From Roseibium marinum (GTDB lineage: Bacteria; Pseudomonadota; Alphaproteobacteria; Rhizobiales; Stappiaceae): 64,000 bases of DNA. Below, in pieces: positions 1 to 64,000 of the stretch. The notes under the pieces are model-generated. The model saw nothing but the letters and a program-made list of their open reading frames with translations. It did no database searches and was not told where the DNA came from. Made by a program: the position numbers and the translations under genes. Position 1 is the stretch's first letter; each line of letters starts with the position of its first letter. Location of the stretch: NCBI RefSeq assembly GCF_002906165.1, contig NZ_PPCN01000011.1, positions 186,001-250,000 of the forward strand, written 5' to 3'.

Positions 1-231
1 GACGAAGTGAGGTTCGAGCACAGTGAGTTCCAAAGGGCTGTGAAAGCGAAAGGCGACTACTTTCTCGCCGTCGTGTCGGGCCTTGAAGAGGGAAGAACTA
101 CCGAGATAATGATCTTCGCTGACCCTATTCGTACATTAGATTGGAAACGTATTCCTCAAATTCGGTTGGGTGGAATTCGCTCTGGAGGGAAGTCGGCACT
201 CAGGATTAGGATTGATACACCTGAGAATTGA
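1..231 (+). CDS. C-terminal fragment of a protein, possibly DUF3883-like
   Basis: The reading frame is open at the left window edge and stops with TGA at 229-231, so only the last 76 residues are visible. The pattern is an acidic/aromatic start (EHSEFQRAVKAKGDYFLAVV), then a strand with IFADP and IRTLDW. This resembles the end of DUF3883-type restriction-endonuclease-fold domains, where a Glu-containing helix precedes a strand of the form YxLxxV and a DP-x-L motif. DUF3883 domains occur at the ends of helicases and putative defence proteins. The match is by eye only and the fragment is short. The next gene reads the other way, and 232-438 holds only an imperfect hairpin around 295-325. Confidence 0.4.
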   Translation, partial: DEVRFEHSEFQRAVKAKGDYFLAVVSGLEEGRTTEIMIFADPIRTLDWKRIPQIRLGGIRSGGKSALRIRIDTPEN

Positions 232-438
232 TGAAACCATTTTGCCGTCATGACCTGCCACTGATCTTTCATCCAGCAGCGATTTGAGCCCGGTTGGGTG
301 TGCTTGGAGCATCCAACCCTGGAGCGCCGGAAGCTGGAGTTTTCGGGCTCTGATCACAATGCGAACGGAATGGATGGGAGCGAGCAAACGCCCCCATCCT
401 TGCAACACAGGATAGACCTGATAGCCGCCGGTCCCTTC

Positions 439-1242
439 TTAGGCGCGGGTCGACTTCACAATGTCCATGAATTCGCGCGCGCGGACCGGGTCGACCGCAT
501 TCCAGGTATGCCCGTCAACTTTCAGCGACGAGCCCACGATGCAGCCATCCGCGATCTTGAGCACATCGGCCACTGTTGCATGTTTGACGCCGGTATTGGC
601 GAGCACGGGCGTCTCGGGCAGCGCTTTCTTAACCGCTTCGAGATCATTCATCTTGGCCGCCTCACCCGTGATCGCGCCGGAAACCAGCACCGCATCGGGG
701 ATCGAGGAGAAGACAGCTGAACGTGCGCGATCCGGCAATGAACGGGCGTCGAGCGAGTGGGCGAATTCGGCCGATACGTTGTTCAGGAGCACCAGGTCCT
801 TGCGATCAAGCCGGCGCGCCTCACGCATCGCGCGCCCGGCATTCGGCGTCCAGGGGCCCATATCCGACGCGTAGGTGCCGGTGAAGATCTCGCGCACGAA
901 AGAGGCGCCAGTGGCCGCGGCCAGCGCAACAGTCGCGTCCGGATCCCAGAGCACGTTGACGCCAAAGGGGTTCTGGATCTTGTCGCGCAGGCGTCCGATC
1001 ACGAAGGCCATCGACGAAGTGGTCGCGACATTGACCTCAAGCTCATAAGGCCGATCGTTCTCGTTGCCGAACATCACCGCGTCGACATCGGCGGCCTGAA
1101 GCGCATCAAGGTCCTTCAGCGCGGCCTGATAGATCCCCTCGACGCCCGCATCGGCATCGTAAAGCGGGGTGCCGGGCATGGGGTTGAGGTGGACCATCGC
1201 GATAACGGGCTTGATGCCCGGGAAAAGCGACCCGAATTTCAT
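439..1242 (-). CDS. BtpA/SgcQ family protein
   Basis: This 267-residue protein has the BtpA/SgcQ TIM-barrel look: an N-terminal strand with VIAMVHLNPMPGTPLY, a central FGNENDRPYE segment, FGVNVLWDP, and near the end LANTGVKHATVADVL followed by DGCIVGSSLKVDG, a phosphate-binding-like glycine segment. BtpA was named for photosystem I accumulation in cyanobacteria; bacterial relatives such as SgcQ sit in sugar operons and have no settled reaction. It is the last gene of the leftward ABC-transporter operon, 63 nt after the permease. The ATG has a strong AAGGAGAG ribosome site. The context suggests a role in catabolism of the imported sugar, perhaps as an aldolase- or epimerase-like barrel; that is inference. 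Confidence 0.85.
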   Translation of the reverse strand: MKFGSLFPGIKPVIAMVHLNPMPGTPLYDADAGVEGIYQAALKDLDALQAADVDAVMFGNENDRPYELEVNVATTSSMAFVIGRLRDKIQNPFGVNVLWDPDATVALAAATGASFVREIFTGTYASDMGPWTPNAGRAMREARRLDRKDLVLLNNVSAEFAHSLDARSLPDRARSAVFSSIPDAVLVSGAITGEAAKMNDLEAVKKALPETPVLANTGVKHATVADVLKIADGCIVGSSLKVDGHTWNAVDPVRAREFMDIVKSTRA

Positions 1243-1305
1243 GGCAAGTCTCTCCTTTGTCCCCGCCGCGGGCGAGGTTCGATTGAAGCGGAAACGGACG
1301 CGATC

Positions 1306-2181
1306 TCAGTTCTTTCTGCGTTCGAGCAGGAAGAAGAAGACCACCGTGATGAGAAGAACGATCAGGAGCAGGATGAAGGCTGCGGCACTGCCCTCGTTCA
1401 ATGCCAACCCCTGGAAAGCGCGTTTATAGGCAAAAAAGGACAGCAGCTCGGTCGAGATGCCGGGGCCGCCCTTGGTCAGGATGTAGATCAGGTCATAGGT
1501 GCGGAATTCGTTGATCAGCTGGATCACCACCGCGATCATCGCGACCGGACGCAAAAGCGGCAGGGTGATATACCAGAACTGCTGCATCGGACTCGCGCCA
1601 TCTACCTCGGCCGCCTCGTAAGGTTCGCGTGGCAGCGAGGCGAGACCCGCCGAGAGCAGCAGGATCACGAATGAAGTCTGCTGCCAGATGTCGATGAAGA
1701 TCATCGTCTTGAGCGCCAGACCCGAGTTGCCCAGCCAGTCCACCATCGGCAGGCCGAGCCCTGCCAGCGTCTGGTTGACGATCCCCAGATTGGGCTGCAA
1801 CAGCATCCGCCAGATCAACGCAACAGCGACCGGCGACATCGCCATCGGCAGGGTAAGCACTGCGAAATAGACGCCACGCATCGCGATCACCTGGCGCAGC
1901 ATGAGCGCGATCCCCAGCCCGGCAATGAACTCACCCGTCACCGTGGCAACCGAATAGCGCAGGGTAATCCCGAGGGAGTTCCAGAACAGCGGCTCGGACA
2001 TGATCGTGACAAAATTTCCGAAGCCGGTGATGTTCAGCGCCGGGCGGATGAGCGTCATCGACGAGAGCGAGATCGCCGCGGCATAGAGCACAGGCAGGCC
2101 CATCACGATGGTCAGCATCGTCAGGCCCGGGCCTGCAAAGCCCCAGCCCGCGCGCATCATATCGGTCGTTCTCGTGCTCAT
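1306..2181 (-). CDS. Carbohydrate ABC transporter permease (MalF/UgpA type)
   Basis: A 291-residue integral membrane protein with about six hydrophobic segments. The cytoplasmic EAA loop is clear: EAAEVDGASPMQQFWYITLP, the coupling helix that contacts the ATPase. The C terminus ends in a hydrophobic helix plus ERRKN. It follows the substrate-binding protein gene and precedes btpA. With the permease at 3565-4365 it would form the heterodimeric channel of a CUT1 sugar importer. The first residues carry no signal peptide, as expected for this subunit. Confidence 0.92.
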   Translation of the reverse strand: MSTRTTDMMRAGWGFAGPGLTMLTIVMGLPVLYAAAISLSSMTLIRPALNITGFGNFVTIMSEPLFWNSLGITLRYSVATVTGEFIAGLGIALMLRQVIAMRGVYFAVLTLPMAMSPVAVALIWRMLLQPNLGIVNQTLAGLGLPMVDWLGNSGLALKTMIFIDIWQQTSFVILLLSAGLASLPREPYEAAEVDGASPMQQFWYITLPLLRPVAMIAVVIQLINEFRTYDLIYILTKGGPGISTELLSFFAYKRAFQGLALNEGSAAAFILLLIVLLITVVFFFLLERRKN

Positions 2182-2250
2182 CGGGTGTCTTTCGCTCAGC
2201 AGTAATTGGGAGGCAGGCAGGACGTGTACCGCCCGCCTCCGCGATATGCG

Positions 2251-3522
2251 TTACTTGTTCATGAGATCCGTCAGGCCCGAATCCGCCGCAGCGAGCGCGT
2301 CGGCGATGGTCGCATCACCACTGGCGGCGAGCGAAACCTGGGTCCCCAGAGTGTCCTCGTATTGCGCTGAATAGGTGAATATCGGGAAGGATTTCCCACT
2401 TTCGACCACGGCCATAGCGTCCTTGTAGAACGGGTATTTAGCCAACACGTCCGCATTGGTGTAGACATCGGAACGCACCGGGGCGTGTCCCTCCATCGCG
2501 CGGGCGACGGCGACGTCCTTGCTCTGGACCCAGGTGATGAACTTCCAGGCGGCATCCTTTTCTTCCTGCGAGACGTTCTTGGCGATGCCCCAGCCCCAGC
2601 CGCCGCTTTCACCGTGACCGCCCGGCATGACCGAGAGCGCCACCTTGCCCGCGACATTCGGGCAGCTTTCGGCATTGTCGATCTGCGGCAGCATCCACCA
2701 GTAGGTCACCATCGAGAACGCATCGCCCGCGCACATCAGCCGCATCGTGTCATCGAGCGTGGCCGAGAGTGCCCCGGTCTGCGCAGCGTTGTTGATCGCA
2801 TCCTTGTAGAGGCCCAAAGCGGTCTCGGCCGCCTCGGACGCCAACACGACCTTGCCGTCGGCGTCGAGATAGTCTCCGCCCGCCGAGAAAAGGTAGTTGG
2901 AGAATTCCATCGCGTTCGGATCGCCTTTCTGACCCTGCATTGCGGCGCCGTTGACCTTGCCTTGCGCCTTCATGAACTTGGCGATCTGCACATATTCCTC
3001 GAGCGTCTTGGGTGCTTCCAGCTCCTGACCGGTCTCGGACTTATAAGCAGCCTTCAGATCCGGGTCGTTCAGCAGATCGGTGCGATAGATCAGGCCCATC
3101 GAGTAGTTGTACATCGGGACCAGCGGCATCGAGTCTTCGGTGTTGCCCAGAAGATCCATCGTCGAGGGGATGAAGGCCGACATGTCGAAGTCCGTTTTCT
3201 CGGCGTAGGGCTTGAGCTCTTCGAGCCAGCCCGCCGCCGGGAACTCACCCGCCCAGAGGAAGTCGACCTCGAGCAGGTTGTAATAGCTCTGACCGCTGAC
3301 GAGCTGAGCCACCAGCTTGTCATGCATGTCGCCATAGCCGACCTTTTCGAACTCGACCTTTATGCCGGTCTCCTTCTCGAATTCGGGCAGCATCTTTTCG
3401 ATAATCGTCGTTTCGGGAACGTCTTCCATAAGCGCGTGCAACGTGACGCCATCGGCCAGCGCCGTGCCGCCCAAAAGAGAAGCTGCAAGGCCAAGTGTCA
3501 CCGGAAAAAAGGGCTTTTTCAT
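2251..3522 (-). CDS. Extracellular solute-binding protein of a sugar ABC importer
   Basis: A 423-residue periplasmic binding protein of family 1 (MalE/UgpB-like). It begins with an Sec signal peptide (MKKPFFPVTLGLAASLLGGTALA, cleavage likely after ALA). The mature part starts with a beta strand and EKMLPEFEKETGIKVEFEKV, typical of this fold. WWMLPQIDNAE and GGWGWGIAKN fit the sugar-cleft region of the family. The ATG is preceded by TGAGGACA. Unusually, the gene lies between the two permease genes instead of first in the operon. The ligand cannot be read from the sequence; the neighbouring FGGY kinase and dehydrogenase argue for a sugar or polyol. Confidence 0.93.
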   Translation of the reverse strand: MKKPFFPVTLGLAASLLGGTALADGVTLHALMEDVPETTIIEKMLPEFEKETGIKVEFEKVGYGDMHDKLVAQLVSGQSYYNLLEVDFLWAGEFPAAGWLEELKPYAEKTDFDMSAFIPSTMDLLGNTEDSMPLVPMYNYSMGLIYRTDLLNDPDLKAAYKSETGQELEAPKTLEEYVQIAKFMKAQGKVNGAAMQGQKGDPNAMEFSNYLFSAGGDYLDADGKVVLASEAAETALGLYKDAINNAAQTGALSATLDDTMRLMCAGDAFSMVTYWWMLPQIDNAESCPNVAGKVALSVMPGGHGESGGWGWGIAKNVSQEEKDAAWKFITWVQSKDVAVARAMEGHAPVRSDVYTNADVLAKYPFYKDAMAVVESGKSFPIFTYSAQYEDTLGTQVSLAASGDATIADALAAADSGLTDLMNK

Positions 3523-3564
3523 TTCTGTGTCCTCATCTGTTAGGTTAGTCTGCTCTTATTGTTG

Positions 3565-4365
3565 TTATTTCACCGATCCGAAGGAGAGCCCTTCGACCAG
3601 GTATTTCTGAATAAACTTGGCCGCGATCATCAACGGCAGGATCGCAAGCGAAACGCCCGCCGCGACATTCGAGATCTGCACCCCGTTCGAAGTCTGAAGA
3701 CTTGCCAGAGCGACCGGCACCGTTGCGGTATTCGACCCACCCAAAATCAGGGCGAACAGAAACTCGTTCCACGACAGGATGAAGCCGAGTACGGCCGCCG
3801 CCATGATGCCGGGTGCCGCGACCGGCAGCACCACGCGCCAGAATGCGCCCCAACGGGTCGCCCCGTCGGTCATAGCCGCCCCCTCGAGGTCTTCCGGGAT
3901 CGCCTCGAAAAAGCCCATCAGAATCCAGGTCAGAAACGGCAGGTTGATCGCCGCGTAGACGATCGTCAGACCGGTCAGCGAATTGGTCAGGCCGACATTG
4001 CGAAACAGCATGAAGGTCGGCAGCGCCAGCGCCACGGGCGGCAGCATCTGGCTGGCCAGCGTCGCCAAGCGCGCAAGCCGCCCGCCGGTGCGGAACCGCG
4101 CAAAGGCATAGCCGGTCATCGCGGCCAGGGGCATCGCCACGATCACCGAGAGACTCGCCACGACCAGTGAATTCATGTAGTTGCGGCCGAAGTTCTTTTC
4201 GGCGAACAGCGCGCGGTAGTTGTCGAGTGTCACCGAGGGCAGGATCGCCGCGCTGTAGCTGTCCTGCGCCGGCACCAGCGAAGTGCGCAGTACCCACAGG
4301 ATGGGAAAGAGCACGATCACGACAGCCACGATCAATCCGAAATGTGACAAGATCCGCCGCCCCAT
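3565..4365 (-). CDS. Carbohydrate ABC transporter permease (MalG/UgpE type)
   Basis: The chosen ATG (MGRRILSHFGLIV) gives 266 residues and lies 1 nt after the stop of the ATPase gene; the frame stays open upstream inside that gene, but the added residues are Arg-rich and unlike the family. Six hydrophobic segments are visible. The EAA coupling loop reads EGAAMTDGATRWGAFWRVVLP. The C terminus FIQKYLVEGLSFGSVK is characteristic of MalG-type CUT1 permeases, which usually end in a YLVEGLTxGAVK-like tail. It pairs with the other permease of this operon. Confidence 0.93.
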   Translation of the reverse strand: MGRRILSHFGLIVAVVIVLFPILWVLRTSLVPAQDSYSAAILPSVTLDNYRALFAEKNFGRNYMNSLVVASLSVIVAMPLAAMTGYAFARFRTGGRLARLATLASQMLPPVALALPTFMLFRNVGLTNSLTGLTIVYAAINLPFLTWILMGFFEAIPEDLEGAAMTDGATRWGAFWRVVLPVAAPGIMAAAVLGFILSWNEFLFALILGGSNTATVPVALASLQTSNGVQISNVAAGVSLAILPLMIAAKFIQKYLVEGLSFGSVK

Positions 4366-4366
4366 C

Positions 4367-5467
4367 TCAAACCTCCCGCGCGATCGCGTCACCGCTCGCG
4401 GCGTCGAACAGATGCGTATGCGCCAGATCCGCGTAAAGCGTAACCTCGTCACCGATCCGGGGCAGGAAATGGCGGTCGACCCGGGCTGAAACGGATTGGC
4501 CCGCGGTCTCGACCACGATCAGGTTCTCGGGGCCCAGCGCCTCCAGCACCGTCACGATCCCCTGGAAGGCCTGCGCACCGGGTCTGGGTTGGGTCACAAT
4601 GTCCTCGGCCCGCAATCCGAACAGCAGTTTCCGCTCCACAGCCGCCCGATAGAGCGCCGCCTCGCGCTCGGGAAGAGGCCCGGCGATGGGGCCTGCGCTG
4701 AGCATCACGGCCTCCCCCTCGGCGTTCAGCTGTGCCTCGATCAGATTCATCGCCGGGGTGGCAAGAAACTGCGCCACGAAAGTGTTTCGCGGTCTGGCAT
4801 AAACTTCGAGCGGCACGCCGACCTGTTCGACCCGGCCGTTGCGCATGATGCAGATCCGGTCGCCCATCGTCATCGCCTCAACATGGTCGTGGGTGACGAA
4901 AACAGTGGTCTTGCCAACGCGCCGATGAAGCTTCACCAGTTCCTGACGCATCTCGCCGCGCAGCTTGGCATCGAGGTTTGACAGCGGCTCATCCATCAGG
5001 AAGACGTCCGGCTCTCGCACGATCGCCCGCCCGAGCGCCACACGTTGCCGCTGCCCTCCCGAAAGCGCTGACGGCTTGCGATCCAGATAGGGCTGCAGAC
5101 CCAGGACGGAGGCCGCCTGCGCAATCCGGCGATCCTGCTCGTCCCGCGGCGTCTTGCGCATCTTCATGCCGAACCGCATGTTCTCGCGCACACTCATGTG
5201 CGGATAAAGCGCGTAGGATTGAAAAACCACCGCCACGTTGCGATGGCGCGGGGCTAAACGCGTCACGTCACGCCCGGCAATGCTGATCTGCCCGTCCGTC
5301 GTCTCCTCCAGACCCGCGATCATCCTGAGCGTCGTGGACTTGCCGCACCCCGACGGCCCGAGGAGCACCATAAACTCCCCTTCCTCGATCTCGAGAGAGA
5401 CATCCCTCACACCGAAGATGCCGAGGCCGTAATCCCGGCTGACCTTGTTGAGCTTGATCTCTGACAC
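4367..5467 (-). CDS. Sugar ABC transporter ATP-binding protein (MalK/UgpC type)
   Basis: A 366-residue ATPase with a GTG start. The nucleotide-binding domain shows Walker A (GPSGCGKSTT), the Q-loop (VVFQSYALYPHMSVRENM), the signature LSGGQRQRVALGRAIVREP, Walker B (VFLMDEPLSNLD) and the H-loop (TVFVTHDHVEAM). The C-terminal 130 residues have the TOBE/OB-fold extension of CUT1 ATPases (FGLRAEDI). It energises import through the two permeases of this operon. It follows the SDR gene by 57 nt and is followed after 1 nt by the permease gene. Confidence 0.95.
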   Translation of the reverse strand: MSEIKLNKVSRDYGLGIFGVRDVSLEIEEGEFMVLLGPSGCGKSTTLRMIAGLEETTDGQISIAGRDVTRLAPRHRNVAVVFQSYALYPHMSVRENMRFGMKMRKTPRDEQDRRIAQAASVLGLQPYLDRKPSALSGGQRQRVALGRAIVREPDVFLMDEPLSNLDAKLRGEMRQELVKLHRRVGKTTVFVTHDHVEAMTMGDRICIMRNGRVEQVGVPLEVYARPRNTFVAQFLATPAMNLIEAQLNAEGEAVMLSAGPIAGPLPEREAALYRAAVERKLLFGLRAEDIVTQPRPGAQAFQGIVTVLEALGPENLIVVETAGQSVSARVDRHFLPRIGDEVTLYADLAHTHLFDAASGDAIAREV

Positions 5468-5524
5468 GTTGGCATTCCGTCGGATAAGGGGGAGACTTGG
5501 ATGAACAAGCAGACAGGCGCGGCG

Positions 5525-6325
5525 TCAGGTCATGTAGACGCCGCCCGTCACGTTGATCGCCTGCCCGGTCATGAAGCGCGCAGCGTCCGAACACAGGAAA
5601 ACGACGACACCGGCAACATCCTCGGGGGTCTCGATCCGGCCAAGCGGCGTTTGCGAGATGTAATCCTGCTGCACCTCATCGGGCGTCATGGACCGAAGTT
5701 CCGCCTCCCAGGCGATCTCTCGTTCCTGCATCGACGTGCGCACGAAGCCCGGGCACACGGCATTCACGCGAATGCCCGAAGGCGCCAATTCGCGCGCAAG
5801 ACCCTGCGTCCAGCCGACCACGGCGAATTTGCTGGCCGAGTAATGCGCCAGTAGCGGCGCACCGACCTTGGCCGCAAGCGAAGCGGTATTCACAATCATC
5901 CCGCGCCCCTCACTCAGGAAATGACGGGCCGCGATCTGGTTGGTCAGAAACACGCCGCGCGCGTTCACATCCATGTTGAAATCCCAATCGCGATCGGTCA
6001 GATCCACCGCGCGCCGCATGCTGGAAACACCCGCATTGGCGATGCAGATATCGATCCTCCCCGCCGCTTCGAGCGCCGACGAAAACGCGGCCTCGACCGA
6101 AGCCCGGTCACTGACGTCGATCTTCACCGCGCGATGCCCGGACCCGAGCTTGGCCGCTGCAGCCCGCGCCGCGTCGAAATCGAGATCGGCTACCGTCACG
6201 GTGATGTCCTGTGCAGCCAGGGCGCGCGCAATGGCCCAGCCAATCCCACCCGCGGCACCGGTCACGAAAGCCGATTTTCCCGCGAGCCCCGGATGTGTCT
6301 GAGGGGCCAAGTCATGTTCATTCAT
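5525..6325 (-). CDS. SDR family oxidoreductase (polyol/sugar dehydrogenase-like)
   Basis: A 266-residue classical short-chain dehydrogenase. Visible motifs are the cofactor glycine motif TGAAGGIG, an acidic residue at the end of the second strand (VADLD, favouring NAD+), NAG (IANAG), the catalytic Ser (NTASLAAK), and YSASK. The C-terminal GQAINVTGG segment is standard. It is the first gene of the leftward operon with the ABC importer and faces the DeoR regulator across a 138-nt promoter region. It likely oxidises the imported polyol or sugar before phosphorylation, or an intermediate after it. The substrate is not determined. Confidence 0.9.
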   Translation of the reverse strand: MNEHDLAPQTHPGLAGKSAFVTGAAGGIGWAIARALAAQDITVTVADLDFDAARAAAAKLGSGHRAVKIDVSDRASVEAAFSSALEAAGRIDICIANAGVSSMRRAVDLTDRDWDFNMDVNARGVFLTNQIAARHFLSEGRGMIVNTASLAAKVGAPLLAHYSASKFAVVGWTQGLARELAPSGIRVNAVCPGFVRTSMQEREIAWEAELRSMTPDEVQQDYISQTPLGRIETPEDVAGVVVFLCSDAARFMTGQAINVTGGVYMT

Positions 6326-6385
6326 GTTTCATTGCTCCGATGATTGATCAAAAGCAAACATACATTCGCAAATCTTACAAGAAAA

Positions 6386-6430
6386 ATGTTTTGATTTGTT
6401 CGATTGAAACGCGATCAATGTTCTGATTTG
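6386..6430. promoter_or_regulatory. Direct-repeat candidate DeoR operators
   Basis: In the intergenic region between the divergent SDR and DeoR genes the 13-mer ATGTTYTGATTTG occurs twice in the same orientation, at 6386-6398 and 6418-6430, with one mismatch. The repeats are 32 bp apart, about three helical turns, so a regulator could bind both on one DNA face. The second copy ends 33 nt before the regulator's ATG. Assignment to the DeoR protein is inferred from position. Confidence 0.45.
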
Positions 6431-6463
6431 ATTGTTTGGCCGTTTTATGCAGAGATCGCCGAG

Positions 6464-7300
6464 ATGACAGACAGTTCGACCCACACGACGCAAGACAAGT
6501 CGACCAAACGTGGCCGCCCCCCTGCCCAGGCACGGCTGGCAGCGATCCTCGACCGCCTCAATCAGGGCGGTTCGGTCTCGGTTGCCGAATTCGCGCAGGA
6601 ATTTGGCGTTTCGGATATGACGGTCCGGCGCGATCTGGCAGAGCTCGAGGGTAAGGGCCTGCTGGAGCGGGTGCATGGCGGCGCGGTCAGCCTGCAGCAT
6701 GGTCCCCTGACCGTTATCGACGATGTGGAACCGGTGTTCGAGGCCCGCCGCCGCCTCAACAGCGATGCGAAATCCCGGATTGCACAGGCCGCCGTGCGGC
6801 TCATCGCGGACCATCAGACGCTGGCCTTCGATCTGGGGACAACTGTGCTGGCGGGTGCGCGTGCGCTGATTTCCTCGGAACCCGCACCAGGATTGCGGAT
6901 CTTCACCAACAGCCTGCGGGTGGCGCAGCTGACCGCCGCGGCTTCGGTGCAGACCTATGTCCCCGGCGGGCTGATCCAACCGGGCGAGATGTCAGTCACC
7001 GGCCAAGCCGCGGTCGAGAATTTCACCCGCTACTACTTCGATGCGGCGCTGATCGGGGCGTCGGGGCTGACCCCGGACGGTGTGTTCGACTATTCCCCCG
7101 AAGAAGCCGCGATGAAATCGGTCTATATTCAGCGCTCTTCCTGCCGCATCCTGATGATTGACAGCTCCAAGTTCCGCCGTATCTCCACCGTCCGTGTGGC
7201 GGATCTGGCGCAGATATCGATCATGGTCACCGATGCCGCGCCGCCGCCCGAGCTGGCTCAGGCTCTGGAAGAAGCCAACGTCTCGATCCTTATCGCCTGA
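6464..7300 (+). CDS. DeoR/GlpR family transcriptional regulator
   Basis: A 278-residue repressor-type protein. The N-terminal winged helix reads RLAAILDRLNQGGSVSVAEF, then FGVSDMTVRRDLAELEGKG, LLERVHGGAV. The C-terminal DeoRC sensor domain (about residues 100-260) has the DLGTTVLAGAR loop, a phosphosugar-binding-like segment, and TNSLRVA. The ATG at 6464 is preferred over an upstream TTG because it is preceded by a GAGAT sequence and gives the usual family length. It is divergent from the SDR-ABC operon and heads the kinase-phosphatase unit, so it probably controls both, with a phosphorylated sugar as likely effector. Confidence 0.93.
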   Translation: MTDSSTHTTQDKSTKRGRPPAQARLAAILDRLNQGGSVSVAEFAQEFGVSDMTVRRDLAELEGKGLLERVHGGAVSLQHGPLTVIDDVEPVFEARRRLNSDAKSRIAQAAVRLIADHQTLAFDLGTTVLAGARALISSEPAPGLRIFTNSLRVAQLTAAASVQTYVPGGLIQPGEMSVTGQAAVENFTRYYFDAALIGASGLTPDGVFDYSPEEAAMKSVYIQRSSCRILMIDSSKFRRISTVRVADLAQISIMVTDAAPPPELAQALEEANVSILIA

Positions 7301-7316
7301 CTTCCTGAGGTTTCAC

Positions 7317-8801
7317 ATGACACTGTTTCTAGGTCTCGATATCGGGACGACTTCGACGATCGGCCTGCTCATCGAGCTGCCGGACCGGATCCTGGCCAAG
7401 GCTTCGCGCCCGGTCACGCTGCTTTCCGCCCATCCTGGCTGGGCCGAGGAAGATCCCGAACAGTGGTGGGCCAATTGTTGCGCGGTCATTCCCGAGCTGC
7501 TGGAAAAATCCGGACGCGAGGCGTCCGAGATTGCCGGGATCTGCGTCGCGGGGATGTTGCCCGCGACCATCCTGCTGGACGAGGCAGGCCATCCGCTACG
7601 CCATTCAATCCAACAAAGCGACGGCCGCGCCGGCGCCGAAGTCGAAGAGATGCGCCGCGAGATAGACGAGGCTGCCTTTCTGACCGCTTCCGGCAACGGC
7701 GTGAACCAGCAGCTTGTCGGCGCCAAGATGCGCTGGCTGACGCGTCACGAACCCGAGGTGGTCAGGCGTGCCAGGACCTTGATGGGCTCCTATGACTACA
7801 TCAATTTCCGCCTGACCGGGGTCGCCCGGGTCGAACAGAACTGGGCGCTCGAGGCCGGGATCGTGAATGTCGCCACCAACGAGATCGACCTCGATCAGGC
7901 GGCGCTGTCGGGAATTGATCCGGCGCTGCTGCCGCCCCGCGCGTCCTCTTCCGAGGTTATGGGTCTCGTCACCGCAGAAGCGGCGGCGCAAACCGGCCTC
8001 GTCGCCGGGATCCCGGTCGTTGGCGGAGCGGCGGATATGATCGCCTCCTGTCTGGGTGCCGGGGTGGTCGCGAATGGCGATGTGCTGCTGAAATTCGGAG
8101 GGGCGGTTGACGTCCTGACAGCCACCGACAAGGCGATTCCCGACGAGCGGCTGTTTCTGGATTACCATCTCGTACCAGGGCTCTGGATGCCCAATGGCTG
8201 CATGTCCACCGGCGGATCTGTGCTCAACTGGTTCGTGGAAACCTTTGCGTCCGGGATCGCGCCGCTCGACGGCTCACGCCACGCGGCACTCGACGCGATG
8301 GCTGCAGACCGCCCGGCCGGTGCGATGGGACTGACCTTCCTGCCCTATCTGCTGGGCGAGAAAACCCCGCTTCACGATCCCTATGCACGTGGAGCGCTGA
8401 ACGGCCTGACCCTGTCGCATGATCTGGGGCATATCTGGCGCGCGGTACTTGAATCCTACGCCTATGCGATCCGCCATCACATCGAGACGTTCAACGAGAT
8501 CGGATATGAGACGGCGCGTTTCTTCGTCTCGGATGGCGGCGCGAACAGCGATGTCTGGATGGGGATAGTCGCGGATGTCCTGGGCGTTCCCCTGCAAAGG
8601 CTCGCGGGTCATCCCGGCTCCTGCCTCGGTGCGGCCTGGGTCGCGGCGGTGGGCTGCGGCGCCGCGGACTGGACCGGCATAGCCGCACTGACGCAGCGCG
8701 ATGCCTTGTTCACACCGGATCCGACGCATCGCCCCATCTACGACCGCGGCTATGCCCACTACAGAGATCTTTATGAACGCCTGAAAGGAGCCGCCTCATG
8801 A
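7317..8801 (+). CDS. FGGY-family carbohydrate kinase (xylulokinase-like)
   Basis: A 494-residue sugar kinase of the actin-like ATPase fold. Domain I starts with LFLGLDIGTTSTIGLL (phosphate-1 loop); GWAEEDPEQWW is the conserved xylulokinase-type motif. Domain II has LLKFGGAVDVLTAT and the second FGGY signature near FFVSDGGANSDVWMGIVADV. It phosphorylates a ketose or polyol with ATP in the cytoplasm. The ATG lies 16 nt after the regulator stop, and its TGA overlaps the next ATG by 4 bp, so the two are translationally coupled. Which sugar it uses cannot be read from sequence. Confidence 0.92.
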   Translation: MTLFLGLDIGTTSTIGLLIELPDRILAKASRPVTLLSAHPGWAEEDPEQWWANCCAVIPELLEKSGREASEIAGICVAGMLPATILLDEAGHPLRHSIQQSDGRAGAEVEEMRREIDEAAFLTASGNGVNQQLVGAKMRWLTRHEPEVVRRARTLMGSYDYINFRLTGVARVEQNWALEAGIVNVATNEIDLDQAALSGIDPALLPPRASSSEVMGLVTAEAAAQTGLVAGIPVVGGAADMIASCLGAGVVANGDVLLKFGGAVDVLTATDKAIPDERLFLDYHLVPGLWMPNGCMSTGGSVLNWFVETFASGIAPLDGSRHAALDAMAADRPAGAMGLTFLPYLLGEKTPLHDPYARGALNGLTLSHDLGHIWRAVLESYAYAIRHHIETFNEIGYETARFFVSDGGANSDVWMGIVADVLGVPLQRLAGHPGSCLGAAWVAAVGCGAADWTGIAALTQRDALFTPDPTHRPIYDRGYAHYRDLYERLKGAAS

Positions 8802-9463
8802 CCCTGCGCGCCGTCGCCTGGGACATTGACGGAACTCTCGTCGACAGTGAGCCACTGCACCACCACGCCCTCGTTTCGGTAAGCGCAAAATATGGCCTGG
8901 AGATCGATCCCGATGATCAAAGCTTTGTCGGCGTTCACATCGGCCATGTCTGGGAACAGTTACGCCCGCAGTTTCCGGTCGCGGTGGAGGAACGGACATG
9001 GCATGAGGAGATCCGAGCCTTCTACGCCGAGCACAGCGAAAGCCTCGTTCCTATCCCCGGCGCGGTCGAAACGGTCAAGGCTCTTGCCGAATCCGGGATC
9101 GCGCAGATTTGTGTATCGAATTCCGATCGGACGGTCGTCGATGTGAACCTGCGAAGCCTGGGGATCGCGGATATCATGGTGGGCTCGATCAGCCTCGACG
9201 ATGTGCCCGCGGGCAAACCCGACCCCGCCCCCTATCGGATGGCGGCGGAAGCGCTGGACCTGCCGCCACATGAAGTTCTGGCCGTCGAGGACAGCATCAC
9301 CGGGATGCAATCGGCGCTCGCTGCAGGCCTGAAGATCGCGTTTTTGGGGAATACTGTGCTTGGCGGTCCGCCCCGCGCGGACTTCTATCCAACGAGCCCT
9401 TCCGAAATCCCGGAATTCCTGGACCTGAACCACACCGGAGATGCCGGAGACTTCAACTCCTGA
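8798..9463 (+). CDS. HAD-superfamily phosphatase/phosphoglucomutase-like hydrolase
   Basis: A 221-residue HAD subfamily IA protein. Motif I is WDIDGTLVDSEPLHHHAL with the nucleophile Asp in DxDGT; motif II is CVSNSDRT; motif III has the Lys in PAGKPDPAPY; motif IV is AVEDSITGMQSALAAG. The helical cap between motifs I and II is of the beta-phosphoglucomutase/2-deoxyglucose-6-phosphatase type. It overlaps the kinase gene by ATGA, so it probably acts on that kinase's product or on a dead-end phosphosugar. The exact reaction is unknown. Confidence 0.9.
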   Translation: MTLRAVAWDIDGTLVDSEPLHHHALVSVSAKYGLEIDPDDQSFVGVHIGHVWEQLRPQFPVAVEERTWHEEIRAFYAEHSESLVPIPGAVETVKALAESGIAQICVSNSDRTVVDVNLRSLGIADIMVGSISLDDVPAGKPDPAPYRMAAEALDLPPHEVLAVEDSITGMQSALAAGLKIAFLGNTVLGGPPRADFYPTSPSEIPEFLDLNHTGDAGDFNS

Positions 9464-9697
9464 GTACGATCAAGCTGCAATGAATGGCAGCAAAATCGTA
9501 GGCTGCGATCCGCCCTACCCGCGCCATCCGAGCTTGCGCGCCGTGTTTCAGATGAAAGTACGAGCATCGTCGGAAACCCGCGAAATGCAATCCGTTCTTG
9601 CGCGTTACATCTACGTACCGGAAAACATGATTTGACAGGCGCGCCTGTTCGACCGGCGCAAGAAGTATGCATGCTCTTTGGTATCAGGGGCCAAACC

Positions 9698-10042
9698 CTA
9701 GTGGATCGTCAGCCGGAGCGTGAATTCTTCGGACGTAGCACTTCGTAAAAACTGGAAGACGTTGACCGTGTAGTTCCGGGGCTGTGTCGGGAAACTGAAA
9801 TCGGCCTGACAATCGATCACATCCGGCACGGTAAAGCAGGTGTCATCACTTCCGAAAAGCTGCAGTCTGGCCGTCTGACCGGCACCGGATCCGAAGATGA
9901 AACACATGGGTTGCCCGTTGATCACCTGCCCCGAGACCTCGCCGGAGGACGTTCCCGGTTCGAAGATGATTTCGGAGCAGTCCTGTGCCGCCGCACCGCC
10001 TGCCCAGAGAGCGAGACACAGCGTGGTAAAATAGCGTCGCAT
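9698..10042 (-). CDS. Small exported PPC-like domain protein, function unknown
   Basis: 114 residues from the ATG at 10042, which has a GGGAG ribosome site 8 nt upstream. Residues 1-20 (MRRYFTTLCLALWAGGAAAQ) are a Sec signal peptide. The mature domain has four Cys residues, a run of short beta strands, and the SGEVSGQVINGQPMCFIFG and GQTARLQLFGS segments, like the jelly-roll PPC (pre-peptidase C-terminal) domains of secreted enzymes but standing alone. It would act in the periplasm or outside the cell. It is transcribed in the same direction as the large propeller gene upstream, 178 nt away. Confidence 0.7.
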   Translation of the reverse strand: MRRYFTTLCLALWAGGAAAQDCSEIIFEPGTSSGEVSGQVINGQPMCFIFGSGAGQTARLQLFGSDDTCFTVPDVIDCQADFSFPTQPRNYTVNVFQFLRSATSEEFTLRLTIH

Positions 10043-10220
10043 TGAATTAACTCCCGGTTGGAAACGCATTCCATCTTCCATGACTGCTCCTCGAAAGGAC
10101 ATTTTGAAAACGCTATCGCGGCGTGGAGCAGATCAGAGTATCCGCGAGGTGGCCGGAAAGCCCGGTGGCCATTGAGATCCGAAGGCGCGAAACATTGTCC
10201 TCGGTCGTTCCGGCAGTTTG

Positions 10221-12833
10221 CTAACGGGCCGCGATCCTTTCCGCATCAATTTCCTGCCGGGTTCCGGCATCGAGTGCATTCCAGATTTTCAAATAAAGGC
10301 CGCGCCCATTCGGCAAGTCCTGGCCGCTCCAGTCTCTTGCGTGACCGCCCAGTCCCCATCCCATCGCCTGCCCGGATAGGTCGTAGAGAACGCTGTCCGG
10401 CAAAACGTAGTCTTCGGGAACAGGAACCAGCGCATTACCCTCAAAATCAAAAACCTTGAGCTCTTTGCCAACGCCCGCCGACCAATCGAAAAAAGCGGCC
10501 GCTGTGCCTTTACGGACGATCAATCCGGGCATCAGGCTATGAACAACCCGCACACGTTTGCCGTCATGCCGATAAAGCATCCCGGTCTGCTGGTCAGTCA
10601 GAATCATGTTGGAGGTGACAGAAGACACCCGCAGGTCGGCACCGAGAGCAACAGGCGAATCCGCATCGGTTTCCGGGACAGTAAAATCCGAGATGCCACC
10701 GTTTTTCAGGACCAGGATTTTGTCGACTTTTTTGTCCAGAGTTCTGGTAAAATAGAGTTCTCCATCCTTTCCCCAACCGGCAATACCAACCCATCCGTCA
10801 CCGGCTTGTCGGGATAGATCGTATTGTTGCCACACTTCACCACTTCGCGGATCAAACAGAAATACCCGGTTGCCGTTCTGTGCTGCGACCAGCGCGCCGT
10901 CGGGCGAAAAACCGGCGGTGGCGGTGTTCATGGGGACAATGTCGGAAATTTTCGGATCGGGAATAAAGAGATCGCGGATAAAGGTGCCATTTCTTCCGTC
11001 GAAAACGGACAAACGATCTCCAGGACGGGGGCTCATCAACAGCAAATCGCCGCCGGGAGAAAAATACGAGCCTCTTTCAAAAGCTTCGGAACTCACGGAC
11101 GGATGCAGAATTTCGACAATCCTGCTGTCGTTTCCAAAGGTGAAATGGGCTGCGTATACAGAAAAATTTCCCGCTCCCAGAACAACGACCACCGCGTTCC
11201 GCCCGTCCGGCCCCACGACGTAAGTTCCCCATCCCTTGGCATCCACCTGCAAGGTCCGGGCAGCGCTTGCCCTGAAAAGCATGAGCGCGGCCTCGCCAAA
11301 TCTTTCGAAATCTTCCTCTTCGGGATCCGCGGGCAGACCCTTCATGGCCATAACGGCCGCATTCCGGCTATCGCCCGATCTCAGCTTTTCGCGTGCCGCT
11401 CGCGCAAACTCCTTCGACTTCAAGAGGATCGTGTCTTGTGGCTGGACGGCTTCATTGTAGGCCACCGGAGGGGCGCCGATTTCTTCAATCGCCACGTCAT
11501 AAAGGCCTGCATCCGCCGGGACATCATCGCCGGCGTAGGTCACCGGCGAGCTCGCCGCCGCGAACCCGGTTATGCTTCCATCCGCCGCGATGACATAATT
11601 TCCGAACGGACCGAAATCTTCCGGTATCGGCTCCAGCGTGTTTCCCGCCAGGTCGGTCACATCAACGGTCAACGCCGGAATGCCTAACCCGCCCAGCAAA
11701 CGAGGGAAGGACAGTGCTTTTCCGTTACGGGTGAAGCGCGGGATGTCGATGAAGTTACGGCCTGGAAGTTCACAAAGCGTGTTTCCATCGGCCCCCACAA
11801 CAAGCGTCTTTTCAAGCCCGGCGAGAACGACAACGTTACTTTCAGGATGAGACATTGCCAATTGCACCTGAAGGTTCGCATCCTCCAGGAACGGGTGTGA
11901 TCCGCTCTGGTCGACCGCGAAAATCCGCGAAGCCACCCAATCCACCGTTTCGCCGACCAAAACCCGGTTGTCCGGAGTCCAGCCCATGGATCGCTGTGAT
12001 TTATGCGAATATCTGGTGCCTGTCATCTGGACGGCCGTCGGCTCCATGCGCCAATTGAAGGCTCTGCTGCCCGTCAAGACATCAAAAACCAGCAATTCTC
12101 CCGGTGTGTCGACCGCAAAAAGCCGGCTGTCGGGTGAAAACCCAAGCGCTGCCGACGTTCCGGGGCTGCCCACGTTTATTTCCCGAATTCGTTCGCCTGT
12201 CTTCGCATCGAGGATCAGAACACTTTGCGATGGCGTCAAATCCACTGCAACGTACTTGCTGTCCGGTGAAAAACTCGGCGCAAAGGCTCGCAGCGTGTTC
12301 GGCTTGTCCGCCACTTCAGCCGGTATGGGATCCATGACCATCTCGCCTGACGCCGTGTCAAAGAGCATGACGGGAACAGACTGCGAAAAATCCATGCTGG
12401 CTTCCCTCGCCGGGAACTCTCCCCTGACAACAATCATCCGGGATCCGTCCGGACTGACGGAGGACAACACTCTTTGCTCCGTGTCTACGAACACCATTTT
12501 CGCGGTGATCGCGCGCCACAACGCCGACCAGAGATCCTGATGCGTTTCCATGAAGTGTTCGTCCGGCCTGCCGGGAATGATTTCCAGAGCCCGGGCAATG
12601 GCCCGCTTGCGATCTCCGGCAGCGAGACGTTGAAGCATTTCGTGAGCTACCGCCCTTGAGACGACAGGGTCCAGTTCGGCAGCCTGTGGCCGTTGTAAGG
12701 TGAAAAGCAAAAAGCCAGATGCGATACAAAAAAGGAAACAAAGGCGGAGACTCTTCAGCACTAGCCAAAGTGCATCCCCGCAGATATTCGAATTGAAATA
12801 ATTTCTGGTAGCAAAACCTTGTTTCAAATGCAT
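10221..12833 (-). CDS. Exported tandem-duplicated beta-propeller protein
   Basis: 870 residues from the ATG at 12833 (GGGGA site upstream; a GTG two codons earlier is possible). A long N-terminal basic stretch and a hydrophobic segment at about 28-52 form a signal peptide or anchor. The rest is two copies of one module. Each begins with an amphipathic helical block: LQRLAAGDRKRAIARALEIIP near 68-88 and REKLRSGDSRNAAVMAMKGLP near 481-501. Each continues with WD40/TolB-like strands containing FSPDG or FSPDS, and ends with GNTLEPIPEDFG (near 398) or GNALVPVPEDYV (near 798) followed by GLYDVAI or GLYLKI. Helix-plus-propeller modules of this kind occur at the ends of STAND/WD40 proteins, but no ATPase or effector domain is present here. 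Function unknown; a periplasmic or surface scaffold is plausible. Confidence 0.75.
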   Translation of the reverse strand: MHLKQGFATRNYFNSNICGDALWLVLKSLRLCFLFCIASGFLLFTLQRPQAAELDPVVSRAVAHEMLQRLAAGDRKRAIARALEIIPGRPDEHFMETHQDLWSALWRAITAKMVFVDTEQRVLSSVSPDGSRMIVVRGEFPAREASMDFSQSVPVMLFDTASGEMVMDPIPAEVADKPNTLRAFAPSFSPDSKYVAVDLTPSQSVLILDAKTGERIREINVGSPGTSAALGFSPDSRLFAVDTPGELLVFDVLTGSRAFNWRMEPTAVQMTGTRYSHKSQRSMGWTPDNRVLVGETVDWVASRIFAVDQSGSHPFLEDANLQVQLAMSHPESNVVVLAGLEKTLVVGADGNTLCELPGRNFIDIPRFTRNGKALSFPRLLGGLGIPALTVDVTDLAGNTLEPIPEDFGPFGNYVIAADGSITGFAAASSPVTYAGDDVPADAGLYDVAIEEIGAPPVAYNEAVQPQDTILLKSKEFARAAREKLRSGDSRNAAVMAMKGLPADPEEEDFERFGEAALMLFRASAARTLQVDAKGWGTYVVGPDGRNAVVVVLGAGNFSVYAAHFTFGNDSRIVEILHPSVSSEAFERGSYFSPGGDLLLMSPRPGDRLSVFDGRNGTFIRDLFIPDPKISDIVPMNTATAGFSPDGALVAAQNGNRVFLFDPRSGEVWQQYDLSRQAGDGWVGIAGWGKDGELYFTRTLDKKVDKILVLKNGGISDFTVPETDADSPVALGADLRVSSVTSNMILTDQQTGMLYRHDGKRVRVVHSLMPGLIVRKGTAAAFFDWSAGVGKELKVFDFEGNALVPVPEDYVLPDSVLYDLSGQAMGWGLGGHARDWSGQDLPNGRGLYLKIWNALDAGTRQEIDAERIAAR

Positions 12834-12887
12834 GATCACATCCCCGAGTGAGGTTGTTCTATGAAAAGCAGGACTTCAGGAAATGGC

Positions 12888-13304
12888 TCAAAAAACGTCC
12901 TGTCTTGCCCTGGACAAAAAGAAACCGTGGCCATCGCGATTGCTGCACCGCAAACCTTTCTTGGAAGAGTGACAGACAAACCCTCCAAACTCGCCAGTCA
13001 CCCCGTATTCCGCCCTGTCAAATCCACCCTTGCTCCGGTCGGTTTCCCCGCAATGCACTTCAACTGTTCCTCTTTCCTTCATTGAAAAGGTATGTCCCCA
13101 GTCCGAATTGCACCAATTCGGCTTTGGCAGCGCGGGAGGGTCTGAGCGATTGATAATCGTGCAGATGATATCGGAGAGCACATTGAAGTCCTCGCCCACG
13201 GAGCATTGGATGTTTTGCGAAGGTGTCTCGAAGGTCCAGATGTCCGCAAGCGCCGGGCCGGCACAAATCCAGAAAAACACTGGAACAAGCAGTTTGGTTC
13301 TCAT
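12888..13304 (-). CDS. DUF6636 domain exported protein
   Basis: 138 residues from an ATG at 13304. Residues 1-21 (MRTKLLVPVFFWICAGPALAD) are a signal peptide. The mature part carries the DUF6636 pattern: FETPSQNIQCSV, a Cys in ICTI, WCNSDWGHTFSM, VHCGETD, YGVTGEFGGFVCHSSKKGLRC and the ending GHGFFLSRARQ. Six mature Cys suggest disulfides in the periplasm. The frame extends upstream into the repeat element, but those residues are not family-like. It lies 54 nt upstream of the propeller gene in the same direction, so the two may be co-transcribed. The biochemical role of DUF6636 is not known. Confidence 0.82.
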   Translation of the reverse strand: MRTKLLVPVFFWICAGPALADIWTFETPSQNIQCSVGEDFNVLSDIICTIINRSDPPALPKPNWCNSDWGHTFSMKERGTVEVHCGETDRSKGGFDRAEYGVTGEFGGFVCHSSKKGLRCSNRDGHGFFLSRARQDVF

Positions 13305-13478
13305 TTGGTTTCCCAACCGGTTTTCATGGTCCTTCATCCGGTGAAGCGGCTGCCATTCGGTCAGTTCCCGCTCCAGCGACCCTTCTTGCGCGCTGGCAAC
13401 ATCAATACTCCGGTTTCCGACAACGCGACCCGATTCGCGGCAGAAACCATCGTCCGAAATGTAAAAGCAATCGCTGTT

Positions 13479-13739
13479 ATACCAAAGAGCGTTGATTATG
13501 ACCCATCGGATGGGCCATTCCCGTTCGCCGGCGAGGCGCTCTGCGCAGTACGGCCTGGTTGGCCGGACAAGCAGTGCAACGAAGTCCGGCGGGCGGGAAT
13601 GGCCCACCGAAGGCCTGTTTTGGAGGGGTCGGACGGCGTCGCACGTCTTGCCCGATACCCCGCATCGCACTGCGACGAGCTCCTGGCCGAAAACCCTCTA
13701 AAACAGGTCAGATGAGTCATAATCAACGCTCTTTGGTAT
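13479..13739. repeat. 260-bp MITE-like element with nested inverted repeats
   Basis: The ends are perfect 24-bp inverted repeats (13479-13502 and 13716-13739) beginning ATACCAAAGAGCGTTGATTA. Inside are two further inverted repeats: a perfect 12-bp pair GGGCCATTCCCG (13512-13523 with 13594-13605) and a 14-bp pair with one mismatch, CCTGTTTTGGAGGG (13614-13627 with 13694-13707). The whole strand can therefore fold as a closing stem with two side hairpins. TTA flanks a TACC...GGTA core on both sides (13477-13479 and 13739-13741), consistent with a 3-bp target duplication. It encodes no convincing protein. A relative sits at 63016-63049. Confidence 0.8.
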
Positions 13740-13788
13740 TAGCTATCCACCTTGCGGCGTCCATCAGCGATTGTTGCAGATGCGCAGA

Positions 13789-15330
13789 TCAATACTCCGC
13801 GCGATAGAAGGTAAGCATATTGCTTTCGATCTGCTTTCTGACGGGGTCACCGCAACCGGTGTGCTGGACCACATCCGTCATCAATCGCACTTCTTCCGGC
13901 TCGAAAGACAAGTCACTCACTTTTTCGAGTGGCGCCTCGAATCCAGCCGCGATGTCGAAGTATTCGTAAGTTGTCACCTTTTCAGAAGACCCTTTGTAAT
14001 GCCCAAACCCGTTTCGGTACTCAGTCCATCGCGTGGTTCCCCATTTCACTGTTTCCATTCCCTCTCCACAGTCGCCGTGAAGGAGTTGGCGAACCAGAAT
14101 GTAATTCGTAATCATGCGGGCATAGCGCGTTTTATAAATCTCGCTGACAGCAAAATCCTTTTGCATGCCTGAAAGCCAGTTCCATATGACACCGCCAGTG
14201 TTCGCAAGGCTATTTTGTGCATCCTTTTCCAGCAAGTCTTCCAGCTCGATGAAGTCGCCATTAGCGAACAGTTCCAACCGCGGACCGAAAGGGTTTCCAT
14301 CGCTGTAGGTCAGGTTCACGGACGGCAAGTGCCCCGACTTCAACATTTTAACGGTAGAATCAAAAACTTTGCAGCCAATGTCGGAACACTTCTTTTCCGG
14401 TTGATTATAGTATATTTTTGTTATGTCTCCTGGCTCCATACTTGCCAGGATCTCCAAAATTGCTTCGACTTCATAATATCCCCGGTTGTGTTTGGCGACA
14501 CTTTCGATCAGCATTCCGGGTTTCGCATCCGAAAATCTATATCCTTCACCGAAGTCTTCACTTTCTATTTTCAGCATCCACTTCGTCGAAGAGAAGTCTT
14601 TGCGGCAAACGAGCGAAAGCGAGTCATAGTTGAACCCGGTGTCTTGTGGCGGATCGTATTTGAACTCATGGGGCCGGCCGCAATCCGTCCAGTCCCCCAT
14701 CCAGGGCCGGCGTTTTCCATCGTCAGGAACTTTTTGAAGCCCCGCGTGTTTCTCTGGCATGGCATCATCTGCCGGGCGCTCTTTCAGTGCTGTGGTCAAT
14801 TCCTGCATTGAAGGCGCCCACAAGTTACACTGTTGCGGGTAAGGTGGACATAACCCTTTGACAAACTCCGCGTGAGTACTAAGCTTTCCAATATATTTTT
14901 TATTCTCATCTTTAAAATATACGCTTATTGACAGATCACCATTATCCTCTGAAGAAATATTCATTATGTTATTGTTATATGACTTGCACTTTCTCGAATT
15001 CCTATGGTGAGGACTTTCATATTTTTCCTGCAACCACTCCCCCGCCCGTTCAGGCGAGGGAACAAGTACATATTTGCAATTATGGTACCGGTACTCTATG
15101 TCCCGGTCGCCTTCAGAGTTATAGATACGTACTTCCCAGCTCTTTTGACCATCCGTTGAGTAAATTCTGCCATCGAATCCTATGGATGAAATCTTGGTGA
15201 AATCTATATCCGCAGCATTGGCTGCAACACTCCAAATCACCCAAACGAAAACGCAAAAAAACAATCCGCGCTCGGCACTTAATGCCTTTCTAATAATAAA
15301 ATTCGTGCAACTTGGAACTATTACTGTCAT
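13789..15330 (-). CDS. Exported hypothetical protein (513 aa)
   Basis: No family recognised. The N terminus MTVIVPSCTNFIIRKALSAE is followed by a hydrophobic stretch (GLFFCVFVWVIWSVAANA) and a likely cleavage site before ADIDF. The mature protein has many aromatic and charged residues, about 13 Cys, and no transmembrane segment. An early region (WEVRIYNSEGDRDIEYRYHN) looks like beta strands; a later part (SLSLVCRKDFSSTKWMLKI) may be a second beta domain. Base composition is visibly more A+T-rich than the neighbouring core genes, consistent with horizontal acquisition. It ends 50 nt from the structured repeat and is divergent from the LuxR gene. It probably acts in the periplasm or is secreted. 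Confidence 0.7.
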   Translation of the reverse strand: MTVIVPSCTNFIIRKALSAERGLFFCVFVWVIWSVAANAADIDFTKISSIGFDGRIYSTDGQKSWEVRIYNSEGDRDIEYRYHNCKYVLVPSPERAGEWLQEKYESPHHRNSRKCKSYNNNIMNISSEDNGDLSISVYFKDENKKYIGKLSTHAEFVKGLCPPYPQQCNLWAPSMQELTTALKERPADDAMPEKHAGLQKVPDDGKRRPWMGDWTDCGRPHEFKYDPPQDTGFNYDSLSLVCRKDFSSTKWMLKIESEDFGEGYRFSDAKPGMLIESVAKHNRGYYEVEAILEILASMEPGDITKIYYNQPEKKCSDIGCKVFDSTVKMLKSGHLPSVNLTYSDGNPFGPRLELFANGDFIELEDLLEKDAQNSLANTGGVIWNWLSGMQKDFAVSEIYKTRYARMITNYILVRQLLHGDCGEGMETVKWGTTRWTEYRNGFGHYKGSSEKVTTYEYFDIAAGFEAPLEKVSDLSFEPEEVRLMTDVVQHTGCGDPVRKQIESNMLTFYRAEY

Positions 15331-15688
15331 TATAACGCTCCACTATTAAAAGCATGATTTTATTACTACTCAATAGATACTGCGGCTGGATGGATCGCGG
15401 ACACCCGATACAGGCGGCAGCTAACGATTCATTCGGAGCAAGAATGCTCGATCGGTTGCCATGTCGAAGAGCGCATAAAATCTGCTCTCCGGCGGGACAC
15501 TAAAACCAATATCGTACCGTTCATTAGGGTACGGATCTGTGAACGCAATTAACAAAGCAGGATTGATTGTGCCTCACGGATAGCAGTTAGCAAATAAGCT
15601 AGATGTAGCATTTACGTGCAAGTCCAGCTGAGCAATCATACAAGGTCATGGATGCTGACGTAACCTAACAACGTTGAGAGGGTGCCGG
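15331..15688. other. A+T-rich divergent intergenic region
   Basis: 358 nt between the 513-residue orphan and the LuxR solo. It must hold both promoters. I see no clear lux-box palindrome, riboswitch or small gene here, only A+T-rich sequence near the orphan start and a GAGAGGG ribosome site ahead of the LuxR ATG. Confidence 0.5.
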
Positions 15689-16456
15689 ATGGAGGACCTG
15701 CAATCGGCAATCGAGTCTATTCAAAAAGCCGAACTCCCGGAAAACGCCTTCCATGAGTTCCGCAAGATCATCCGTGCCTATGGTTATGAAAATGCAGTCT
15801 TTTCCTTGATAACCGATCATCCTTCGATCCGTCAGGGAGCCTTTCACGGCCTCTCCACCAGTTATCCTGAAGACTGGATGAAACACTACAAGCAAAACAG
15901 CTATCATAATTTCGACCCCGTCTTTCACCGCATACTTTTAAAGCCCGGCGCGTTCTTTTGGTCAGACGCCATCTCCTCACTGGAGCGGGACTCCAGGTTC
16001 ACCAGCTCGCTGCTCGATCGTTCGCGAAGCCTGATGCAGGAAGCCGCGGATGCCGGTCTTGCGGACGGCATTGCGGTGTCCATACCCAATGAATGGGGAG
16101 AAATAGCCGGAATTGGGATCTCCCGGCCGCAACGCGAAACCGATCTTGATGTCAGAGCCTTAGCCGACATCCAGCTTTTGTCCGCGGTCCTGCACGAAAG
16201 ATATATGGGCTGTTACCGGTCATGGAGCCCCGCACCGCTGACCAATCGGGAAAAGGAGGTGCTTTCCTGGTCGGCGGAGGGCAAGTCCGATTGGGAAATC
16301 GCGGAAATTATAGGCATTTCAAGGGCAACAATCCGATTCCACTGGAACAACATCTTCAAGAAACTGGCTGTGAACAACAAAACCACAGCAACCGTTCACG
16401 CCATTCGAAGAAAGCTGGTCGTTCCGGATGCGCTGCGACCCTTCAACCCGCTTTGA
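15689..16456 (+). CDS. LuxR-type solo quorum-sensing regulator
   Basis: 255 residues from the ATG at 15689, 7 nt after GAGAGGG; a TTG five codons upstream is less likely. The N-terminal half is an autoinducer-binding domain with the residues that line acyl-homoserine-lactone pockets in TraR/LuxR: W63, Y67, D76-P77 (YHNFDPVF) and W91 (AFFWSD). The C-terminal part is a GerE-type HTH: PLTNREKEVLSWSAEGKSDW, EIAEIIGISRATIRFHWNNI, FKKL. No luxI-type synthase is in the window, so it is a solo that may sense its own cell's signal made elsewhere or a neighbour's. Its genomic partners are exported proteins of unknown function. Confidence 0.9.
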   Translation: MEDLQSAIESIQKAELPENAFHEFRKIIRAYGYENAVFSLITDHPSIRQGAFHGLSTSYPEDWMKHYKQNSYHNFDPVFHRILLKPGAFFWSDAISSLERDSRFTSSLLDRSRSLMQEAADAGLADGIAVSIPNEWGEIAGIGISRPQRETDLDVRALADIQLLSAVLHERYMGCYRSWSPAPLTNREKEVLSWSAEGKSDWEIAEIIGISRATIRFHWNNIFKKLAVNNKTTATVHAIRRKLVVPDALRPFNPL

Positions 16457-16756
16457 TCCTTGTCACCGGTGTCCGGTTCGACAAGATTCGATTGAAGTCG
16501 CAATCCCCTCCTTGGCAAGCAGCAAAGAGACACCCCGTCTCCTGATGAAATTAGAGAGTGCAAAAAATACGACGCTGTCTCGCATGCCGTTGATGATGCC
16601 GGATATTCTCGGCACTTAAAATTTCAGCCAACGGCATCAACGGCGGCCCTTCCAACTGCTTGACGGATAGCTGGAACTTTAACGTTCCCGCTTCATGGGG
16701 CGGTAGGTTCGAACCATGATGGTGCAAGCGGCGTGCGGATTTGTCCGCACTCTGGC
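16457..16756. other. Intergenic region without recognised feature
   Basis: 300 nt between the convergent LuxR and P-type ATPase genes. I found no terminator with a clear U-tract, no repeat shared with other parts of the window and no credible small gene. Confidence 0.5.
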
Positions 16757-19456
16757 TCAAAGCCCGCGAGACGTCCTCAGATAGGACAGCACCAGGAAGA
16801 TCTGGCCGACGACAAGCGGCAGAAAGCTCATCGAGACGGCGAGGAGCATCCCGTCCGGACCTGGCCAGTGAAGGCCCAGAACATCGGCAAGGGCGGGATG
16901 TCCCATCGCAATGGCCAGGAGCCCAAGGCAGAGCACCAGGGCGGCCCAGACATACGGGTTGCGGCTGATTTCATTCCGGACAACAGCCAGGGAAGGCCGC
17001 CGGACGCTGAAAACGTTCCAGAGCTGAGCCAGGGCAAGGGTCAGAAAAGCAACAACCACAGCGGTGTCGGCTCCAAGATCGAGATAAAAAAGCGCCAGCA
17101 TGAAGGCCGAAAGAGTGGCGAGGGTGATCGCCCCGCCAAGCAGCCCGATCAGGAACCATCTTTTCCTGTCTATGATCGGCTCGTTCGGATCGCGCGGGGG
17201 TTCCGACATGGTTTCGTCGTCTCCCCGTCCAAGCCCCAGCGCGAAGGCGGGAAAGACATCCGTGACGAGATTCAGGAACAGGATCTGCAGGGGCAGAAGC
17301 GGAACCGGCAGACCGACGCCGACGGCAATGCCGACGATGAGGACTTCGCTGACATTGCAGGACATCAGGTAGACCACAAATTTGCGGATGTTTTCGAAGA
17401 TCGTCCGCCCCTGGCGCATGGCCGCGATGATCGTCGCGAAGGCATCGTCCTTCAGAATGATGTCGGACGCTTCGCGCGCCACCTGCGTCCCGCGCAATCC
17501 CATGGCAATCCCGATATCCGCCTTTTTCAGGGCCGGCGCGTCATTGACACCGTCGCCCGTCATGGCGACCACGTGGCCCTGCTCCTGAAAAAGCGACACC
17601 AGCTTGAGTTTTGTATCGGGTGCCACCCGCGCGAAAACATCCGTCTGAAGCACGTGCGCGCGCATCTCTTCATCGGAGGTTGCCGGGTCGATGCCGGCAA
17701 GATCGCGCCCCGTCATCACCTTGAGCGTCCCCGTTCCGAGACCTGCCTCCTGCGCGATCTTGGCGGCGGTGTCCGCGTGATCCCCCGTCATCATGACGAC
17801 GCGCACGCCCGCATCCTGGCTTGCCCTGATGGCGGCGGGAACATCCTCGCGCAGGGGGTCGAGAAAGCAGACCAGCGCGACCAGCGTCAGCCCTTCATAG
17901 GGGTCTTCGTCATCCGTCGCCGCCGTTTTCATGGCCAGGGCCAGGACCCGCTGTCCCGTACTTGCCGCATGATCGCTGCGCTCGCGCCATTCTGTCAGGT
18001 CCCGTTCGCTCATGTCCCGCGGGCCGTTGTCCGAAAGGACCGATCGCGACACCTCGAGCACGAATTCGGGTGCGCCCTTGACCGCGTAGACGATGTCGCC
18101 ATTGCGGGAGAATGCCGTCGCCATCATCTTGCGCTCGGGGTCAAACGCATACTGCCTGACCTCCCGGAAATCCGCGGCGAGCGACGTCCGGGTGAGGTCC
18201 GCCTTTCCGGCGACGGCAAGCAGCGCTATTTCCATGGGATCGCCGATCCGGGCGCCGCCATCGTGCAGGTCCGGCTGGGCCGTGTTGCAAAGGACCCCGA
18301 TCCTCAGGGCCCAGTCCAGGCTCTCCGATCCGGCAGGATCTCCTCCCCCACCCGGTACCTGGAAGGAAACGTCGGAGCCGTCGCGCGTGACCTCGATGTC
18401 GTTGCCGTCGAGGAGATAGCTGACCACCGACATCCGGTTCTCCGTCAGCGTGCCGGTCTTGTCGGTCAGGATCAGGGTAGTCGCCCCGAGAGTTTCCACC
18501 GAGGACAGCTGGGTGACAATCGCGTTGCGGGCCGCCATCCGCCACATGCCGCGTGCCAGACAGAGCGTTGCGACGACCGGAAGACCTTCCGGGATCGCCG
18601 CCACAGCCAGCGCCACCCCGGTCTTGATCATCTCGGGAACGGAGTTCCCCCACAAGATGCCCGCGAGGCTGGTCAGCGTCGCCAACGCCAGCGTCAGCCA
18701 GACCAGCTTCTGACCGAGTTTGTCGAGACGCTGCTCCAGAGGCGATGCATCGGCATCCGCTCCCTCGGCGAGCGTGCTGATATGACCGAGTTGCGTCGCC
18801 ATCCCCGTGGCGACGACAATCCCCTCCCCGAGGCCCTGGGTGACCGCCGTTCCGCTGAACGCCATGTTCGTCCGGTCGGCGACACCGGTGCCGGGGGCGA
18901 TGCTGGCGGTCTGTTTCGCAACGGGTACGGATTCGCCGGTGAGCAGGGATTCATCGCAAAAAAGGTTCGATACCGTCACGAGCCGCAGATCCGCGGTGAC
19001 CACGTCACCGGCTTCAAGAACGACAACATCTCCCGGCACCAGTTCGTGCGCGTCAATCTCCCGCACCTGCCCGTCCCGCCGCACGCGCGTGCGTACTTCG
19101 GTTATGCGCATGAGGGCTTCCATCGACCGGGCGGCCCGCAGTTCGGTGAAGAATCCGATTGCGCCATTGAGCAGCAGGACGATCACGATCGCGATCGCAT
19201 CCGCGAGATCTCCCAGAACGAGCGACAGGACTGACGCAGCCGCGAGCAGCCACACGATGATGCCGGTAAACTGATGGGCCAGGATAAGAAACGCGCTGCG
19301 GGTCTTGTGCTCACGGAGCCGATTGGGGCCATGGACCCGGCGCCGGCGAATGACCTCGGCGTCCGCCAGCCCCCGCGCCGTTTGCGTGGCGTATCTCTCG
19401 GCAATCTCCCCAGCATCAAGAGCAAAGGCAGTCTTCAGGGTTTCGGTCGTTTCCAT
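16757..19456 (-). CDS. P-type (P2) cation-transporting ATPase
   Basis: 899 residues from the ATG at 19456 (GAGGGACA site); a GTG 16 codons upstream is possible. An N-terminal cation-ATPase domain (GLADAEVIRRRRVHGPNRL) is followed by the actuator motif TGES (about 173-176), the M4 motif IPEGLP (about 288-293) typical of Ca2+/P2-type pumps, the phosphorylation site DKTGT (about 332-336) and the hinge TGDGVNDAPAL. The C-terminal region has about six hydrophobic segments. It likely exports Ca2+, Mn2+ or another divalent ion across the inner membrane; the ion is not fixed by these motifs. It is divergent from the universal stress protein gene. Confidence 0.93.
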   Translation of the reverse strand: METTETLKTAFALDAGEIAERYATQTARGLADAEVIRRRRVHGPNRLREHKTRSAFLILAHQFTGIIVWLLAAASVLSLVLGDLADAIAIVIVLLLNGAIGFFTELRAARSMEALMRITEVRTRVRRDGQVREIDAHELVPGDVVVLEAGDVVTADLRLVTVSNLFCDESLLTGESVPVAKQTASIAPGTGVADRTNMAFSGTAVTQGLGEGIVVATGMATQLGHISTLAEGADADASPLEQRLDKLGQKLVWLTLALATLTSLAGILWGNSVPEMIKTGVALAVAAIPEGLPVVATLCLARGMWRMAARNAIVTQLSSVETLGATTLILTDKTGTLTENRMSVVSYLLDGNDIEVTRDGSDVSFQVPGGGGDPAGSESLDWALRIGVLCNTAQPDLHDGGARIGDPMEIALLAVAGKADLTRTSLAADFREVRQYAFDPERKMMATAFSRNGDIVYAVKGAPEFVLEVSRSVLSDNGPRDMSERDLTEWRERSDHAASTGQRVLALAMKTAATDDEDPYEGLTLVALVCFLDPLREDVPAAIRASQDAGVRVVMMTGDHADTAAKIAQEAGLGTGTLKVMTGRDLAGIDPATSDEEMRAHVLQTDVFARVAPDTKLKLVSLFQEQGHVVAMTGDGVNDAPALKKADIGIAMGLRGTQVAREASDIILKDDAFATIIAAMRQGRTIFENIRKFVVYLMSCNVSEVLIVGIAVGVGLPVPLLPLQILFLNLVTDVFPAFALGLGRGDDETMSEPPRDPNEPIIDRKRWFLIGLLGGAITLATLSAFMLALFYLDLGADTAVVVAFLTLALAQLWNVFSVRRPSLAVVRNEISRNPYVWAALVLCLGLLAIAMGHPALADVLGLHWPGPDGMLLAVSMSFLPLVVGQIFLVLSYLRTSRGL

Positions 19457-19762
19457 TGTCCCTCGGGTCACACTTTCCAGTTTGTTGCCACCGGGCTCTT
19501 CCACTCGTCAGGAGGAGCCGAATGCCGCCAGTCAGCGGCGCCCGTCAGCGGCGCCAGTCTTGTGTCCACTCCCTCCTTACGCCAAGTCGGTAACAATCAA
19601 TACACCAGGGCGGTGCGGCCACCATCGCGGAGGTCTCCGGCGCGGTCAGGCCGATGTGACAGTAAGTATTTGATCCTGGCTCGTCCCCGATACATCATGG
19701 CGGTGAAAATCGCTCCTCCGGCGGCCGACCGGCGCGCCTTCCCCCCTGCAAAGAAACAGGCC

Positions 19763-20605
19763 ATGTCCATCAAAACAATCCTCGCGATCATGGAATTCAA
19801 GACAGCCTTGGAGAATATCAGCCTGGCCACCGCCGTTGCGCGCGCGCACGATGCCCATCTGACCGTCCTTAACATCGGCGAAGTGCCTTCTCTTCCCTTC
19901 TACGGATTTGGAGGACACGGCTATGTGGAGATCTGGTCCGAAGAATGCGACCAGCGCAAGGAGGACCTCGCCGAAGTCAACACGCGGATGGACCAGCAGC
20001 TCGCGCGCGAAGGTCTTTCCTACGATCTTCGTCCCTATCTGTCGTCCCCGGAGCGGGAGGACAATCTGGTGGCGCGCCATGCGATCTACTGCGACCTGGC
20101 GGTTGTCCTGCGCTCCGCGGAGCAGGAACTGGAGAGCGTTGAAAAAAACGCGATCGATGGCGCCCTGTTCGACTCCGGCAGACCAGTCCTTTACATTCCA
20201 AAGTCTCCGGAACTGGACACGATCGGCCAGCGGGTCGCGATCGCCTGGAACGCTCAACGGGAAGCCGCCCGCGCGGTGACCGATGCCTTGCCGTTTCTGA
20301 AAAAGGCAACGCAGATCGATCTCCTTGTCGTCGATCCGGTCGTCGGCGACGAGGATCACGGCCAGGACCCGGGCAGCGACATGGCCCTGATCCTTTCCCG
20401 CCATGGACTGAATCTCAACGTAAGGATCGTCGCCTCCGAGGGCAGGCCTGTTTCCCAGGTCCTGCTCGAGACGGCACGGGACCTCAAGAGCGACCTGATC
20501 GTCATGGGCGCTTACGGGCATTCAAGGCTGCGTCAGAACATCCTGGGAGGAACCACGTCGGAAATGCTTGAAAACAGCGATGTGCCTCTGCTGCTGTCGC
20601 GATAA
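19763..20605 (+). CDS. Tandem UspA-domain universal stress protein
   Basis: 280 residues from ATG 19763 (an in-frame ATG at 19697 would add 22 unlike residues). Two UspA folds are fused: the first starts MSIKTILAIMEFKTALEN, the second around VAIAWNAQREAARAVTDALP. The second has the ATP-binding signature MGAYGHSRLRQNILGGTTSEML; the first lacks it. Such tandem proteins are cytoplasmic and often induced by starvation or low oxygen. The upstream region shared with the divergent ATPase contains a tandem 12-mer GTCAGCGGCGCC at 19531-19542 and 19544-19555 that could be a regulatory site. Confidence 0.93.
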   Translation: MSIKTILAIMEFKTALENISLATAVARAHDAHLTVLNIGEVPSLPFYGFGGHGYVEIWSEECDQRKEDLAEVNTRMDQQLAREGLSYDLRPYLSSPEREDNLVARHAIYCDLAVVLRSAEQELESVEKNAIDGALFDSGRPVLYIPKSPELDTIGQRVAIAWNAQREAARAVTDALPFLKKATQIDLLVVDPVVGDEDHGQDPGSDMALILSRHGLNLNVRIVASEGRPVSQVLLETARDLKSDLIVMGAYGHSRLRQNILGGTTSEMLENSDVPLLLSR

Positions 20606-20680
20606 GCGCGTAGAACTCAAGCACCAGATGACTTTTGCGCGGTACACCGACCGGACTTGCCGGCTGTCCGAGAGTCTAAC

Positions 20681-20869
20681 CTAAGCAGCGCCGTCCGGTT
20701 TCGGGTCCGTACTCGATTCCGGGCCCGGTTCCAGCATTGCCGGCGGATCGCTGGCCGGGAAAGTTTCGTCCAAAGCCTCATCGAGCAGATCGTCCAGATG
20801 CTTCCTGGTCTGCTCCGGCGTGCTGCCTTTTATCGGCTTTTTTCCTGTTTCTTCGGGTATAGGCACCAT
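20681..20869 (-). CDS. Small conserved protein with FPASDPPA motif
   Basis: 62 residues from the ATG at 20869, preceded by GGAGACGAG. It is charged and has the sequence LDEALDETFPASDPPAM. Short proteins with an LDEALxEsFPASDPxA core are common hypothetical genes of Proteobacteria and frequently sit near stress genes; no function is known to me. It converges on the universal stress gene, 75 nt away. Confidence 0.7.
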   Translation of the reverse strand: MVPIPEETGKKPIKGSTPEQTRKHLDDLLDEALDETFPASDPPAMLEPGPESSTDPKPDGAA

Positions 20870-21135
20870 TTCTCGTCTCCACGGCACGGAGGAATTCAGG
20901 CCGTTCACAAACCACGGAAAGGACAGCAGCGCATTGACGGGCGTCAACGCCCGGCATCCGTGCTCCGACATCGCCGCGGACATCGGCTCGCCAAAGATCG
21001 TTGGAACAAAGACCCGCCGCAGGTCCTTTCAGGCTCAAAATATCCGGGACGGTATTGGCGTCCGTATTCAGGCGTTGCCGGAAACCGGCTGATGACAGTC
21101 CCGAGGGTGTCGCGCCTTTTCGGGATGCACTGTTG

Positions 21136-21339
21136 TCAGGCGGCCTCGCGCTTCGCCCGCTCGATCCTGCCGATAAAATCCGACAGCCAGGCGATTTCCT
21201 TCAGGTAGACATCCATGCTGAGCGAGGCGAGTTCCATCAGCAAGGCCTGCGGGTTCGGATTGTCGAATCCGGCTTCCCGCAAGAAGGTCTGGTATTCTTC
21301 CCTGAACGCCTCTGGAACACGCATAACAGCCTCACGCAT
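21136..21339 (-). CDS. Small hypothetical protein
   Basis: 67 residues, predicted all-helical and amphipathic (FREEYQTFLREAGFDNPNPQ, then LLMELASLSMDVYLKEIAWL and a basic tail RIERAKREAA). The start is uncertain: an ATG at 21324 has a better TGAGG site 5 nt upstream and would give 62 residues. No family recognised. It reads leftward, away from the P450 gene, with 261 nt between them. Confidence 0.5.
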   Translation of the reverse strand: MREAVMRVPEAFREEYQTFLREAGFDNPNPQALLMELASLSMDVYLKEIAWLSDFIGRIERAKREAA

Positions 21340-21600
21340 CTAATATATTTCACCGGACTTGAGCGGGGCTTGACCGCCTCGCGTTAACGAACTGTTAAGA
21401 AATTCAATCTCCCGCCGTTATCGTCAATTCTGTCCTTTCCTCGCAATCCCCAGGCGCTGTCCTCAGGCGCGGGAAAAGCATGAACAACTGCGAAAACCGG
21501 ATCGGAACCCGCGCTTTTCGCTTGCACTTGGCCGGCCAAATCTTCGACGCTGCCAAGAATCACAATTCTACCTGATCGCCGTTCGCCCCAAGAGTCCTCC

Positions 21601-22836
21601 ATGTCGCCGTCCACAGACCTTTGCTTTGCCCCCCTGTCAGCCGAATTCGCTCGGGATCCCTACCCTTTTTACGCGGCTTTGCGCGCCAGGGAGGGCCTGA
21701 CCTACTATCAGGATTTCGATGTCTGGCTGGCGTCGCGGTTCACCGATGTTTCCCGGATCGTGCTCGATGAACATATGGTCCGTTCCCTTGAGCATATCGC
21801 CGGGCCTGAGGAAATCGCCGCGCAGAAACAGGCGCAAAACTGGCATGACATGCCGCATCATTCCCGTTTCGTGCAGTTTTCCCTGCTCGACAGCGACGGC
21901 GCGGTGCATGACCGGTTGCGCAAGCAGGTGTTCAAGCTTTTCACGCCGGTGATGGTGGGCAAGCTGAGGGACGGCATCCAGGCTTATGTCGATACGCTGT
22001 TCGACAGCCTGGACGGCCGCGACGAGATCGACTTCATCGGCGACCTCGCCGCCCACGTGCCCGGCCACATCATCGGCCGCATTCTGGGCGTGCCCGACGA
22101 GGACTGCCCGCAGTTGCGTATCTGGTCGGAGAACATCGTGCAGTTCTTCGATATCGACCGCTCGAATGAGCGCAAGGAGCTGGCTGAACGCAACACGACC
22201 GAATTCTATCGCTATCTCCTGAAGCTCAAGGCCGAAAGGGAAGCCAACCCCGAAGACGACCTGATGAGCCTGATGATCGAGGCCGAACGGCAGGGCCACA
22301 TGAACCACGACGAGTTCATTTCCACCGCCATGCTGATCCTGATGGCGGGACACGGTTCGACGATCGACGTGCTTGGCAGCGGGATGCATGCGCTGTTGAA
22401 ATTCCCCAACGAAATGCTGCGCCTGCGCGCCGATCCGGGCCTGATGAAAACGGCTGTCCAGGAGATGTTCCGCTACGAAGCTCCCCTGCCCTTCTTTCAC
22501 CGCTATTCAACCGAAGATGTGGAGATCGGCGGGCGGACGTTTCCCCGCGGCACCAAGTTCGGCGTGCTGTACGGGTCCGCCAACCGCGACCCCGAGCAGT
22601 TTCCCGATGCGGACAGGTTCGATGCCGGGCGCACACCCAACTGGCACATCGCCTTCGGCCGCGGCGCGCATTTCTGCCTTGGCAATCACCTTGCCCGGCT
22701 GGACATGGACATCATCTTTTCAACTCTGCTCAAGAGGTTCGGGACCATCGAGCTGGCGGAAGACACCGTCAGTTACAAGCGCGGACTGTCCGTGCGCGGA
22801 CCCCAAACGCTGCGGATAGGCTGGACGGCAGACTGA
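21601..22836 (+). CDS. Cytochrome P450
   Basis: A 411-residue soluble bacterial P450. The heme loop FGRGAHFCLGNHLAR gives Cys359 as the thiolate ligand. The K-helix ExxR is in QEMFRYEAPLPFFHRY. The I-helix reads LILMAGHGSTIDVL near 244-257: the usual acid-Thr pair (A/G-G-x-D/E-T) is replaced by Gly-Ser, followed by Thr, so proton delivery may be substrate-assisted or the Thr shifted. It needs an electron partner (ferredoxin and reductase), none of which is adjacent. It is followed by the glycerophosphodiesterase gene 90 nt downstream on the same strand. Substrate unknown. Confidence 0.95.
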   Translation: MSPSTDLCFAPLSAEFARDPYPFYAALRAREGLTYYQDFDVWLASRFTDVSRIVLDEHMVRSLEHIAGPEEIAAQKQAQNWHDMPHHSRFVQFSLLDSDGAVHDRLRKQVFKLFTPVMVGKLRDGIQAYVDTLFDSLDGRDEIDFIGDLAAHVPGHIIGRILGVPDEDCPQLRIWSENIVQFFDIDRSNERKELAERNTTEFYRYLLKLKAEREANPEDDLMSLMIEAERQGHMNHDEFISTAMLILMAGHGSTIDVLGSGMHALLKFPNEMLRLRADPGLMKTAVQEMFRYEAPLPFFHRYSTEDVEIGGRTFPRGTKFGVLYGSANRDPEQFPDADRFDAGRTPNWHIAFGRGAHFCLGNHLARLDMDIIFSTLLKRFGTIELAEDTVSYKRGLSVRGPQTLRIGWTAD

Positions 22837-22925
22837 CGAGTTCTTGTTCCCCGCCGACGGTCCGCTATATTCGGATGAAGCTTGGCTTTCTCTGTTTCCT
22901 GCCCTCGTGATTTACCGGAAAAAAG

Positions 22926-24125
22926 ATGCTTTCTGCCCTTGCCATCCTCACGCTGATCGGACTGACACTCGCTTCGCCCGCTCATGCGGGCGAGATCGAG
23001 CTCGGCCCCCGCCCGGCCTATCTGGTCGGGCAGATGGCGGAAGGGCCGTTGAAGGAGAAACTTGCCGCCTGCATCGGCCGGCCTGCGAAGCGGACACTGT
23101 TTTCCGTCAGCCATCGCGGCGCGCCGCTGCAGTTTCCCGAGCACACGGAGGAAGGTTACCGCGCCGCAGGCCTCATGGGCGCGGGCATCCTGGAATGCGA
23201 TGTCACCTTCACGCGGGACAAGGAACTGGTCTGCCGCCACTCGCAGAACGATCTGCAGGCAACCACCGACATATTGGCAACCGGTCTGGCGGCGACCTGC
23301 AAGGAGCCCTTCACGCCTGCGGCGGGCGACACTCCGGCGACGGCGGAATGCCGGACCTCGGACCTGACGCTGGCGGAATTCAAGTCCCTGCGCGGGAAAA
23401 TGGACGCCGCCGACAAGACCGCAAGCACGCTGGAAGGCTACATGAATGCCACCGCACCCTGGCGGACCGAACTTTATGCCGGAACCGGAACCCTGCTTTC
23501 TCACAAGGAGTCCATCCGGCTTTTCAAGGATCTGGGCGTCAAGTTCACCCCGGAGCTTAAAACCCCGGTTGTCGACATGCCCTTTGACGGCTTCACCCGC
23601 GAGGCGTATGCGCAAAAGATGATCGACGACTACAAGGACGCCGGCATTCCGCCGGAAGATGTCTACCCGCAGTCGTTTGATCTTGAAGACATTCTCTACT
23701 GGATCCGCAACGAACCGGAGTTCGGCCGGCAGGCGGTCTTTCTCGACGCACGGCGCGGGCTCGATCCAATGGATCCGGGCACGTTTTCTCCCTCCATGGC
23801 TGAACTGAAGGAGATGGGGGTGAATTATCTCGCACCGCCGCTCTACGTGCTCCTGACCCTCGAAGACGGCAGGATCGTGCCGTCCGCCTATGCCAGGGCC
23901 GCCAGGGACGCGGGTCTGGACATCATCACCTGGACCCTGGAGCGCTCCGGTCCCCTGAGTTCCGGAGGCGGCTGGTATTACCAAAGCGTGAGCCCGGCCA
24001 TCGATGGCGACGGACGCATGCTGGAAGTGCTTGACGTCCTGGCGCGGGTGGTCGGCGTGAAGGGGGTCTTTTCGGACTGGCCCGCCACGACCAGCTTCTA
24101 CGCGTCCTGCATGGGCTTGGAGTAA
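22926..24125 (+). CDS. Exported glycerophosphodiester phosphodiesterase family protein
   Basis: 399 residues with a signal peptide ([21 protein letters not shown]). The GDPD catalytic core is clear: [20 protein letters not shown], then [19 protein letters not shown], giving the His, Glu, Asp and His metal and acid-base residues. A large insert follows, then FTPELKTP and a TIM-barrel C terminus with [10 protein letters not shown]. The family hydrolyses glycerophosphodiesters to sn-glycerol-3-phosphate and an alcohol in the periplasm. The inserts make it longer than GlpQ, so the substrate may be another phosphodiester lipid headgroup. Confidence 0.92.
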
Positions 24126-24220
24126 TACCGGGGATCGATGGGCCATATCACCGACCCTTGGCACAAGCGGCCGGCCAGCGTTCATTCAGGCAAAAGAATA
24201 CAGGATGCTTTGTCAGGCTG

Positions 24221-24826
24221 TCAGCGAGCCTGATCGAGCGTGCGCTTGCATTCCAGCAGTTCGAACAAGGTGGATTGCAGCCGGCGGATGTCTTCCTTCG
24301 CGACGGTGGGCTGGGCCACCGATACACTTGCCGCTGCCTTGTCGCCGCGAAGTCTGCCGAGAATGTTGAGACCGCCGGAGGAGGAATGACTGCCCGCATC
24401 CGGGACAGTTTCGGCCAGAACGCCGCTGGGCAGCTTGTCCTGATGCCCGTTCGGGGCGGATTGTGACGACGCCCGGGTCTGCGCGCCGTTGGTATGGTCC
24501 ACCGTTTCCGGCGCCGAGGGAGCGGCCGTCTGCAACGGTGAAGCGTCTTCCCGCCAGATCTGCATGACAAATCTCGGGCCCTGCTCCTTCAGGATACGCT
24601 GCACACCTTTAATGGTGTAGCCTTCTCCATAGAGCAGATGCCGGATTCCCTTTAAAAGCTCAACGTCGTCCGGACGGTAATAACGCCGGCCTCCGCCACG
24701 TTTCAACGGCTTGATATGGGAGAACCGCGTTTCCCAGAACCGCAGCACGTGTTGCGGCAGGTCGAGGTCGTCAGCGACCTCGCTGATGGTTCTAAAGGCG
24801 TCCGGGCTTTTATCCAGTGAACTCAT
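24221..24826 (-). CDS. MerR family transcriptional regulator
   Basis: 201 residues from the ATG at 24826. The N-terminal winged helix reads [20 protein letters not shown], then ETRF, and [20 protein letters not shown], the MerR-type DNA-binding domain. After the helical linker ([14 protein letters not shown]) the chain becomes polar and probably disordered, ending in a short coiled helix. No effector-binding Cys cluster is visible. In many alphaproteobacteria this gene directly follows ihfA, as here with a 10-nt gap. Its target genes are not known. Confidence 0.9.
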
Positions 24827-24836
24827 CCGGTCTTGT

Positions 24837-25151
24837 TTATTTGCTGGCCTGTCCTGTGAGCGCATCATTGATCCGCTGCTTCAAAACGTTGGATGGCTTG
24901 AACACCATCACGCGGCGCGGTGAAATCGGGACTTCCTCGCCTGTCTTCGGATTGCGGCCGATACGCTCCCCCTTGGAGCGAACCACAAATGAACCGAAGC
25001 TTGACAATTTTACCGATTCTCCCGTCACAAGACAGTCCGAAATTTCAGAAAGCACACGTTCTACCAATTCGGATGATTCAGTCCGCGACAGACCTACTTT
25101 TTGATAAACGGCCTCACACAGATCCGCACGGGTAATAGTCCGGTTGCCCAT
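24837..25151 (-). CDS. ihfA: Integration host factor subunit alpha
   Basis: 104 residues of the HU/IHF fold. [20 protein letters not shown] is the N-terminal helix pair; [20 protein letters not shown] and [20 protein letters not shown] form the beta arm with the conserved RNPKTGE and the Pro of the DNA-intercalating tip (GEEVPI). It pairs with IhfB to bend DNA. It stands between fabH and the MerR gene on the same strand, an order seen in many Hyphomicrobiales. Confidence 0.96.
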
Positions 25152-25295
25152 AACCCCTCCTCAACGACGCCAGTGATCTGGCTGATTTTGCAAGAGAACT
25201 CCGACGCAATACAATACGGTACGGCCTCGCGGCGGGCCGGTCAACCAGAACTCGGCAACAAGTTAAGATTTGTCGCAAGAAGGCGGCGGGGACGG

Positions 25296-26273
25296 TTACC
25301 AGCGCAGGAGAACCGATCCCCAGGTAAATCCGCCGCCCATGGCTTCCAGCATCAGAAGATCGTTCTTTTTGACCCGTCCGTCCCTGACCGCGGTATCGAG
25401 GGCCAGCGGAATGGAGGCCGCGGAGGTGTTGCCGTGCAACTGAACGGTTGTAACGACCTTCTCCGGCGCAATGCCGAGTTTCCTGGCGCTGGCGTCAATG
25501 ATCCGCTTGTTGGCCTGATGCGGTATGAACCAGGTCAGATCATCGGAAGTCAGTCCGGTCGCCTTGTAGGCGTCCTCGATAACGTCCGTGATCATTCCGA
25601 CCGCGTGCTTGTAGACCTCGCGGCCTTCCATGCGCAGGTGACCCACCGTCTGCGTCGAAGACGGACCGCCATCCACATAGAGTCTATCCTTGTGGCGGCC
25701 ATCGGAGCGAAGATGCGATGTCAGAATGCCCCGGTCGTCATTGCCACCGGTTCCCTCAGATGCTTCCACGACAACGGCCCCCGCCCCATCGCCGAAAAGC
25801 ACACAGGTGGTCCGGTCCTGCCAGTCGAGAATGCGGGAGAAGGTTTCGGCGCCGATGACGAGGCAGCGCTTGGCAAGCCCCGTGCGGATATAGGCATCGG
25901 CAGTGGTCAGCGCGTAGACGAAGCCCGAGCAGACGGCATGAATGTCGAAGGCGGCGCCATGATGGATGCCGAGACCGGCCTGCACGGTGACCGCGGTTGC
26001 CGGAAAGGTGTTGTCCGGCGTCGCCGTCGCCAGAATGATGGTGTCGATGTCCTGGGCATCGCGGCCGGCATTCTCCAGCGCCCGCCTGGCGGCGGCAAGA
26101 GCCAGATCCGAGGTCAGCTCGCCTTCGGCCGCGATATGGCGCTGCCTGATGCCGGTGCGCTGAACGATCCACTCGTCAGACGTATCGACTATCTTGGACA
26201 GATCATCATTGGTCAGGATTTTTTCCGGCAGAAAGCTTCCGCAGCCGGTCACGGTTGAACGGATCACGCTCAC
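25296..26273 (-). CDS. fabH: Beta-ketoacyl-ACP synthase III
   Basis: 325 residues with the KAS III catalytic triad: Cys in [16 protein letters not shown], His in [13 protein letters not shown], Asn in [15 protein letters not shown]. It condenses acetyl-CoA with malonyl-ACP to start type II fatty acid synthesis. The C terminus [13 protein letters not shown] is typical. Its ATG overlaps the plsX stop by 4 bp, so the two are coupled. The cytoplasmic enzyme sets the primer choice; no branched-chain pathway evidence is visible here. Confidence 0.97.
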
Positions 26274-27334
26274 AAATCACCTTCCGATGTCGGCGCGGCT
26301 TCCGCGAAGCGGCCGCGATGATAATGCACAAGATCCTGGGCGATCTTGTGGGTCAATTCGTTTTTCACCATGTCATAGGCCAGATCGATTGCCGAGGCAT
26401 AACCCTCCGCATCCGCCCCGCCATGGCTTTTGATTACGATGCCGTTCAACCCCAGGAACACGCCGCCATTGACCTTGCGCGGGTCCATTTTCTCGCGCAG
26501 CAGATCGAAGGCGCCCTTGGCGAAAAGATAACCGATTTTGGACATGAAGGTGCGGTTCATGGCCGCCCGCAGGTAACCGCCGATCTGCTTGGCCGTACCT
26601 TCCGCCGTTTTCAGAGCGATATTGCCGGCGAAGCCCTCGGTCACCACGACGTCGACCGTTCCCTTGCCGATATCATCGCCTTCGACGAACCCGGCGTAAT
26701 TCAGCGAACGCAGAGGGGTCTCGCGCAGCAGGCGACCGGCCGTGCGCACCTCCTCAAGACCTTTCACTTCCTCCACGCCGATATTGAGAAGACCCACAGT
26801 CGGACGCTGAATACCGAACAGGGCGCGGGCCATGGCACCGCCCAGAATTGCGAAATCGATAAGCTGCTGCGCATCGGCGCCAATGGTCGCGCCTACGTCC
26901 AGCACAACCGATTCCCCGCGCAACGTCGGCCAGATGGCGGCAATGGCGGGCCGATCGATATTGGCCATGGTGCGCAGGCAGAATTTGGACATGGCCATGA
27001 GGGCGCCGGTATTGCCGGCGGAAACGGCGACGGACGCCTCCCCGGTCTTCACCGCCTCTATCGACCGCCACATGCTGGACCGCCACCGGCCCTGGCGCAG
27101 GGCCTGGCTCGGCTTGGTATCCATCGCAATCGCAACTTCGCAATGATGCACGCTCGAAGCGTCGCGCACCCGCGGATATTTCTCCAGAAGCGGCCGGATC
27201 ACCTGTTCGTTGCCATAGAGAAGGAAGCGGATATCGGGATGGCGGACGAGAGCGATCTCCGCACCGGGAATTACAACTTCGGCCCCGTTATCGCCGCCCA
27301 TGGCATCCAATGAAATCGGAATCGTTTTCGCCAT
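26270..27334 (-). CDS. plsX: Phosphate acyltransferase PlsX
   Basis: 354 residues, peripheral membrane protein that makes acyl-phosphate from acyl-ACP for phosphatidic acid synthesis. The N terminus [20 protein letters not shown] is the family hallmark; [15 protein letters not shown], and later [20 protein letters not shown] match its conserved glycine- and His-containing segments. It is transcribed ahead of fabH. A 245-nt gap separates it from the YceD gene; rpmF, often found between yceD and plsX in other bacteria, is absent here. Confidence 0.97.
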
Positions 27335-27579
27335 TTAGAAGGTCTTTTTAACGTTATTCTACAAAGGACGGCACCTGGACGGTGCGCCCGAGATGTCCCA
27401 CCAGTCCGGCAGGGGCCCTGACCCGGCGCGAACATAACGGTTTTGGACGGAGTGACAACCGTTTTCCTTCCCCTGCCGGGTAGAGGCGCTGAAAACCGGC
27501 GGGAAAACAGTGGCCGAAGCACCGGCCTGCAGCGGCAAATCGCTGTAAGGGTCAAAGCCTGCCGGATGAAGGCGGGGAC

Positions 27580-28146
27580 TCAGGTTTCCTTCCCGTCCTT
27601 GAGAGCCTGGAGGGCGGCGAATGGAGAGGGCTTTTTTTCCGCCACCTCATCATCGGCATCCGCAACTCCGCCTTCAAAGGCGACACCCGGCTTGCGCGGA
27701 AAGGGATCGAGCGAAAGGGCCAGCTCCTCGCAGATGACCGCACCGAGATCCAGAACGCCATCGACGATGACATCTGGCGGATCCAGCGATTCCAGATCGA
27801 CCTCGATTTCGCCGTCCTCGTTGAGATCCCTGATCTTCCCAGGTTTACCCGAATGCGCTTCGAAGGTCCGGTCCACGTCGAGTTTCAGGGAACTCTCGAA
27901 CGGTTCAAGCGACACGACGCAGACCTGGGCGATGGTGGCGGTGACCGGCCCCACCACCCGAAGACCTGCCTTGCGGTAGGGCTTAAGGGTGAATTCCGCC
28001 TTCAGGCCGCGGGCCGCTTCAAGGTCGAACGCCTCGGCGATCGCCTTCAGGCCGGCCTCATCCGGCGCTACCACGACGGTCTGATCCTTATTGACCACGC
28101 TGGCGGCCGTCACCTTGAAGGAATAGGGAAATTTGTCCTTTGCCAT
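27580..28146 (-). CDS. YceD/DUF177 family protein
   Basis: 188 residues. The DUF177 signature is in the middle: ATIAQVCVVSLEPFESSLKL, DVDRTFE, and the acidic region (DEDGEIEVDLESLDPPDVIV, then DLGAVICEELALSLDPFPRK). The first half (FKVTAASVVNKDQTVVVAPD) is also of that fold. DUF177 proteins are linked with 23S rRNA maturation in plants and bacteria. It lies upstream of plsX on the same strand, the usual neighbour, without rpmF between. Confidence 0.88.
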   Translation of the reverse strand: MAKDKFPYSFKVTAASVVNKDQTVVVAPDEAGLKAIAEAFDLEAARGLKAEFTLKPYRKAGLRVVGPVTATIAQVCVVSLEPFESSLKLDVDRTFEAHSGKPGKIRDLNEDGEIEVDLESLDPPDVIVDGVLDLGAVICEELALSLDPFPRKPGVAFEGGVADADDEVAEKKPSPFAALQALKDGKET

Positions 28147-28197
28147 GGGTCTTCTTTCTTTTGCCTTTGGCTTTTGGCCTTTGCATCGTGGCCGACT

Positions 28198-28746
28198 TCA
28201 AACCGGCAGATCCCTGAACGCCTCCGGATCCGCCCAGTTGATCTGTCCGCTCATCAGATCCTCCACCGTCTGAGCACCAAGACGGTTTGCCGACTCAAGG
28301 ATATAATGCGCCAGACGCGTCTGTGCGATAGGTTCGGGATTGTCCGGGTAAACATTGCGGCCGAGGGCCGCGGCAAGTTCCTCGACATTTCCGCTGTCGA
28401 TGGCAGGGTTGTAGACATCGGCGCGGCCGTAAAAAGCCTCTCCCATGACCTTGACCTTTTTCGGCACGCGGGTGTCGCTGACCCCCATCTCGCGCAGCGA
28501 AGCATCCATGTCCTGGAAAAACAGATCGAAGACATACTGGGTAAATTCAAAGACCGCCTTCCCTTCCCCGCGCATCCTCCGGAAATACAGCACTGCATGA
28601 GCAACAATCAGGTCGAACCGGCCGTCGATTGTGTCGGGCACATGAAAGCCGCTATAAAATACCGGTTGCCGTGCTTGAGCCACGATTTCACAATAGACCT
28701 TGTGCTCGGCATCGCGGTTGCGGCGGCGGAAAAGGCCGAAAATCAT
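28198..28746 (-). CDS. Ubiquinol-cytochrome c chaperone (CBP3-like)
   Basis: 182 residues from the ATG of MIFGLFRRRN (residues further upstream in the frame are not family-like). The UPF0174/CBP3 chaperone domain is visible: YCEIVAQARQPVFYSGFHVP, DTIDGRFDLIVAHAVLYFRR, and FDLFFQDMDASLREMGVSDT followed by the KKVKVMGEAFYGR stretch. In mitochondria and alphaproteobacteria this protein helps cytochrome b/bc1 assembly. It is 51 nt upstream of the YceD gene, so it is probably first in that operon, and it is divergent from bamE. Confidence 0.92.
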   Translation of the reverse strand: MIFGLFRRRNRDAEHKVYCEIVAQARQPVFYSGFHVPDTIDGRFDLIVAHAVLYFRRMRGEGKAVFEFTQYVFDLFFQDMDASLREMGVSDTRVPKKVKVMGEAFYGRADVYNPAIDSGNVEELAAALGRNVYPDNPEPIAQTRLAHYILESANRLGAQTVEDLMSGQINWADPEAFRDLPV

Positions 28747-28869
28747 GACGGTCTCCAAAGTCTTCATACGAGTCAGCTGTTGTCATGTGCCCTATCCCAC
28801 GATAGAGATTTTGCCAAGCAACGAAATTCAAAGGCAGCCAGACCGGTCTGGCCAAACGGGACTTGTTAA

Positions 28870-29307
28870 ATGAACTTCAAGGCGAGCGCCCTGATCCTTC
28901 CGCTTCTGGCCACACTGCCGCTCGGCGGCTGTTTCACCTCCACCTATACGCACGGCCACGTGGTCACCACCGACATGTTGAACCAGGTTCAGGTCGGCTC
29001 CAGCCGTGAACAGGTCGAACTGGTGCTCGGATCTCCGTCAACGACGTCGAGCCTCAATGGCGATGCCTATTATTACATTTCGCAAAAGACAGCGACGACG
29101 GCCTTCTTGGCGCCCGACATCGTCGAACAGCGCGTTGTCGCGGTTTATTTCGACAAGGAAGGCTATGTCCAGGATCTCGGCAACTACTCGCTGCAGGACG
29201 GCAAGATCGTCGATATCGTCACCCGCAAGACCCGCACGGGCGGCGCCGACTACGGCTTCCTGACGCAGATCCTCAGGGGTGCGACAAACCCGAGCCTCGG
29301 CCTTTAG
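28870..29307 (+). CDS. bamE: Outer membrane assembly lipoprotein BamE (SmpA/OmlA)
   Basis: 145 residues with a lipoprotein signal: MNFKASALILPLLATLPLGG followed by Cys21 (LGGC lipobox). The SmpA/OmlA domain follows: VTTDMLNQVQVGSSREQVEL, VLGSPSTTSSLNGDAYYYIS, and the C-terminal strand DLGNYSLQDGKIVD. It is the small lipoprotein subunit of the BAM complex that inserts beta-barrel proteins. It is a single gene, followed by a 109-bp hairpin repeat and then a Rho-independent terminator shared with hppA. Confidence 0.95.
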   Translation: MNFKASALILPLLATLPLGGCFTSTYTHGHVVTTDMLNQVQVGSSREQVELVLGSPSTTSSLNGDAYYYISQKTATTAFLAPDIVEQRVVAVYFDKEGYVQDLGNYSLQDGKIVDIVTRKTRTGGADYGFLTQILRGATNPSLGL

Positions 29308-29323
29308 AGAGCTGTCTCTTTAG

Positions 29324-29432
29324 AGTGTGTCGCGTTTAAGTGGATTCATGGTTTCAGGAGGACGCCCGAGGCAGCGTTTGCACTGCAAATGCGTTCGGGC
29401 GATTTCCTGAGTTCAATTTAACGCGACACGCT
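29324..29432. repeat. 109-bp palindromic repeat, copy 1
   Basis: An imperfect palindrome starting AGTGTGTCGCGTT and ending AACGCGACACGCT. Inner complementary arms include TCAGGA with TCCTGA, CGCCCGA with TCGGGCG and TTGCA with TGCAA, so the strand folds into one long hairpin. It lies 16 nt after the bamE stop. The second copy is at 57574-57682, identical in length with about eight substitutions. Confidence 0.8.
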
Positions 29433-29469
29433 TTAATCGGAACGGTTTCTTGAATTCAGTCATCAACGT

Positions 29470-29499
29470 AAAACCCCGGCCAAGAGGCCGGGGTTTTTT
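29470..29499 (+). terminator. Rho-independent terminator after bamE
   Basis: Perfect hairpin CCCCGGCC-AAGA-GGCCGGGG followed by TTTTTT on the + strand and preceded by AAAA, so it can also serve the convergent hppA transcript whose stop is at 29520. Confidence 0.9.
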
Positions 29500-29519
29500 C
29501 TTTCAGGCACCAATACGGA

Positions 29520-31658
29520 TCAGTGCGCCAGGACCGCCAGAAGCAGCAGGGCGACGATGTTGGTGATCTTGATCATCGGATTGACCGCGGGACCCGCGGT
29601 ATCCTTGTAGGGATCGCCGACGGTATCGCCGGTAACCGACGCCTTGTGCGCCTCGCTGCCCTTATGGTGGGTGACACCGTCCTTGTCGGTGAAACCGTCC
29701 TCGAAGGACTTCTTGGCATTGTCCCATGCACCGCCGCCCGCCGTCATGGAAATGGCGACGAAGAGACCGGTGACGATCACTCCGAGCAGCATCGCCCCCA
29801 GCGCGGCAAAGGCAGCGGCAGGTGTCGCCACCGCCTTGACCACGAAGAACACGACGATCGGCGAGAGCACCGGCAGCAGCGACGGAAGGATCATTTCCTT
29901 GATCGCGGCCTTGGTCAGCATGTCCACCGCACGGCCGTAGTCCGGCCGTTCGGTGCCCTTCATGATGCCGGGCTTCTCCTTGAACTGACGGCGGACTTCC
30001 TCAACCACCGCTCCGGCTGCCCGGCCGACGGCCGTCATGGAGATGCCTCCGAACAGATACGGCAGAAGACCACCGAACAGGAGCCCCGCCACCACATAGG
30101 GATTGGAGAGCGAGAACAGCGTGGAGACATCGATGCCATAGAAGATCGATCCCTCGACCGCCGTGCTGGAGAAGTGTTTCAGATCCTCCGTATAGGCTGC
30201 GAACAGCACCAGCGCACCCAGACCGGCGGACCCGATGGCATAGCCCTTGGTCACCGCCTTGGTGGTGTTGCCGACCGCGTCGAGCGCATCCGTTGTCGAT
30301 CTGACTTCCGCCGGCAGATCCGCCATTTCGGCAATGCCGCCGGCATTGTCGGTTACGGGGCCGAAGGCGTCGAGCGCCACGACCATCCCCGCCAGCGCCA
30401 GCATTGTGGTCACCGCAATGGCGATGCCGAACAGGCCGGCGAACGTATGGGTGACGAGAATGCCGGCGATGATGATGATCGCGGGAAGCGCCGTTGCCTC
30501 AAGAGACACGGCGAGACCCTGGATCACGTTGGTGCCGTGGCCGGTCACCGACGCCTGGGCGATCGATCTCACCGGCCGGTATTCCGTGCCGGTGTAATAT
30601 TCGGTCACCCAGATGATCAGACCGGTAATGATCAGACCGACGAGGCCGCAGATGAAGAGGTCGAAGCCGTTGAAGCTGAAACCTCCCGAGGTGGTGTATT
30701 CGGTACCGGCGCCAAGCCAGCCGAAGATGATGCCGCCAAGCGCAACCGCCGACAGCAGCGCCGTGGCGATGAAGCCCTTGTAGAGGGCGCCCATGATCGA
30801 GTTGTTCTTGCCGAGCTTGACGAAGAAGGTTCCGATGATGGACGTGACAACGCAGCTTGCCCCGATAAGAAGCGGCAGCAGCATCAGTTCGATGGCCTGT
30901 CCCCCGGAGAAATAGATGGAGGCCAGAACCATGGTGGCGACGACCGTCACCACATAGGTTTCGAACAGATCGGCCGCCATGCCCGCGCAGTCGCCGACGT
31001 TGTCGCCGACATTGTCCGCGATCGTTGCCGGGTTGCGGGGGTCGTCTTCGGGAATTCCGGCTTCCACCTTGCCGACAAGGTCACCGCCGACATCCGCACC
31101 CTTGGTGAAGATGCCGCCGCCGAGACGGGCAAAGATCGAGATCAGCGACGCGCCGAAGCCGAGCGCGACCAGTGCGTCGATCACCGTGCGGTCCGTCGGG
31201 CCGTATCCCATAACCCTGGTCAGGATGGTGTAGTAGACGGCCACGCCCAGAAGGGCCAGACCGGCGACGAGAAGACCGGTAACGGCGCCGGACTTGAAGG
31301 CGATCTCCAGACCTGCCCCGAGGCTCTGGCTGGCGGCCTGAGCGGTCCGCACATTGGCGCGGACGGAAACCATCATGCCGATGTAACCGGCGCTTCCGGA
31401 AAGAATCGCGCCGATGGCAAACCCGATTGCCGCCGGGCCGGAAAGCAGGAGCCAGGCAATCACGAAGACAACCGCGCCGACGACGGCGATGGTTGTGTAC
31501 TGACGGTTGAGATAAGCCCTGGCCCCTTCCTGGATCGCCTCGGCGATCTCCCGCATGCGGGCGTTGCCCGCGTCCGCCGCCATGACGGATTGAATTGCCC
31601 AGGCCCCATAGGCGATGGACAAGAGACCACAAATTATGATGACGACAAGCTCGATCAT
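29520..31658 (-). CDS. hppA: Membrane-bound proton-translocating pyrophosphatase
   Basis: 712 residues from ATG 31658 (GGGAGGAAGC site), with about 16 hydrophobic segments. The pyrophosphate site carries the acidic motif [20 protein letters not shown] and [20 protein letters not shown]; the C-terminal cytoplasmic loop has [14 protein letters not shown]. The segment [16 protein letters not shown] has Lys and Thr at the positions that define the K+-independent subfamily (Ala and Gly in K+-dependent enzymes). It couples PPi hydrolysis to H+ transport across the inner membrane. Confidence 0.97.
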
Positions 31659-31876
31659 GCTTCCTCCCAAAACTGCGGCGGACGGATTTTGTTGTTCTTT
31701 ATGCCGCCTGACTGTGCCTCACGCCGATTCCTCTGCGTGAGGGACTGACACGATAGCAACAAAGCAGAGCTCCTCGTCAAGCTCTCAGATCGACTAATTA
31801 GCCAGTTCCGCCGCGGTATTATTTGGTGCAGTGCAGTATTTATGCTGCACTGACGAAATGGAATTTCGCAAACACT

Positions 31877-33100
31877 TTAAGCGGTTGTAACTGCTTTTCT
31901 TTCAGCCAGAACGAGCCAGGCGATAAGCCCCAGGCACAGGACCACAATCGGGAAAACAAGGATGTTCACCGTGCTCCATCCATAGATATTGAGAAGCGCT
32001 CCGGAGGAAAAAGACGCCGCCGCCACGAATCCGAACACCATAAAATCGTTGACCGCCTGGACCAGATTGCGTTCTTCCGGCCGGTATGTATCGGTCAGCA
32101 TCGCCGTCGCACCGATGAAGCCGAAGTTCCAGCCCAGGCCGAGCAGAACCAGAGCCGTCCAGAAATGAGCGAGCTCGATCCCGGTCAGCGCGACTACCGC
32201 ACAGCCCGCCAGCAGCGCCAGACCGATGGAGACAATCCGTTCCTTGCCGAAGCGGGCAATCAGATTTCCGGTGAAGAAACTCGGTCCGAACATGGCAAGC
32301 ACGTGCCACTGAATTCCGAGCGCGGCATCGGTTTCCGTCAGACCGCAGGCGATCATCGCCAGCGGAGTCGCGGTCATCACCAGGCTCATCAGGGCATAGG
32401 AACAGATCCCGCATGCGACCGCCACGAGGAAGCGCGGCTGCGCCATGATCACGCGCAGCGGGCGCCCGCCGGCCTGTGCGTGACTTCGCCGGGGCGGTAT
32501 CGGAATCTTGATGAAAGCAAGCAGACACAGGGCAATCAGCGCCAGTGCGGCCTGCGCCAGATACGTGCCGGCAAAAAGGATCGGCTCAAACAGATCCTTG
32601 GTCGCGATCACGGTCTGCGGACCGACCACACCGGCCAGAACGCCGCCGGCGAGAACCCAGGAGATCGCCTTGGGCTTGAAGGCATCGCTCGCCGTGTCGG
32701 CGGCGGCGAACCGGTATTGCTGCACGAAAGCGCCGGCCAGCCCACCCAGGCAGCAGGCAAGCGCGAACAGCAGGAACCGGTCCTCAAAAACCGCGTAGGA
32801 TGCCAGAAGGCCGGAAAATGCTCCCAGCAGCGACGCCCCCATGAAGCCTGTCCTGCGGCCATAGCGGCGCATGATCATACCCGCCGGTATCGTGCCGAAA
32901 GCCGTCCCCAGAACCATCGCCGAAACCGGCAGGGTGGCAAGGGATTTGTCCGTTTCCAGCATCATGTAGCCGACAAGAGGTCCGGTCGCGATGACGATGG
33001 ACGCAGAGGCGCCGCCAATGGCCTGGGCCAGGGCGAGAAGCAGCGCATTGCGTTTTGCCAGACGGTCATCGACGAATGCGTCCGGGGCTGCGGCGGTCAT
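31877..33100 (-). CDS. MFS transporter
   Basis: 407 residues from the ATG at 33100 (MTAAAPDAFVDDRLAKRNAL); a GTG at 33160 would add 20 polar residues. Twelve hydrophobic segments are visible. The loop between helices 2 and 3 has the MFS motif A variant GTIPAGMIMRRYGRRTGFMG. The central loop and C-terminal six helices are short. It lies 88 nt downstream of thiL on the same strand and may be the last gene of that operon. Substrate unknown; drug or metabolite efflux is the usual annotation. Confidence 0.88.
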   Translation of the reverse strand: MTAAAPDAFVDDRLAKRNALLLALAQAIGGASASIVIATGPLVGYMMLETDKSLATLPVSAMVLGTAFGTIPAGMIMRRYGRRTGFMGASLLGAFSGLLASYAVFEDRFLLFALACCLGGLAGAFVQQYRFAAADTASDAFKPKAISWVLAGGVLAGVVGPQTVIATKDLFEPILFAGTYLAQAALALIALCLLAFIKIPIPPRRSHAQAGGRPLRVIMAQPRFLVAVACGICSYALMSLVMTATPLAMIACGLTETDAALGIQWHVLAMFGPSFFTGNLIARFGKERIVSIGLALLAGCAVVALTGIELAHFWTALVLLGLGWNFGFIGATAMLTDTYRPEERNLVQAVNDFMVFGFVAAASFSSGALLNIYGWSTVNILVFPIVVLCLGLIAWLVLAERKAVTTA

Positions 33101-33187
33101 GGCTGGTCTTTCGAAAGGCTTGAATCGTTGTGGGCGAGGCCTGATTTCTATCATGCTCACCTATGGCGGGATAGTCACCGCGGCCGA

Positions 33188-34186
33188 TCAAAAATGGCGG
33201 AAGCCACCCTCGAAATCGAGCAGGACCGATTTGCCCGCTTCCGTCAGATGAACGTCGCCCTGGCCTTGTTCGACCCGGCCGATTTCAGCCACGGGGCACC
33301 CGGCGGCTTGCGCCGACTGCTGAAAGGCTGCCGCCTCGCCCGCGGGTACGCTTGCCAGGATTTCATAGTCGTCACCGCCATTGAGGCAGCGCGCGAAATG
33401 TTGCGGCACCTTCACCTTGAGATGTTGAAGCGCCCCGGAGAGCGGTATCCGGTCCAGATCGATGGTAATATCGACGGCGGAGGCTTTCGCCATATGGCCG
33501 CAATCGGCGATCAGTCCGTCGGACACGTCGAGGGCGGCGCTGGCAAACTTGGTAATGAGCCCCGCCAGGCGGGTTCTGGGCCGCGGCAGCAGATAGCGGT
33601 CCAAAATGTGCTGCTCCTCGCTTTCGGTCAGGTCATGATCGCGGCTGAATTGCGGATGAAGGCGTGTCTCGAGGCCGGCGGCGGCATCGCCAATGGTTCC
33701 GCTCACGAAGAGCGCATCGCCCGGACTGGCTCCCGACCGGCGGACAGTCTTGCCCGTTTCCACTTCGCCGATCGCGGTGATGGAGACCAGCAGGCCATTT
33801 CCGGAGCGGATGGTGTCCCCCCCCAGCAATTGAACGTCATAGGCGGCCTGATCCGCGGCCAGCCCCTTGCAGAAGCGTTCCAGCCAGGCCTCCGTCCAGT
33901 CGGCGGGCAGAGCGAGCCCCATCAGGTAGCCGCGCGGGCGGGCGCCCTTGGCGGCCAGATCCGACAGATTGACCCTGAGCGCCTTGGCGGCGATCGCCTC
34001 CGGCGCGTCTTCGGAGAAAAAATGAACCTCGGCGGCCAGCATGTCCTTGGTCAGAACAAGGTCGTGTCCGTCCGTCGGCGTCAGCACCGCGGCGTCGTCC
34101 GTCAGTCCGAGGCTTCCGGGATCGTTCGCCAGCGGTGCGAAATACCGCTTTATGAGCGTAAATTCGTCCGGCCGGTCACCATCCAT
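33188..34186 (-). CDS. thiL: Thiamine-monophosphate kinase
   Basis: 332 residues. The N-terminal part has the GLTDDAAVLTPTDGHDLVLT loop and the ATP-binding DMLAAEVHF segment; AAKALRVNLSDLAAKGARPR is the conserved PurM-type motif; QLLGGDTIRSG and ALDVSDGLIADCGHMA match the substrate loops. It phosphorylates thiamine monophosphate to thiamine diphosphate. It follows nusB by 2 nt. Confidence 0.96.
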   Translation of the reverse strand: MDGDRPDEFTLIKRYFAPLANDPGSLGLTDDAAVLTPTDGHDLVLTKDMLAAEVHFFSEDAPEAIAAKALRVNLSDLAAKGARPRGYLMGLALPADWTEAWLERFCKGLAADQAAYDVQLLGGDTIRSGNGLLVSITAIGEVETGKTVRRSGASPGDALFVSGTIGDAAAGLETRLHPQFSRDHDLTESEEQHILDRYLLPRPRTRLAGLITKFASAALDVSDGLIADCGHMAKASAVDITIDLDRIPLSGALQHLKVKVPQHFARCLNGGDDYEILASVPAGEAAAFQQSAQAAGCPVAEIGRVEQGQGDVHLTEAGKSVLLDFEGGFRHF

Positions 34187-34188
34187 GA

Positions 34189-34722
34189 TCAGGAGGCACC
34201 ATCAACCTTGCTGACCGGGTTTTCGGCATCGAATTCTCCGTCGCGCAGATCGTGGGCCAGACGGTCGAGCACACCGTTGACGAGACCGGGCTCGTCATCC
34301 TCGAAAAAGGCCTTCGCGACGTCGATATATTCGGAAATGATGACCTTGGCCGGGACATCCTTGCGGCGCAGCAGTTCATAGGCACCGGAGCGCAGGATGG
34401 CGCGCAGCAGGCTGTCGATCCGCTTCAACGGCCAGTCTTCCGTCAGCGCGGTATGGATAAAGGGGTCTAGAAACTTCTGGTCCTCGACCACGCCGGAAAC
34501 GATCTTCTTGAACCATTGCTCGTCGGCATCGCGGTACTGGGCACCGTCGATTTCCTTGCCGAGACGAAAGGCGGTGAATTCGCTGATTACATTGGCCAGC
34601 GACGAGCCACCCACGTCCATCTGATAAAGGGCCTGGACCGCCGCAAGGCGGGCCACGCCGCGTTTGTTCGCCGGGCGCACAGTTTTTGCTGCCGGTTTTT
34701 CCGGGTCGGCCTTTCCGGTCAT
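34189..34722 (-). CDS. nusB: Transcription antitermination protein NusB
   Basis: 177 residues. A basic N-terminal tail ([17 protein letters not shown]) precedes the all-helical NusB fold: [20 protein letters not shown], then the paired helices [40 protein letters not shown] and [18 protein letters not shown]. It joins NusE in rRNA antitermination complexes. It lies 5 nt after ribH, an order common in alphaproteobacteria. Confidence 0.96.
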
Positions 34723-34727
34723 TTTTC

Positions 34728-35177
34728 TTATACTCCAAGCCGTTCGCGCAGGGCGATCATCTGAAGGGCCGCCTCAGCCGCCGCCCCACCCTTGTTCTTG
34801 TCGTCCACCTTCGCACGGGCCCATGCCTGCTCGCCGTTTTCCACGGTCAGGATGGCGTTGCCGACGGCGAGATCGGCATCGATGATCAGGTCCATGACCG
34901 CACGGTTCGATTCATTGGCGACAATGTCGTAATGCGAGGTTTCGCCACGGATCACAACACCCAGAAGAACGAAACCGTCATAGAGTTCACCCTCATTTTC
35001 CATGGCCGTCATGGCCATGGACAAGGCGGCGGGAATCTCCAGGACACCCGGAACGGCGATGCGGTCATAAGTGGCGCCCGCGGCTTCAATCGCCTTCACC
35101 GCACCTTCAGCCAGCGCGTCGGCGAGATCCTCGTAGAAGCGGGCTTCGATGATCAGCAGTTTCGGTGCAGCGCTCAT
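34728..35177 (-). CDS. ribH: 6,7-dimethyl-8-ribityllumazine synthase
   Basis: 149 residues. Family residues are visible: [33 protein letters not shown], the active-site loop [18 protein letters not shown] and [17 protein letters not shown]. It condenses 5-amino-6-ribitylamino-uracil with dihydroxybutanone phosphate. The ATG at 35177 is chosen; one four codons upstream (35189) also exists. A 148-nt gap separates it from ribE. I searched that gap for an FMN riboswitch and saw none. Confidence 0.96.
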
Positions 35178-35325
35178 GGGTTTTACCATCCAGTATCAGG
35201 CCGCGACAGGAACCACGTCTGCCCCGGTTTGTCCAGTCATTCATCAAGGATCGCCCGGCGGCGCGCGCACCGCCCTGCAATCGTGTTTAACGATACCTGC
35301 CCCCACCCTGGATGACGTTGCGTCC

Positions 35326-35937
35326 CTAAGCGTTCCTGGTGAATTCGGCGAGACGCGCCGCATAGCGGGCCATCATGTCCACTTCCAGATTGATCCTGTC
35401 CCCCACCTGCCGCTCGGACCAGGTGGTCACCTCCAGCGTATGGGGAATGAGGAACACGGAAAACAGCAGTCCATCGACCTCATTGACCGTCAACGAGGTG
35501 CCGTCGAGCGCGACCGAACCCTTTCTGGCGATGAAGGGCGCGGCTTCCGCGGGCGCTTCGAACTGGAAATAAACGGAGTCCGGATGGTCTTCCCGCCTGG
35601 TGACGGTCGCGACACCGTCCACATGCCCCAGAACCAGATGCCCGCCGAGTTCCGCCCCCATCGTGAGAGACCGTTCCAGATTGACCTTCTGGCCGGCCCT
35701 CCAGTGCGAGACGGTTGTCAGCGCGAGAGTTTCAGCAGCGGAAACCACCTCGAACCAGTTGCCCTCCGGCTCGTTGTCCTTTGCGGTGACCGTGTGGCAG
35801 ACACCCGCACAGGAGATCGAGGCGCCGATATCGAAGCTTTGCGTGTCATAGGCGGTTTGTATCCGGGTGCGTTTACCCGCCGGAACGTCTTCGATAGAAA
35901 GAATTTGGCCGAGGTCGGTCACAATGCCGGTAAACAT
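35326..35937 (-). CDS. ribE: Riboflavin synthase alpha subunit
   Basis: 203 residues starting MFTGIVTDLGQIL, the family signature. It contains two lumazine-binding beta-barrel halves: first SISCAGVCHTVTAKDNEPEG, second VALDGTSLTVNEVDGLLFSV. The C terminus is truncated only slightly relative to other family members. It dismutates two 6,7-dimethyl-8-ribityllumazine to riboflavin. The ATG is 1 nt after the ribD stop (35939), so they are coupled. Confidence 0.96.
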   Translation of the reverse strand: MFTGIVTDLGQILSIEDVPAGKRTRIQTAYDTQSFDIGASISCAGVCHTVTAKDNEPEGNWFEVVSAAETLALTTVSHWRAGQKVNLERSLTMGAELGGHLVLGHVDGVATVTRREDHPDSVYFQFEAPAEAAPFIARKGSVALDGTSLTVNEVDGLLFSVFLIPHTLEVTTWSERQVGDRINLEVDMMARYAARLAEFTRNA

Positions 35938-35938
35938 G

Positions 35939-37063
35939 TCAGGCTCCACACCGTCTTAAATAGATAAAGCTGTCCGGCCCGAATTTGCCGGTGTCGACCC
36001 GCTTGAATCTGGGGTCCCGCAGGACATCCGCAAGATCAAGGCCGTGCAGGGCCGGTATGCCGTCCTCGCCGATCAGGATATCGCCGGTGACGACGCAAAG
36101 ATCGTCGACGAGATCGGCCGTCAGGAAGGAAGCCGCTATCCGCGCTCCGCCCTCCACCATCAGCCGCGTGATGCCGCGGGTTGCCAGAGCGCTGAGGATC
36201 ACGGACGGCTCTATGCCGGTTTCGGACGCAGGGACGCGAATGACGTTCACTCCGGCCTCCGCCAGGGCATCGATGCCGTCCGGGTCCGCGGCATTGCCGC
36301 AGATGAGCCAGACCGGCACATCCGCGCAGGTGCGCACCAGTTTCGAGCCGAGAGGCAGGCGCGCGAAGCGGTCGACAACCACACGGACGGGCGAGCGCTC
36401 CGCGAGTCCGGGCAGACGGCAGGTCAGTTGCGGATCGTCCGCGAGCGCCGTGCCCGATCCGATCAGAATGGCATCGTACGCGGCCCGGAACCCGTGGACC
36501 TTGCGCATCGACAGCTCCCCGGAAATCCTGATCTGGCCTTCCCCGGCTTTGCCGATATATCCGTCCCGGGAGGCGGCGAGCTTCAGGAACACATGCGGCC
36601 GCTGGCGGAGCTGACGCATCGTGAAACCGTGATACAGCACCTTCATCGCCGCTTCACGCACACCGACGGTGACATCGATGCCGGCATCTTCCAGCATTTT
36701 CACCCCACGGCCGGCGACACGCGGGTTCGGGTCCAGCATCCCGACGATCACACGCTTGACGCCGGCATTGATCAGCGCCAGCGCACACGGCGGCGTGCGG
36801 CCATAGTGGGAGCACGGCTCGAGTGTCACGTAGCAGGCCGCGCCCCTTGCCTTGTCTCCCGCCTGGTTGAGCGCGTTCACTTCCGCATGGGCCATGCCCG
36901 GCCGCGACGTGACGCCTCGTCCGACCAGAACCGGACCGTCCTTATCCTCGCGGACGATCAGGGCGGCCACGGAAGGATTGGGCCAGACATGGCCGAGACC
37001 GCGGCGGGCCAGACGTTCGGCCGCCGCCATGAGGCGCTCATCGAGATTGGAAATATCTGACAT
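35939..37063 (-). CDS. ribD: Bifunctional deaminase/reductase RibD
   Basis: 374 residues from ATG 37063 (the codon before it, TTG, also opens the frame). Deaminase domain: zinc motif MAHAEVNAL and VTLEPCSHYGRTPPCALALI. Reductase domain: HVFLKLAASRDGYIGKAGEG, YDAILIGSGTALADDPQLTC, and LMVEGGARIAASFLTADLVD. It performs two steps of riboflavin synthesis. It lies 20 nt after nrdR. Confidence 0.96.
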   Translation of the reverse strand: MSDISNLDERLMAAAERLARRGLGHVWPNPSVAALIVREDKDGPVLVGRGVTSRPGMAHAEVNALNQAGDKARGAACYVTLEPCSHYGRTPPCALALINAGVKRVIVGMLDPNPRVAGRGVKMLEDAGIDVTVGVREAAMKVLYHGFTMRQLRQRPHVFLKLAASRDGYIGKAGEGQIRISGELSMRKVHGFRAAYDAILIGSGTALADDPQLTCRLPGLAERSPVRVVVDRFARLPLGSKLVRTCADVPVWLICGNAADPDGIDALAEAGVNVIRVPASETGIEPSVILSALATRGITRLMVEGGARIAASFLTADLVDDLCVVTGDILIGEDGIPALHGLDLADVLRDPRFKRVDTGKFGPDSFIYLRRCGA

Positions 37064-37083
37064 CAAAAGCCGATTGCAACGGG

Positions 37084-37560
37084 TCAGTTGTTCTTCACGG
37101 GATGCTTCTCCGGATCGCTGAGTTCGTCCAGCAGAGCTTCGAAATCCTTGGCTTCACGGAAATTCCTGTAAACGGAGGCGAACCGAACATAGGCGACGTC
37201 GTCTATGCCTTTCAAACCTTCCATCACGTGATTGCCGATGGTTTCCGCGGTGATTTCGCTTTCACCCGAACTTTCCAGCTGGCGGACGATGCCGCTGACC
37301 ATGCGTTCGATCTTTTCCGGATCCACGGGACGCTTGCGCACCGCGATCTGCACGGAGCGCATCAGCTTTTCCCGATCGAACGGAACCCTGCGTCCGGAGC
37401 GTTTGAGCACCATCAGCTCACGCAGCTGAACCCGTTCGAATGTCGTGAAACGGCCGCCGCAGGTGTTGCAGATCCTGCGCCGGCGGATGGCGGTGTTGTC
37501 CTCGGTCGGGCGGGAATCCTTGACCTGGGTTTCCTCGCCGCCGCAAAACGGACATCTCAT
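37084..37560 (-). CDS. nrdR: Transcriptional repressor NrdR
   Basis: 158 residues. N-terminal zinc ribbon [17 protein letters not shown] with [20 protein letters not shown] (four Cys), then an ATP-cone ([20 protein letters not shown], ending with KRPV). It represses ribonucleotide reductase genes in response to dATP/ATP; no nrd gene is in this window. It sits between glyA and ribD, a conserved alphaproteobacterial arrangement. Confidence 0.97.
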
Positions 37561-37588
37561 CTTTCAAAGCTCCTGACCGAACCCGTTG

Positions 37589-38899
37589 TTACCCCCCGTA
37601 GATCGGGAACCGGGCCGTCAGTGCTTCTACCTTGGCTTTGACGGCCGCTTCAACCGCCGCGTTGCCTTCTTCGCTGTTAGCTGCCTTCAATCCGTCCAGA
37701 ACTTCCGTGATCAGCAGGCCGACCTCGCGGAATTCCGCCACGCCGAATCCGCGGGTCGTCGCAGCCGGCGTGCCCAGCCGGATGCCGGAAGTCACGAAGG
37801 GTTTTTCCGGATCGAAGGGAATGCCGTTCTTGTTGCAGGTGATGTTCGCCCGGCCGAGAGCCTTCTCGGCGACCTTGCCGGTGGCATTTTTCGGGCGCAG
37901 GTCGACCAGCATCAGATGGTTGTCCGTTCCACCGGAGACGATATCGAGGCCCTGCTCCTTCAAAACCTCCGCCAGCGCCTTGGCGTTTTCGGTCACAGCG
38001 CGGGCGTAGACCTTGAATTCCGGCTGCAGCGCTTCCTTGAAAGCCACCGCCTTTGCCGCGATCACATGCATCAGCGGCCCGCCCTGGAGACCGGGAAAGA
38101 CGGCGGAGTTGATCTTCTTGGCAATCGCCTCGTCATTGGAGAGGATCATGCCGCCGCGCGGACCGCGCAGGGATTTGTGGGTCGTGGTCGTGACCACATG
38201 CGCGTGCGGGACCGGGGACGGATGCACACCGCCGGCAACCAGACCGGCGATATGAGCCATATCAACCATCAGGTAAGCGCCGACGCTGTCGGCGATCTCG
38301 CGGAACTTCTGCCAGTCCCAGAGGCGCGAATAGGCGGTGCCGCCGGCCAGGATCAGCTTCGGCTTGTGCTCGTTGGCGAGACGCTCGACCTCTTCCATGT
38401 CGAGCAGGTGATCGTCCTCGCGCACACCGTAGGAGACGACGTTGAACCATTTGCCCGACATATTGACCGGAGAGCCATGGGTCAGGTGGCCACCGGAATT
38501 CAGGTCGAGCCCCATGAAGGTGTCGCCCGGCTGCAGCAGCGCCAGGAACACGGCCTGGTTCATCTGGCTGCCGGAATTGGGCTGCACGTTGGCAAAGCCG
38601 CAGTCGAACAGCTGCTTGGCGCGTTCGATCGCCAGGGTCTCGGCGACATCGGCGAATTCGCAGCCACCGTAATAGCGCTTGCCCGGATACCCTTCGGCGT
38701 ATTTGTTGGTGAAGATCGAACCCTGCGCTTCCAGAACGGCACGCGAAACGATGTTCTCCGAGGCGATCAGCTCGATCTCGTGCCGCTGACGGCCGAGTTC
38801 GTTTTCGATGGCATCGTAAATATCGCGATCGGCCTCTTCGAGACCACGGGTGAAGAAACCGGACTGCAGGGGCTGACTGGAGCTTTCCATCAAAGACAT
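37589..38899 (-). CDS. glyA: Serine hydroxymethyltransferase
   Basis: 436 residues, fold-type I PLP enzyme. The PLP Lys is in [19 protein letters not shown]. Other motifs: [37 protein letters not shown] and [18 protein letters not shown]. It interconverts serine and glycine with tetrahydrofolate. It is the first gene of the glyA-nrdR-rib-nusB-thiL unit. A strong hairpin stands in its 5' region. Confidence 0.97.
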
Positions 38900-38918
38900 C
38901 GCACCATCCTTGTTCTAC

Positions 38919-38962
38919 GGCCCTGACAGAGGGCCTTGTTTCGCGGCCCTTTTGTCAGGCCC
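38919..38962 (-). other. Hairpin in the glyA 5' leader
   Basis: On the glyA mRNA strand GGGCCTGACA pairs with TGTCAGGGCC (9 of 10 positions) around an inner GGCC-containing loop. It ends 20 nt upstream of the glyA ATG. The rest of 38900-39261 shows no gene. The element may control translation or RNA processing; it matches no riboswitch I know. Confidence 0.4.
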
Positions 38963-39261
38963 ATTTTCATAACGGTCCACATCCCCGGGAACCCCGGTAC
39001 GTGTTCCAGCAACTCGATCCCGGAGACCGGGGCTTCACAGCCGCGTCGGTCCGGACGGCAGGGCCCTAGCGTATCACCCGGGCAAAGGCGCCTTGCAGGT
39101 GAAGCAACGCCTTGCAGCAGCCAATCCAACTCGAGGCGAGGAATTAACACAGGCCCCGGGAAGAACCAAGGGTCTTACCGACGCACGCCAACTTGAAAAC
39201 GACGCCGCGGCGCGGATGCCATCACCGGAGCCGGAATGAGCGGGCAAAGTGGCTGGATCGC

Positions 39262-39489
39262 TCAGTAGAGCGTCGGATCGGACCCTGTGCCGGCTGCTTC
39301 TCGTTCCTGCTCTATCCGGCGTTGCAGCTTACGGATGGCGATCCGTTTCAGATCTGTCTGGGAAGCAGAAGTCGGTCCGAAGGCCGACACCTCGATACCA
39401 GTCGCGGCATCCATCGCGATCACCTGGACCTGACGGCCGATCGAACGGAATTCAAGATAGATCTCGCCGGAATTCGGCTCGCGACTCAT
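39262..39489 (-). CDS. DUF6898 family small protein
   Basis: 75 residues from ATG 39489. The pattern is GEIYLEFRSIGRQVQVIAMD, AATGIEVSAFGPTSASQTDL followed by KRIAIRKLQRRIEQE, which I recognise as the DUF6898 family of alphaproteobacteria. It looks like three beta strands and a basic helix. No function known. It lies in the same direction as the L,D-transpeptidase gene, 109 nt downstream of it. Confidence 0.75.
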   Translation of the reverse strand: MSREPNSGEIYLEFRSIGRQVQVIAMDAATGIEVSAFGPTSASQTDLKRIAIRKLQRRIEQEREAAGTGSDPTLY

Positions 39490-39598
39490 TGCATCGATCC
39501 TTGCGCGCAAGTGCTCAGAATCCACAAAACGCCAGCCTGATCAAGGCCGGCGTTTCGCAGTGAACATAAACGATCGGTTGTCGTGCCGCAAAGCCGCG

Positions 39599-40885
39599 TC
39601 AGAGACGGGCCTGCGTTCCGGTGCCGTAGAGATCGTCCCGATCGTAGATATCTTCGCGGAAATGAACGACGCCGTCCGCATTGGCCCATGCGGTGACGTA
39701 GGTCAGGTAGAGGGGGATCTGACCTTTCAGCTTCACGTCTTCGCGCTCACCGGTGCGGATAACCGAATCCACACGGGTGCGGTCCCAGTCCGGGGTCGTC
39801 GACTGCAGAAGCCATGTCACAAGCTCGCGCACATTCTGAACCCGCACGCAGCCGGACGAATGGAACCGGTAGTCCTCGCCGAACAGCGTCTTGGACGGCG
39901 TGTCGTGCAGATAGACCTGGTGCTTGTTGTGGAAGTTGATGCGCACGGAGCCCAGTGAGTTGTCCGATCCTGGATCCTGGGTGAACCGATACTGGGTCGC
40001 CTCTTCGGTGTTCCAGTCGATCTGCTGCCAGGTCATCTCGTTTCCGCTCCAGTCGAAGATGCGGATATTGTTCTTGGCCAGATATTGATCGTCCTGCTTC
40101 ATCTTGGGGATCAGGTCCTTGCGGATGATGGAGACGGGCACGGTCCAGTACGGATTGAAGTTCAGTTCGTAAATCTTGCTGTTCAAGATCGGTGTCTGAC
40201 GGTCGATCTTGCCGACGACGGCGGTATGGCGCGAGCGCACGCGGCCGTTCTCCACCGCTTCGATTTCGGCGGCCGGAATATTCACCATCACGTAGCGGTC
40301 GCCGAGGAAGCCGGACATGGAACGCATGCGAATCATGTTTGTCTCAAGCTGGCGCAGGCGCACATCCGCCGGGATGTTCAGCGCGGAAACCGTGCCCTCG
40401 CCCATCACGCCGTCCGGAATAAGACCGTGGCGAAGCTGAAAGCGGCGAAGGGCCGTGTCAACATACGAATCGAACGTGTTGGAAAGACCGGCCTGCTGCT
40501 CCAGGTCGCCGGAGACGATCAGGCGGCGGCGCAGTTCGATGACGCGCGGGTCCTTGGCGCCGATCCTGATGGATTTTCCGCCGGGCGTGACGGTGCCCCA
40601 ACCGCCGGCCTGCACGATACGCTGATAGCGGTCGATGGCGACGGCGATGTAATCCGCCGTTTCCGGCGAAAGTGTCGGCGCGGACGACTTCACTTCCTTG
40701 ATGTTGTCCGTGGCGATGTCGAAGTTATCGGCCCATTCAACCTGCTGGTTGACGTTTTGCGCGTGCGCCTGGGCACCCGCCAGAAGTGGCGCCACGATCC
40801 CGAGCGCACACAGGCTCCCGAGCGTTTGCCGGGTAATCCAACCGTGGTGAAGCTTTATCCCGAACTGTCCGGATAAAAGGTTCAT
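39599..40885 (-). CDS. L,D-transpeptidase (YkuD) with peptidoglycan-binding domain
   Basis: 428 residues from the ATG at 40885 (GGGG 8 nt upstream; upstream ATG and GTG codons exist). A signal peptide is visible in SLCALGIVAPLLAGAQAHAQ. A peptidoglycan-binding domain follows (LRRFQLRHGLIPDGVMGEGT). The YkuD catalytic domain has VNIPAAEIEAVENGRVRSRH, the His of VYLHDTPSKTLFGEDYRFHS and the Cys of SSGCVRVQNVRELVTWLL. It makes 3-3 crosslinks, or attaches proteins to peptidoglycan, in the periplasm. Its neighbour LdtR regulates such enzymes in related Liberibacter. Confidence 0.93.
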   Translation of the reverse strand: MNLLSGQFGIKLHHGWITRQTLGSLCALGIVAPLLAGAQAHAQNVNQQVEWADNFDIATDNIKEVKSSAPTLSPETADYIAVAIDRYQRIVQAGGWGTVTPGGKSIRIGAKDPRVIELRRRLIVSGDLEQQAGLSNTFDSYVDTALRRFQLRHGLIPDGVMGEGTVSALNIPADVRLRQLETNMIRMRSMSGFLGDRYVMVNIPAAEIEAVENGRVRSRHTAVVGKIDRQTPILNSKIYELNFNPYWTVPVSIIRKDLIPKMKQDDQYLAKNNIRIFDWSGNEMTWQQIDWNTEEATQYRFTQDPGSDNSLGSVRINFHNKHQVYLHDTPSKTLFGEDYRFHSSGCVRVQNVRELVTWLLQSTTPDWDRTRVDSVIRTGEREDVKLKGQIPLYLTYVTAWANADGVVHFREDIYDRDDLYGTGTQARL

Positions 40886-40928
40886 TGCCGACCCCATCTT
40901 GCTGCGTTTCACGCGCTGACTTGTCTCA

Positions 40929-40964
40929 AGAGCACCTTTCGTTCAATTGAACGCGAACAACGTG
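40929..40964. repeat. Inverted repeat upstream of the L,D-transpeptidase
   Basis: GAGCAC and GTGCTC flank a core with TTCAATTGAA. A motif of this kind (GAGCA...TTCAATTGAACGCGAA) recurs upstream of genes in Hyphomicrobiales. The rest of 40965-41274 shows no gene or clear terminator. Confidence 0.4.
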
Positions 40965-41274
40965 CTCTAACACTTTCAGATCGATCAACTTCTGGACAAA
41001 CAATCGGTTCCGATCGTACATCCGCTGATCTTGTGCTTGAGGCCCGGATAACGAATGGATACGCACCGAACCGCCTTTACCAGCTCCGATTCCTATCGGA
41101 AGGGAGTTAACAAATCGCTTGATTTTTTAACCATCATCTCGCTGGAAGCACCGCACAAAGCCATTTCAATGTGACCTAAAGATGTCGGCGACAGCAACTC
41201 GTTTCCGGCATGTCTTCAACAAAGGTGTTTTGCAAGAATTCGGCCGCTTGGATACGCAAATTCGCGTGAGGCGG

Positions 41275-41306
41275 CAAAAAGAAAGCACCGCCCGATGGGC
41301 GGTGCT
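41275..41306 (-). terminator. Rho-independent terminator after ldtR
   Basis: On the minus strand AGCACCGCCC-ATC-GGGCGGTGCT is a perfect 10-bp stem followed by TTTCTTTTT. It lies 22 nt after the ldtR stop and separates ldtR from the L,D-transpeptidase gene. Confidence 0.9.
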
Positions 41307-41327
41307 AATCGGATCCGCTGTCTGCCG

Positions 41328-41843
41328 TTAAAGGCGGTACAGGATCTGGTCGGTCCAGAACCGCTCGAGGCGGCGAAGGGACTTGTTGAGAACCGCGAAG
41401 TCCTCCGGCCCGATTTCACCGACCTGTTCGACCGACAGAACGTGACGCTCGTAAAGATCGTTCACGATCTTTGCCACTTCCCCACCCTTTTCCGTCAGGC
41501 TGACGCGAACGGAGCGGCGGTCCATGCGGGAGCGCTGGTGGTGGATGTAGCCGGTTTCGACCAGTTTCTTCAGATTGTAGGAAACATTCGATCCCAGGTA
41601 ATAGCCGCGGGTGCGCAGCTCACCAGCCGTCAGTTCCGAATCGCCGATGTTGAACAGCAGCAGTGCCTGCACGCTGTTGACATCTGACCGGCCCATACGA
41701 TCGAACTCATCCTTGATAACGTCGAGAAGACGTCGGTGCAGCCGCTCGACGAGCGTCAGAGCCTCGAGATAAAGCGGCTTGATTTCCGCTTCTTCGCTTT
41801 GGCTCGGTGCAACAGCGTCAACTGCCCTGCTTGCTGTAATCAT
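41328..41843 (-). CDS. ldtR: MarR-type regulator LdtR
   Basis: 171 residues. The winged helix reads SVQALLLFNIGDSELTAGEL, RTRGYYLGSNVSYNLKKLVE, then TGYIHHQRSRMDRRSVRVSL. The N-terminal dimerisation helices (LYLEALTLVERLHRRLLDVI) and the C-terminal helix complete the fold. It matches LdtR of Liberibacter and rhizobia, which activates L,D-transpeptidase and stress genes and whose DNA binding is blocked by small ligands. Here the transpeptidase gene lies directly downstream after a terminator. A 158-nt A+T-rich promoter region precedes it. Confidence 0.93.
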   Translation of the reverse strand: MITASRAVDAVAPSQSEEAEIKPLYLEALTLVERLHRRLLDVIKDEFDRMGRSDVNSVQALLLFNIGDSELTAGELRTRGYYLGSNVSYNLKKLVETGYIHHQRSRMDRRSVRVSLTEKGGEVAKIVNDLYERHVLSVEQVGEIGPEDFAVLNKSLRRLERFWTDQILYRL

Positions 41844-42001
41844 TGTAATTGCGCCTCTTCAAGTACCTGTCGTTCGACGGTTATTGCTCCCGCCTTACTA
41901 AGCAATTTAGCCGACCGATTCTAAAATCCGCTTAAGATACACGCTGAATCATTGGTTAATTTTGAAAAGGTCTTTAAAGGGCCCATTTAATACTTTGTTT
42001 A

Positions 42002-42892
42002 TCATGATCCCCGGAGGAACCTTACAATGGCGGAAAAATCCTGGCTTTCACCACCGGAATTGCAGAACAGCGTATAGAGAGACGCGGCTTCGGCGCCCAG
42101 TGGTGTCGCCGCGCCCGAGGAATTAGCCGCTTCCTGCGCCAGTTTCAGGTCCTTGAGCATCATCGCGGCGGCAAAGCCCGGCTGATACTCCCGGTTGGCG
42201 GGACTGGACGGCAGCGGACCCGGCACCGGGCAGTAGGAAGTCAGCGCCCAGCACTGGCCCGAGGCGGTGGAGGAAATGTCGAAGAGTTTCTGCGCGTCCA
42301 GCCCGAGCCGTTCCGCGAGCACAAAAGCCTCTGACACGCCGATCATGGAAATGCCGAGGATCATGTTGTTGCAGATCTTGGCGGCCTGGCCGTTGCCCGC
42401 ACCGCCCGCATGCACGATCGTCTTGCCCATGATGTCGAGAAAAGGTCTGGCCGCCGCGAACGCGTCCTCGGTTCCGCCGACCATGAAGGTCAGCGTACCG
42501 GCCGCCGCGCCGGTAATGCCGCCGGAAACCGGTGCGTCGACCATGGGCATGCCCAGTTCCGTCGCGGCCCCGATCACGGCGCGAGCGCTGTCGACATCGA
42601 TGGTCGAACTGTCGATCAGCAACGTGCCGGGTTTGGCATTTTCCAGAATGCCGCCCTCACCCTGATAGATCTGGCGCACATGTTTGCCTGCCGGCAGCAT
42701 CGTCACGACAACATCGGCGGCCGCGGCAAGCTCGGCAATGCCGGCCGCCTTTTCGCCACCTGCATCGGCAAGGGCGGACATGGCCGCCCCGGACAGATCG
42801 AAGCCAAGCACCCTGTGCCCGGCCTTGACGAGATTGGCCGCCATCGGGCCGCCCATATTGCCAAGTCCGATGAACCCGATTGTCTGTGACAT
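42002..42892 (-). CDS. mmsB: 3-hydroxyisobutyrate dehydrogenase
   Basis: 296 residues from ATG 42892. The Rossmann start IGFIGLGNMGGPMAANLVKA has GxGxxG; DAPVSGGITGAAAGTLTFMV is the substrate-binding signature; KICNNMILG has the catalytic Lys. It oxidises 3-hydroxyisobutyrate to methylmalonate semialdehyde in valine breakdown. It is the last gene of the operon headed by isobutyryl-CoA dehydrogenase. The next step, mmsA, is not in the window. Confidence 0.95.
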   Translation of the reverse strand: MSQTIGFIGLGNMGGPMAANLVKAGHRVLGFDLSGAAMSALADAGGEKAAGIAELAAAADVVVTMLPAGKHVRQIYQGEGGILENAKPGTLLIDSSTIDVDSARAVIGAATELGMPMVDAPVSGGITGAAAGTLTFMVGGTEDAFAAARPFLDIMGKTIVHAGGAGNGQAAKICNNMILGISMIGVSEAFVLAERLGLDAQKLFDISSTASGQCWALTSYCPVPGPLPSSPANREYQPGFAAAMMLKDLKLAQEAANSSGAATPLGAEAASLYTLFCNSGGESQDFSAIVRFLRGS

Positions 42893-43003
42893 TGTTTTCC
42901 TCCCGAAAGAAAATTCGTGATGTTTTTTATACTGTTGTGCGAAGAAGTTCGCGTCCGGAATCAAGCGGTCCGGATATCGAGCCGGCCGGAATCCTGGCCC
43001 GCG

Positions 43004-43423
43004 TCAGCCGGAGCCGGCGCGGTTTTCCTTGTCCATCAGGTAGAACAGAACACCGAAGATCGCGATTGTCAGCAGGTAGAAGGCGATCTCATAGGGCCGC
43101 CGGCCATAGAGACCGGAAAACACCGTATGCATGACGATCTGGCAAAAACAGCGAAACAGCCACATGACGGTTCCCCAGGACACCGTCAGCCACAGGCCGG
43201 TCGCCGCGACCAGGTCCAGCACCGCGAAGAAGACGATCGCACCCTGGAGAGGAATCGGCATATCCCAGAACCACAGGCCGCGCCATTCGAGAATGCCGAT
43301 AATCCGCGCCCAGTAAATGACGCCGCCGCCGATCAGAAGAATCGCGATTGCGCGCAGATACCAGACCAGAACGGTGCTCCACGGCGGGCGGGAGTCGATC
43401 AGGTCCTGAAAACTGGTAATCAT
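43004..43423 (-). CDS. DUF6163 family membrane protein
   Basis: 139 residues with four predicted transmembrane helices: VLVWYLRAIAILLIGGGVIY, GAIVFFAVLDLVAATGLWLT, VMWLFRCFCQIVMHTVFSGL and FYLLTIAIFGVLFYLMDKEN. I recognise it as DUF6163, an uncharacterised alphaproteobacterial inner-membrane family. It is inside the valine operon, 18 nt after the hydrolase gene and 111 nt before mmsB. Its role there is unknown. Confidence 0.8.
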   Translation of the reverse strand: MITSFQDLIDSRPPWSTVLVWYLRAIAILLIGGGVIYWARIIGILEWRGLWFWDMPIPLQGAIVFFAVLDLVAATGLWLTVSWGTVMWLFRCFCQIVMHTVFSGLYGRRPYEIAFYLLTIAIFGVLFYLMDKENRAGSG

Positions 43424-43441
43424 CGGCGGTGCGGTCCCGGA

Positions 43442-44476
43442 TTAAAGTGGAAGATCCCCAACAGACGGTTTCTCGAAATACGACGCCAGATCGGCGCTGT
43501 CCACCTGACTGAAGTGTGAAGGCACCCATTTCGGATCCTGGTCCTTGTCGACCAGCACCGCGCGGATGCCTTCGAAAAAATCCACGCCCTGGAGAATACG
43601 GCACAGGATGCGGTATTCGAGCCGCATGCATTCCTCAAAGGAAAGCTCCGCGCCGCGCCGCATCTGTTCAAAGGCGATCAACACGCTGGTCGGTGATTTC
43701 CGGCGGATCGCGTCCGCCGTCTCTTGCGCGAAGGCCTCCTGCGAGGCTTCGAGCCGATCCAGAATCTCCTCGACGGACGCGGCTGAAAACGACTGTTCGA
43801 TCAGATCCGCGTTCTCGCTCAACGGCCCCTTTTCCGGCGTGACCAGATAGGGGGCCAGGGCCGCGCCGATGTCGCTCGCGGTTTCCAGCACCTGTTTCAA
43901 ATCCGGCAGGGACGCTTCGTCGACTGCATGGGTCAGCACGCCGGTCGCCAGCGCGTCGCCCTGTTTCATCCGTCCCGCGCTCAGGGCGCAATAGACGCCG
44001 ATCCTTTTGGGCATGCGCGGCAGGAACCAGGTGCCGCCCACATCCGGAAAGAAGCCGATCCCCGTTTCCGGCATGGCGAACAGCGTCTTCCGCGTGCCGA
44101 CGCGGTGGCTGCCGTGAACGGAGGCACCGACACCGCCGCCCATGACGATACCGTCGATCAGGGCGACATAAGGCTTCGGATAGGCCTTGATCCGCGCGTT
44201 GAGGAGATATTCGTCGCGGAAGAAGCCGCTGAGCCCCTCAAGCTGCCCAGCCTGGCGGGCATCATAGATGCTGCGGATATCACCGCCGGCGCAAAAGGCC
44301 TTTTCGCCGGCGCCCGTGACGACCACATGAGCCACACCCGGATCTTCCGCCCAGCGCTCGAGCTGGGTGGCGAGAGCCTTGACCATGACGTGATTGAGCG
44401 CGTTCAGCGCCTTCGGCCGGTTCAGGGTGACAAATCCGGCCAGGCCGCGTTTTTCAAACAGGATGTCGTCGGTCAC
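43442..44476 (-). CDS. 3-hydroxyisobutyryl-CoA hydrolase (enoyl-CoA hydratase/isomerase family)
   Basis: 344 residues of the crotonase fold, with GAGEKAFCAGGDIRSIYDAR (oxyanion hole) and IDGIVMGGGVGASVHGSHRV. ETGIGFFPDVGGTWFLPRMP, with an acidic residue in the segment after FFPDVGG, marks the HIBYL-CoA hydrolase group, which is longer than true hydratases (about 340-360 against 260). It frees 3-hydroxyisobutyrate for MmsB. Genes on both sides belong to the same pathway, supporting this call over a plain hydratase. It starts 56 nt after the dehydrogenase stop. Confidence 0.9.
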   Translation of the reverse strand: MTDDILFEKRGLAGFVTLNRPKALNALNHVMVKALATQLERWAEDPGVAHVVVTGAGEKAFCAGGDIRSIYDARQAGQLEGLSGFFRDEYLLNARIKAYPKPYVALIDGIVMGGGVGASVHGSHRVGTRKTLFAMPETGIGFFPDVGGTWFLPRMPKRIGVYCALSAGRMKQGDALATGVLTHAVDEASLPDLKQVLETASDIGAALAPYLVTPEKGPLSENADLIEQSFSAASVEEILDRLEASQEAFAQETADAIRRKSPTSVLIAFEQMRRGAELSFEECMRLEYRILCRILQGVDFFEGIRAVLVDKDQDPKWVPSHFSQVDSADLASYFEKPSVGDLPL

Positions 44477-44532
44477 TTAGGCGCCTCACGCGATAGTGGA
44501 GTCGTTTCAAGGAGTAACGGGAACCGCTTCAC

Positions 44533-48203
<3,671 letters not shown>

Positions 48204-48326
48204 CGGGCGGAACTGGGGCCTTGTCGCAATCGCCAGGGAGACCTGAGGACGGGCGGCAAATTCGAGAGCAAGCAGGACTTTCAGCTTCAACCATCAGGAA
48301 TCGCGTCGCTTTTCCCACCTCCAAAA

Positions 48327-48371
48327 CCTCATCCTGAGGAGGACCGTCAGGTCCGTCTCGAAGGATGGGCG
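48327..48371. repeat. Extragenic palindromic (REP-like) repeat
   Basis: CCTCATCCTGAGG...AAGGATGGG with an inner GGACC-GTCA-GGTCC hairpin. Very similar elements (CCTCATCCTGAGGAG... GTCTCGAAGGATGAGG) are scattered in many Hyphomicrobiales genomes. This copy lies between threonine ammonia-lyase and the RDD gene; nothing else is seen in 48204-48510. Confidence 0.75.
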
Positions 48372-48510
48372 ACTTGCTCCGAACGCACAGCCAGCCAAGA
48401 CCGGAGCGAAACGATCAGAAACCGCCGGGGAGCTTATCGGGTCACCCGATATTTGCGAATCCCGCTAGAAGTACCCACATTATCGCCATCACAAAACCGG
48501 GAGCCGGATC

Positions 48511-49044
48511 ATGTCAGCTGAAACTTCATCGGGTCACGCCCGCGAGGACCTCTTCGAGGCCGCCCTTCATCCGGAACTGTTCTCAGGGGTGCGCAGCCGG
48601 CGGATCTTCGCGTTTTTGATCGACGTGATCGCGATCGCGCTGCTGACCTTCGCGGCCGGCGTGCTGGTGTTCGTGCTCGGCGTCTTCACGCTCGGTCTCG
48701 GCTTCCTGCTCTACGCCATCCTGCCCACCGCCGTCGCCCTCATCTATGTGGCCTTTACCCTGGGCGGCCCGCAGTCCTCGACGCCCGGCATGCGCGCCAT
48801 GGGGCTGGAGATGCGCCTGTGGTACGGCGCAAGGCCCTATCCCCTGCTCGCGGCGGTCCACGTCATTCTCTTCTGGTTCTCCATCTCCCTGCTGACCCCG
48901 CTTGTCCTGCTGGTCTCGCTGGTCTCCGACCGCAAGCGCCTGCTGCACGACATGGTGCTGGGCGTGGTGGTGATGAATTCGGCCTATTACCGCGAGCACG
49001 TGGCTAGTCAAACGAAGGAGGGCATTCGCCCCGATTGGCAGTGA
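48511..49044 (+). CDS. RDD family membrane protein
   Basis: 177 residues with the RDD fold. The first segment has SRRIFAFLIDVIAIALLTFA (Arg and Asp of RDD), then two more helices: FLLYAILPTAVALIYVAFTL and LLAAVHVILFWFSISLLTPL. The conserved Asp motif is in VSDRKRLLHDMVLGVVVM. The function of the family is not settled; some members are Na+/H+ antiporters. Downstream is a hairpin shared with the convergent YeeE gene. Confidence 0.9.
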   Translation: MSAETSSGHAREDLFEAALHPELFSGVRSRRIFAFLIDVIAIALLTFAAGVLVFVLGVFTLGLGFLLYAILPTAVALIYVAFTLGGPQSSTPGMRAMGLEMRLWYGARPYPLLAAVHVILFWFSISLLTPLVLLVSLVSDRKRLLHDMVLGVVVMNSAYYREHVASQTKEGIRPDWQ

Positions 49045-49049
49045 GGCCG

Positions 49050-49072
49050 AGCGTGCGCCACAGGCGCACGCT
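49050..49072. terminator. Bidirectional hairpin between convergent genes
   Basis: AGCGTGCGCC-ACA-GGCGCACGCT, a perfect 10-bp stem between the RDD stop (49044) and the YeeE stop (49088). It has no long U-tract, so termination may be Rho-dependent or weak. Confidence 0.55.
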
Positions 49073-49087
49073 GTCAGGTCAAGAAGA

Positions 49088-49672
49088 TCATTCCGCGGGC
49101 AGGCGCGTGTCCTTGCGAATGATCCGCTCCGGCAGGACGAAGGCCACGGCGACGAAGACCAGACCCAGCACGATGCCGAGAGTGTCGCCGGGCAAACCGG
49201 TCAGTCCCGGGTAGTCCGTGCCGGGGACCGTTCCCAGCGTCGCGTTTCCACCGAGGATTGCGTCAAGAAGGCCCGTGGCCTTGATGGCGGGATAGGTCGC
49301 CATGTAGGCGGCGGCGCCGAGAAGCCCCCCCGCGATGAAGGCGAAGGCGTCCCTGCGGCCCGCGCCGGCGGCGACGACGCCAGTACCCGGGCAGTATCCG
49401 GCAAGCGCCCAGCCGACGCCGAGCAGCAGACCACCGGCGAAGACACCCAGATAAGCCGTTTTCACCGACATATGGCCGACATCGACCATCCCCAGCATCT
49501 GCCCGCCGAACATCAGCACCGACCCGACACCGATGGCCAGCAGGATGGCCTTCATCAGTTTGAGGTTGGTGAGGTTGAGCATGCGCCCGATCACGTTCGG
49601 GTTGGAGGCCCCTATGCGGTCCAGGACCGCGCCGAAGGCGCCGCCGATCACAAGAGCAAGAATGATTTCCAT
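49088..49672 (-). CDS. YeeE/YedE family protein, second half (DUF6691-type)
   Basis: 194 residues, five predicted transmembrane helices. The conserved Cys motif is WALAGYCPGTGVVAAGAG. It corresponds to one half of the YeeE/YedE (TsuA-like, PmpB) sulfur-compound channel. The first half is the next gene upstream. Together they form a split transporter that moves thiosulfate- or sulfide-derived sulfur across the inner membrane. The gap between them is 3 nt. Confidence 0.9.
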   Translation of the reverse strand: MEIILALVIGGAFGAVLDRIGASNPNVIGRMLNLTNLKLMKAILLAIGVGSVLMFGGQMLGMVDVGHMSVKTAYLGVFAGGLLLGVGWALAGYCPGTGVVAAGAGRRDAFAFIAGGLLGAAAYMATYPAIKATGLLDAILGGNATLGTVPGTDYPGLTGLPGDTLGIVLGLVFVAVAFVLPERIIRKDTRLPAE

Positions 49673-49675
49673 GGT

Positions 49676-50227
49676 TTACGCCTCCTCTTTATAGAGCATC
49701 AGGGCGGTCGGGACCGCCGCGGCGAACGCGCCGGCGGCAAACAGATAGCCTGACACCGCCGTCTGCATCATGCCGGACATCATGTGACCTGAGGTGCATC
49801 CGCCCGCCAGCCGCGCGCCGTAAAGGACGATGAAGCCACCGGCGAAGGCCGCCGCATAGCGCTTGACCGGGCTGTCACCGAAATTCGCCCGCCAAAGCTC
49901 CGGGACGCGGCGCTCCGCCGGGCCCACCCCGCCGCGCTGCCAGACCGAGGCGGCGCCGCCGGCCAGCATGGCCAGAACGAAGACGAAACTGTAGTTCAAG
50001 GGATTGGCGACCGCCTTGGCGTATTTGCCGCCGGATTTGGCAAGATAGGCGTTCGTCGCCGTATACCCGTCTGCCGTCTGTGTCACCACAGCTGGATCGA
50101 CCGCGTCCCACAGCACTCCGTCAAGGATCACGAACTGGGTCGAGACCCCGATGGGTTTGACCAGCAGGACCGCCGCGAAAAAGACCAGCCCCAGGGCAAG
50201 CCCTCCAATTTTCCAGTCGAGCGTCAT
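49676..50227 (-). CDS. YeeE/YedE family protein, first half
   Basis: 183 residues from ATG 50227 (GGAGG site 5 nt upstream). The Cys-containing motif is ARLAGGCTSGHMMSGMMQTA. About four transmembrane segments; residues 1-30 are one of them. It is the first gene of a two-gene sulfur-transport operon. An A+T-rich palindrome overlaps the region 14-35 nt before its start. The LysR gene beyond is divergent. Confidence 0.9.
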   Translation of the reverse strand: MTLDWKIGGLALGLVFFAAVLLVKPIGVSTQFVILDGVLWDAVDPAVVTQTADGYTATNAYLAKSGGKYAKAVANPLNYSFVFVLAMLAGGAASVWQRGGVGPAERRVPELWRANFGDSPVKRYAAAFAGGFIVLYGARLAGGCTSGHMMSGMMQTAVSGYLFAAGAFAAAVPTALMLYKEEA

Positions 50228-50240
50228 TTCAGCCTCCATA

Positions 50241-50262
50241 TATATTCATATGTTCGAATATA
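50241..50262. promoter_or_regulatory. A+T-rich palindrome ahead of the YeeE operon
   Basis: TATATTC and GAATATA form a 7-bp inverted repeat with an 8-nt spacer, 14 nt before the first YeeE start. Palindromes of this type are the sites of ArsR-family sulfide sensors (BigR, SqrR) that control related operons. No ArsR gene is in the window. Confidence 0.45.
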
Positions 50263-50469
50263 ACAGATTTTTAGCGACCTGCCTTTGATTTCTGTCAATT
50301 TCGCAGGGGCCGGGGGATTTTTGGAGATCGGAAAAATATTCACCACGCGCTTCCCACGCCCCCCTCTTCCAGAGGTCAACATCAAGTGCCCTGTGAAAAG
50401 CCCCGGTCGACAGGAACAAATCTGTGTTAGGCCTTGCCCGGTTTTCCATCTCTCGACCGGGTGTCTTGA

Positions 50470-51393
50470 ATGAACAGCGACTGGCAAATCGAATTGCGGG
50501 CCTTGCGGTACTTCATCTGTGTCGCGGAGGAAAAGAGTTTCACCCGCGCCGCCGGGCGGCTCAGGATCGCGCAACCCGCTCTCAGCCGACAGATCAAGAA
50601 GCTGGAAGAAGACTTGCGGGTTCAGCTGTTTATTCGCAATTCGCGCGGAGCCGAGCTGACCGAGGCCGGAGAAATTCTTCTGCGCCGCGCCTATCTCATC
50701 TTCAATCAGGTGCAGCAGACACATCACGACGTCACGATCCACTCAAGACATCTGGGCGGGGTCGTGTCTGTCGGCATGCCGCCGACGCCCGGCGAATTCA
50801 TCGCCCCCCGCCTGCTGGAACGCAGCAAGGAACGCTATCCGGATATCGAGCTGCGGTTCGTGGAGGGTTTCAGCGGAGAACTGGAACGCAAGCTCGCCAA
50901 CAACGAGATCGGCGTCGCCGTCATGCACGATCCCGCCCCCAGGGACGATATCCGCATCAGCAAGCTGCTGGTCGAGCATCTGTGCCTGGTGGGGCGGTCG
51001 GGCACGCTGGCAAAACCGGAATATTCCCTGGCTGAAGCCGGCAGTTATCCGCTGGTGATGCCCAGCCGGCCGAATTTCCTGCGCATTCTGATCGACGGGC
51101 ATGCCGAACGGCTCGACATTCCCCTGAACATCGTGACCCGCTCGGACGGGATCGGCCATACCAAGTCACTGGTGAAATACGGTCACGGCTTCACGATCCT
51201 GACCTACGGCGCGGTCATTTCCGAAGTCCAGCAAGGCGTGCTGCAGGCCGTGCCCATCTGCAATCCGGAAATCCTGTGGACCCTGTGTGTCGCCATGCGC
51301 ACCGACCAGGGCCGCAAACGTACCCTGGCCGTCATCGAGGAACTGATTCAGGAAGTCGTGCAGGAACTGGTCGCCGAAGGCATCTGGAAATAA
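50470..51393 (+). CDS. LysR family transcriptional regulator
   Basis: 307 residues. The HTH reads LRALRYFICVAEEKSFTRAA, GRLRIAQPALSRQIKKLEED, LRVQLFIRN. The substrate-binding domain follows from about residue 95 (VVSVGMPPTPGEFIAPRLLE). It faces the YeeE operon and precedes the TRAP operon in the same direction, where a T-N11-A box lies 111 nt before dctP. It therefore most likely activates the TRAP operon with its own ligand; control of the YeeE genes is less likely. Confidence 0.93.
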   Translation: MNSDWQIELRALRYFICVAEEKSFTRAAGRLRIAQPALSRQIKKLEEDLRVQLFIRNSRGAELTEAGEILLRRAYLIFNQVQQTHHDVTIHSRHLGGVVSVGMPPTPGEFIAPRLLERSKERYPDIELRFVEGFSGELERKLANNEIGVAVMHDPAPRDDIRISKLLVEHLCLVGRSGTLAKPEYSLAEAGSYPLVMPSRPNFLRILIDGHAERLDIPLNIVTRSDGIGHTKSLVKYGHGFTILTYGAVISEVQQGVLQAVPICNPEILWTLCVAMRTDQGRKRTLAVIEELIQEVVQELVAEGIWK

Positions 51394-51412
51394 CCCATAC
51401 CCAAAAGGCATA

Positions 51413-51433
51413 ATACATATACGGCTATTGTAT
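51413..51433 (+). promoter_or_regulatory. T-N11-A LysR-type operator
   Basis: ATACA (51413-51417), an 11-nt spacer, then TGTAT (51429-51433), a perfect palindromic LysR box. It lies 20 nt after the LysR stop and 111 nt before the dctP start. Confidence 0.6.
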
Positions 51434-51544
51434 TTGAATTATAGGCCGCGATCTTTTTAATCAGATCCGTTTCCGGCTACTTGTCATGTAAGCCACCACT
51501 TCAGGAACAAACGTTTGCGCCTCAGAAGCGCAATGGGAGGAAAT

Positions 51545-52573
51545 ATGACTGGACTTTTGAACCGCGGAAAACTTGGATCCGCAGCGATCGCCCTTGGTAT
51601 GATCACCGCAGCATTTACGACCGAAGCCGCGGCGGACACCTACAAGTGGATCACGTTCAAGCCGCAGGGTGCGGGCGACGCGCAGGCCATCTCCACGCAG
51701 TGGTTCATCGACGAATTCAAGAAACGTACCGGCGACGAACACGAGATCGAGGTCTATTGGGGCGGCAGCGTCGCCAAGACCCGGGAAATTCCGGATTCCC
51801 TCGCCGCGGGCGTCGGTGATTTCGGCGATATCGTCACCCCCTATTTTCCCGACAAGTTTCCGCTGAACAATGCCGTCGGTTTCTTCATTCCGCAGCCCAA
51901 GTCCACCATCGAGATTTCCGGGCTGATGGAAAAATGGCACGAAACCTATCCGCAATTCGCCGAGGAACTTGCCCGAAGCAATCTGAAAGCCGTCGGGTTC
52001 CGGCCGCTGGAAAGCTACGGCCTGCTTTGCACGACGCCGATCCGGTCCGCCGGGGACCTGAAGGGCAAGCGCATCAGGACATACGGCTTCGCCTATCCGG
52101 CGCTGGTCGAGGCGCTGGGAGCGACGCCGGTTTCCGTGGCGACGTCGGAAGCCTATGAAGCTCTGGAGCGCAGCATCCTCGACTGCACGCCGATCGGCCC
52201 GGCGCTTGCCCATGGCTGGAAATACGATGAAGTTGCGAAATACTATATCGAAATTCCGCTTGGCGCCTCGTTCGGCCACCTCATCGCCATGAACCTGGAC
52301 ACCTACAACGGCATGGACGAAAAAACCCGCGCGATCGTCGATCAGCTTGGCAAGGACTATGCGAAGAACTATGCCGGCGAACTCGACAAGACCATTTCGG
52401 CCGTTCGTGCCGGCTGGCCGGAAAAGGGCGTCGAGGTCATCCAATTTCCGGCGGACGAACTGATTGCGGTCATCGACGACGAGCGCATCCAGAATGTGCG
52501 CAAGGAATGGATCGGCCGGGCGGAGGCCGCCGGCGTGCCTTCCGACGAGATTGTCGAAGAACTTCGTTTCTGA
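51545..52573 (+). CDS. TRAP transporter substrate-binding protein DctP
   Basis: 342 residues from ATG 51545 (GGGAGG site). A signal peptide ends near TTEAAAD. The DctP fold is visible: YKWITFKPQGAGDAQAISTQ, TGDEHEIEVYWGGSVAKTRE, then GKRIRTYGFAYPALVEALGA. It binds an organic acid in the periplasm and delivers it to the DctQM membrane parts. The next gene is 190 nt away, across a structured region, which fits higher expression of this subunit. The ligand cannot be read from sequence. Confidence 0.93.
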   Translation: MTGLLNRGKLGSAAIALGMITAAFTTEAAADTYKWITFKPQGAGDAQAISTQWFIDEFKKRTGDEHEIEVYWGGSVAKTREIPDSLAAGVGDFGDIVTPYFPDKFPLNNAVGFFIPQPKSTIEISGLMEKWHETYPQFAEELARSNLKAVGFRPLESYGLLCTTPIRSAGDLKGKRIRTYGFAYPALVEALGATPVSVATSEAYEALERSILDCTPIGPALAHGWKYDEVAKYYIEIPLGASFGHLIAMNLDTYNGMDEKTRAIVDQLGKDYAKNYAGELDKTISAVRAGWPEKGVEVIQFPADELIAVIDDERIQNVRKEWIGRAEAAGVPSDEIVEELRF

Positions 52574-52596
52574 GAAACTCCTGAATATCATTCCCT

Positions 52597-52678
52597 CCCA
52601 GGGCTGACCCTGGGGGCGGCCCTGGAGATGGCCGGGGCGGTTTGGCCGCCTCTCGCTGTCTCCTGGGCCGCCCCGGGG
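52597..52678 (+). other. Competing GC-rich stems between dctP and dctQ
   Basis: CCCAGGG-CTGA-CCCTGGG (52597-52614) is a perfect 7-bp hairpin. Its right arm also starts a longer stem, 52608-52625 with 52662-52678 (15 of 17 positions), enclosing GGCGG-TTTGG-CCGCC (52636-52650). The two stems exclude each other. More CCCGGG pairs follow to about 52735. There is no U-tract. Confidence 0.5.
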
Positions 52679-52763
52679 CACGCCCCAGGAACGCCAAATA
52701 GACGCCCCGGGAGACACTCAAAGACACCCCGGGTGCAGGTCTCACTTATCGGAGAAATCAACG

Positions 52764-53282
52764 ATGTCGCTGTTCGATCGAATCTGGCGCGGTTACGGCA
52801 GATTTCTCTACGGATGCGGACTGGTTGCCGGCTACACGACCTTTGCGATGATGCTGCTGGTGATCGCCAATGCGGCCTCCCGCTTCCTCTTCAACTCACC
52901 GGTGTCGGGCGCCTTCGAAATCACCGAAACCATGCTGACGGTGCTCGTGTTCCTGTCTCTGGCCCTGACGCAATATGAGGGAGGCCACATCCGCGTGGTG
53001 CTCCTCACCCAGAGACTGCCCGGCGGGCTCCAGAAGATCGCACGCCTCGCCGCGCTGGCGCTGGGCGCGGCCTTCTTCGCCTGGTGCGCCTATGCGGCCT
53101 GGGGCTACACGCTCGCTTCCTATGCGATCGGCGAACAGCAATGGGGCGCCGTTCGCTACCCGCTCTACCCCGTGAAATTCATGGTCTTCTTCGGTCTGAC
53201 TTTGCTCGCGGTTCAATATGTTCTCGGGCTCGTCCGCGAGGCGACAGGCACTGAACAGGCTGAGGAGCTTGCCTCGAAATGA
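52764..53282 (+). CDS. TRAP transporter small permease DctQ
   Basis: 172 residues with four transmembrane segments: CGLVAGYTTFAMMLLVIANA, FEITETMLTVLVFLSLALTQ, IARLAALALGAAFFAWCAYA and VKFMVFFGLTLLAVQYVLGL. The conserved ITETML motif after the first helix is typical. It joins DctM in the inner membrane. Its stop overlaps the dctM start by 4 bp. Confidence 0.93.
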   Translation: MSLFDRIWRGYGRFLYGCGLVAGYTTFAMMLLVIANAASRFLFNSPVSGAFEITETMLTVLVFLSLALTQYEGGHIRVVLLTQRLPGGLQKIARLAALALGAAFFAWCAYAAWGYTLASYAIGEQQWGAVRYPLYPVKFMVFFGLTLLAVQYVLGLVREATGTEQAEELASK

Positions 53283-54589
53283 CAGGTCTTGAAATCGGTC
53301 TCATCGGTATCGGCGCGCTATTCGCGGCCATACTTCTCGGCGTCAACGTCATGGTCGCGCTTGGCGCGGTCGGCGCCATCGGCCTGGCCTCCATCGTCGG
53401 CGTCAAAGGCGCGACCGCGATGCTTTCCACGGTGTTTTTCGACACCACCCACAGCTTCCATTTCAGCGTCATTCCCCTGTTCCTGCTAATGGGCTTCTTC
53501 GCCATGCGCGCCGGTCTCGGCGAGGACATGTTCGAGGCCACCAGCAAGTGGCTCGGGAACCTGAAGGGCGGGCTCGCCATTTCCACCACCATCGGCGCGG
53601 CGGCTTTCGGCGCGGCCTCCGGCTCGAGCGTGGGAACGGCGACGGTGTTCACTAAACTGGCTTTGCCGGAGATGCTGGCGCGGGGCTACGACAAACGCCT
53701 GGCGTCCGCTTCCATCGCCATCGCGGGTACCCTGGCGGTGATGATCCCGCCGAGCGCGCTTGTCGTCGTGTATGGAATTCTGACAGACAGCAGCATCGGC
53801 GGACTTCTGATCGCGGGGGTTATTCCGGGAGTGGTTTTCGCCATCCTTCTGTGTTTCGCCACCTATTTCACGGTGCTGCGCAATCCAGCCCTGGCACCTG
53901 TGGTGAGAACCGAATCCACCCTGCGCGAGAAGGTCTATTCGCTGCGCCTCGCCGGACCGCTCGTGCTGGTGATCGTCTGCATCATCGCGGGGCTCTATCT
54001 CGGGATCTTCACACCGACCGAAGCGGGCGGCATCGGCGCGGGGCTGACGTTGCTCCTGGCCATTGTCAGGCAGCGCAGCCTCAAGGCCCTCAAGCTGAAC
54101 CAGACGCTTCTGGATACCATCCGCACATCGGCGATGATCTTTGCGATCATCATCTGCGCGCTGATCTTTTCGAAATTCCTGGCGATCAGCGGCGTTGCCA
54201 ATGCGCTCGGCGGCTTCCTGACCACACTGGACGTCAACCGCTGGGTCGTCGTCGCGATCATCGTCGGCATCTATCTGGTGCTCGGCATGATGATGGACGC
54301 ACCGGCGCTGCTGGCGATCACCCTGCCGATCACCCATCCGGTGATGATGAACCTGGGGTTCGACCCCATCTGGTTCGGGGTCTTTGTGGTTCTGCTCGTG
54401 GAAATCGGTGCGGTGACGCCACCGGTCGGCATCAACTGCTTCGTCGTCCAGGCAGCCTCCGAGGGACGGGTCAGTCTGGAGGATGTCTTCAAGGGGCTGG
54501 TGCCTTACGTGATCGCAGGCTTCGTGATGCTGATCCTGCTGTGCGTATTCCCGCAGCTGGCTCTCTACCTGCCGCAGACGATGAAGTGA
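53279..54589 (+). CDS. TRAP transporter large permease DctM
   Basis: 436 residues with about 12 hydrophobic segments. Family motifs: GVNVMVALGAVGAIGLASIV, FSVIPLFLLMGFFAMRAGLG, GAASGSSVGTATVFTKLALP, and GMMMDAPALLAITLPITHPV near the C terminus, plus EIGAVTPPVGINCFVVQA. It carries the substrate with Na+ or H+. The GST gene follows after 10 nt, so it belongs to the same operon. Confidence 0.95.
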   Translation: MTGLEIGLIGIGALFAAILLGVNVMVALGAVGAIGLASIVGVKGATAMLSTVFFDTTHSFHFSVIPLFLLMGFFAMRAGLGEDMFEATSKWLGNLKGGLAISTTIGAAAFGAASGSSVGTATVFTKLALPEMLARGYDKRLASASIAIAGTLAVMIPPSALVVVYGILTDSSIGGLLIAGVIPGVVFAILLCFATYFTVLRNPALAPVVRTESTLREKVYSLRLAGPLVLVIVCIIAGLYLGIFTPTEAGGIGAGLTLLLAIVRQRSLKALKLNQTLLDTIRTSAMIFAIIICALIFSKFLAISGVANALGGFLTTLDVNRWVVVAIIVGIYLVLGMMMDAPALLAITLPITHPVMMNLGFDPIWFGVFVVLLVEIGAVTPPVGINCFVVQAASEGRVSLEDVFKGLVPYVIAGFVMLILLCVFPQLALYLPQTMK

Positions 54590-54599
54590 GATCGCCGAG

Positions 54600-55265
54600 A
54601 TGAGTTTGAACGCTTCCCCGAGGCCCGGCAGCGAACAGAGCGCGGCGCCGCGCATCCTTCGCACGACACTGACGTCGCCCTTCGGACGCAAGGTCCGCAT
54701 CGCGATGGAAGTCCTCGGATTGTCGCACACGATCGATCTGGAACCCGCCGATACAAGAAGCGATACGGACAGTCTGCGCCTGCAGAACCCGCTCGGTAAA
54801 ATGCCCTGTCTTCTCCTCACGGACGGCACGGCGCTCTACGACAGCCGCGTCATCATCGAATTCCTGGACGCCTGGTCGGGCCGGAACCTTCTCGTTCCGG
54901 CGGCCCCGGAAGACCGGGCAAGAGCATTGACCGGGGCGACGCTCGCCGACGGTATCGCCGACGCCGCGCTGCTGATGGTCTATGAGGGGCGGTTCCGCGA
55001 TCCCGCGCAAGTCTCGCAAACCTGGCTTGCGCACCAGCGCGGCAAGGTGGAGCGCGGCCTCGACGTCATGGCGGCCGATCCGCCGGATCCGAATAAGACC
55101 GGTCTCGTCTCCATCAGCCTTGCCTGCGCGCTCGGTTACCTTGACTGGCGCAAACCGGTGGAATGGCGCGGCCGGTATCCACAGCTCGTGAACTGGCTGG
55201 AAAGTTTCGCCGCCGCGGAGCCCGCCTTCAACATGACCCGCAGACCTGAGGAGGCCGCTACATGA
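54600..55265 (+). CDS. Glutathione S-transferase family protein
   Basis: 221 residues. N-terminal thioredoxin fold: RTTLTSPFGRKVRIAMEVLG with the Ser of TSPFGRKV, then NPLGKMPCLLLTDGTALYDS (cis-Pro) and SRVIIEFLDAW. The C-terminal helical domain is normal. It may use glutathione for isomerisation or hydrolysis of a pathway intermediate, as for maleylpyruvate-type enzymes. It is between dctM and the carboxymuconolactone gene and overlaps the latter by ATGA. Confidence 0.92.
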   Translation: MSLNASPRPGSEQSAAPRILRTTLTSPFGRKVRIAMEVLGLSHTIDLEPADTRSDTDSLRLQNPLGKMPCLLLTDGTALYDSRVIIEFLDAWSGRNLLVPAAPEDRARALTGATLADGIADAALLMVYEGRFRDPAQVSQTWLAHQRGKVERGLDVMAADPPDPNKTGLVSISLACALGYLDWRKPVEWRGRYPQLVNWLESFAAAEPAFNMTRRPEEAAT

Positions 55266-55810
55266 CACGCCTGCCACCAGTCGATCCCGAAAACCTGACA
55301 CCCCGGCAGAAGGAAGTCTTTGAAGCGATCCGCTCGGGTCCGCGCGGCAAGGTCCGCGGTCCGCTGGCCGTCTGGCTCAACCGTCCGGACCTGGCCGACC
55401 GTGCGCAGGCCCTTGGGCGCTACTGCCGGTATGACAGCCTGTTGCCGCCGCGGCTGTCGGAACTCGCCATCCTGGCGACCGCGCGGGTGTGGATGTCGGA
55501 ATACGAATGGGCGGCCCACAAGCCGGTTGCCCTGAAGGCCGGGATCGCGCCGCGGATCGTCGAGGCGATCCGCACCGGCGGCGAACCGGTATTCGACGAG
55601 GCCGACGAGGAAATCGTCTATCGGTTCTCAAAGACGCTGCACACGGAACGGCGGGTCAGCGACGCGCTCTACAAGCAGGCCGTGGATCTGCTCGGCGAGG
55701 AGGCTGTCGTCGATCTGACAGGCATCCTCGGCTACTACACCCTGATTTCCATGACAATCAATGTCTTCGAGGTTCCCCCTCCCGAGGGCCTGCCGCCGGA
55801 ACTCGAATAG
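55262..55810 (+). CDS. Carboxymuconolactone decarboxylase family protein
   Basis: 182 residues, all helical AhpD-like fold. PPRLSELAILATARVWMSEY, EWAAHKPVALKAGIAPRIVE and the C-terminal LTGILGYYTLISMTINVFEV are the family pattern. The redox CxxC of AhpD is absent; the WAAH His suggests a decarboxylase or another hydrolytic role. It overlaps the GST gene. In this operon it could act on a lactone or carboxy-lactone intermediate. Confidence 0.88.
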   Translation: MTRLPPVDPENLTPRQKEVFEAIRSGPRGKVRGPLAVWLNRPDLADRAQALGRYCRYDSLLPPRLSELAILATARVWMSEYEWAAHKPVALKAGIAPRIVEAIRTGGEPVFDEADEEIVYRFSKTLHTERRVSDALYKQAVDLLGEEAVVDLTGILGYYTLISMTINVFEVPPPEGLPPELE

Positions 55811-55861
55811 ACGTCCGTCACCGCAAGTCATGCCCGCCAGTATTTTCCAACGAGGAAAGCC

Positions 55862-56734
55862 ATGAACACGGCTCCGATCACCTATCATCCGGCTCCTAAA
55901 AAACCGTCTTTCGTCATGCCGGCCGGCGCCTGCGATACGCATTGTCATGTCTTCGGGCCCGGCGAACGGTTTCCCTATGCGCCGGAAAGCCGCCTGCAGC
56001 CCGGCGACGCGCCGAAGGAAAAGCTCTTCGCCCTGCATGACATGATAGGGATCGAGCGCTGCGTCATCGTCCAGACCGGTGTTCACGGCTTCGACAATTC
56101 AGCAACGGCCGATGCGATTTCCGCCCGCGCGGGCAAATATCTCGGCGTTGCCCTGTTGCCCGCCGACGTGCCGGACGACGAGATCGCGCGCCACCACGCG
56201 CTCGGCTTCCGGGGCATCCGCTTCAACTACATGGCGCATCTCGAGGGCGGAGCCTCCATGGACACCCTTCTGAGGCTCGCCGACCGGCTGTCGAAATTCG
56301 GCTGGCACCTGCAGATCCACATGGACAGCGACCTGATCGCCGAAAAGGCCGCCGGCCTTGCAAAGGCGAGCGTGCCCGTGGTGATCGATCACATGGGCCG
56401 GATCGACGCCTCGCTGGGTCTCGACCAGGCGCCGTTCGACGCATTGCTGCGCCTGATGGAAAACCGCCACATCCTCGTCAAGGTCTCCGGCTGCGAGCGG
56501 GCCTCGCGCCTGGACGCGCCCTATGGCGACGCCGTGCCTTTCGCGCGCAAACTGGTCGAAACCTTCCCCGACCGTGTTCTGTGGGGCACCGACTGGCCGC
56601 ATCCCAATTTCCGCAGCCTGCCGCCGGATGACGGCGTGCTGGTCGACCTGATCCCGGAGATCGCCCCGACGCGGGAGCTGCAGCAGGCGCTGCTTGTCGA
56701 CAATCCCCTGCGTTTTTACCGGTTTGCGGCCTGA
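55862..56734 (+). CDS. LigI-like amidohydrolase (2-pyrone-4,6-dicarboxylate hydrolase family)
   Basis: 290 residues, amidohydrolase TIM barrel. The metal motif is CDTHCHVFGPGERFPYAPES; the end motif is VLWGTDWPHPNFRSLPPDDG with the catalytic Asp; IDHMGRIDASLG lies between. LigI-type hydrolases open cyclic lactone diacids. The match supports a lactone or pyrone substrate but not its exact identity. A GAGGAAAG ribosome site precedes the ATG. The SDR gene follows after 3 nt. Confidence 0.88.
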   Translation: MNTAPITYHPAPKKPSFVMPAGACDTHCHVFGPGERFPYAPESRLQPGDAPKEKLFALHDMIGIERCVIVQTGVHGFDNSATADAISARAGKYLGVALLPADVPDDEIARHHALGFRGIRFNYMAHLEGGASMDTLLRLADRLSKFGWHLQIHMDSDLIAEKAAGLAKASVPVVIDHMGRIDASLGLDQAPFDALLRLMENRHILVKVSGCERASRLDAPYGDAVPFARKLVETFPDRVLWGTDWPHPNFRSLPPDDGVLVDLIPEIAPTRELQQALLVDNPLRFYRFAA

Positions 56735-56737
56735 ACG

Positions 56738-57574
56738 ATGGCGGGACGGCTTCAGGACAAGGTTGCGATCGTCACCGGCGCGGGCTGCGTCGGTCCGGGA
56801 TGGGGCAATGGCAGGGCGGTTTCGGTCCGCTTCGCCGAGGAAGGCGCGAAGGTCTTCGCGGTGGATCTCGATCCGGACGCGCTGAAGGAAACCATCGAGC
56901 GGGCGGAGGGCGCCGACGGCGGAACTTCCGGCGGGACTGTGAGCGCGAACTGCGGCGAAATTCACGGTCATATCTGCGACATCACCGACGGCAAGGACGT
57001 TGCCGCCATGGTTCAGGCCTGCATTGCCCGCTTCGGCCGGGTCGATATTCTGGTCAACAATGTCGGCGGGTCGGCAAAGGGCGGACCGGTGGAGATGAGC
57101 GAGGAGGTCTGGGACCGTCAGATCGACTTCAACCTGAAGAGCGTTTTCCTGACCTGCAAGAACGTCCTGCCGGTGATGGAAAAACAGGGCTCGGGCGCCA
57201 TCGTCAACACCTCGTCAACCTCGGGCCTGCGCTGGACCGGCGCCGCCCAGTCGGCCTATGCGGCGACCAAGGCCGGCGTCATCCAGTTCTCGAAGGTCGT
57301 CGCGGTGGAATATGCCGCCCGCGGCATCCGCGTCAACACGGTCGTTCCGGGCCAGTTGCACACTCCGATGGTCGAGGCCCGGCTGGCCGGACAGCGCGCG
57401 GACGGCGATATCGACGCCCTCCTCCAGAGCCGCCTCGCCCGCATCCCCCTCGGCTTCATGGGCGACGGCCGCGACACCGCCAACGCCGCGCTCTTCCTCG
57501 CCTCCGACGAGGCCCGCTTTATTACAGGGACGGAGATTGTGGTTGATGGAGGCATGACGGCGCGCTGTGATTGA
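56738..57574 (+). CDS. SDR family oxidoreductase
   Basis: 278 residues. The cofactor motif is unusual: TGAGCVGPGWGNGRAVSVRF, an extended glycine loop instead of TGxxxGxG. Otherwise classical: VDLD (NAD+ preference), NNVGG in place of NNAG, NTSSTSGLRW, and YAATKAGVIQFSK with the catalytic Tyr and Lys. GTEIVVDGGMTARC is the C terminus. It closes the TRAP operon. The second 109-bp palindromic repeat begins on the last base of its stop codon. Confidence 0.92.
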   Translation: MAGRLQDKVAIVTGAGCVGPGWGNGRAVSVRFAEEGAKVFAVDLDPDALKETIERAEGADGGTSGGTVSANCGEIHGHICDITDGKDVAAMVQACIARFGRVDILVNNVGGSAKGGPVEMSEEVWDRQIDFNLKSVFLTCKNVLPVMEKQGSGAIVNTSSTSGLRWTGAAQSAYAATKAGVIQFSKVVAVEYAARGIRVNTVVPGQLHTPMVEARLAGQRADGDIDALLQSRLARIPLGFMGDGRDTANAALFLASDEARFITGTEIVVDGGMTARCD

Positions 57575-57682
57575 GTGGGTTGCGTTTAAGCGGATTCATG
57601 GTTTCAGAAGGACGCCCGAGGCAGCGTTTGCATTGCAAATGCGTTCGGGCGATTTCCTGAAGTCAATTCAACGCGACACGCT
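57574..57682. repeat. 109-bp palindromic repeat, copy 2
   Basis: Same length as the copy at 29324-29432 and about 93% identical (about eight substitutions). Ends: AGTGGGTTGCGTT and AACGCGACACGCT. It directly follows the SDR stop and may end or stabilise that transcript. Confidence 0.8.
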
Positions 57683-58164
57683 TTTGGAGTGGGTCAAGAC
57701 CGCAATGACGTCCGTCCTCACAGTGCTATCAGATACAATGTGCCGATCGCGTTACAAATTGCCGATGGTGTGACCAACCCGCCATCTTGATCGGGGCTGG
57801 GAAACCCCAACCTCCGCCGATCCAAACTTCGCTCCCATTGCATCCCCTGTCGACGCAATTGAAACAGGTGATGTCGCGACGCCCGGAGGTCCTCCCGCGC
57901 GAAAGCGGGAGGGAGGCTCTAGTTCTGGTTGTAAACTTTACGGATTCTAAAACTTTTCGGATTTAGGTCGAAAGTCCCGGACAGGGATGAGATGTCATGT
58001 CCTTCGTATTTGACCCAATCGAGCCGCATTTCCTTCATTTACGCCACCTTGCAGGAAACAGTCTCTCGCAAAGAATTTCATGCTCATTCAAGGGCCCGTC
58101 ACCGAGCGGTACGAAGTCTTGAGCTTGAGCGATATTTTGAGCCGTTACCTCAAGGGAGCAATTC
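57683..58164. other. Noncoding region upstream of the thaumatin-like gene
   Basis: About 480 nt without a convincing gene. It contains a perfect hairpin CCTCCCGC-GCGAAA-GCGGGAGG (57891-57912). The last 100 nt are A+T-richer and probably hold the promoter of the gene at 58165. Confidence 0.5.
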
Positions 58165-59028
58165 ATGACATCGACAAAATTCAAGATATCGAACCAGTCC
58201 GGCAAGGACCTCTATGTCTATGACTTCAATTACGGTTCGCCCGCGAAGGTCAAGCCCCTGGGCGGTGGGCCACTGAAGAAGAGCGATACGCTTTCCCTAA
58301 CCTTGGAGCCCAACGCGGAACGGCGTATCTATTTCGCCGAGAAGAAGTTGTCGGAGAGCCTCGAGAAAGGCGTTGCCCCCGATGCCTTCAATATCGGTGT
58401 CGACGGCTCGGTGATGTTCTCCTTTGCCGAGTACAATTATGAACCCGCCCACAGCCGCTACACTGTTGACCTCTCCTATATCGATGTCTTCTCCTACCCG
58501 GTGACGGTTCAGTTCTCTGACCTGGGCACTTACAAGGACGCTGTCGCGGATTTCGAGTACGGTCCCAAAAGCCTCAAAACAATTTTGACCGAATTGGCCA
58601 AACACGTAGATTACAGTTGGTCCGCCCTGGTCTGGCCGCTGAAACACGTCAAGACCCAATGGGGCCATTTTCCCGACGGCATTCATCGCGTCATCGGCCC
58701 CAACACCGCCTGGCAAGGTGAGTTGCCGGACAATAAAATCGGTCCGTGGGTGCCAACCAGCTACGAGACTTTTTTCACCTCCCTGCCCAAAAGCGGAACT
58801 CAGTTGTTCGGCAGCAAAAGCAATTGGGACGGATGGCAAAGCCTGACGCAATCGGCCGCCAAAAGTCCGAGCGACACCGGTTATGTCAAGGCCATGCATG
58901 CAGCGGCAACCCCGGACACAAACGGCAAATACGGGTTCTTCTGTTATCCAAGGGACAACACCGCCGGCGAATTCACTTACGTGCCGGACAGTGCCGTCTG
59001 TCAGATCAATGTATATCCCTACAAGTAG
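58165..59028 (+). CDS. Thaumatin/GH64-like beta protein, orphan
   Basis: 287 residues, no signal peptide. An N-terminal FKISNQSGKDLYVYDF strand, a middle segment VMFSFAEYNYEPAHSRYTVD, LSYIDVFSYPVTVQFSDLGT, and a C terminus GFFCYPRDNTAGEFTYVPDS resemble the beta-sandwich of GH64 and thaumatin-like proteins: a dispersed F..Y.VD.S.IDVFS.PV pattern. No clear catalytic acid pair could be assigned. It stands alone between a repeat-rich region and aidB. A GGGAG site precedes the ATG. Possible role in glucan binding or contact with fungi or algae is speculation. Confidence 0.5.
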   Translation: MTSTKFKISNQSGKDLYVYDFNYGSPAKVKPLGGGPLKKSDTLSLTLEPNAERRIYFAEKKLSESLEKGVAPDAFNIGVDGSVMFSFAEYNYEPAHSRYTVDLSYIDVFSYPVTVQFSDLGTYKDAVADFEYGPKSLKTILTELAKHVDYSWSALVWPLKHVKTQWGHFPDGIHRVIGPNTAWQGELPDNKIGPWVPTSYETFFTSLPKSGTQLFGSKSNWDGWQSLTQSAAKSPSDTGYVKAMHAAATPDTNGKYGFFCYPRDNTAGEFTYVPDSAVCQINVYPYK

Positions 59029-59119
59029 GGAGCGGGCCTAAATAGGGCGGATGGCGGACATCGCGCATTCTCGCCGAAGTTCTTCGATCCACTTCGGAGC
59101 ACCAGCACTTTAAAATCGA

Positions 59120-60751
59120 TCAACAGGCACCCAGCCGCGCCAGCACCCCGTCCGCATCCACGCCCCTGACCGCGCCCGCCATACGCCCGCGCGGCTCCAA
59201 CAGCCGCGTGCGGACAAACGCCTCCGCGATCTCCTCCGGCGCGCCGCGCACAAGCACAGAAGCCGTCAGGAGGAGGGCTGTGTGTTCGGTGAAGGCGCGG
59301 GCTTCGGCGGGGTCCGGCGGGCGCGGCCAGGTGTGGCGGTAGCTGTCGAGGGCCGTTTTGTAAGCGGGGCTGAGGGGGGCGGCTGCGGCGAGTTCCGCGT
59401 CGAGGACTTCTGCCGCGAGCGGCAGTTTTGCCAGGGTTCTGAGGGCGTCGAGACAAATGATGTTGCCGGAGCCTTCCCAGATACCGTTGAGCGGGGCTTC
59501 GCGGTAAAGCAGCGGCAGCGGGGTGTCCTCGACATAGCCCATGCCCCCGAGGATCTCCATCGCCTCCACCACCACCAGCGGGCAGAGCTTGTTGGCAAGA
59601 TACTTGGCGAGCGCCACGCCTAAGCGGGCGAAGGCCCGGTCTTCCGGCCGGGGCCCGTCGAAAGCGCGGGCGACATGCAGTCCAAGGGCGAGGCTGCCTT
59701 CAAGGTCCAGCGCCAGATCGGCGAGCACGGTGCGCATCAGGGGCTGGTCGATCAGCCGCCGCTGAAAGGCGGTGCGGTGGGTCAGCCAGTGGTGGGCCTC
59801 GGCCAACGCGGCGCGCATCAGGCCGGCGGGCGCCAGCGCCGTGTCGAGACGGGTATGGTGGATCATTTCGACGATCGCCTGAACGCCCCTGCCCTCCTCG
59901 CCGACCTGAAAGGCCAGAGCGCGCTTGTATTCGATTTCCGCCGAGGCGTTCGAGCGGTTGCCGAGCTTGTCCTTGAGGCGCTGGAGGCGAATGGCGTTGC
60001 GCGTCCCCTCCAGCCAGCGCGGCACGAGGAAACAGGTGAGCCCGGCTTCCGTTTGCGCCAGCGTCAGAAACCCGTCGGACATCGGCGCGGAGCAAAACCA
60101 CTTGTGGCCCGTCAGCCGCCAATGGCCGCCGTCGCGTTCGGCCCGCGTGGTGTTGGCCCGGACATCCGAGCCACCCTGTTTTTCGGTCAGAGCCATGCCG
60201 AGCGTCGCGCCGGTCTTTTCGTCGAGCGGGCGTGCCGCCGGGTCGTAACGGCGCGACAGGAGCTTGTCCCGCCACGTTTGCAGGAGCGTATCGCCGCCCG
60301 CCTCCAGCGCCGGAACGGCGGCATAGGTCATGGTCAGCGGACAGCAGTGGCCGGGCTCCACCTGGCTGGCCAGATAGACCATGGCGGCATGGGTCAGATG
60401 GCCGTGTGGCCGCCCCTCCCAGGCGACAGCGGAATAGCCCGCCGCGCAGGAGACCTCCATGAAGCGGTGATAGGCGGGATGAAAGCGAACCTCGTCCAGC
60501 CGCCGCCCGCCCCGGTCGAACAGCAAAAGCTCCGGCGGATGACGGTTGGCATCCCGCGCCGCGCCGCGCATCTCCTGCGTGCCAAGCAGCCGGGCGTAGT
60601 CTCCAAGCCTCCCGCGTTCCTCCTCGCCAAGATCCATCAGATGGCCGTTAAACGCAGGGTCGCTTTCGATGAGGTCGAGATCGCCGCGCACCGGGGGCTG
60701 GTTTTCGACCCGGTGCGTTCCAATATCCGTTTCCGCGCCGCTCGAAGTCAT
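59120..60751 (-). CDS. aidB: AidB-type acyl-CoA dehydrogenase
   Basis: 543 residues from ATG 60751 (GGGAGG site). The long N-terminal extension (VENQPPVRGDLDLIESDPAF), GMALTEKQGGSDVRANTTRA, YRLTGHKWFCSAPMSDGFL-like segment and EMIHHTRLDTALAPAGLMRA are AidB signatures, and NGIWEGSGNIICLDALRTL carries the catalytic-region motif. AidB is a flavoprotein of the adaptive response that binds DNA and protects against alkylation. No other ada-type gene is nearby. Confidence 0.92.
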   Translation of the reverse strand: MTSSGAETDIGTHRVENQPPVRGDLDLIESDPAFNGHLMDLGEEERGRLGDYARLLGTQEMRGAARDANRHPPELLLFDRGGRRLDEVRFHPAYHRFMEVSCAAGYSAVAWEGRPHGHLTHAAMVYLASQVEPGHCCPLTMTYAAVPALEAGGDTLLQTWRDKLLSRRYDPAARPLDEKTGATLGMALTEKQGGSDVRANTTRAERDGGHWRLTGHKWFCSAPMSDGFLTLAQTEAGLTCFLVPRWLEGTRNAIRLQRLKDKLGNRSNASAEIEYKRALAFQVGEEGRGVQAIVEMIHHTRLDTALAPAGLMRAALAEAHHWLTHRTAFQRRLIDQPLMRTVLADLALDLEGSLALGLHVARAFDGPRPEDRAFARLGVALAKYLANKLCPLVVVEAMEILGGMGYVEDTPLPLLYREAPLNGIWEGSGNIICLDALRTLAKLPLAAEVLDAELAAAAPLSPAYKTALDSYRHTWPRPPDPAEARAFTEHTALLLTASVLVRGAPEEIAEAFVRTRLLEPRGRMAGAVRGVDADGVLARLGAC

Positions 60752-61169
60752 CGGCGAACCTCCCAACTCATGATGCCTGTCAGGCGAACCTTTGCGGAAA
60801 GCCGCCTGGCGATCGTTTCATCGCGGCGCGTCGTGCCTGCATTTTACCGCCACCTTGGGTCCCCGGTCAAAGGACAGGACAAAAGCCGGATCAGCCTTTC
60901 GTGCCGGTCTTCACATGGCGCGGCCGGAGCACGGCTCCGGGTGAAGGCGAAAATCTCGCCGTGCCCTTGAGAGATTTGCCATGTCACCCCGAGCCTCTTC
61001 CTTCCCGGACCGGGGCAGAAGAAACTCCGGCCCTGCCCCGTGGCAACGCTTCTTCCCGTGATCCCGCACTTTCAACGGCTATCTGGCGTCAAAGCTCTTT
61101 CATTACCGGGACCGCCTGTTTTAAAGTGCGCGTTCGTCAGGATCGGCGATGAAGTCCTTGGGCAGGTGA
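60752..61169. other. Divergent intergenic region, aidB and SLC13
   Basis: 418 nt. A perfect CCGGAGC-ACG-GCTCCGG hairpin is at 60924-60940. No gene or recognised operator was seen. Confidence 0.5.
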
Positions 61170-63005
61170 ATGGAATCAGTTGATATTGCAATGGCGCTGA
61201 CCTTTGTGGTGATTGCGTCGACTGTGGTTCTCTACGCCATTGAGCGCTATTCGATCGAAACCATCGCGCTCGGATCCGTTGCCGCCTTCATCGTCATCTT
61301 TTCTGTCTTTCCGGTCACCAAGCAGGACGGCGCGCAGGTTTCGGCGGCCGATTTCCTGGCCGGCTTTTCGAACCCGGCGCTGATCACGGTCATCTGCCTG
61401 CTGATCATCGGTCAGGGGCTGTTCCAGACCGATGCGCTGGAAGGTCCGGCGAAGGCAATCGTGCGGATGACGCGCGGCCGCTCGCACCGGGCGGCGATCC
61501 CCATTCTGCTCGCGGTTGCCGTGCTCAGCGCTTTCCTGAACAATACGCCCGTGGTGGTGATGTTCCTGCCGATCCTGACCGCGGTCGCGGCGACCGTCGG
61601 CCAGTCCCCCGCCCGCGTGCTGATGCCGCTGTCCTTCCTCGCGATCCTGGGTGGTATGACCACCCTGATCGGCTCCTCGACCAACCTTCTGGTCGCCAAT
61701 TACGCTGCGCAACACTCCGATCTCAAGCTGACGTTTTTCTCCTTCACGCCGATCGGCCTGATCGTTGCCGGTACCGGGGCGATTTACGTCCTGTTCCTCA
61801 TGCCGCGTCTTTTGAAGACCCGCAAGACCATGGCCGAGGAGTTTCAGGCGACGTCCGGCAAGCAGTTCATCGCGCAGATCGAGATCACCTACGGCCACCC
61901 GCTGGTCGGGGTCGAGGCGGTCTCCGGCATGTTCCCTAAACTCAAGGACATGACCGTTCGTCTCGTGCAGCGGGGCCAGAAGCCGATCCTGCCGCCGTTC
62001 GAAAATGTCGTGCTGTCGCCCGGCGACACGGTGATCGTCGCCGCGACACGCACGGCGCTCGCCAATGCCCTTGCCCGGCGCCAGCCGCTCATGGAGGCGG
62101 AATCGGACGGCAATGTCGCCGGCCGGGAGCCTTCCGCGGCAACGCCGGGATCCATCAGCCTGGCGGAAGTGGTCGTGGCGCCCGCCTCGCGCCTGATGGG
62201 CAGGACCTTGCCGCAGTCGGGCTTCTACAGCGACACCGGCTGCCTGGTGATGGGCATCCAGAGGCGCAGCCGCATGCCGCGCATGGCGATGAACGACATC
62301 CGCCTGGAGGCCGGGGACGTGCTTCTGGTCGCCGGCAAGGAAGACGAGATCAGCCGCCTGCGCGGCAACCGCGACGTGCTGCTGCTCGACTGGTCGACCG
62401 CGGAATTGCCCAGGCGGCGCTACGCTCCGCACGCGCTGATCATCTTTGCCTGCGTGGTCGCGCTTGCCGCCAGCGGCCTGGTGCCGATCGTCTCGACCGC
62501 GGTGGCCGGCACCTTCGCGATGATCGCGTCGGGCTGCCTCAATGTCCGTCAGGCCCTGCGCGCCATCGACAGCCGGATCTTCATGCTGGTCGGCGCCTCG
62601 CTGGCCGGCGCGGTGGCGCTGGAAACCACCGGCGGCTCGACGGCCATCGCCTCGGCGATGGTCTATGTGCTGCACGGCGCCTCGGCACCGGTCATGCTGT
62701 CGGCGCTGTTCTTCGTTGTCATGCTTTTGACCAATTTCCTGTCGAACAATGCCGCGGCGGTGCTGTTCACGCCGATCGCGATCAATCTGGCCGACCAGAT
62801 CGGTCAGAAGCCGGAGGCCTTCGTTGTCTGCCTGATCTTTGCGGCCAACAGTTCCTTCGCCACCCCCATCGGCTATCAGACCAACCTGATCGTCATGGGG
62901 CCCGGTCACTACAGGTTTATCGATTTCGTGCGCGCCGGCACACCGCTGGCTCTTATTTTATGGTTGACCTTCTCTCTGGTCGCACCATGGTATTACGGAT
63001 TGTAA
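61170..63005 (+). CDS. SLC13 family permease with two TrkA-C domains
   Basis: 611 residues. N-terminal half: six helices with SAFLNNTPVVVMFLPILTAV and GGMTTLIGSSTNLLVANYAA (the DASS Ser-Asn-Thr motif). Two RCK_C/TrkA-C cytoplasmic domains lie between about residues 210 and 420 (DMTVRLVQRGQKPILPPFEN and SRMPRMAMNDIRLEAGDVLL). C-terminal half: TNFLSNNAAAVLFTPIAINL and NSSFATPIGYQTNLIVMG repeat the motif. It likely carries an anion such as sulfate or a dicarboxylate with Na+. The 63016 repeat remnant follows its stop. Confidence 0.93.
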   Translation: MESVDIAMALTFVVIASTVVLYAIERYSIETIALGSVAAFIVIFSVFPVTKQDGAQVSAADFLAGFSNPALITVICLLIIGQGLFQTDALEGPAKAIVRMTRGRSHRAAIPILLAVAVLSAFLNNTPVVVMFLPILTAVAATVGQSPARVLMPLSFLAILGGMTTLIGSSTNLLVANYAAQHSDLKLTFFSFTPIGLIVAGTGAIYVLFLMPRLLKTRKTMAEEFQATSGKQFIAQIEITYGHPLVGVEAVSGMFPKLKDMTVRLVQRGQKPILPPFENVVLSPGDTVIVAATRTALANALARRQPLMEAESDGNVAGREPSAATPGSISLAEVVVAPASRLMGRTLPQSGFYSDTGCLVMGIQRRSRMPRMAMNDIRLEAGDVLLVAGKEDEISRLRGNRDVLLLDWSTAELPRRRYAPHALIIFACVVALAASGLVPIVSTAVAGTFAMIASGCLNVRQALRAIDSRIFMLVGASLAGAVALETTGGSTAIASAMVYVLHGASAPVMLSALFFVVMLLTNFLSNNAAAVLFTPIAINLADQIGQKPEAFVVCLIFAANSSFATPIGYQTNLIVMGPGHYRFIDFVRAGTPLALILWLTFSLVAPWYYGL

Positions 63006-63015
63006 ATGTGGAGGG

Positions 63016-63049
63016 ATACCAAAGAACATTGATTATGACTCTTTGGTAT
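63016..63049. repeat. Deleted relative of the 260-bp element
   Basis: ATACCAAAGAACATTGATTA... TCTTTGGTAT with perfect 10-bp inverted ends. The first 24 nt match the left end of the element at 13479-13739 at 22 of 24 positions; the right end matches its final 10 nt. It looks like an internal deletion that left only the ends. It lies 10 nt after the SLC13 stop. Confidence 0.7.
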
Positions 63050-63083
63050 GTGGTCAGGCCTTGAGGTTTCGCGGGACAATACG

Positions 63084-63854
63084 GTGACACGCCACCCAAC
63101 GGATCATCCGCAATTCTATCTGACGGCGCCTGCGCCCTGCCCCTATCTTGAGGGCCACCAGGAGCGCAAGGTCTTCACGCATCTTGTCGGCCACAACGCC
63201 CCGGCGCTCAACGAGGTTCTGACGCAGGGCGGTTTCCGCCGCAGCCAGAACATTGCCTACCGGCCGGCCTGCGAAAAATGCCAGGCCTGCATTTCCGTGC
63301 GCGTCCGGGTGGACGATTTCAAATGGACCAGGTCCTTGAAACGCGTGTGGAAGTCCGGGGCGGACATCGTCGGTGCGCGCCTTCCGCCGAGCCCGTCGGC
63401 CGAGCAGTACGACCTCTTCCGCGATTATCTGCAGGCCCGGCACGAGAATGGCGGCATGACGGAGATGAGCGTTCTCGACTATGCGATGATGGTCGAGGAC
63501 ACCCATGTGGAGACGCTGGTGCTCGAATACCGGCGCCGGGGGCCGGACAGTTTCCTGACCGGCACCGGAGACGGCCCGCTTCTCGGCGTCGCGCTCAGCG
63601 ATCAGCTCTCCGACGGGCTGTCGATGGTCTATTCCTTCTACGACCCGGCCTATGAGCAGACAGCGCTCGGAACCTACATGATCCTCGACCATATCAACCG
63701 GGCGCGGAGATTACGTCTGCCGTACGTGTATCTGGGCTATTGGGTCGAGGGCTCGGCCAAGATGGCCTACAAGGCCCGCTTTAGGCCGCAGGAACATCTG
63801 GGCCCGAACGGCTGGGTGATCGTCGACGCGGACGCGAATATAACGAGCCTGTAA
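63084..63854 (+). CDS. bpt: Aspartate/glutamate leucyltransferase (Bpt/Ate family)
   Basis: 256 residues from a GTG at 63084. The N-terminal domain has [20 protein letters not shown] and the Cys cluster [20 protein letters not shown]; the C-terminal GNAT-like domain has [40 protein letters not shown] and YKARFRPQE. It transfers Leu (or Arg in the Ate group) from tRNA to N-terminal Asp or Glu, marking proteins for ClpS-ClpAP. The frame stays open upstream through the repeat remnant, but GTG at 63084 fits the family. Confidence 0.92.
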
Positions 63855-63902
63855 TGCCACCCTCAATAATCAGGCAGCGGGAAACAGATCGAAGCGCTGG
63901 TG

Positions 63903-64000
63903 TTACGGGATGTGCCGGCGGATCTTGTCGAAGACGGATCTGAACATCTCTTCCGTCAGGCGGCGGGTATTGGTGTTGTAGCGCGAGCAGTGATAGCTGT
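63903..64000 (-). CDS. Uracil-DNA glycosylase family protein, C-terminal end
   Basis: Only the last 32 codons are in the window; the gene continues to the right. The visible peptide SYHCSRYNTNTRRLTEEMFR matches the end of family 5 (UdgB-like) uracil-DNA glycosylases, where SYHPSxxNTxTGRLT is the conserved loop; here the Gly of TGRLT is Arg. It would remove uracil from DNA. Confidence 0.7.
   Translation of the reverse strand, partial: SYHCSRYNTNTRRLTEEMFRSVFDKIRRHIP

Follow-up and report, generated by a model that had tools for sequence, protein, structure and literature searches.

Background

REP, BIME and REPIN sequences are GTAG/CGTC-tagged units of 20-40 bp moved by RAYT enzymes, and they share with the elements described here the arrangement of strand-specific hairpins in inverted pairs, whereas the present elements consist of 95-nt modules within terminal inverted repeats (TIRs) and have target duplications. 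The R0/R2 MITEs of P. fluorescens are likewise short, non-coding, multi-copy and intergenic, with TIRs and the ends of a resident IS (PMC2718517). By the part of their description available, they differ from the elements here, which hold two inverted, strand-specific 95-nt modules inside the TIRs and have these modules in common among subfamilies with different ends and duplications and among several classes (PMC2718517). The IS427 group (Paracoccus IS1248, ISPpa2), as tabulated in part in PMC3281130, resembles an IS of the host genome treated below (L254) in length, in its two ORFs and in its 2-bp TA duplication, but the small elements lack a transposase, and those of the TACCAA/TNA type have other ends and a 3-bp duplication.

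Structured intergenic repeats are also described from Alphaproteobacteria. Br-REP1 of Bradyrhizobium has three palindromes or stem-loops, and its core, CCGGAATCTCGAGATTCCGG, is not the module found here, a distinction drawn from the printed description rather than from an alignment; the available part of that description gives neither TIRs nor a target duplication (PMC5082802). The CcrM-associated intergenic repeats (CIR) of Caulobacter (Chen and Shapiro 2003; PMC2229807) invite the reading that the present elements belong to the CIR or extend them directly, given the same class, the intergenic location, a GANTC site in a structured repeat and TA at the termini. We regard this as improbable, because CIR, compared by description only and as far as the excerpted account goes, are about 110 bp long, with two arms and a linker, no TIRs and GANTC at the terminal loop, while the copy studied here has 259 bp, TIRs and GANTC in the terminal stem (PMC2229807).

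The window analysed here, a 64,000-nt stretch from Roseibium marinum, contains an element that is probably a non-autonomous MITE of a family present in several classes of the Pseudomonadota, with the plan TIR-H-7 nt-inverted H-TIR; H is a hairpin module that may act at the RNA level, mobilisation would occur in trans and CcrM may gate the movement. This plan was found in no description in the mainly open-access literature on Caulobacter repeats, alphaproteobacterial MITEs and stem-loop families, nor in that on three-way or cruciform MITEs, CcrM and transposition, and IS5 MITEs. The elements have TIRs, are multi-copy without a transposase gene and, in sister copies, show a target duplication and empty sites. 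The family is filed here as a new variety of MITE, set apart from the nearest systems largely by their descriptions.

Boundaries, modules and fold of the window copy

The initial annotation had proposed a 260-bp element with a TTA duplication. Direct reading of the sequence confirmed both the element and the TTA on each side, and the positions of the two TTA copies (Table 1) place the element at 13480-13738, a length of 259 bp, so that the earlier limits were one base too wide on each side. The end arms (13479-13510 and 13708-13739) show 94% complementarity across 32 nt, the near-perfect TIRs measure 31 nt and the outer 24 nt (ATACCAAAGAGCGTTGATTATGAC) pair perfectly, as had been annotated. 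The stem of arm 1 (13511-13531 with 13586-13606) has a complementarity of 90%, and the 14-bp internal inverted-repeat pair noted earlier is present, with one mismatch as DNA. The RNA fold of the copy is the predicted three-arm structure, a three-way junction with an MFE of -163.9 kcal/mol, compared with a mean of -96.3 kcal/mol (sd 5.1) in shuffled controls (z = -13.2); 0 of 200 shuffles reached it.

The two inner arms are inverted copies of module H, a 95-nt hairpin for which a covariance model, R1, was built from 59 arms. Arm 1 aligned to the reverse complement of arm 2 with a mean score of 23.3, as against 14.9 for the forward orientation and 15.3 for shuffled sequence, and adjacent module pairs, in matches counted from 100 loci, were convergent in 69 of 70 cases, and in 43 of these 69 the modules stand exactly 7 nt apart, counts from which cut-off matches and weak second-strand matches were left out. 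This homology and the convergent pairing together give the plan stated above. Module H also recurs in convergent pairs outside the class. Element versions with one module, with deletions (internal in L226, L233 and L237) and with flipped parts occur as well; in L012 (G000:C16, 1049-1309) arm 2 is flipped and both modules lie on the same strand. The relic near the end of the window still holds a GACTC site, and a comparable 32-bp relic was seen in locus L161.

On its left the element has a minus-strand ORF that matches DUF6636 and runs from an assigned start at 13304 to 12888, and on its right a minus-strand ORF of 513 aa (15330-13789) without a Pfam match at E<=0.001. A LuxR-type autoinducer-binding regulator (Pfam Autoind_bind and GerE) lies nearby at 15674-16456.

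Table 1 Features of the element and its relic in the window
Feature	Position	Strand	Basis
Left target duplication copy (TTA)	13477..13479	.	Sequence; most empty sites of sister copies have one TNA
Left terminal inverted repeat, A type (TACCAAAGAGCGTTGATTATGACCC...), one side of terminal stem	13480..13510	+	Pairing, fold, A1 alignment
GACCC, in the terminal-stem arm without GANTC, one base off	13500..13504	+	Sequence, aligned-copy count
Hairpin module H, arm 1, native on +	13511..13606	+	R1 match G000:C11:199511-199606:+, 86.7 bits, E 5.7e-17 (one of R1's training rows)
Linker between modules, 7 nt	13607..13613	.	Gap length in convergent module pairs
Hairpin module H, arm 2, native on -	13614..13707	-	R1 match G000:C11:199614-199707:-, 66.1 bits (also a training row)
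Right terminal inverted repeat	13708..13738	-	Pairing, fold
GAGTC (CcrM-type GANTC site), in one terminal-stem arm only	13714..13718	+	Sequence, aligned-copy count
Right target duplication copy (TTA)	13739..13741	.	Sequence
A-type relic, 32 bp, the two ends fused to each other and both modules gone	63017..63048	+	Sequence

Compensatory change and strand-specific wobble pairs

Covariation was examined in A1, an alignment of 47 elements made up of 44 of the 52 length-filtered extractions and three copies from the host genome. Eight loci (L059, L091, L097, L108, L116, L128, L130 and L147) were left out as cut, odd-ended or near-duplicate, and L017, whose right end is cut off, was dropped from the stem and flank counts and from arm 2 in the energy test. 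The RNAalifold consensus of A1 has 80 pairs, 74 of which show kept two-sided changes; paired cells amounted to 94.2%, compared with 65.1% in shuffled and 34.8-42.2% in slid controls, and the covariation score was 0.741 against 0.193. In the terminal stem 95.8% of cells were paired, and two-sided variation was present in 29 of 29 terminal pairs and 34 of 35 arm-1 pairs, while arm 2 has five pairs at its tip without any variation, the apical motif of this arm being invariant in A1 because the loci were selected by that very pattern. The end sequences differ between subfamilies with the fold kept. Since copies differ in sequence but keep their fold, selection appears to act on the shape itself, which agrees with the selection on structure suggested at first annotation.

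A structure kept as RNA tolerates G.T on one strand but not A.C, whereas double-stranded DNA makes no difference between them. The terminal stem was symmetric in this respect (G.T 35, A.C 32). Arm 1 had 135 G.T and 26 A.C, and arm 2, read on the same strand, had 2 G.T and 30 A.C and is therefore G.T-rich on the other strand; RNAalifold-predicted pairs favour G.U, but arm 2 shows the opposite excess regardless. Alifold energies for the two strands were -64.1 versus -48.6 for arm 1 and -15.6 versus -33.1 for arm 2. In a native-strand energy test, which is independent of the RNAalifold structure, the native strand was the better one within the class in 39 of 47 copies for arm 1 and 46 of 46 for arm 2. 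Among 33 modules from outside the class (G.T 36, A.C 8) the native strand was more stable in 32 (mean -63.4 versus -57.6 kcal/mol), a difference that was nearly gone with DNA parameters without G.U (-33.7 versus -32.6). The rows behind all of these counts share ancestry. Taken together, the wobble asymmetry speaks for modules selected for RNA folding, each on its own strand, with ends matched at the DNA level.

The same covariation could come about in an ordinary IS5-derived MITE whose palindromes are passengers, with arm complementarity kept by quasipalindrome correction, that is, template switching during replication, which gives two-sided changes without selection. Unstable hairpins of the expected kind are on record in the inverted arm of L012, the deletions in L226, L233 and L237 and the 32-bp relics at 63017 and in L161. 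Correction predicts perfect pairs on both strands, however, and not G.T on the native strand only; a recurrent stem mismatch is kept at alignment columns 26/251 (paired in only 25 of 46 copies), and the 95-nt module recurs in convergent pairs outside the class. This explanation, already weakened by the wobble asymmetry, has in our estimate only a small chance of being correct. Under selection for RNA folding, the wobble pairs of each H fit its own strand, and a transcript entering from either side therefore first meets a natively folding H. The module would then act at the RNA level, for example by protecting or processing read-through transcripts.

Distribution of the element and of module H

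The host genome (G000, 6.06 Mb, 29 contigs) contains 46 BLAST pieces of the element, and the R1 search returned 56 module matches at E<=0.1 and 53 at E<=1e-3, so the copy count called for in the initial annotation shows a multi-copy sequence. By their ends, the copies fall into subfamilies A (the window copy), B (TACCAACCTCAATAAATAGG), C and D with TACCA ends and into the TA-type subfamilies E (GAGCACTTTAAAAG) and F (GGGTCTGTGGACAATTAGG); a search with the F-end pattern gave 36 matches, 22 of them left-end-like.

A DNA search, with eight candidates scored per genome, located the element in 29 of 87 genomes of the family and in three of seven genera. A scan of named genomes for the apical motif of arm 2 returned at least 117 stretches, which, among the matches listed, are nearly all from Alphaproteobacteria by record title, with hosts such as Inquilinus, Pelagibius, Nitratireductor, Hoeflea, Chelativorans and Roseibium, including a Roseibium contig (NZ_CANMFD010000002.1, L068) carrying the same kind of element. 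One motif stretch (L097) is labelled Phycisphaerales, possibly through a binning error, and one IMG/VR contig (L285) is the only viral contig with the motif. R1 surveys, with 14 candidates scored per genome, so that copy numbers are lower bounds, found module H in 32 of 289 genomes and 28 of 224 genera of the class, with no match at E<=0.001 in the other 257 genomes, and in 30 of 299 genomes of the phylum, of which 23 are from outside the class. Elements outside the class have the same plan with other ends, such as TAGGGCCTGTT...AACAGGCCCTA. A third end type, about TAGCCCGCATTTCTCACC, surrounds the same core in L044, L090, L119, L153 and L158, from Rhodospirillaceae-like and other genomes.

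The whole element had no match at E<=0.01 in plasmids and phages, and TIR queries run against plasmids for IS ends gave weak or chance matches only, among them two in Sulfitobacter at E 0.3 and 3. The Rfam 15 covariance models, applied at gathering score to the window and to sets of 17 and 19 loci, included no family that covers a module; the four Rfam matches in those loci (Cis8_sRNA, two tRNA and one cobalamin riboswitch) lie off the modules, and a search at permissive E yielded a single match, to mir-132 on L015, at chance level (E 0.76). The cobalamin riboswitch (L178 21-183, 40.1 bits), which is from outside the class, ends approximately at the edge of a module-bearing element.

A wider reading is put forward tentatively and may well not hold. 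In it, H would be an RNA-level cargo, its inverted pair carried across several classes on exchangeable, unrelated ends of TNA and TA type, so that the unit of selection would be the structured RNA (or a single strand); movement in Alphaproteobacteria would in addition be coupled to the cell cycle by a single CcrM site kept in just one of two otherwise matching ends.

Empty sites, target duplications and genomic context

In 45 genomes of the genus, matches were sought to the joined flanks of 13 copies from the host genome, with six candidates scored per genome. A contiguous orthologous empty site, read at base level, was found for 8 of the 13, namely L231, L232, L236 and L237 (F type) and L010, L017, L019 and L021 (A/B type), with one TNA at the A/B sites and one TA at the F sites. 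Departures from this were AAA in both relatives of L021, TGA in one relative of L010, ATAG in place of YTAR in the relative of L232, small gaps just past the junction in relatives of L236 and L231, and about 22-29 extra bases just before it in relatives of L237. For L013 one match was listed (G052), crossing the junction by 22 bases, and no contiguous empty site was present among the matches listed for L009 (the window copy), L229, L235 and L238. The copy number, the TNA duplication and the empty sites of sister copies bear out the mobile character first proposed for this sequence; what had been named as arguing against it, namely a single copy, no covariation and misfitting empty sites, was not what was found.

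Flanking 3-mers were identical in 21 of 34 TACCA-type copies (shuffled mean 9.6, maximum 18 in 2000), and 31 GAGC/GACC-type copies had YTA as left flank in 30 and TAR as right flank in all 31. TACCAA ends thus go with a TNA duplication and GAGC/GGG ends with a TA duplication in YTAR. An F-type copy adjoins another module-bearing element in L234, and an IS5_3 abuts an E-type end in L254 (1081-1120). Element edges regenerate YTAR, and elements and IS therefore insert at each other's edges.

Many copies abut a stop codon: in 25 of 45 elements the target is exactly where an ORF of at least 150 codons ends, compared with 14 of 195 other target sites lying no more than 150 bp away. Together with the RNA-strand-specific folding, this placement would suit a host-domesticated RNA element, such as a 3'-UTR stabiliser, a bidirectional terminator or an sRNA source, comparable to REP/BIME, ERIC or NEMIS, that regulates its neighbours and whose mobility is historical. 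Stop-codon targeting was rejected, however, as the 18 of 33 cases observed compare with 15.5 expected from targets in the same intergenic interval, so target availability explains the placement; in this analysis of stops and neighbours, which used a crude ORF caller, 11 further elements lay inside a called ORF. The neighbour genes show no convergent bias (+- 8, -- 11, ++ 7, -+ 7), and a role at RNA 3' ends is therefore unsupported by placement. Copies are, moreover, polymorphic between species, and we consider domestication unlikely, if somewhat less so than the other two alternatives discussed above.

Candidate mobilising enzymes

In the mechanism proposed for the MITE, a DDE transposase acting in trans would cut at the ends and insert the element at a short target, which would be TNA for the TACCAA-ended subfamilies, including the window copy, and TA within YTAR for the GAGC/GGG-ended ones. 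Of three PF01609 matches in the host genome, one (L254) represents an IS5_3 transposase encoded in two frames. Its two ORFs scored 119.8 and 125.2 bits with NF033580 (cut-off 110), with a DUF4096 match, and the IS is 842 bp long with the ORFs in different frames and a 2-bp TA duplication. These are the features tabulated for the IS427 group in the available part of PMC3281130, that is, an IS5-type transposase, two overlapping ORFs, about 830-870 bp and a 2-bp duplication. The only PF13586 match in the genome, below cut-off, falls within the same IS. Next to TA on either side, the ends of L254 read GAGTCTGTGGACATTTA and GGATCTGTGGACATTTA, almost identical to the F-type ends. Among the 45 genomes of the genus, 32 contained DUF4096, and of 30 DUF4096 loci, ten IS with readable ends were compared (L254 standing for L265); their flanks read YTA on the left and TAR on the right in eight, on the right only in L280 and on neither side in L262.

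The IS5-like mobiliser suggested at annotation is thus supported for a sister subfamily, because an IS5_3 element with matching ends occurs in the same genome, but not for the TACCAA/TNA type, where the loci examined yielded no transposase sharing its ends. Going only by the similarity of ends and target, the TA type may be mobilised by an IS5-family (IS5_3, IS427-like) transposase, with L254 as the candidate autonomous partner of the F type, and a related IS5-type enzyme may mobilise the TNA type. The window copy itself does not fit an IS5/IS427-derived MITE with a TA duplication and GG/GA ends, as it has a 3-bp TTA and TACCAA ends. IS630 elements target CTAG/TA, and as mobiliser of the TA type IS630 was rejected, there being no PF13358 match in the host genome. 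Locus L253 (G000:C12, 1311-2746) contains an IS that is about 1436 bp long and has CTAGCACTACTTTGGCAGAAGTGT as a perfect inverted repeat of 24 nt; an F-type element sits at its CTAG edge.

No TACCAA-ended transposase was present among the extra A-type ends and the 30 DUF4096 loci examined. The extra A-type ends (L160-L164) are single ends, weak matches or a 32-bp relic. In the DUF4096 loci, nine TACCA/TGGTA pairs 700-1700 bp apart span the transposase, only one of which (L256) has similar ends and TTA on both sides. This apparent autonomous TACCAA element of 1374 bp, beginning with TACCAACCGCA inside its TTA flanks, was rejected as a one-module element interrupted at TA by an IS5_3. In L256 (810-2184, G062) the inserted IS5_3 has the ends GGTCGTAGACTCATAA and GGCTGTGAACCCATAA, with GANTC in one end only. 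A long autonomous element between the distant modules in L206 (G493:C86) was likewise dismissed: each module belongs to a small element of its own, and ordinary genes lie between the two elements. The apparently unpaired F ends belong to full or internally deleted small elements (L226, L227, L229 and L230) or to a truncated one (L228).

GANTC in one arm of the terminal stem

Among 46 aligned copies, the terminal stem holds GANTC in one arm in 17, in both arms in one and in neither in 28, so that 17 of the 18 copies bearing the site have it in one arm only; rows share ancestry, and these counts are therefore not independent events. Most terminal pairs other than 26/251 are paired in 40-46 copies, with columns 25/252 and 30/248 also weak (35 of 46). 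The arms are identical at the site in 1 of 18 GANTC-bearing copies, while stem 5-mers off the site match in 30-43 of 45-46. In the 40-nt ends of 79 extractions GANTC was in neither end in 49, in one end in 27 (left once 14, left twice 4, right 9) and in both in three. Of the ten IS5_3-type elements, six (L254, L262, L271, L275, L278 and L281) have GANTC within the first 40 bp of a single end, one (L257) has it in both ends and three have it in neither; the ends of F-type elements carry none.

In IS10/IS50, Dam controls transposition via hemimethylated sites, according to the accessible part of PMC5390034. Both systems have a methylase site in an element end, but it is Dam GATC in IS10/IS50 and CcrM GANTC in the elements here (PMC5390034). 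The recurrent one-arm GANTC suggests that CcrM hemimethylation would gate transposition as Dam does there.

Implications

The covariance model R1 now describes a structured mobile element that has no Rfam 15 match in the tested loci and occurs in at least 28 of 224 genera of the class. Arms whose wobble pairs fit their own strand provide a natural test of RNA versus DNA selection in MITEs. If the one-arm GANTC rule holds, CcrM-coupled, cell-cycle-linked transposition would be directly testable in Alphaproteobacteria.
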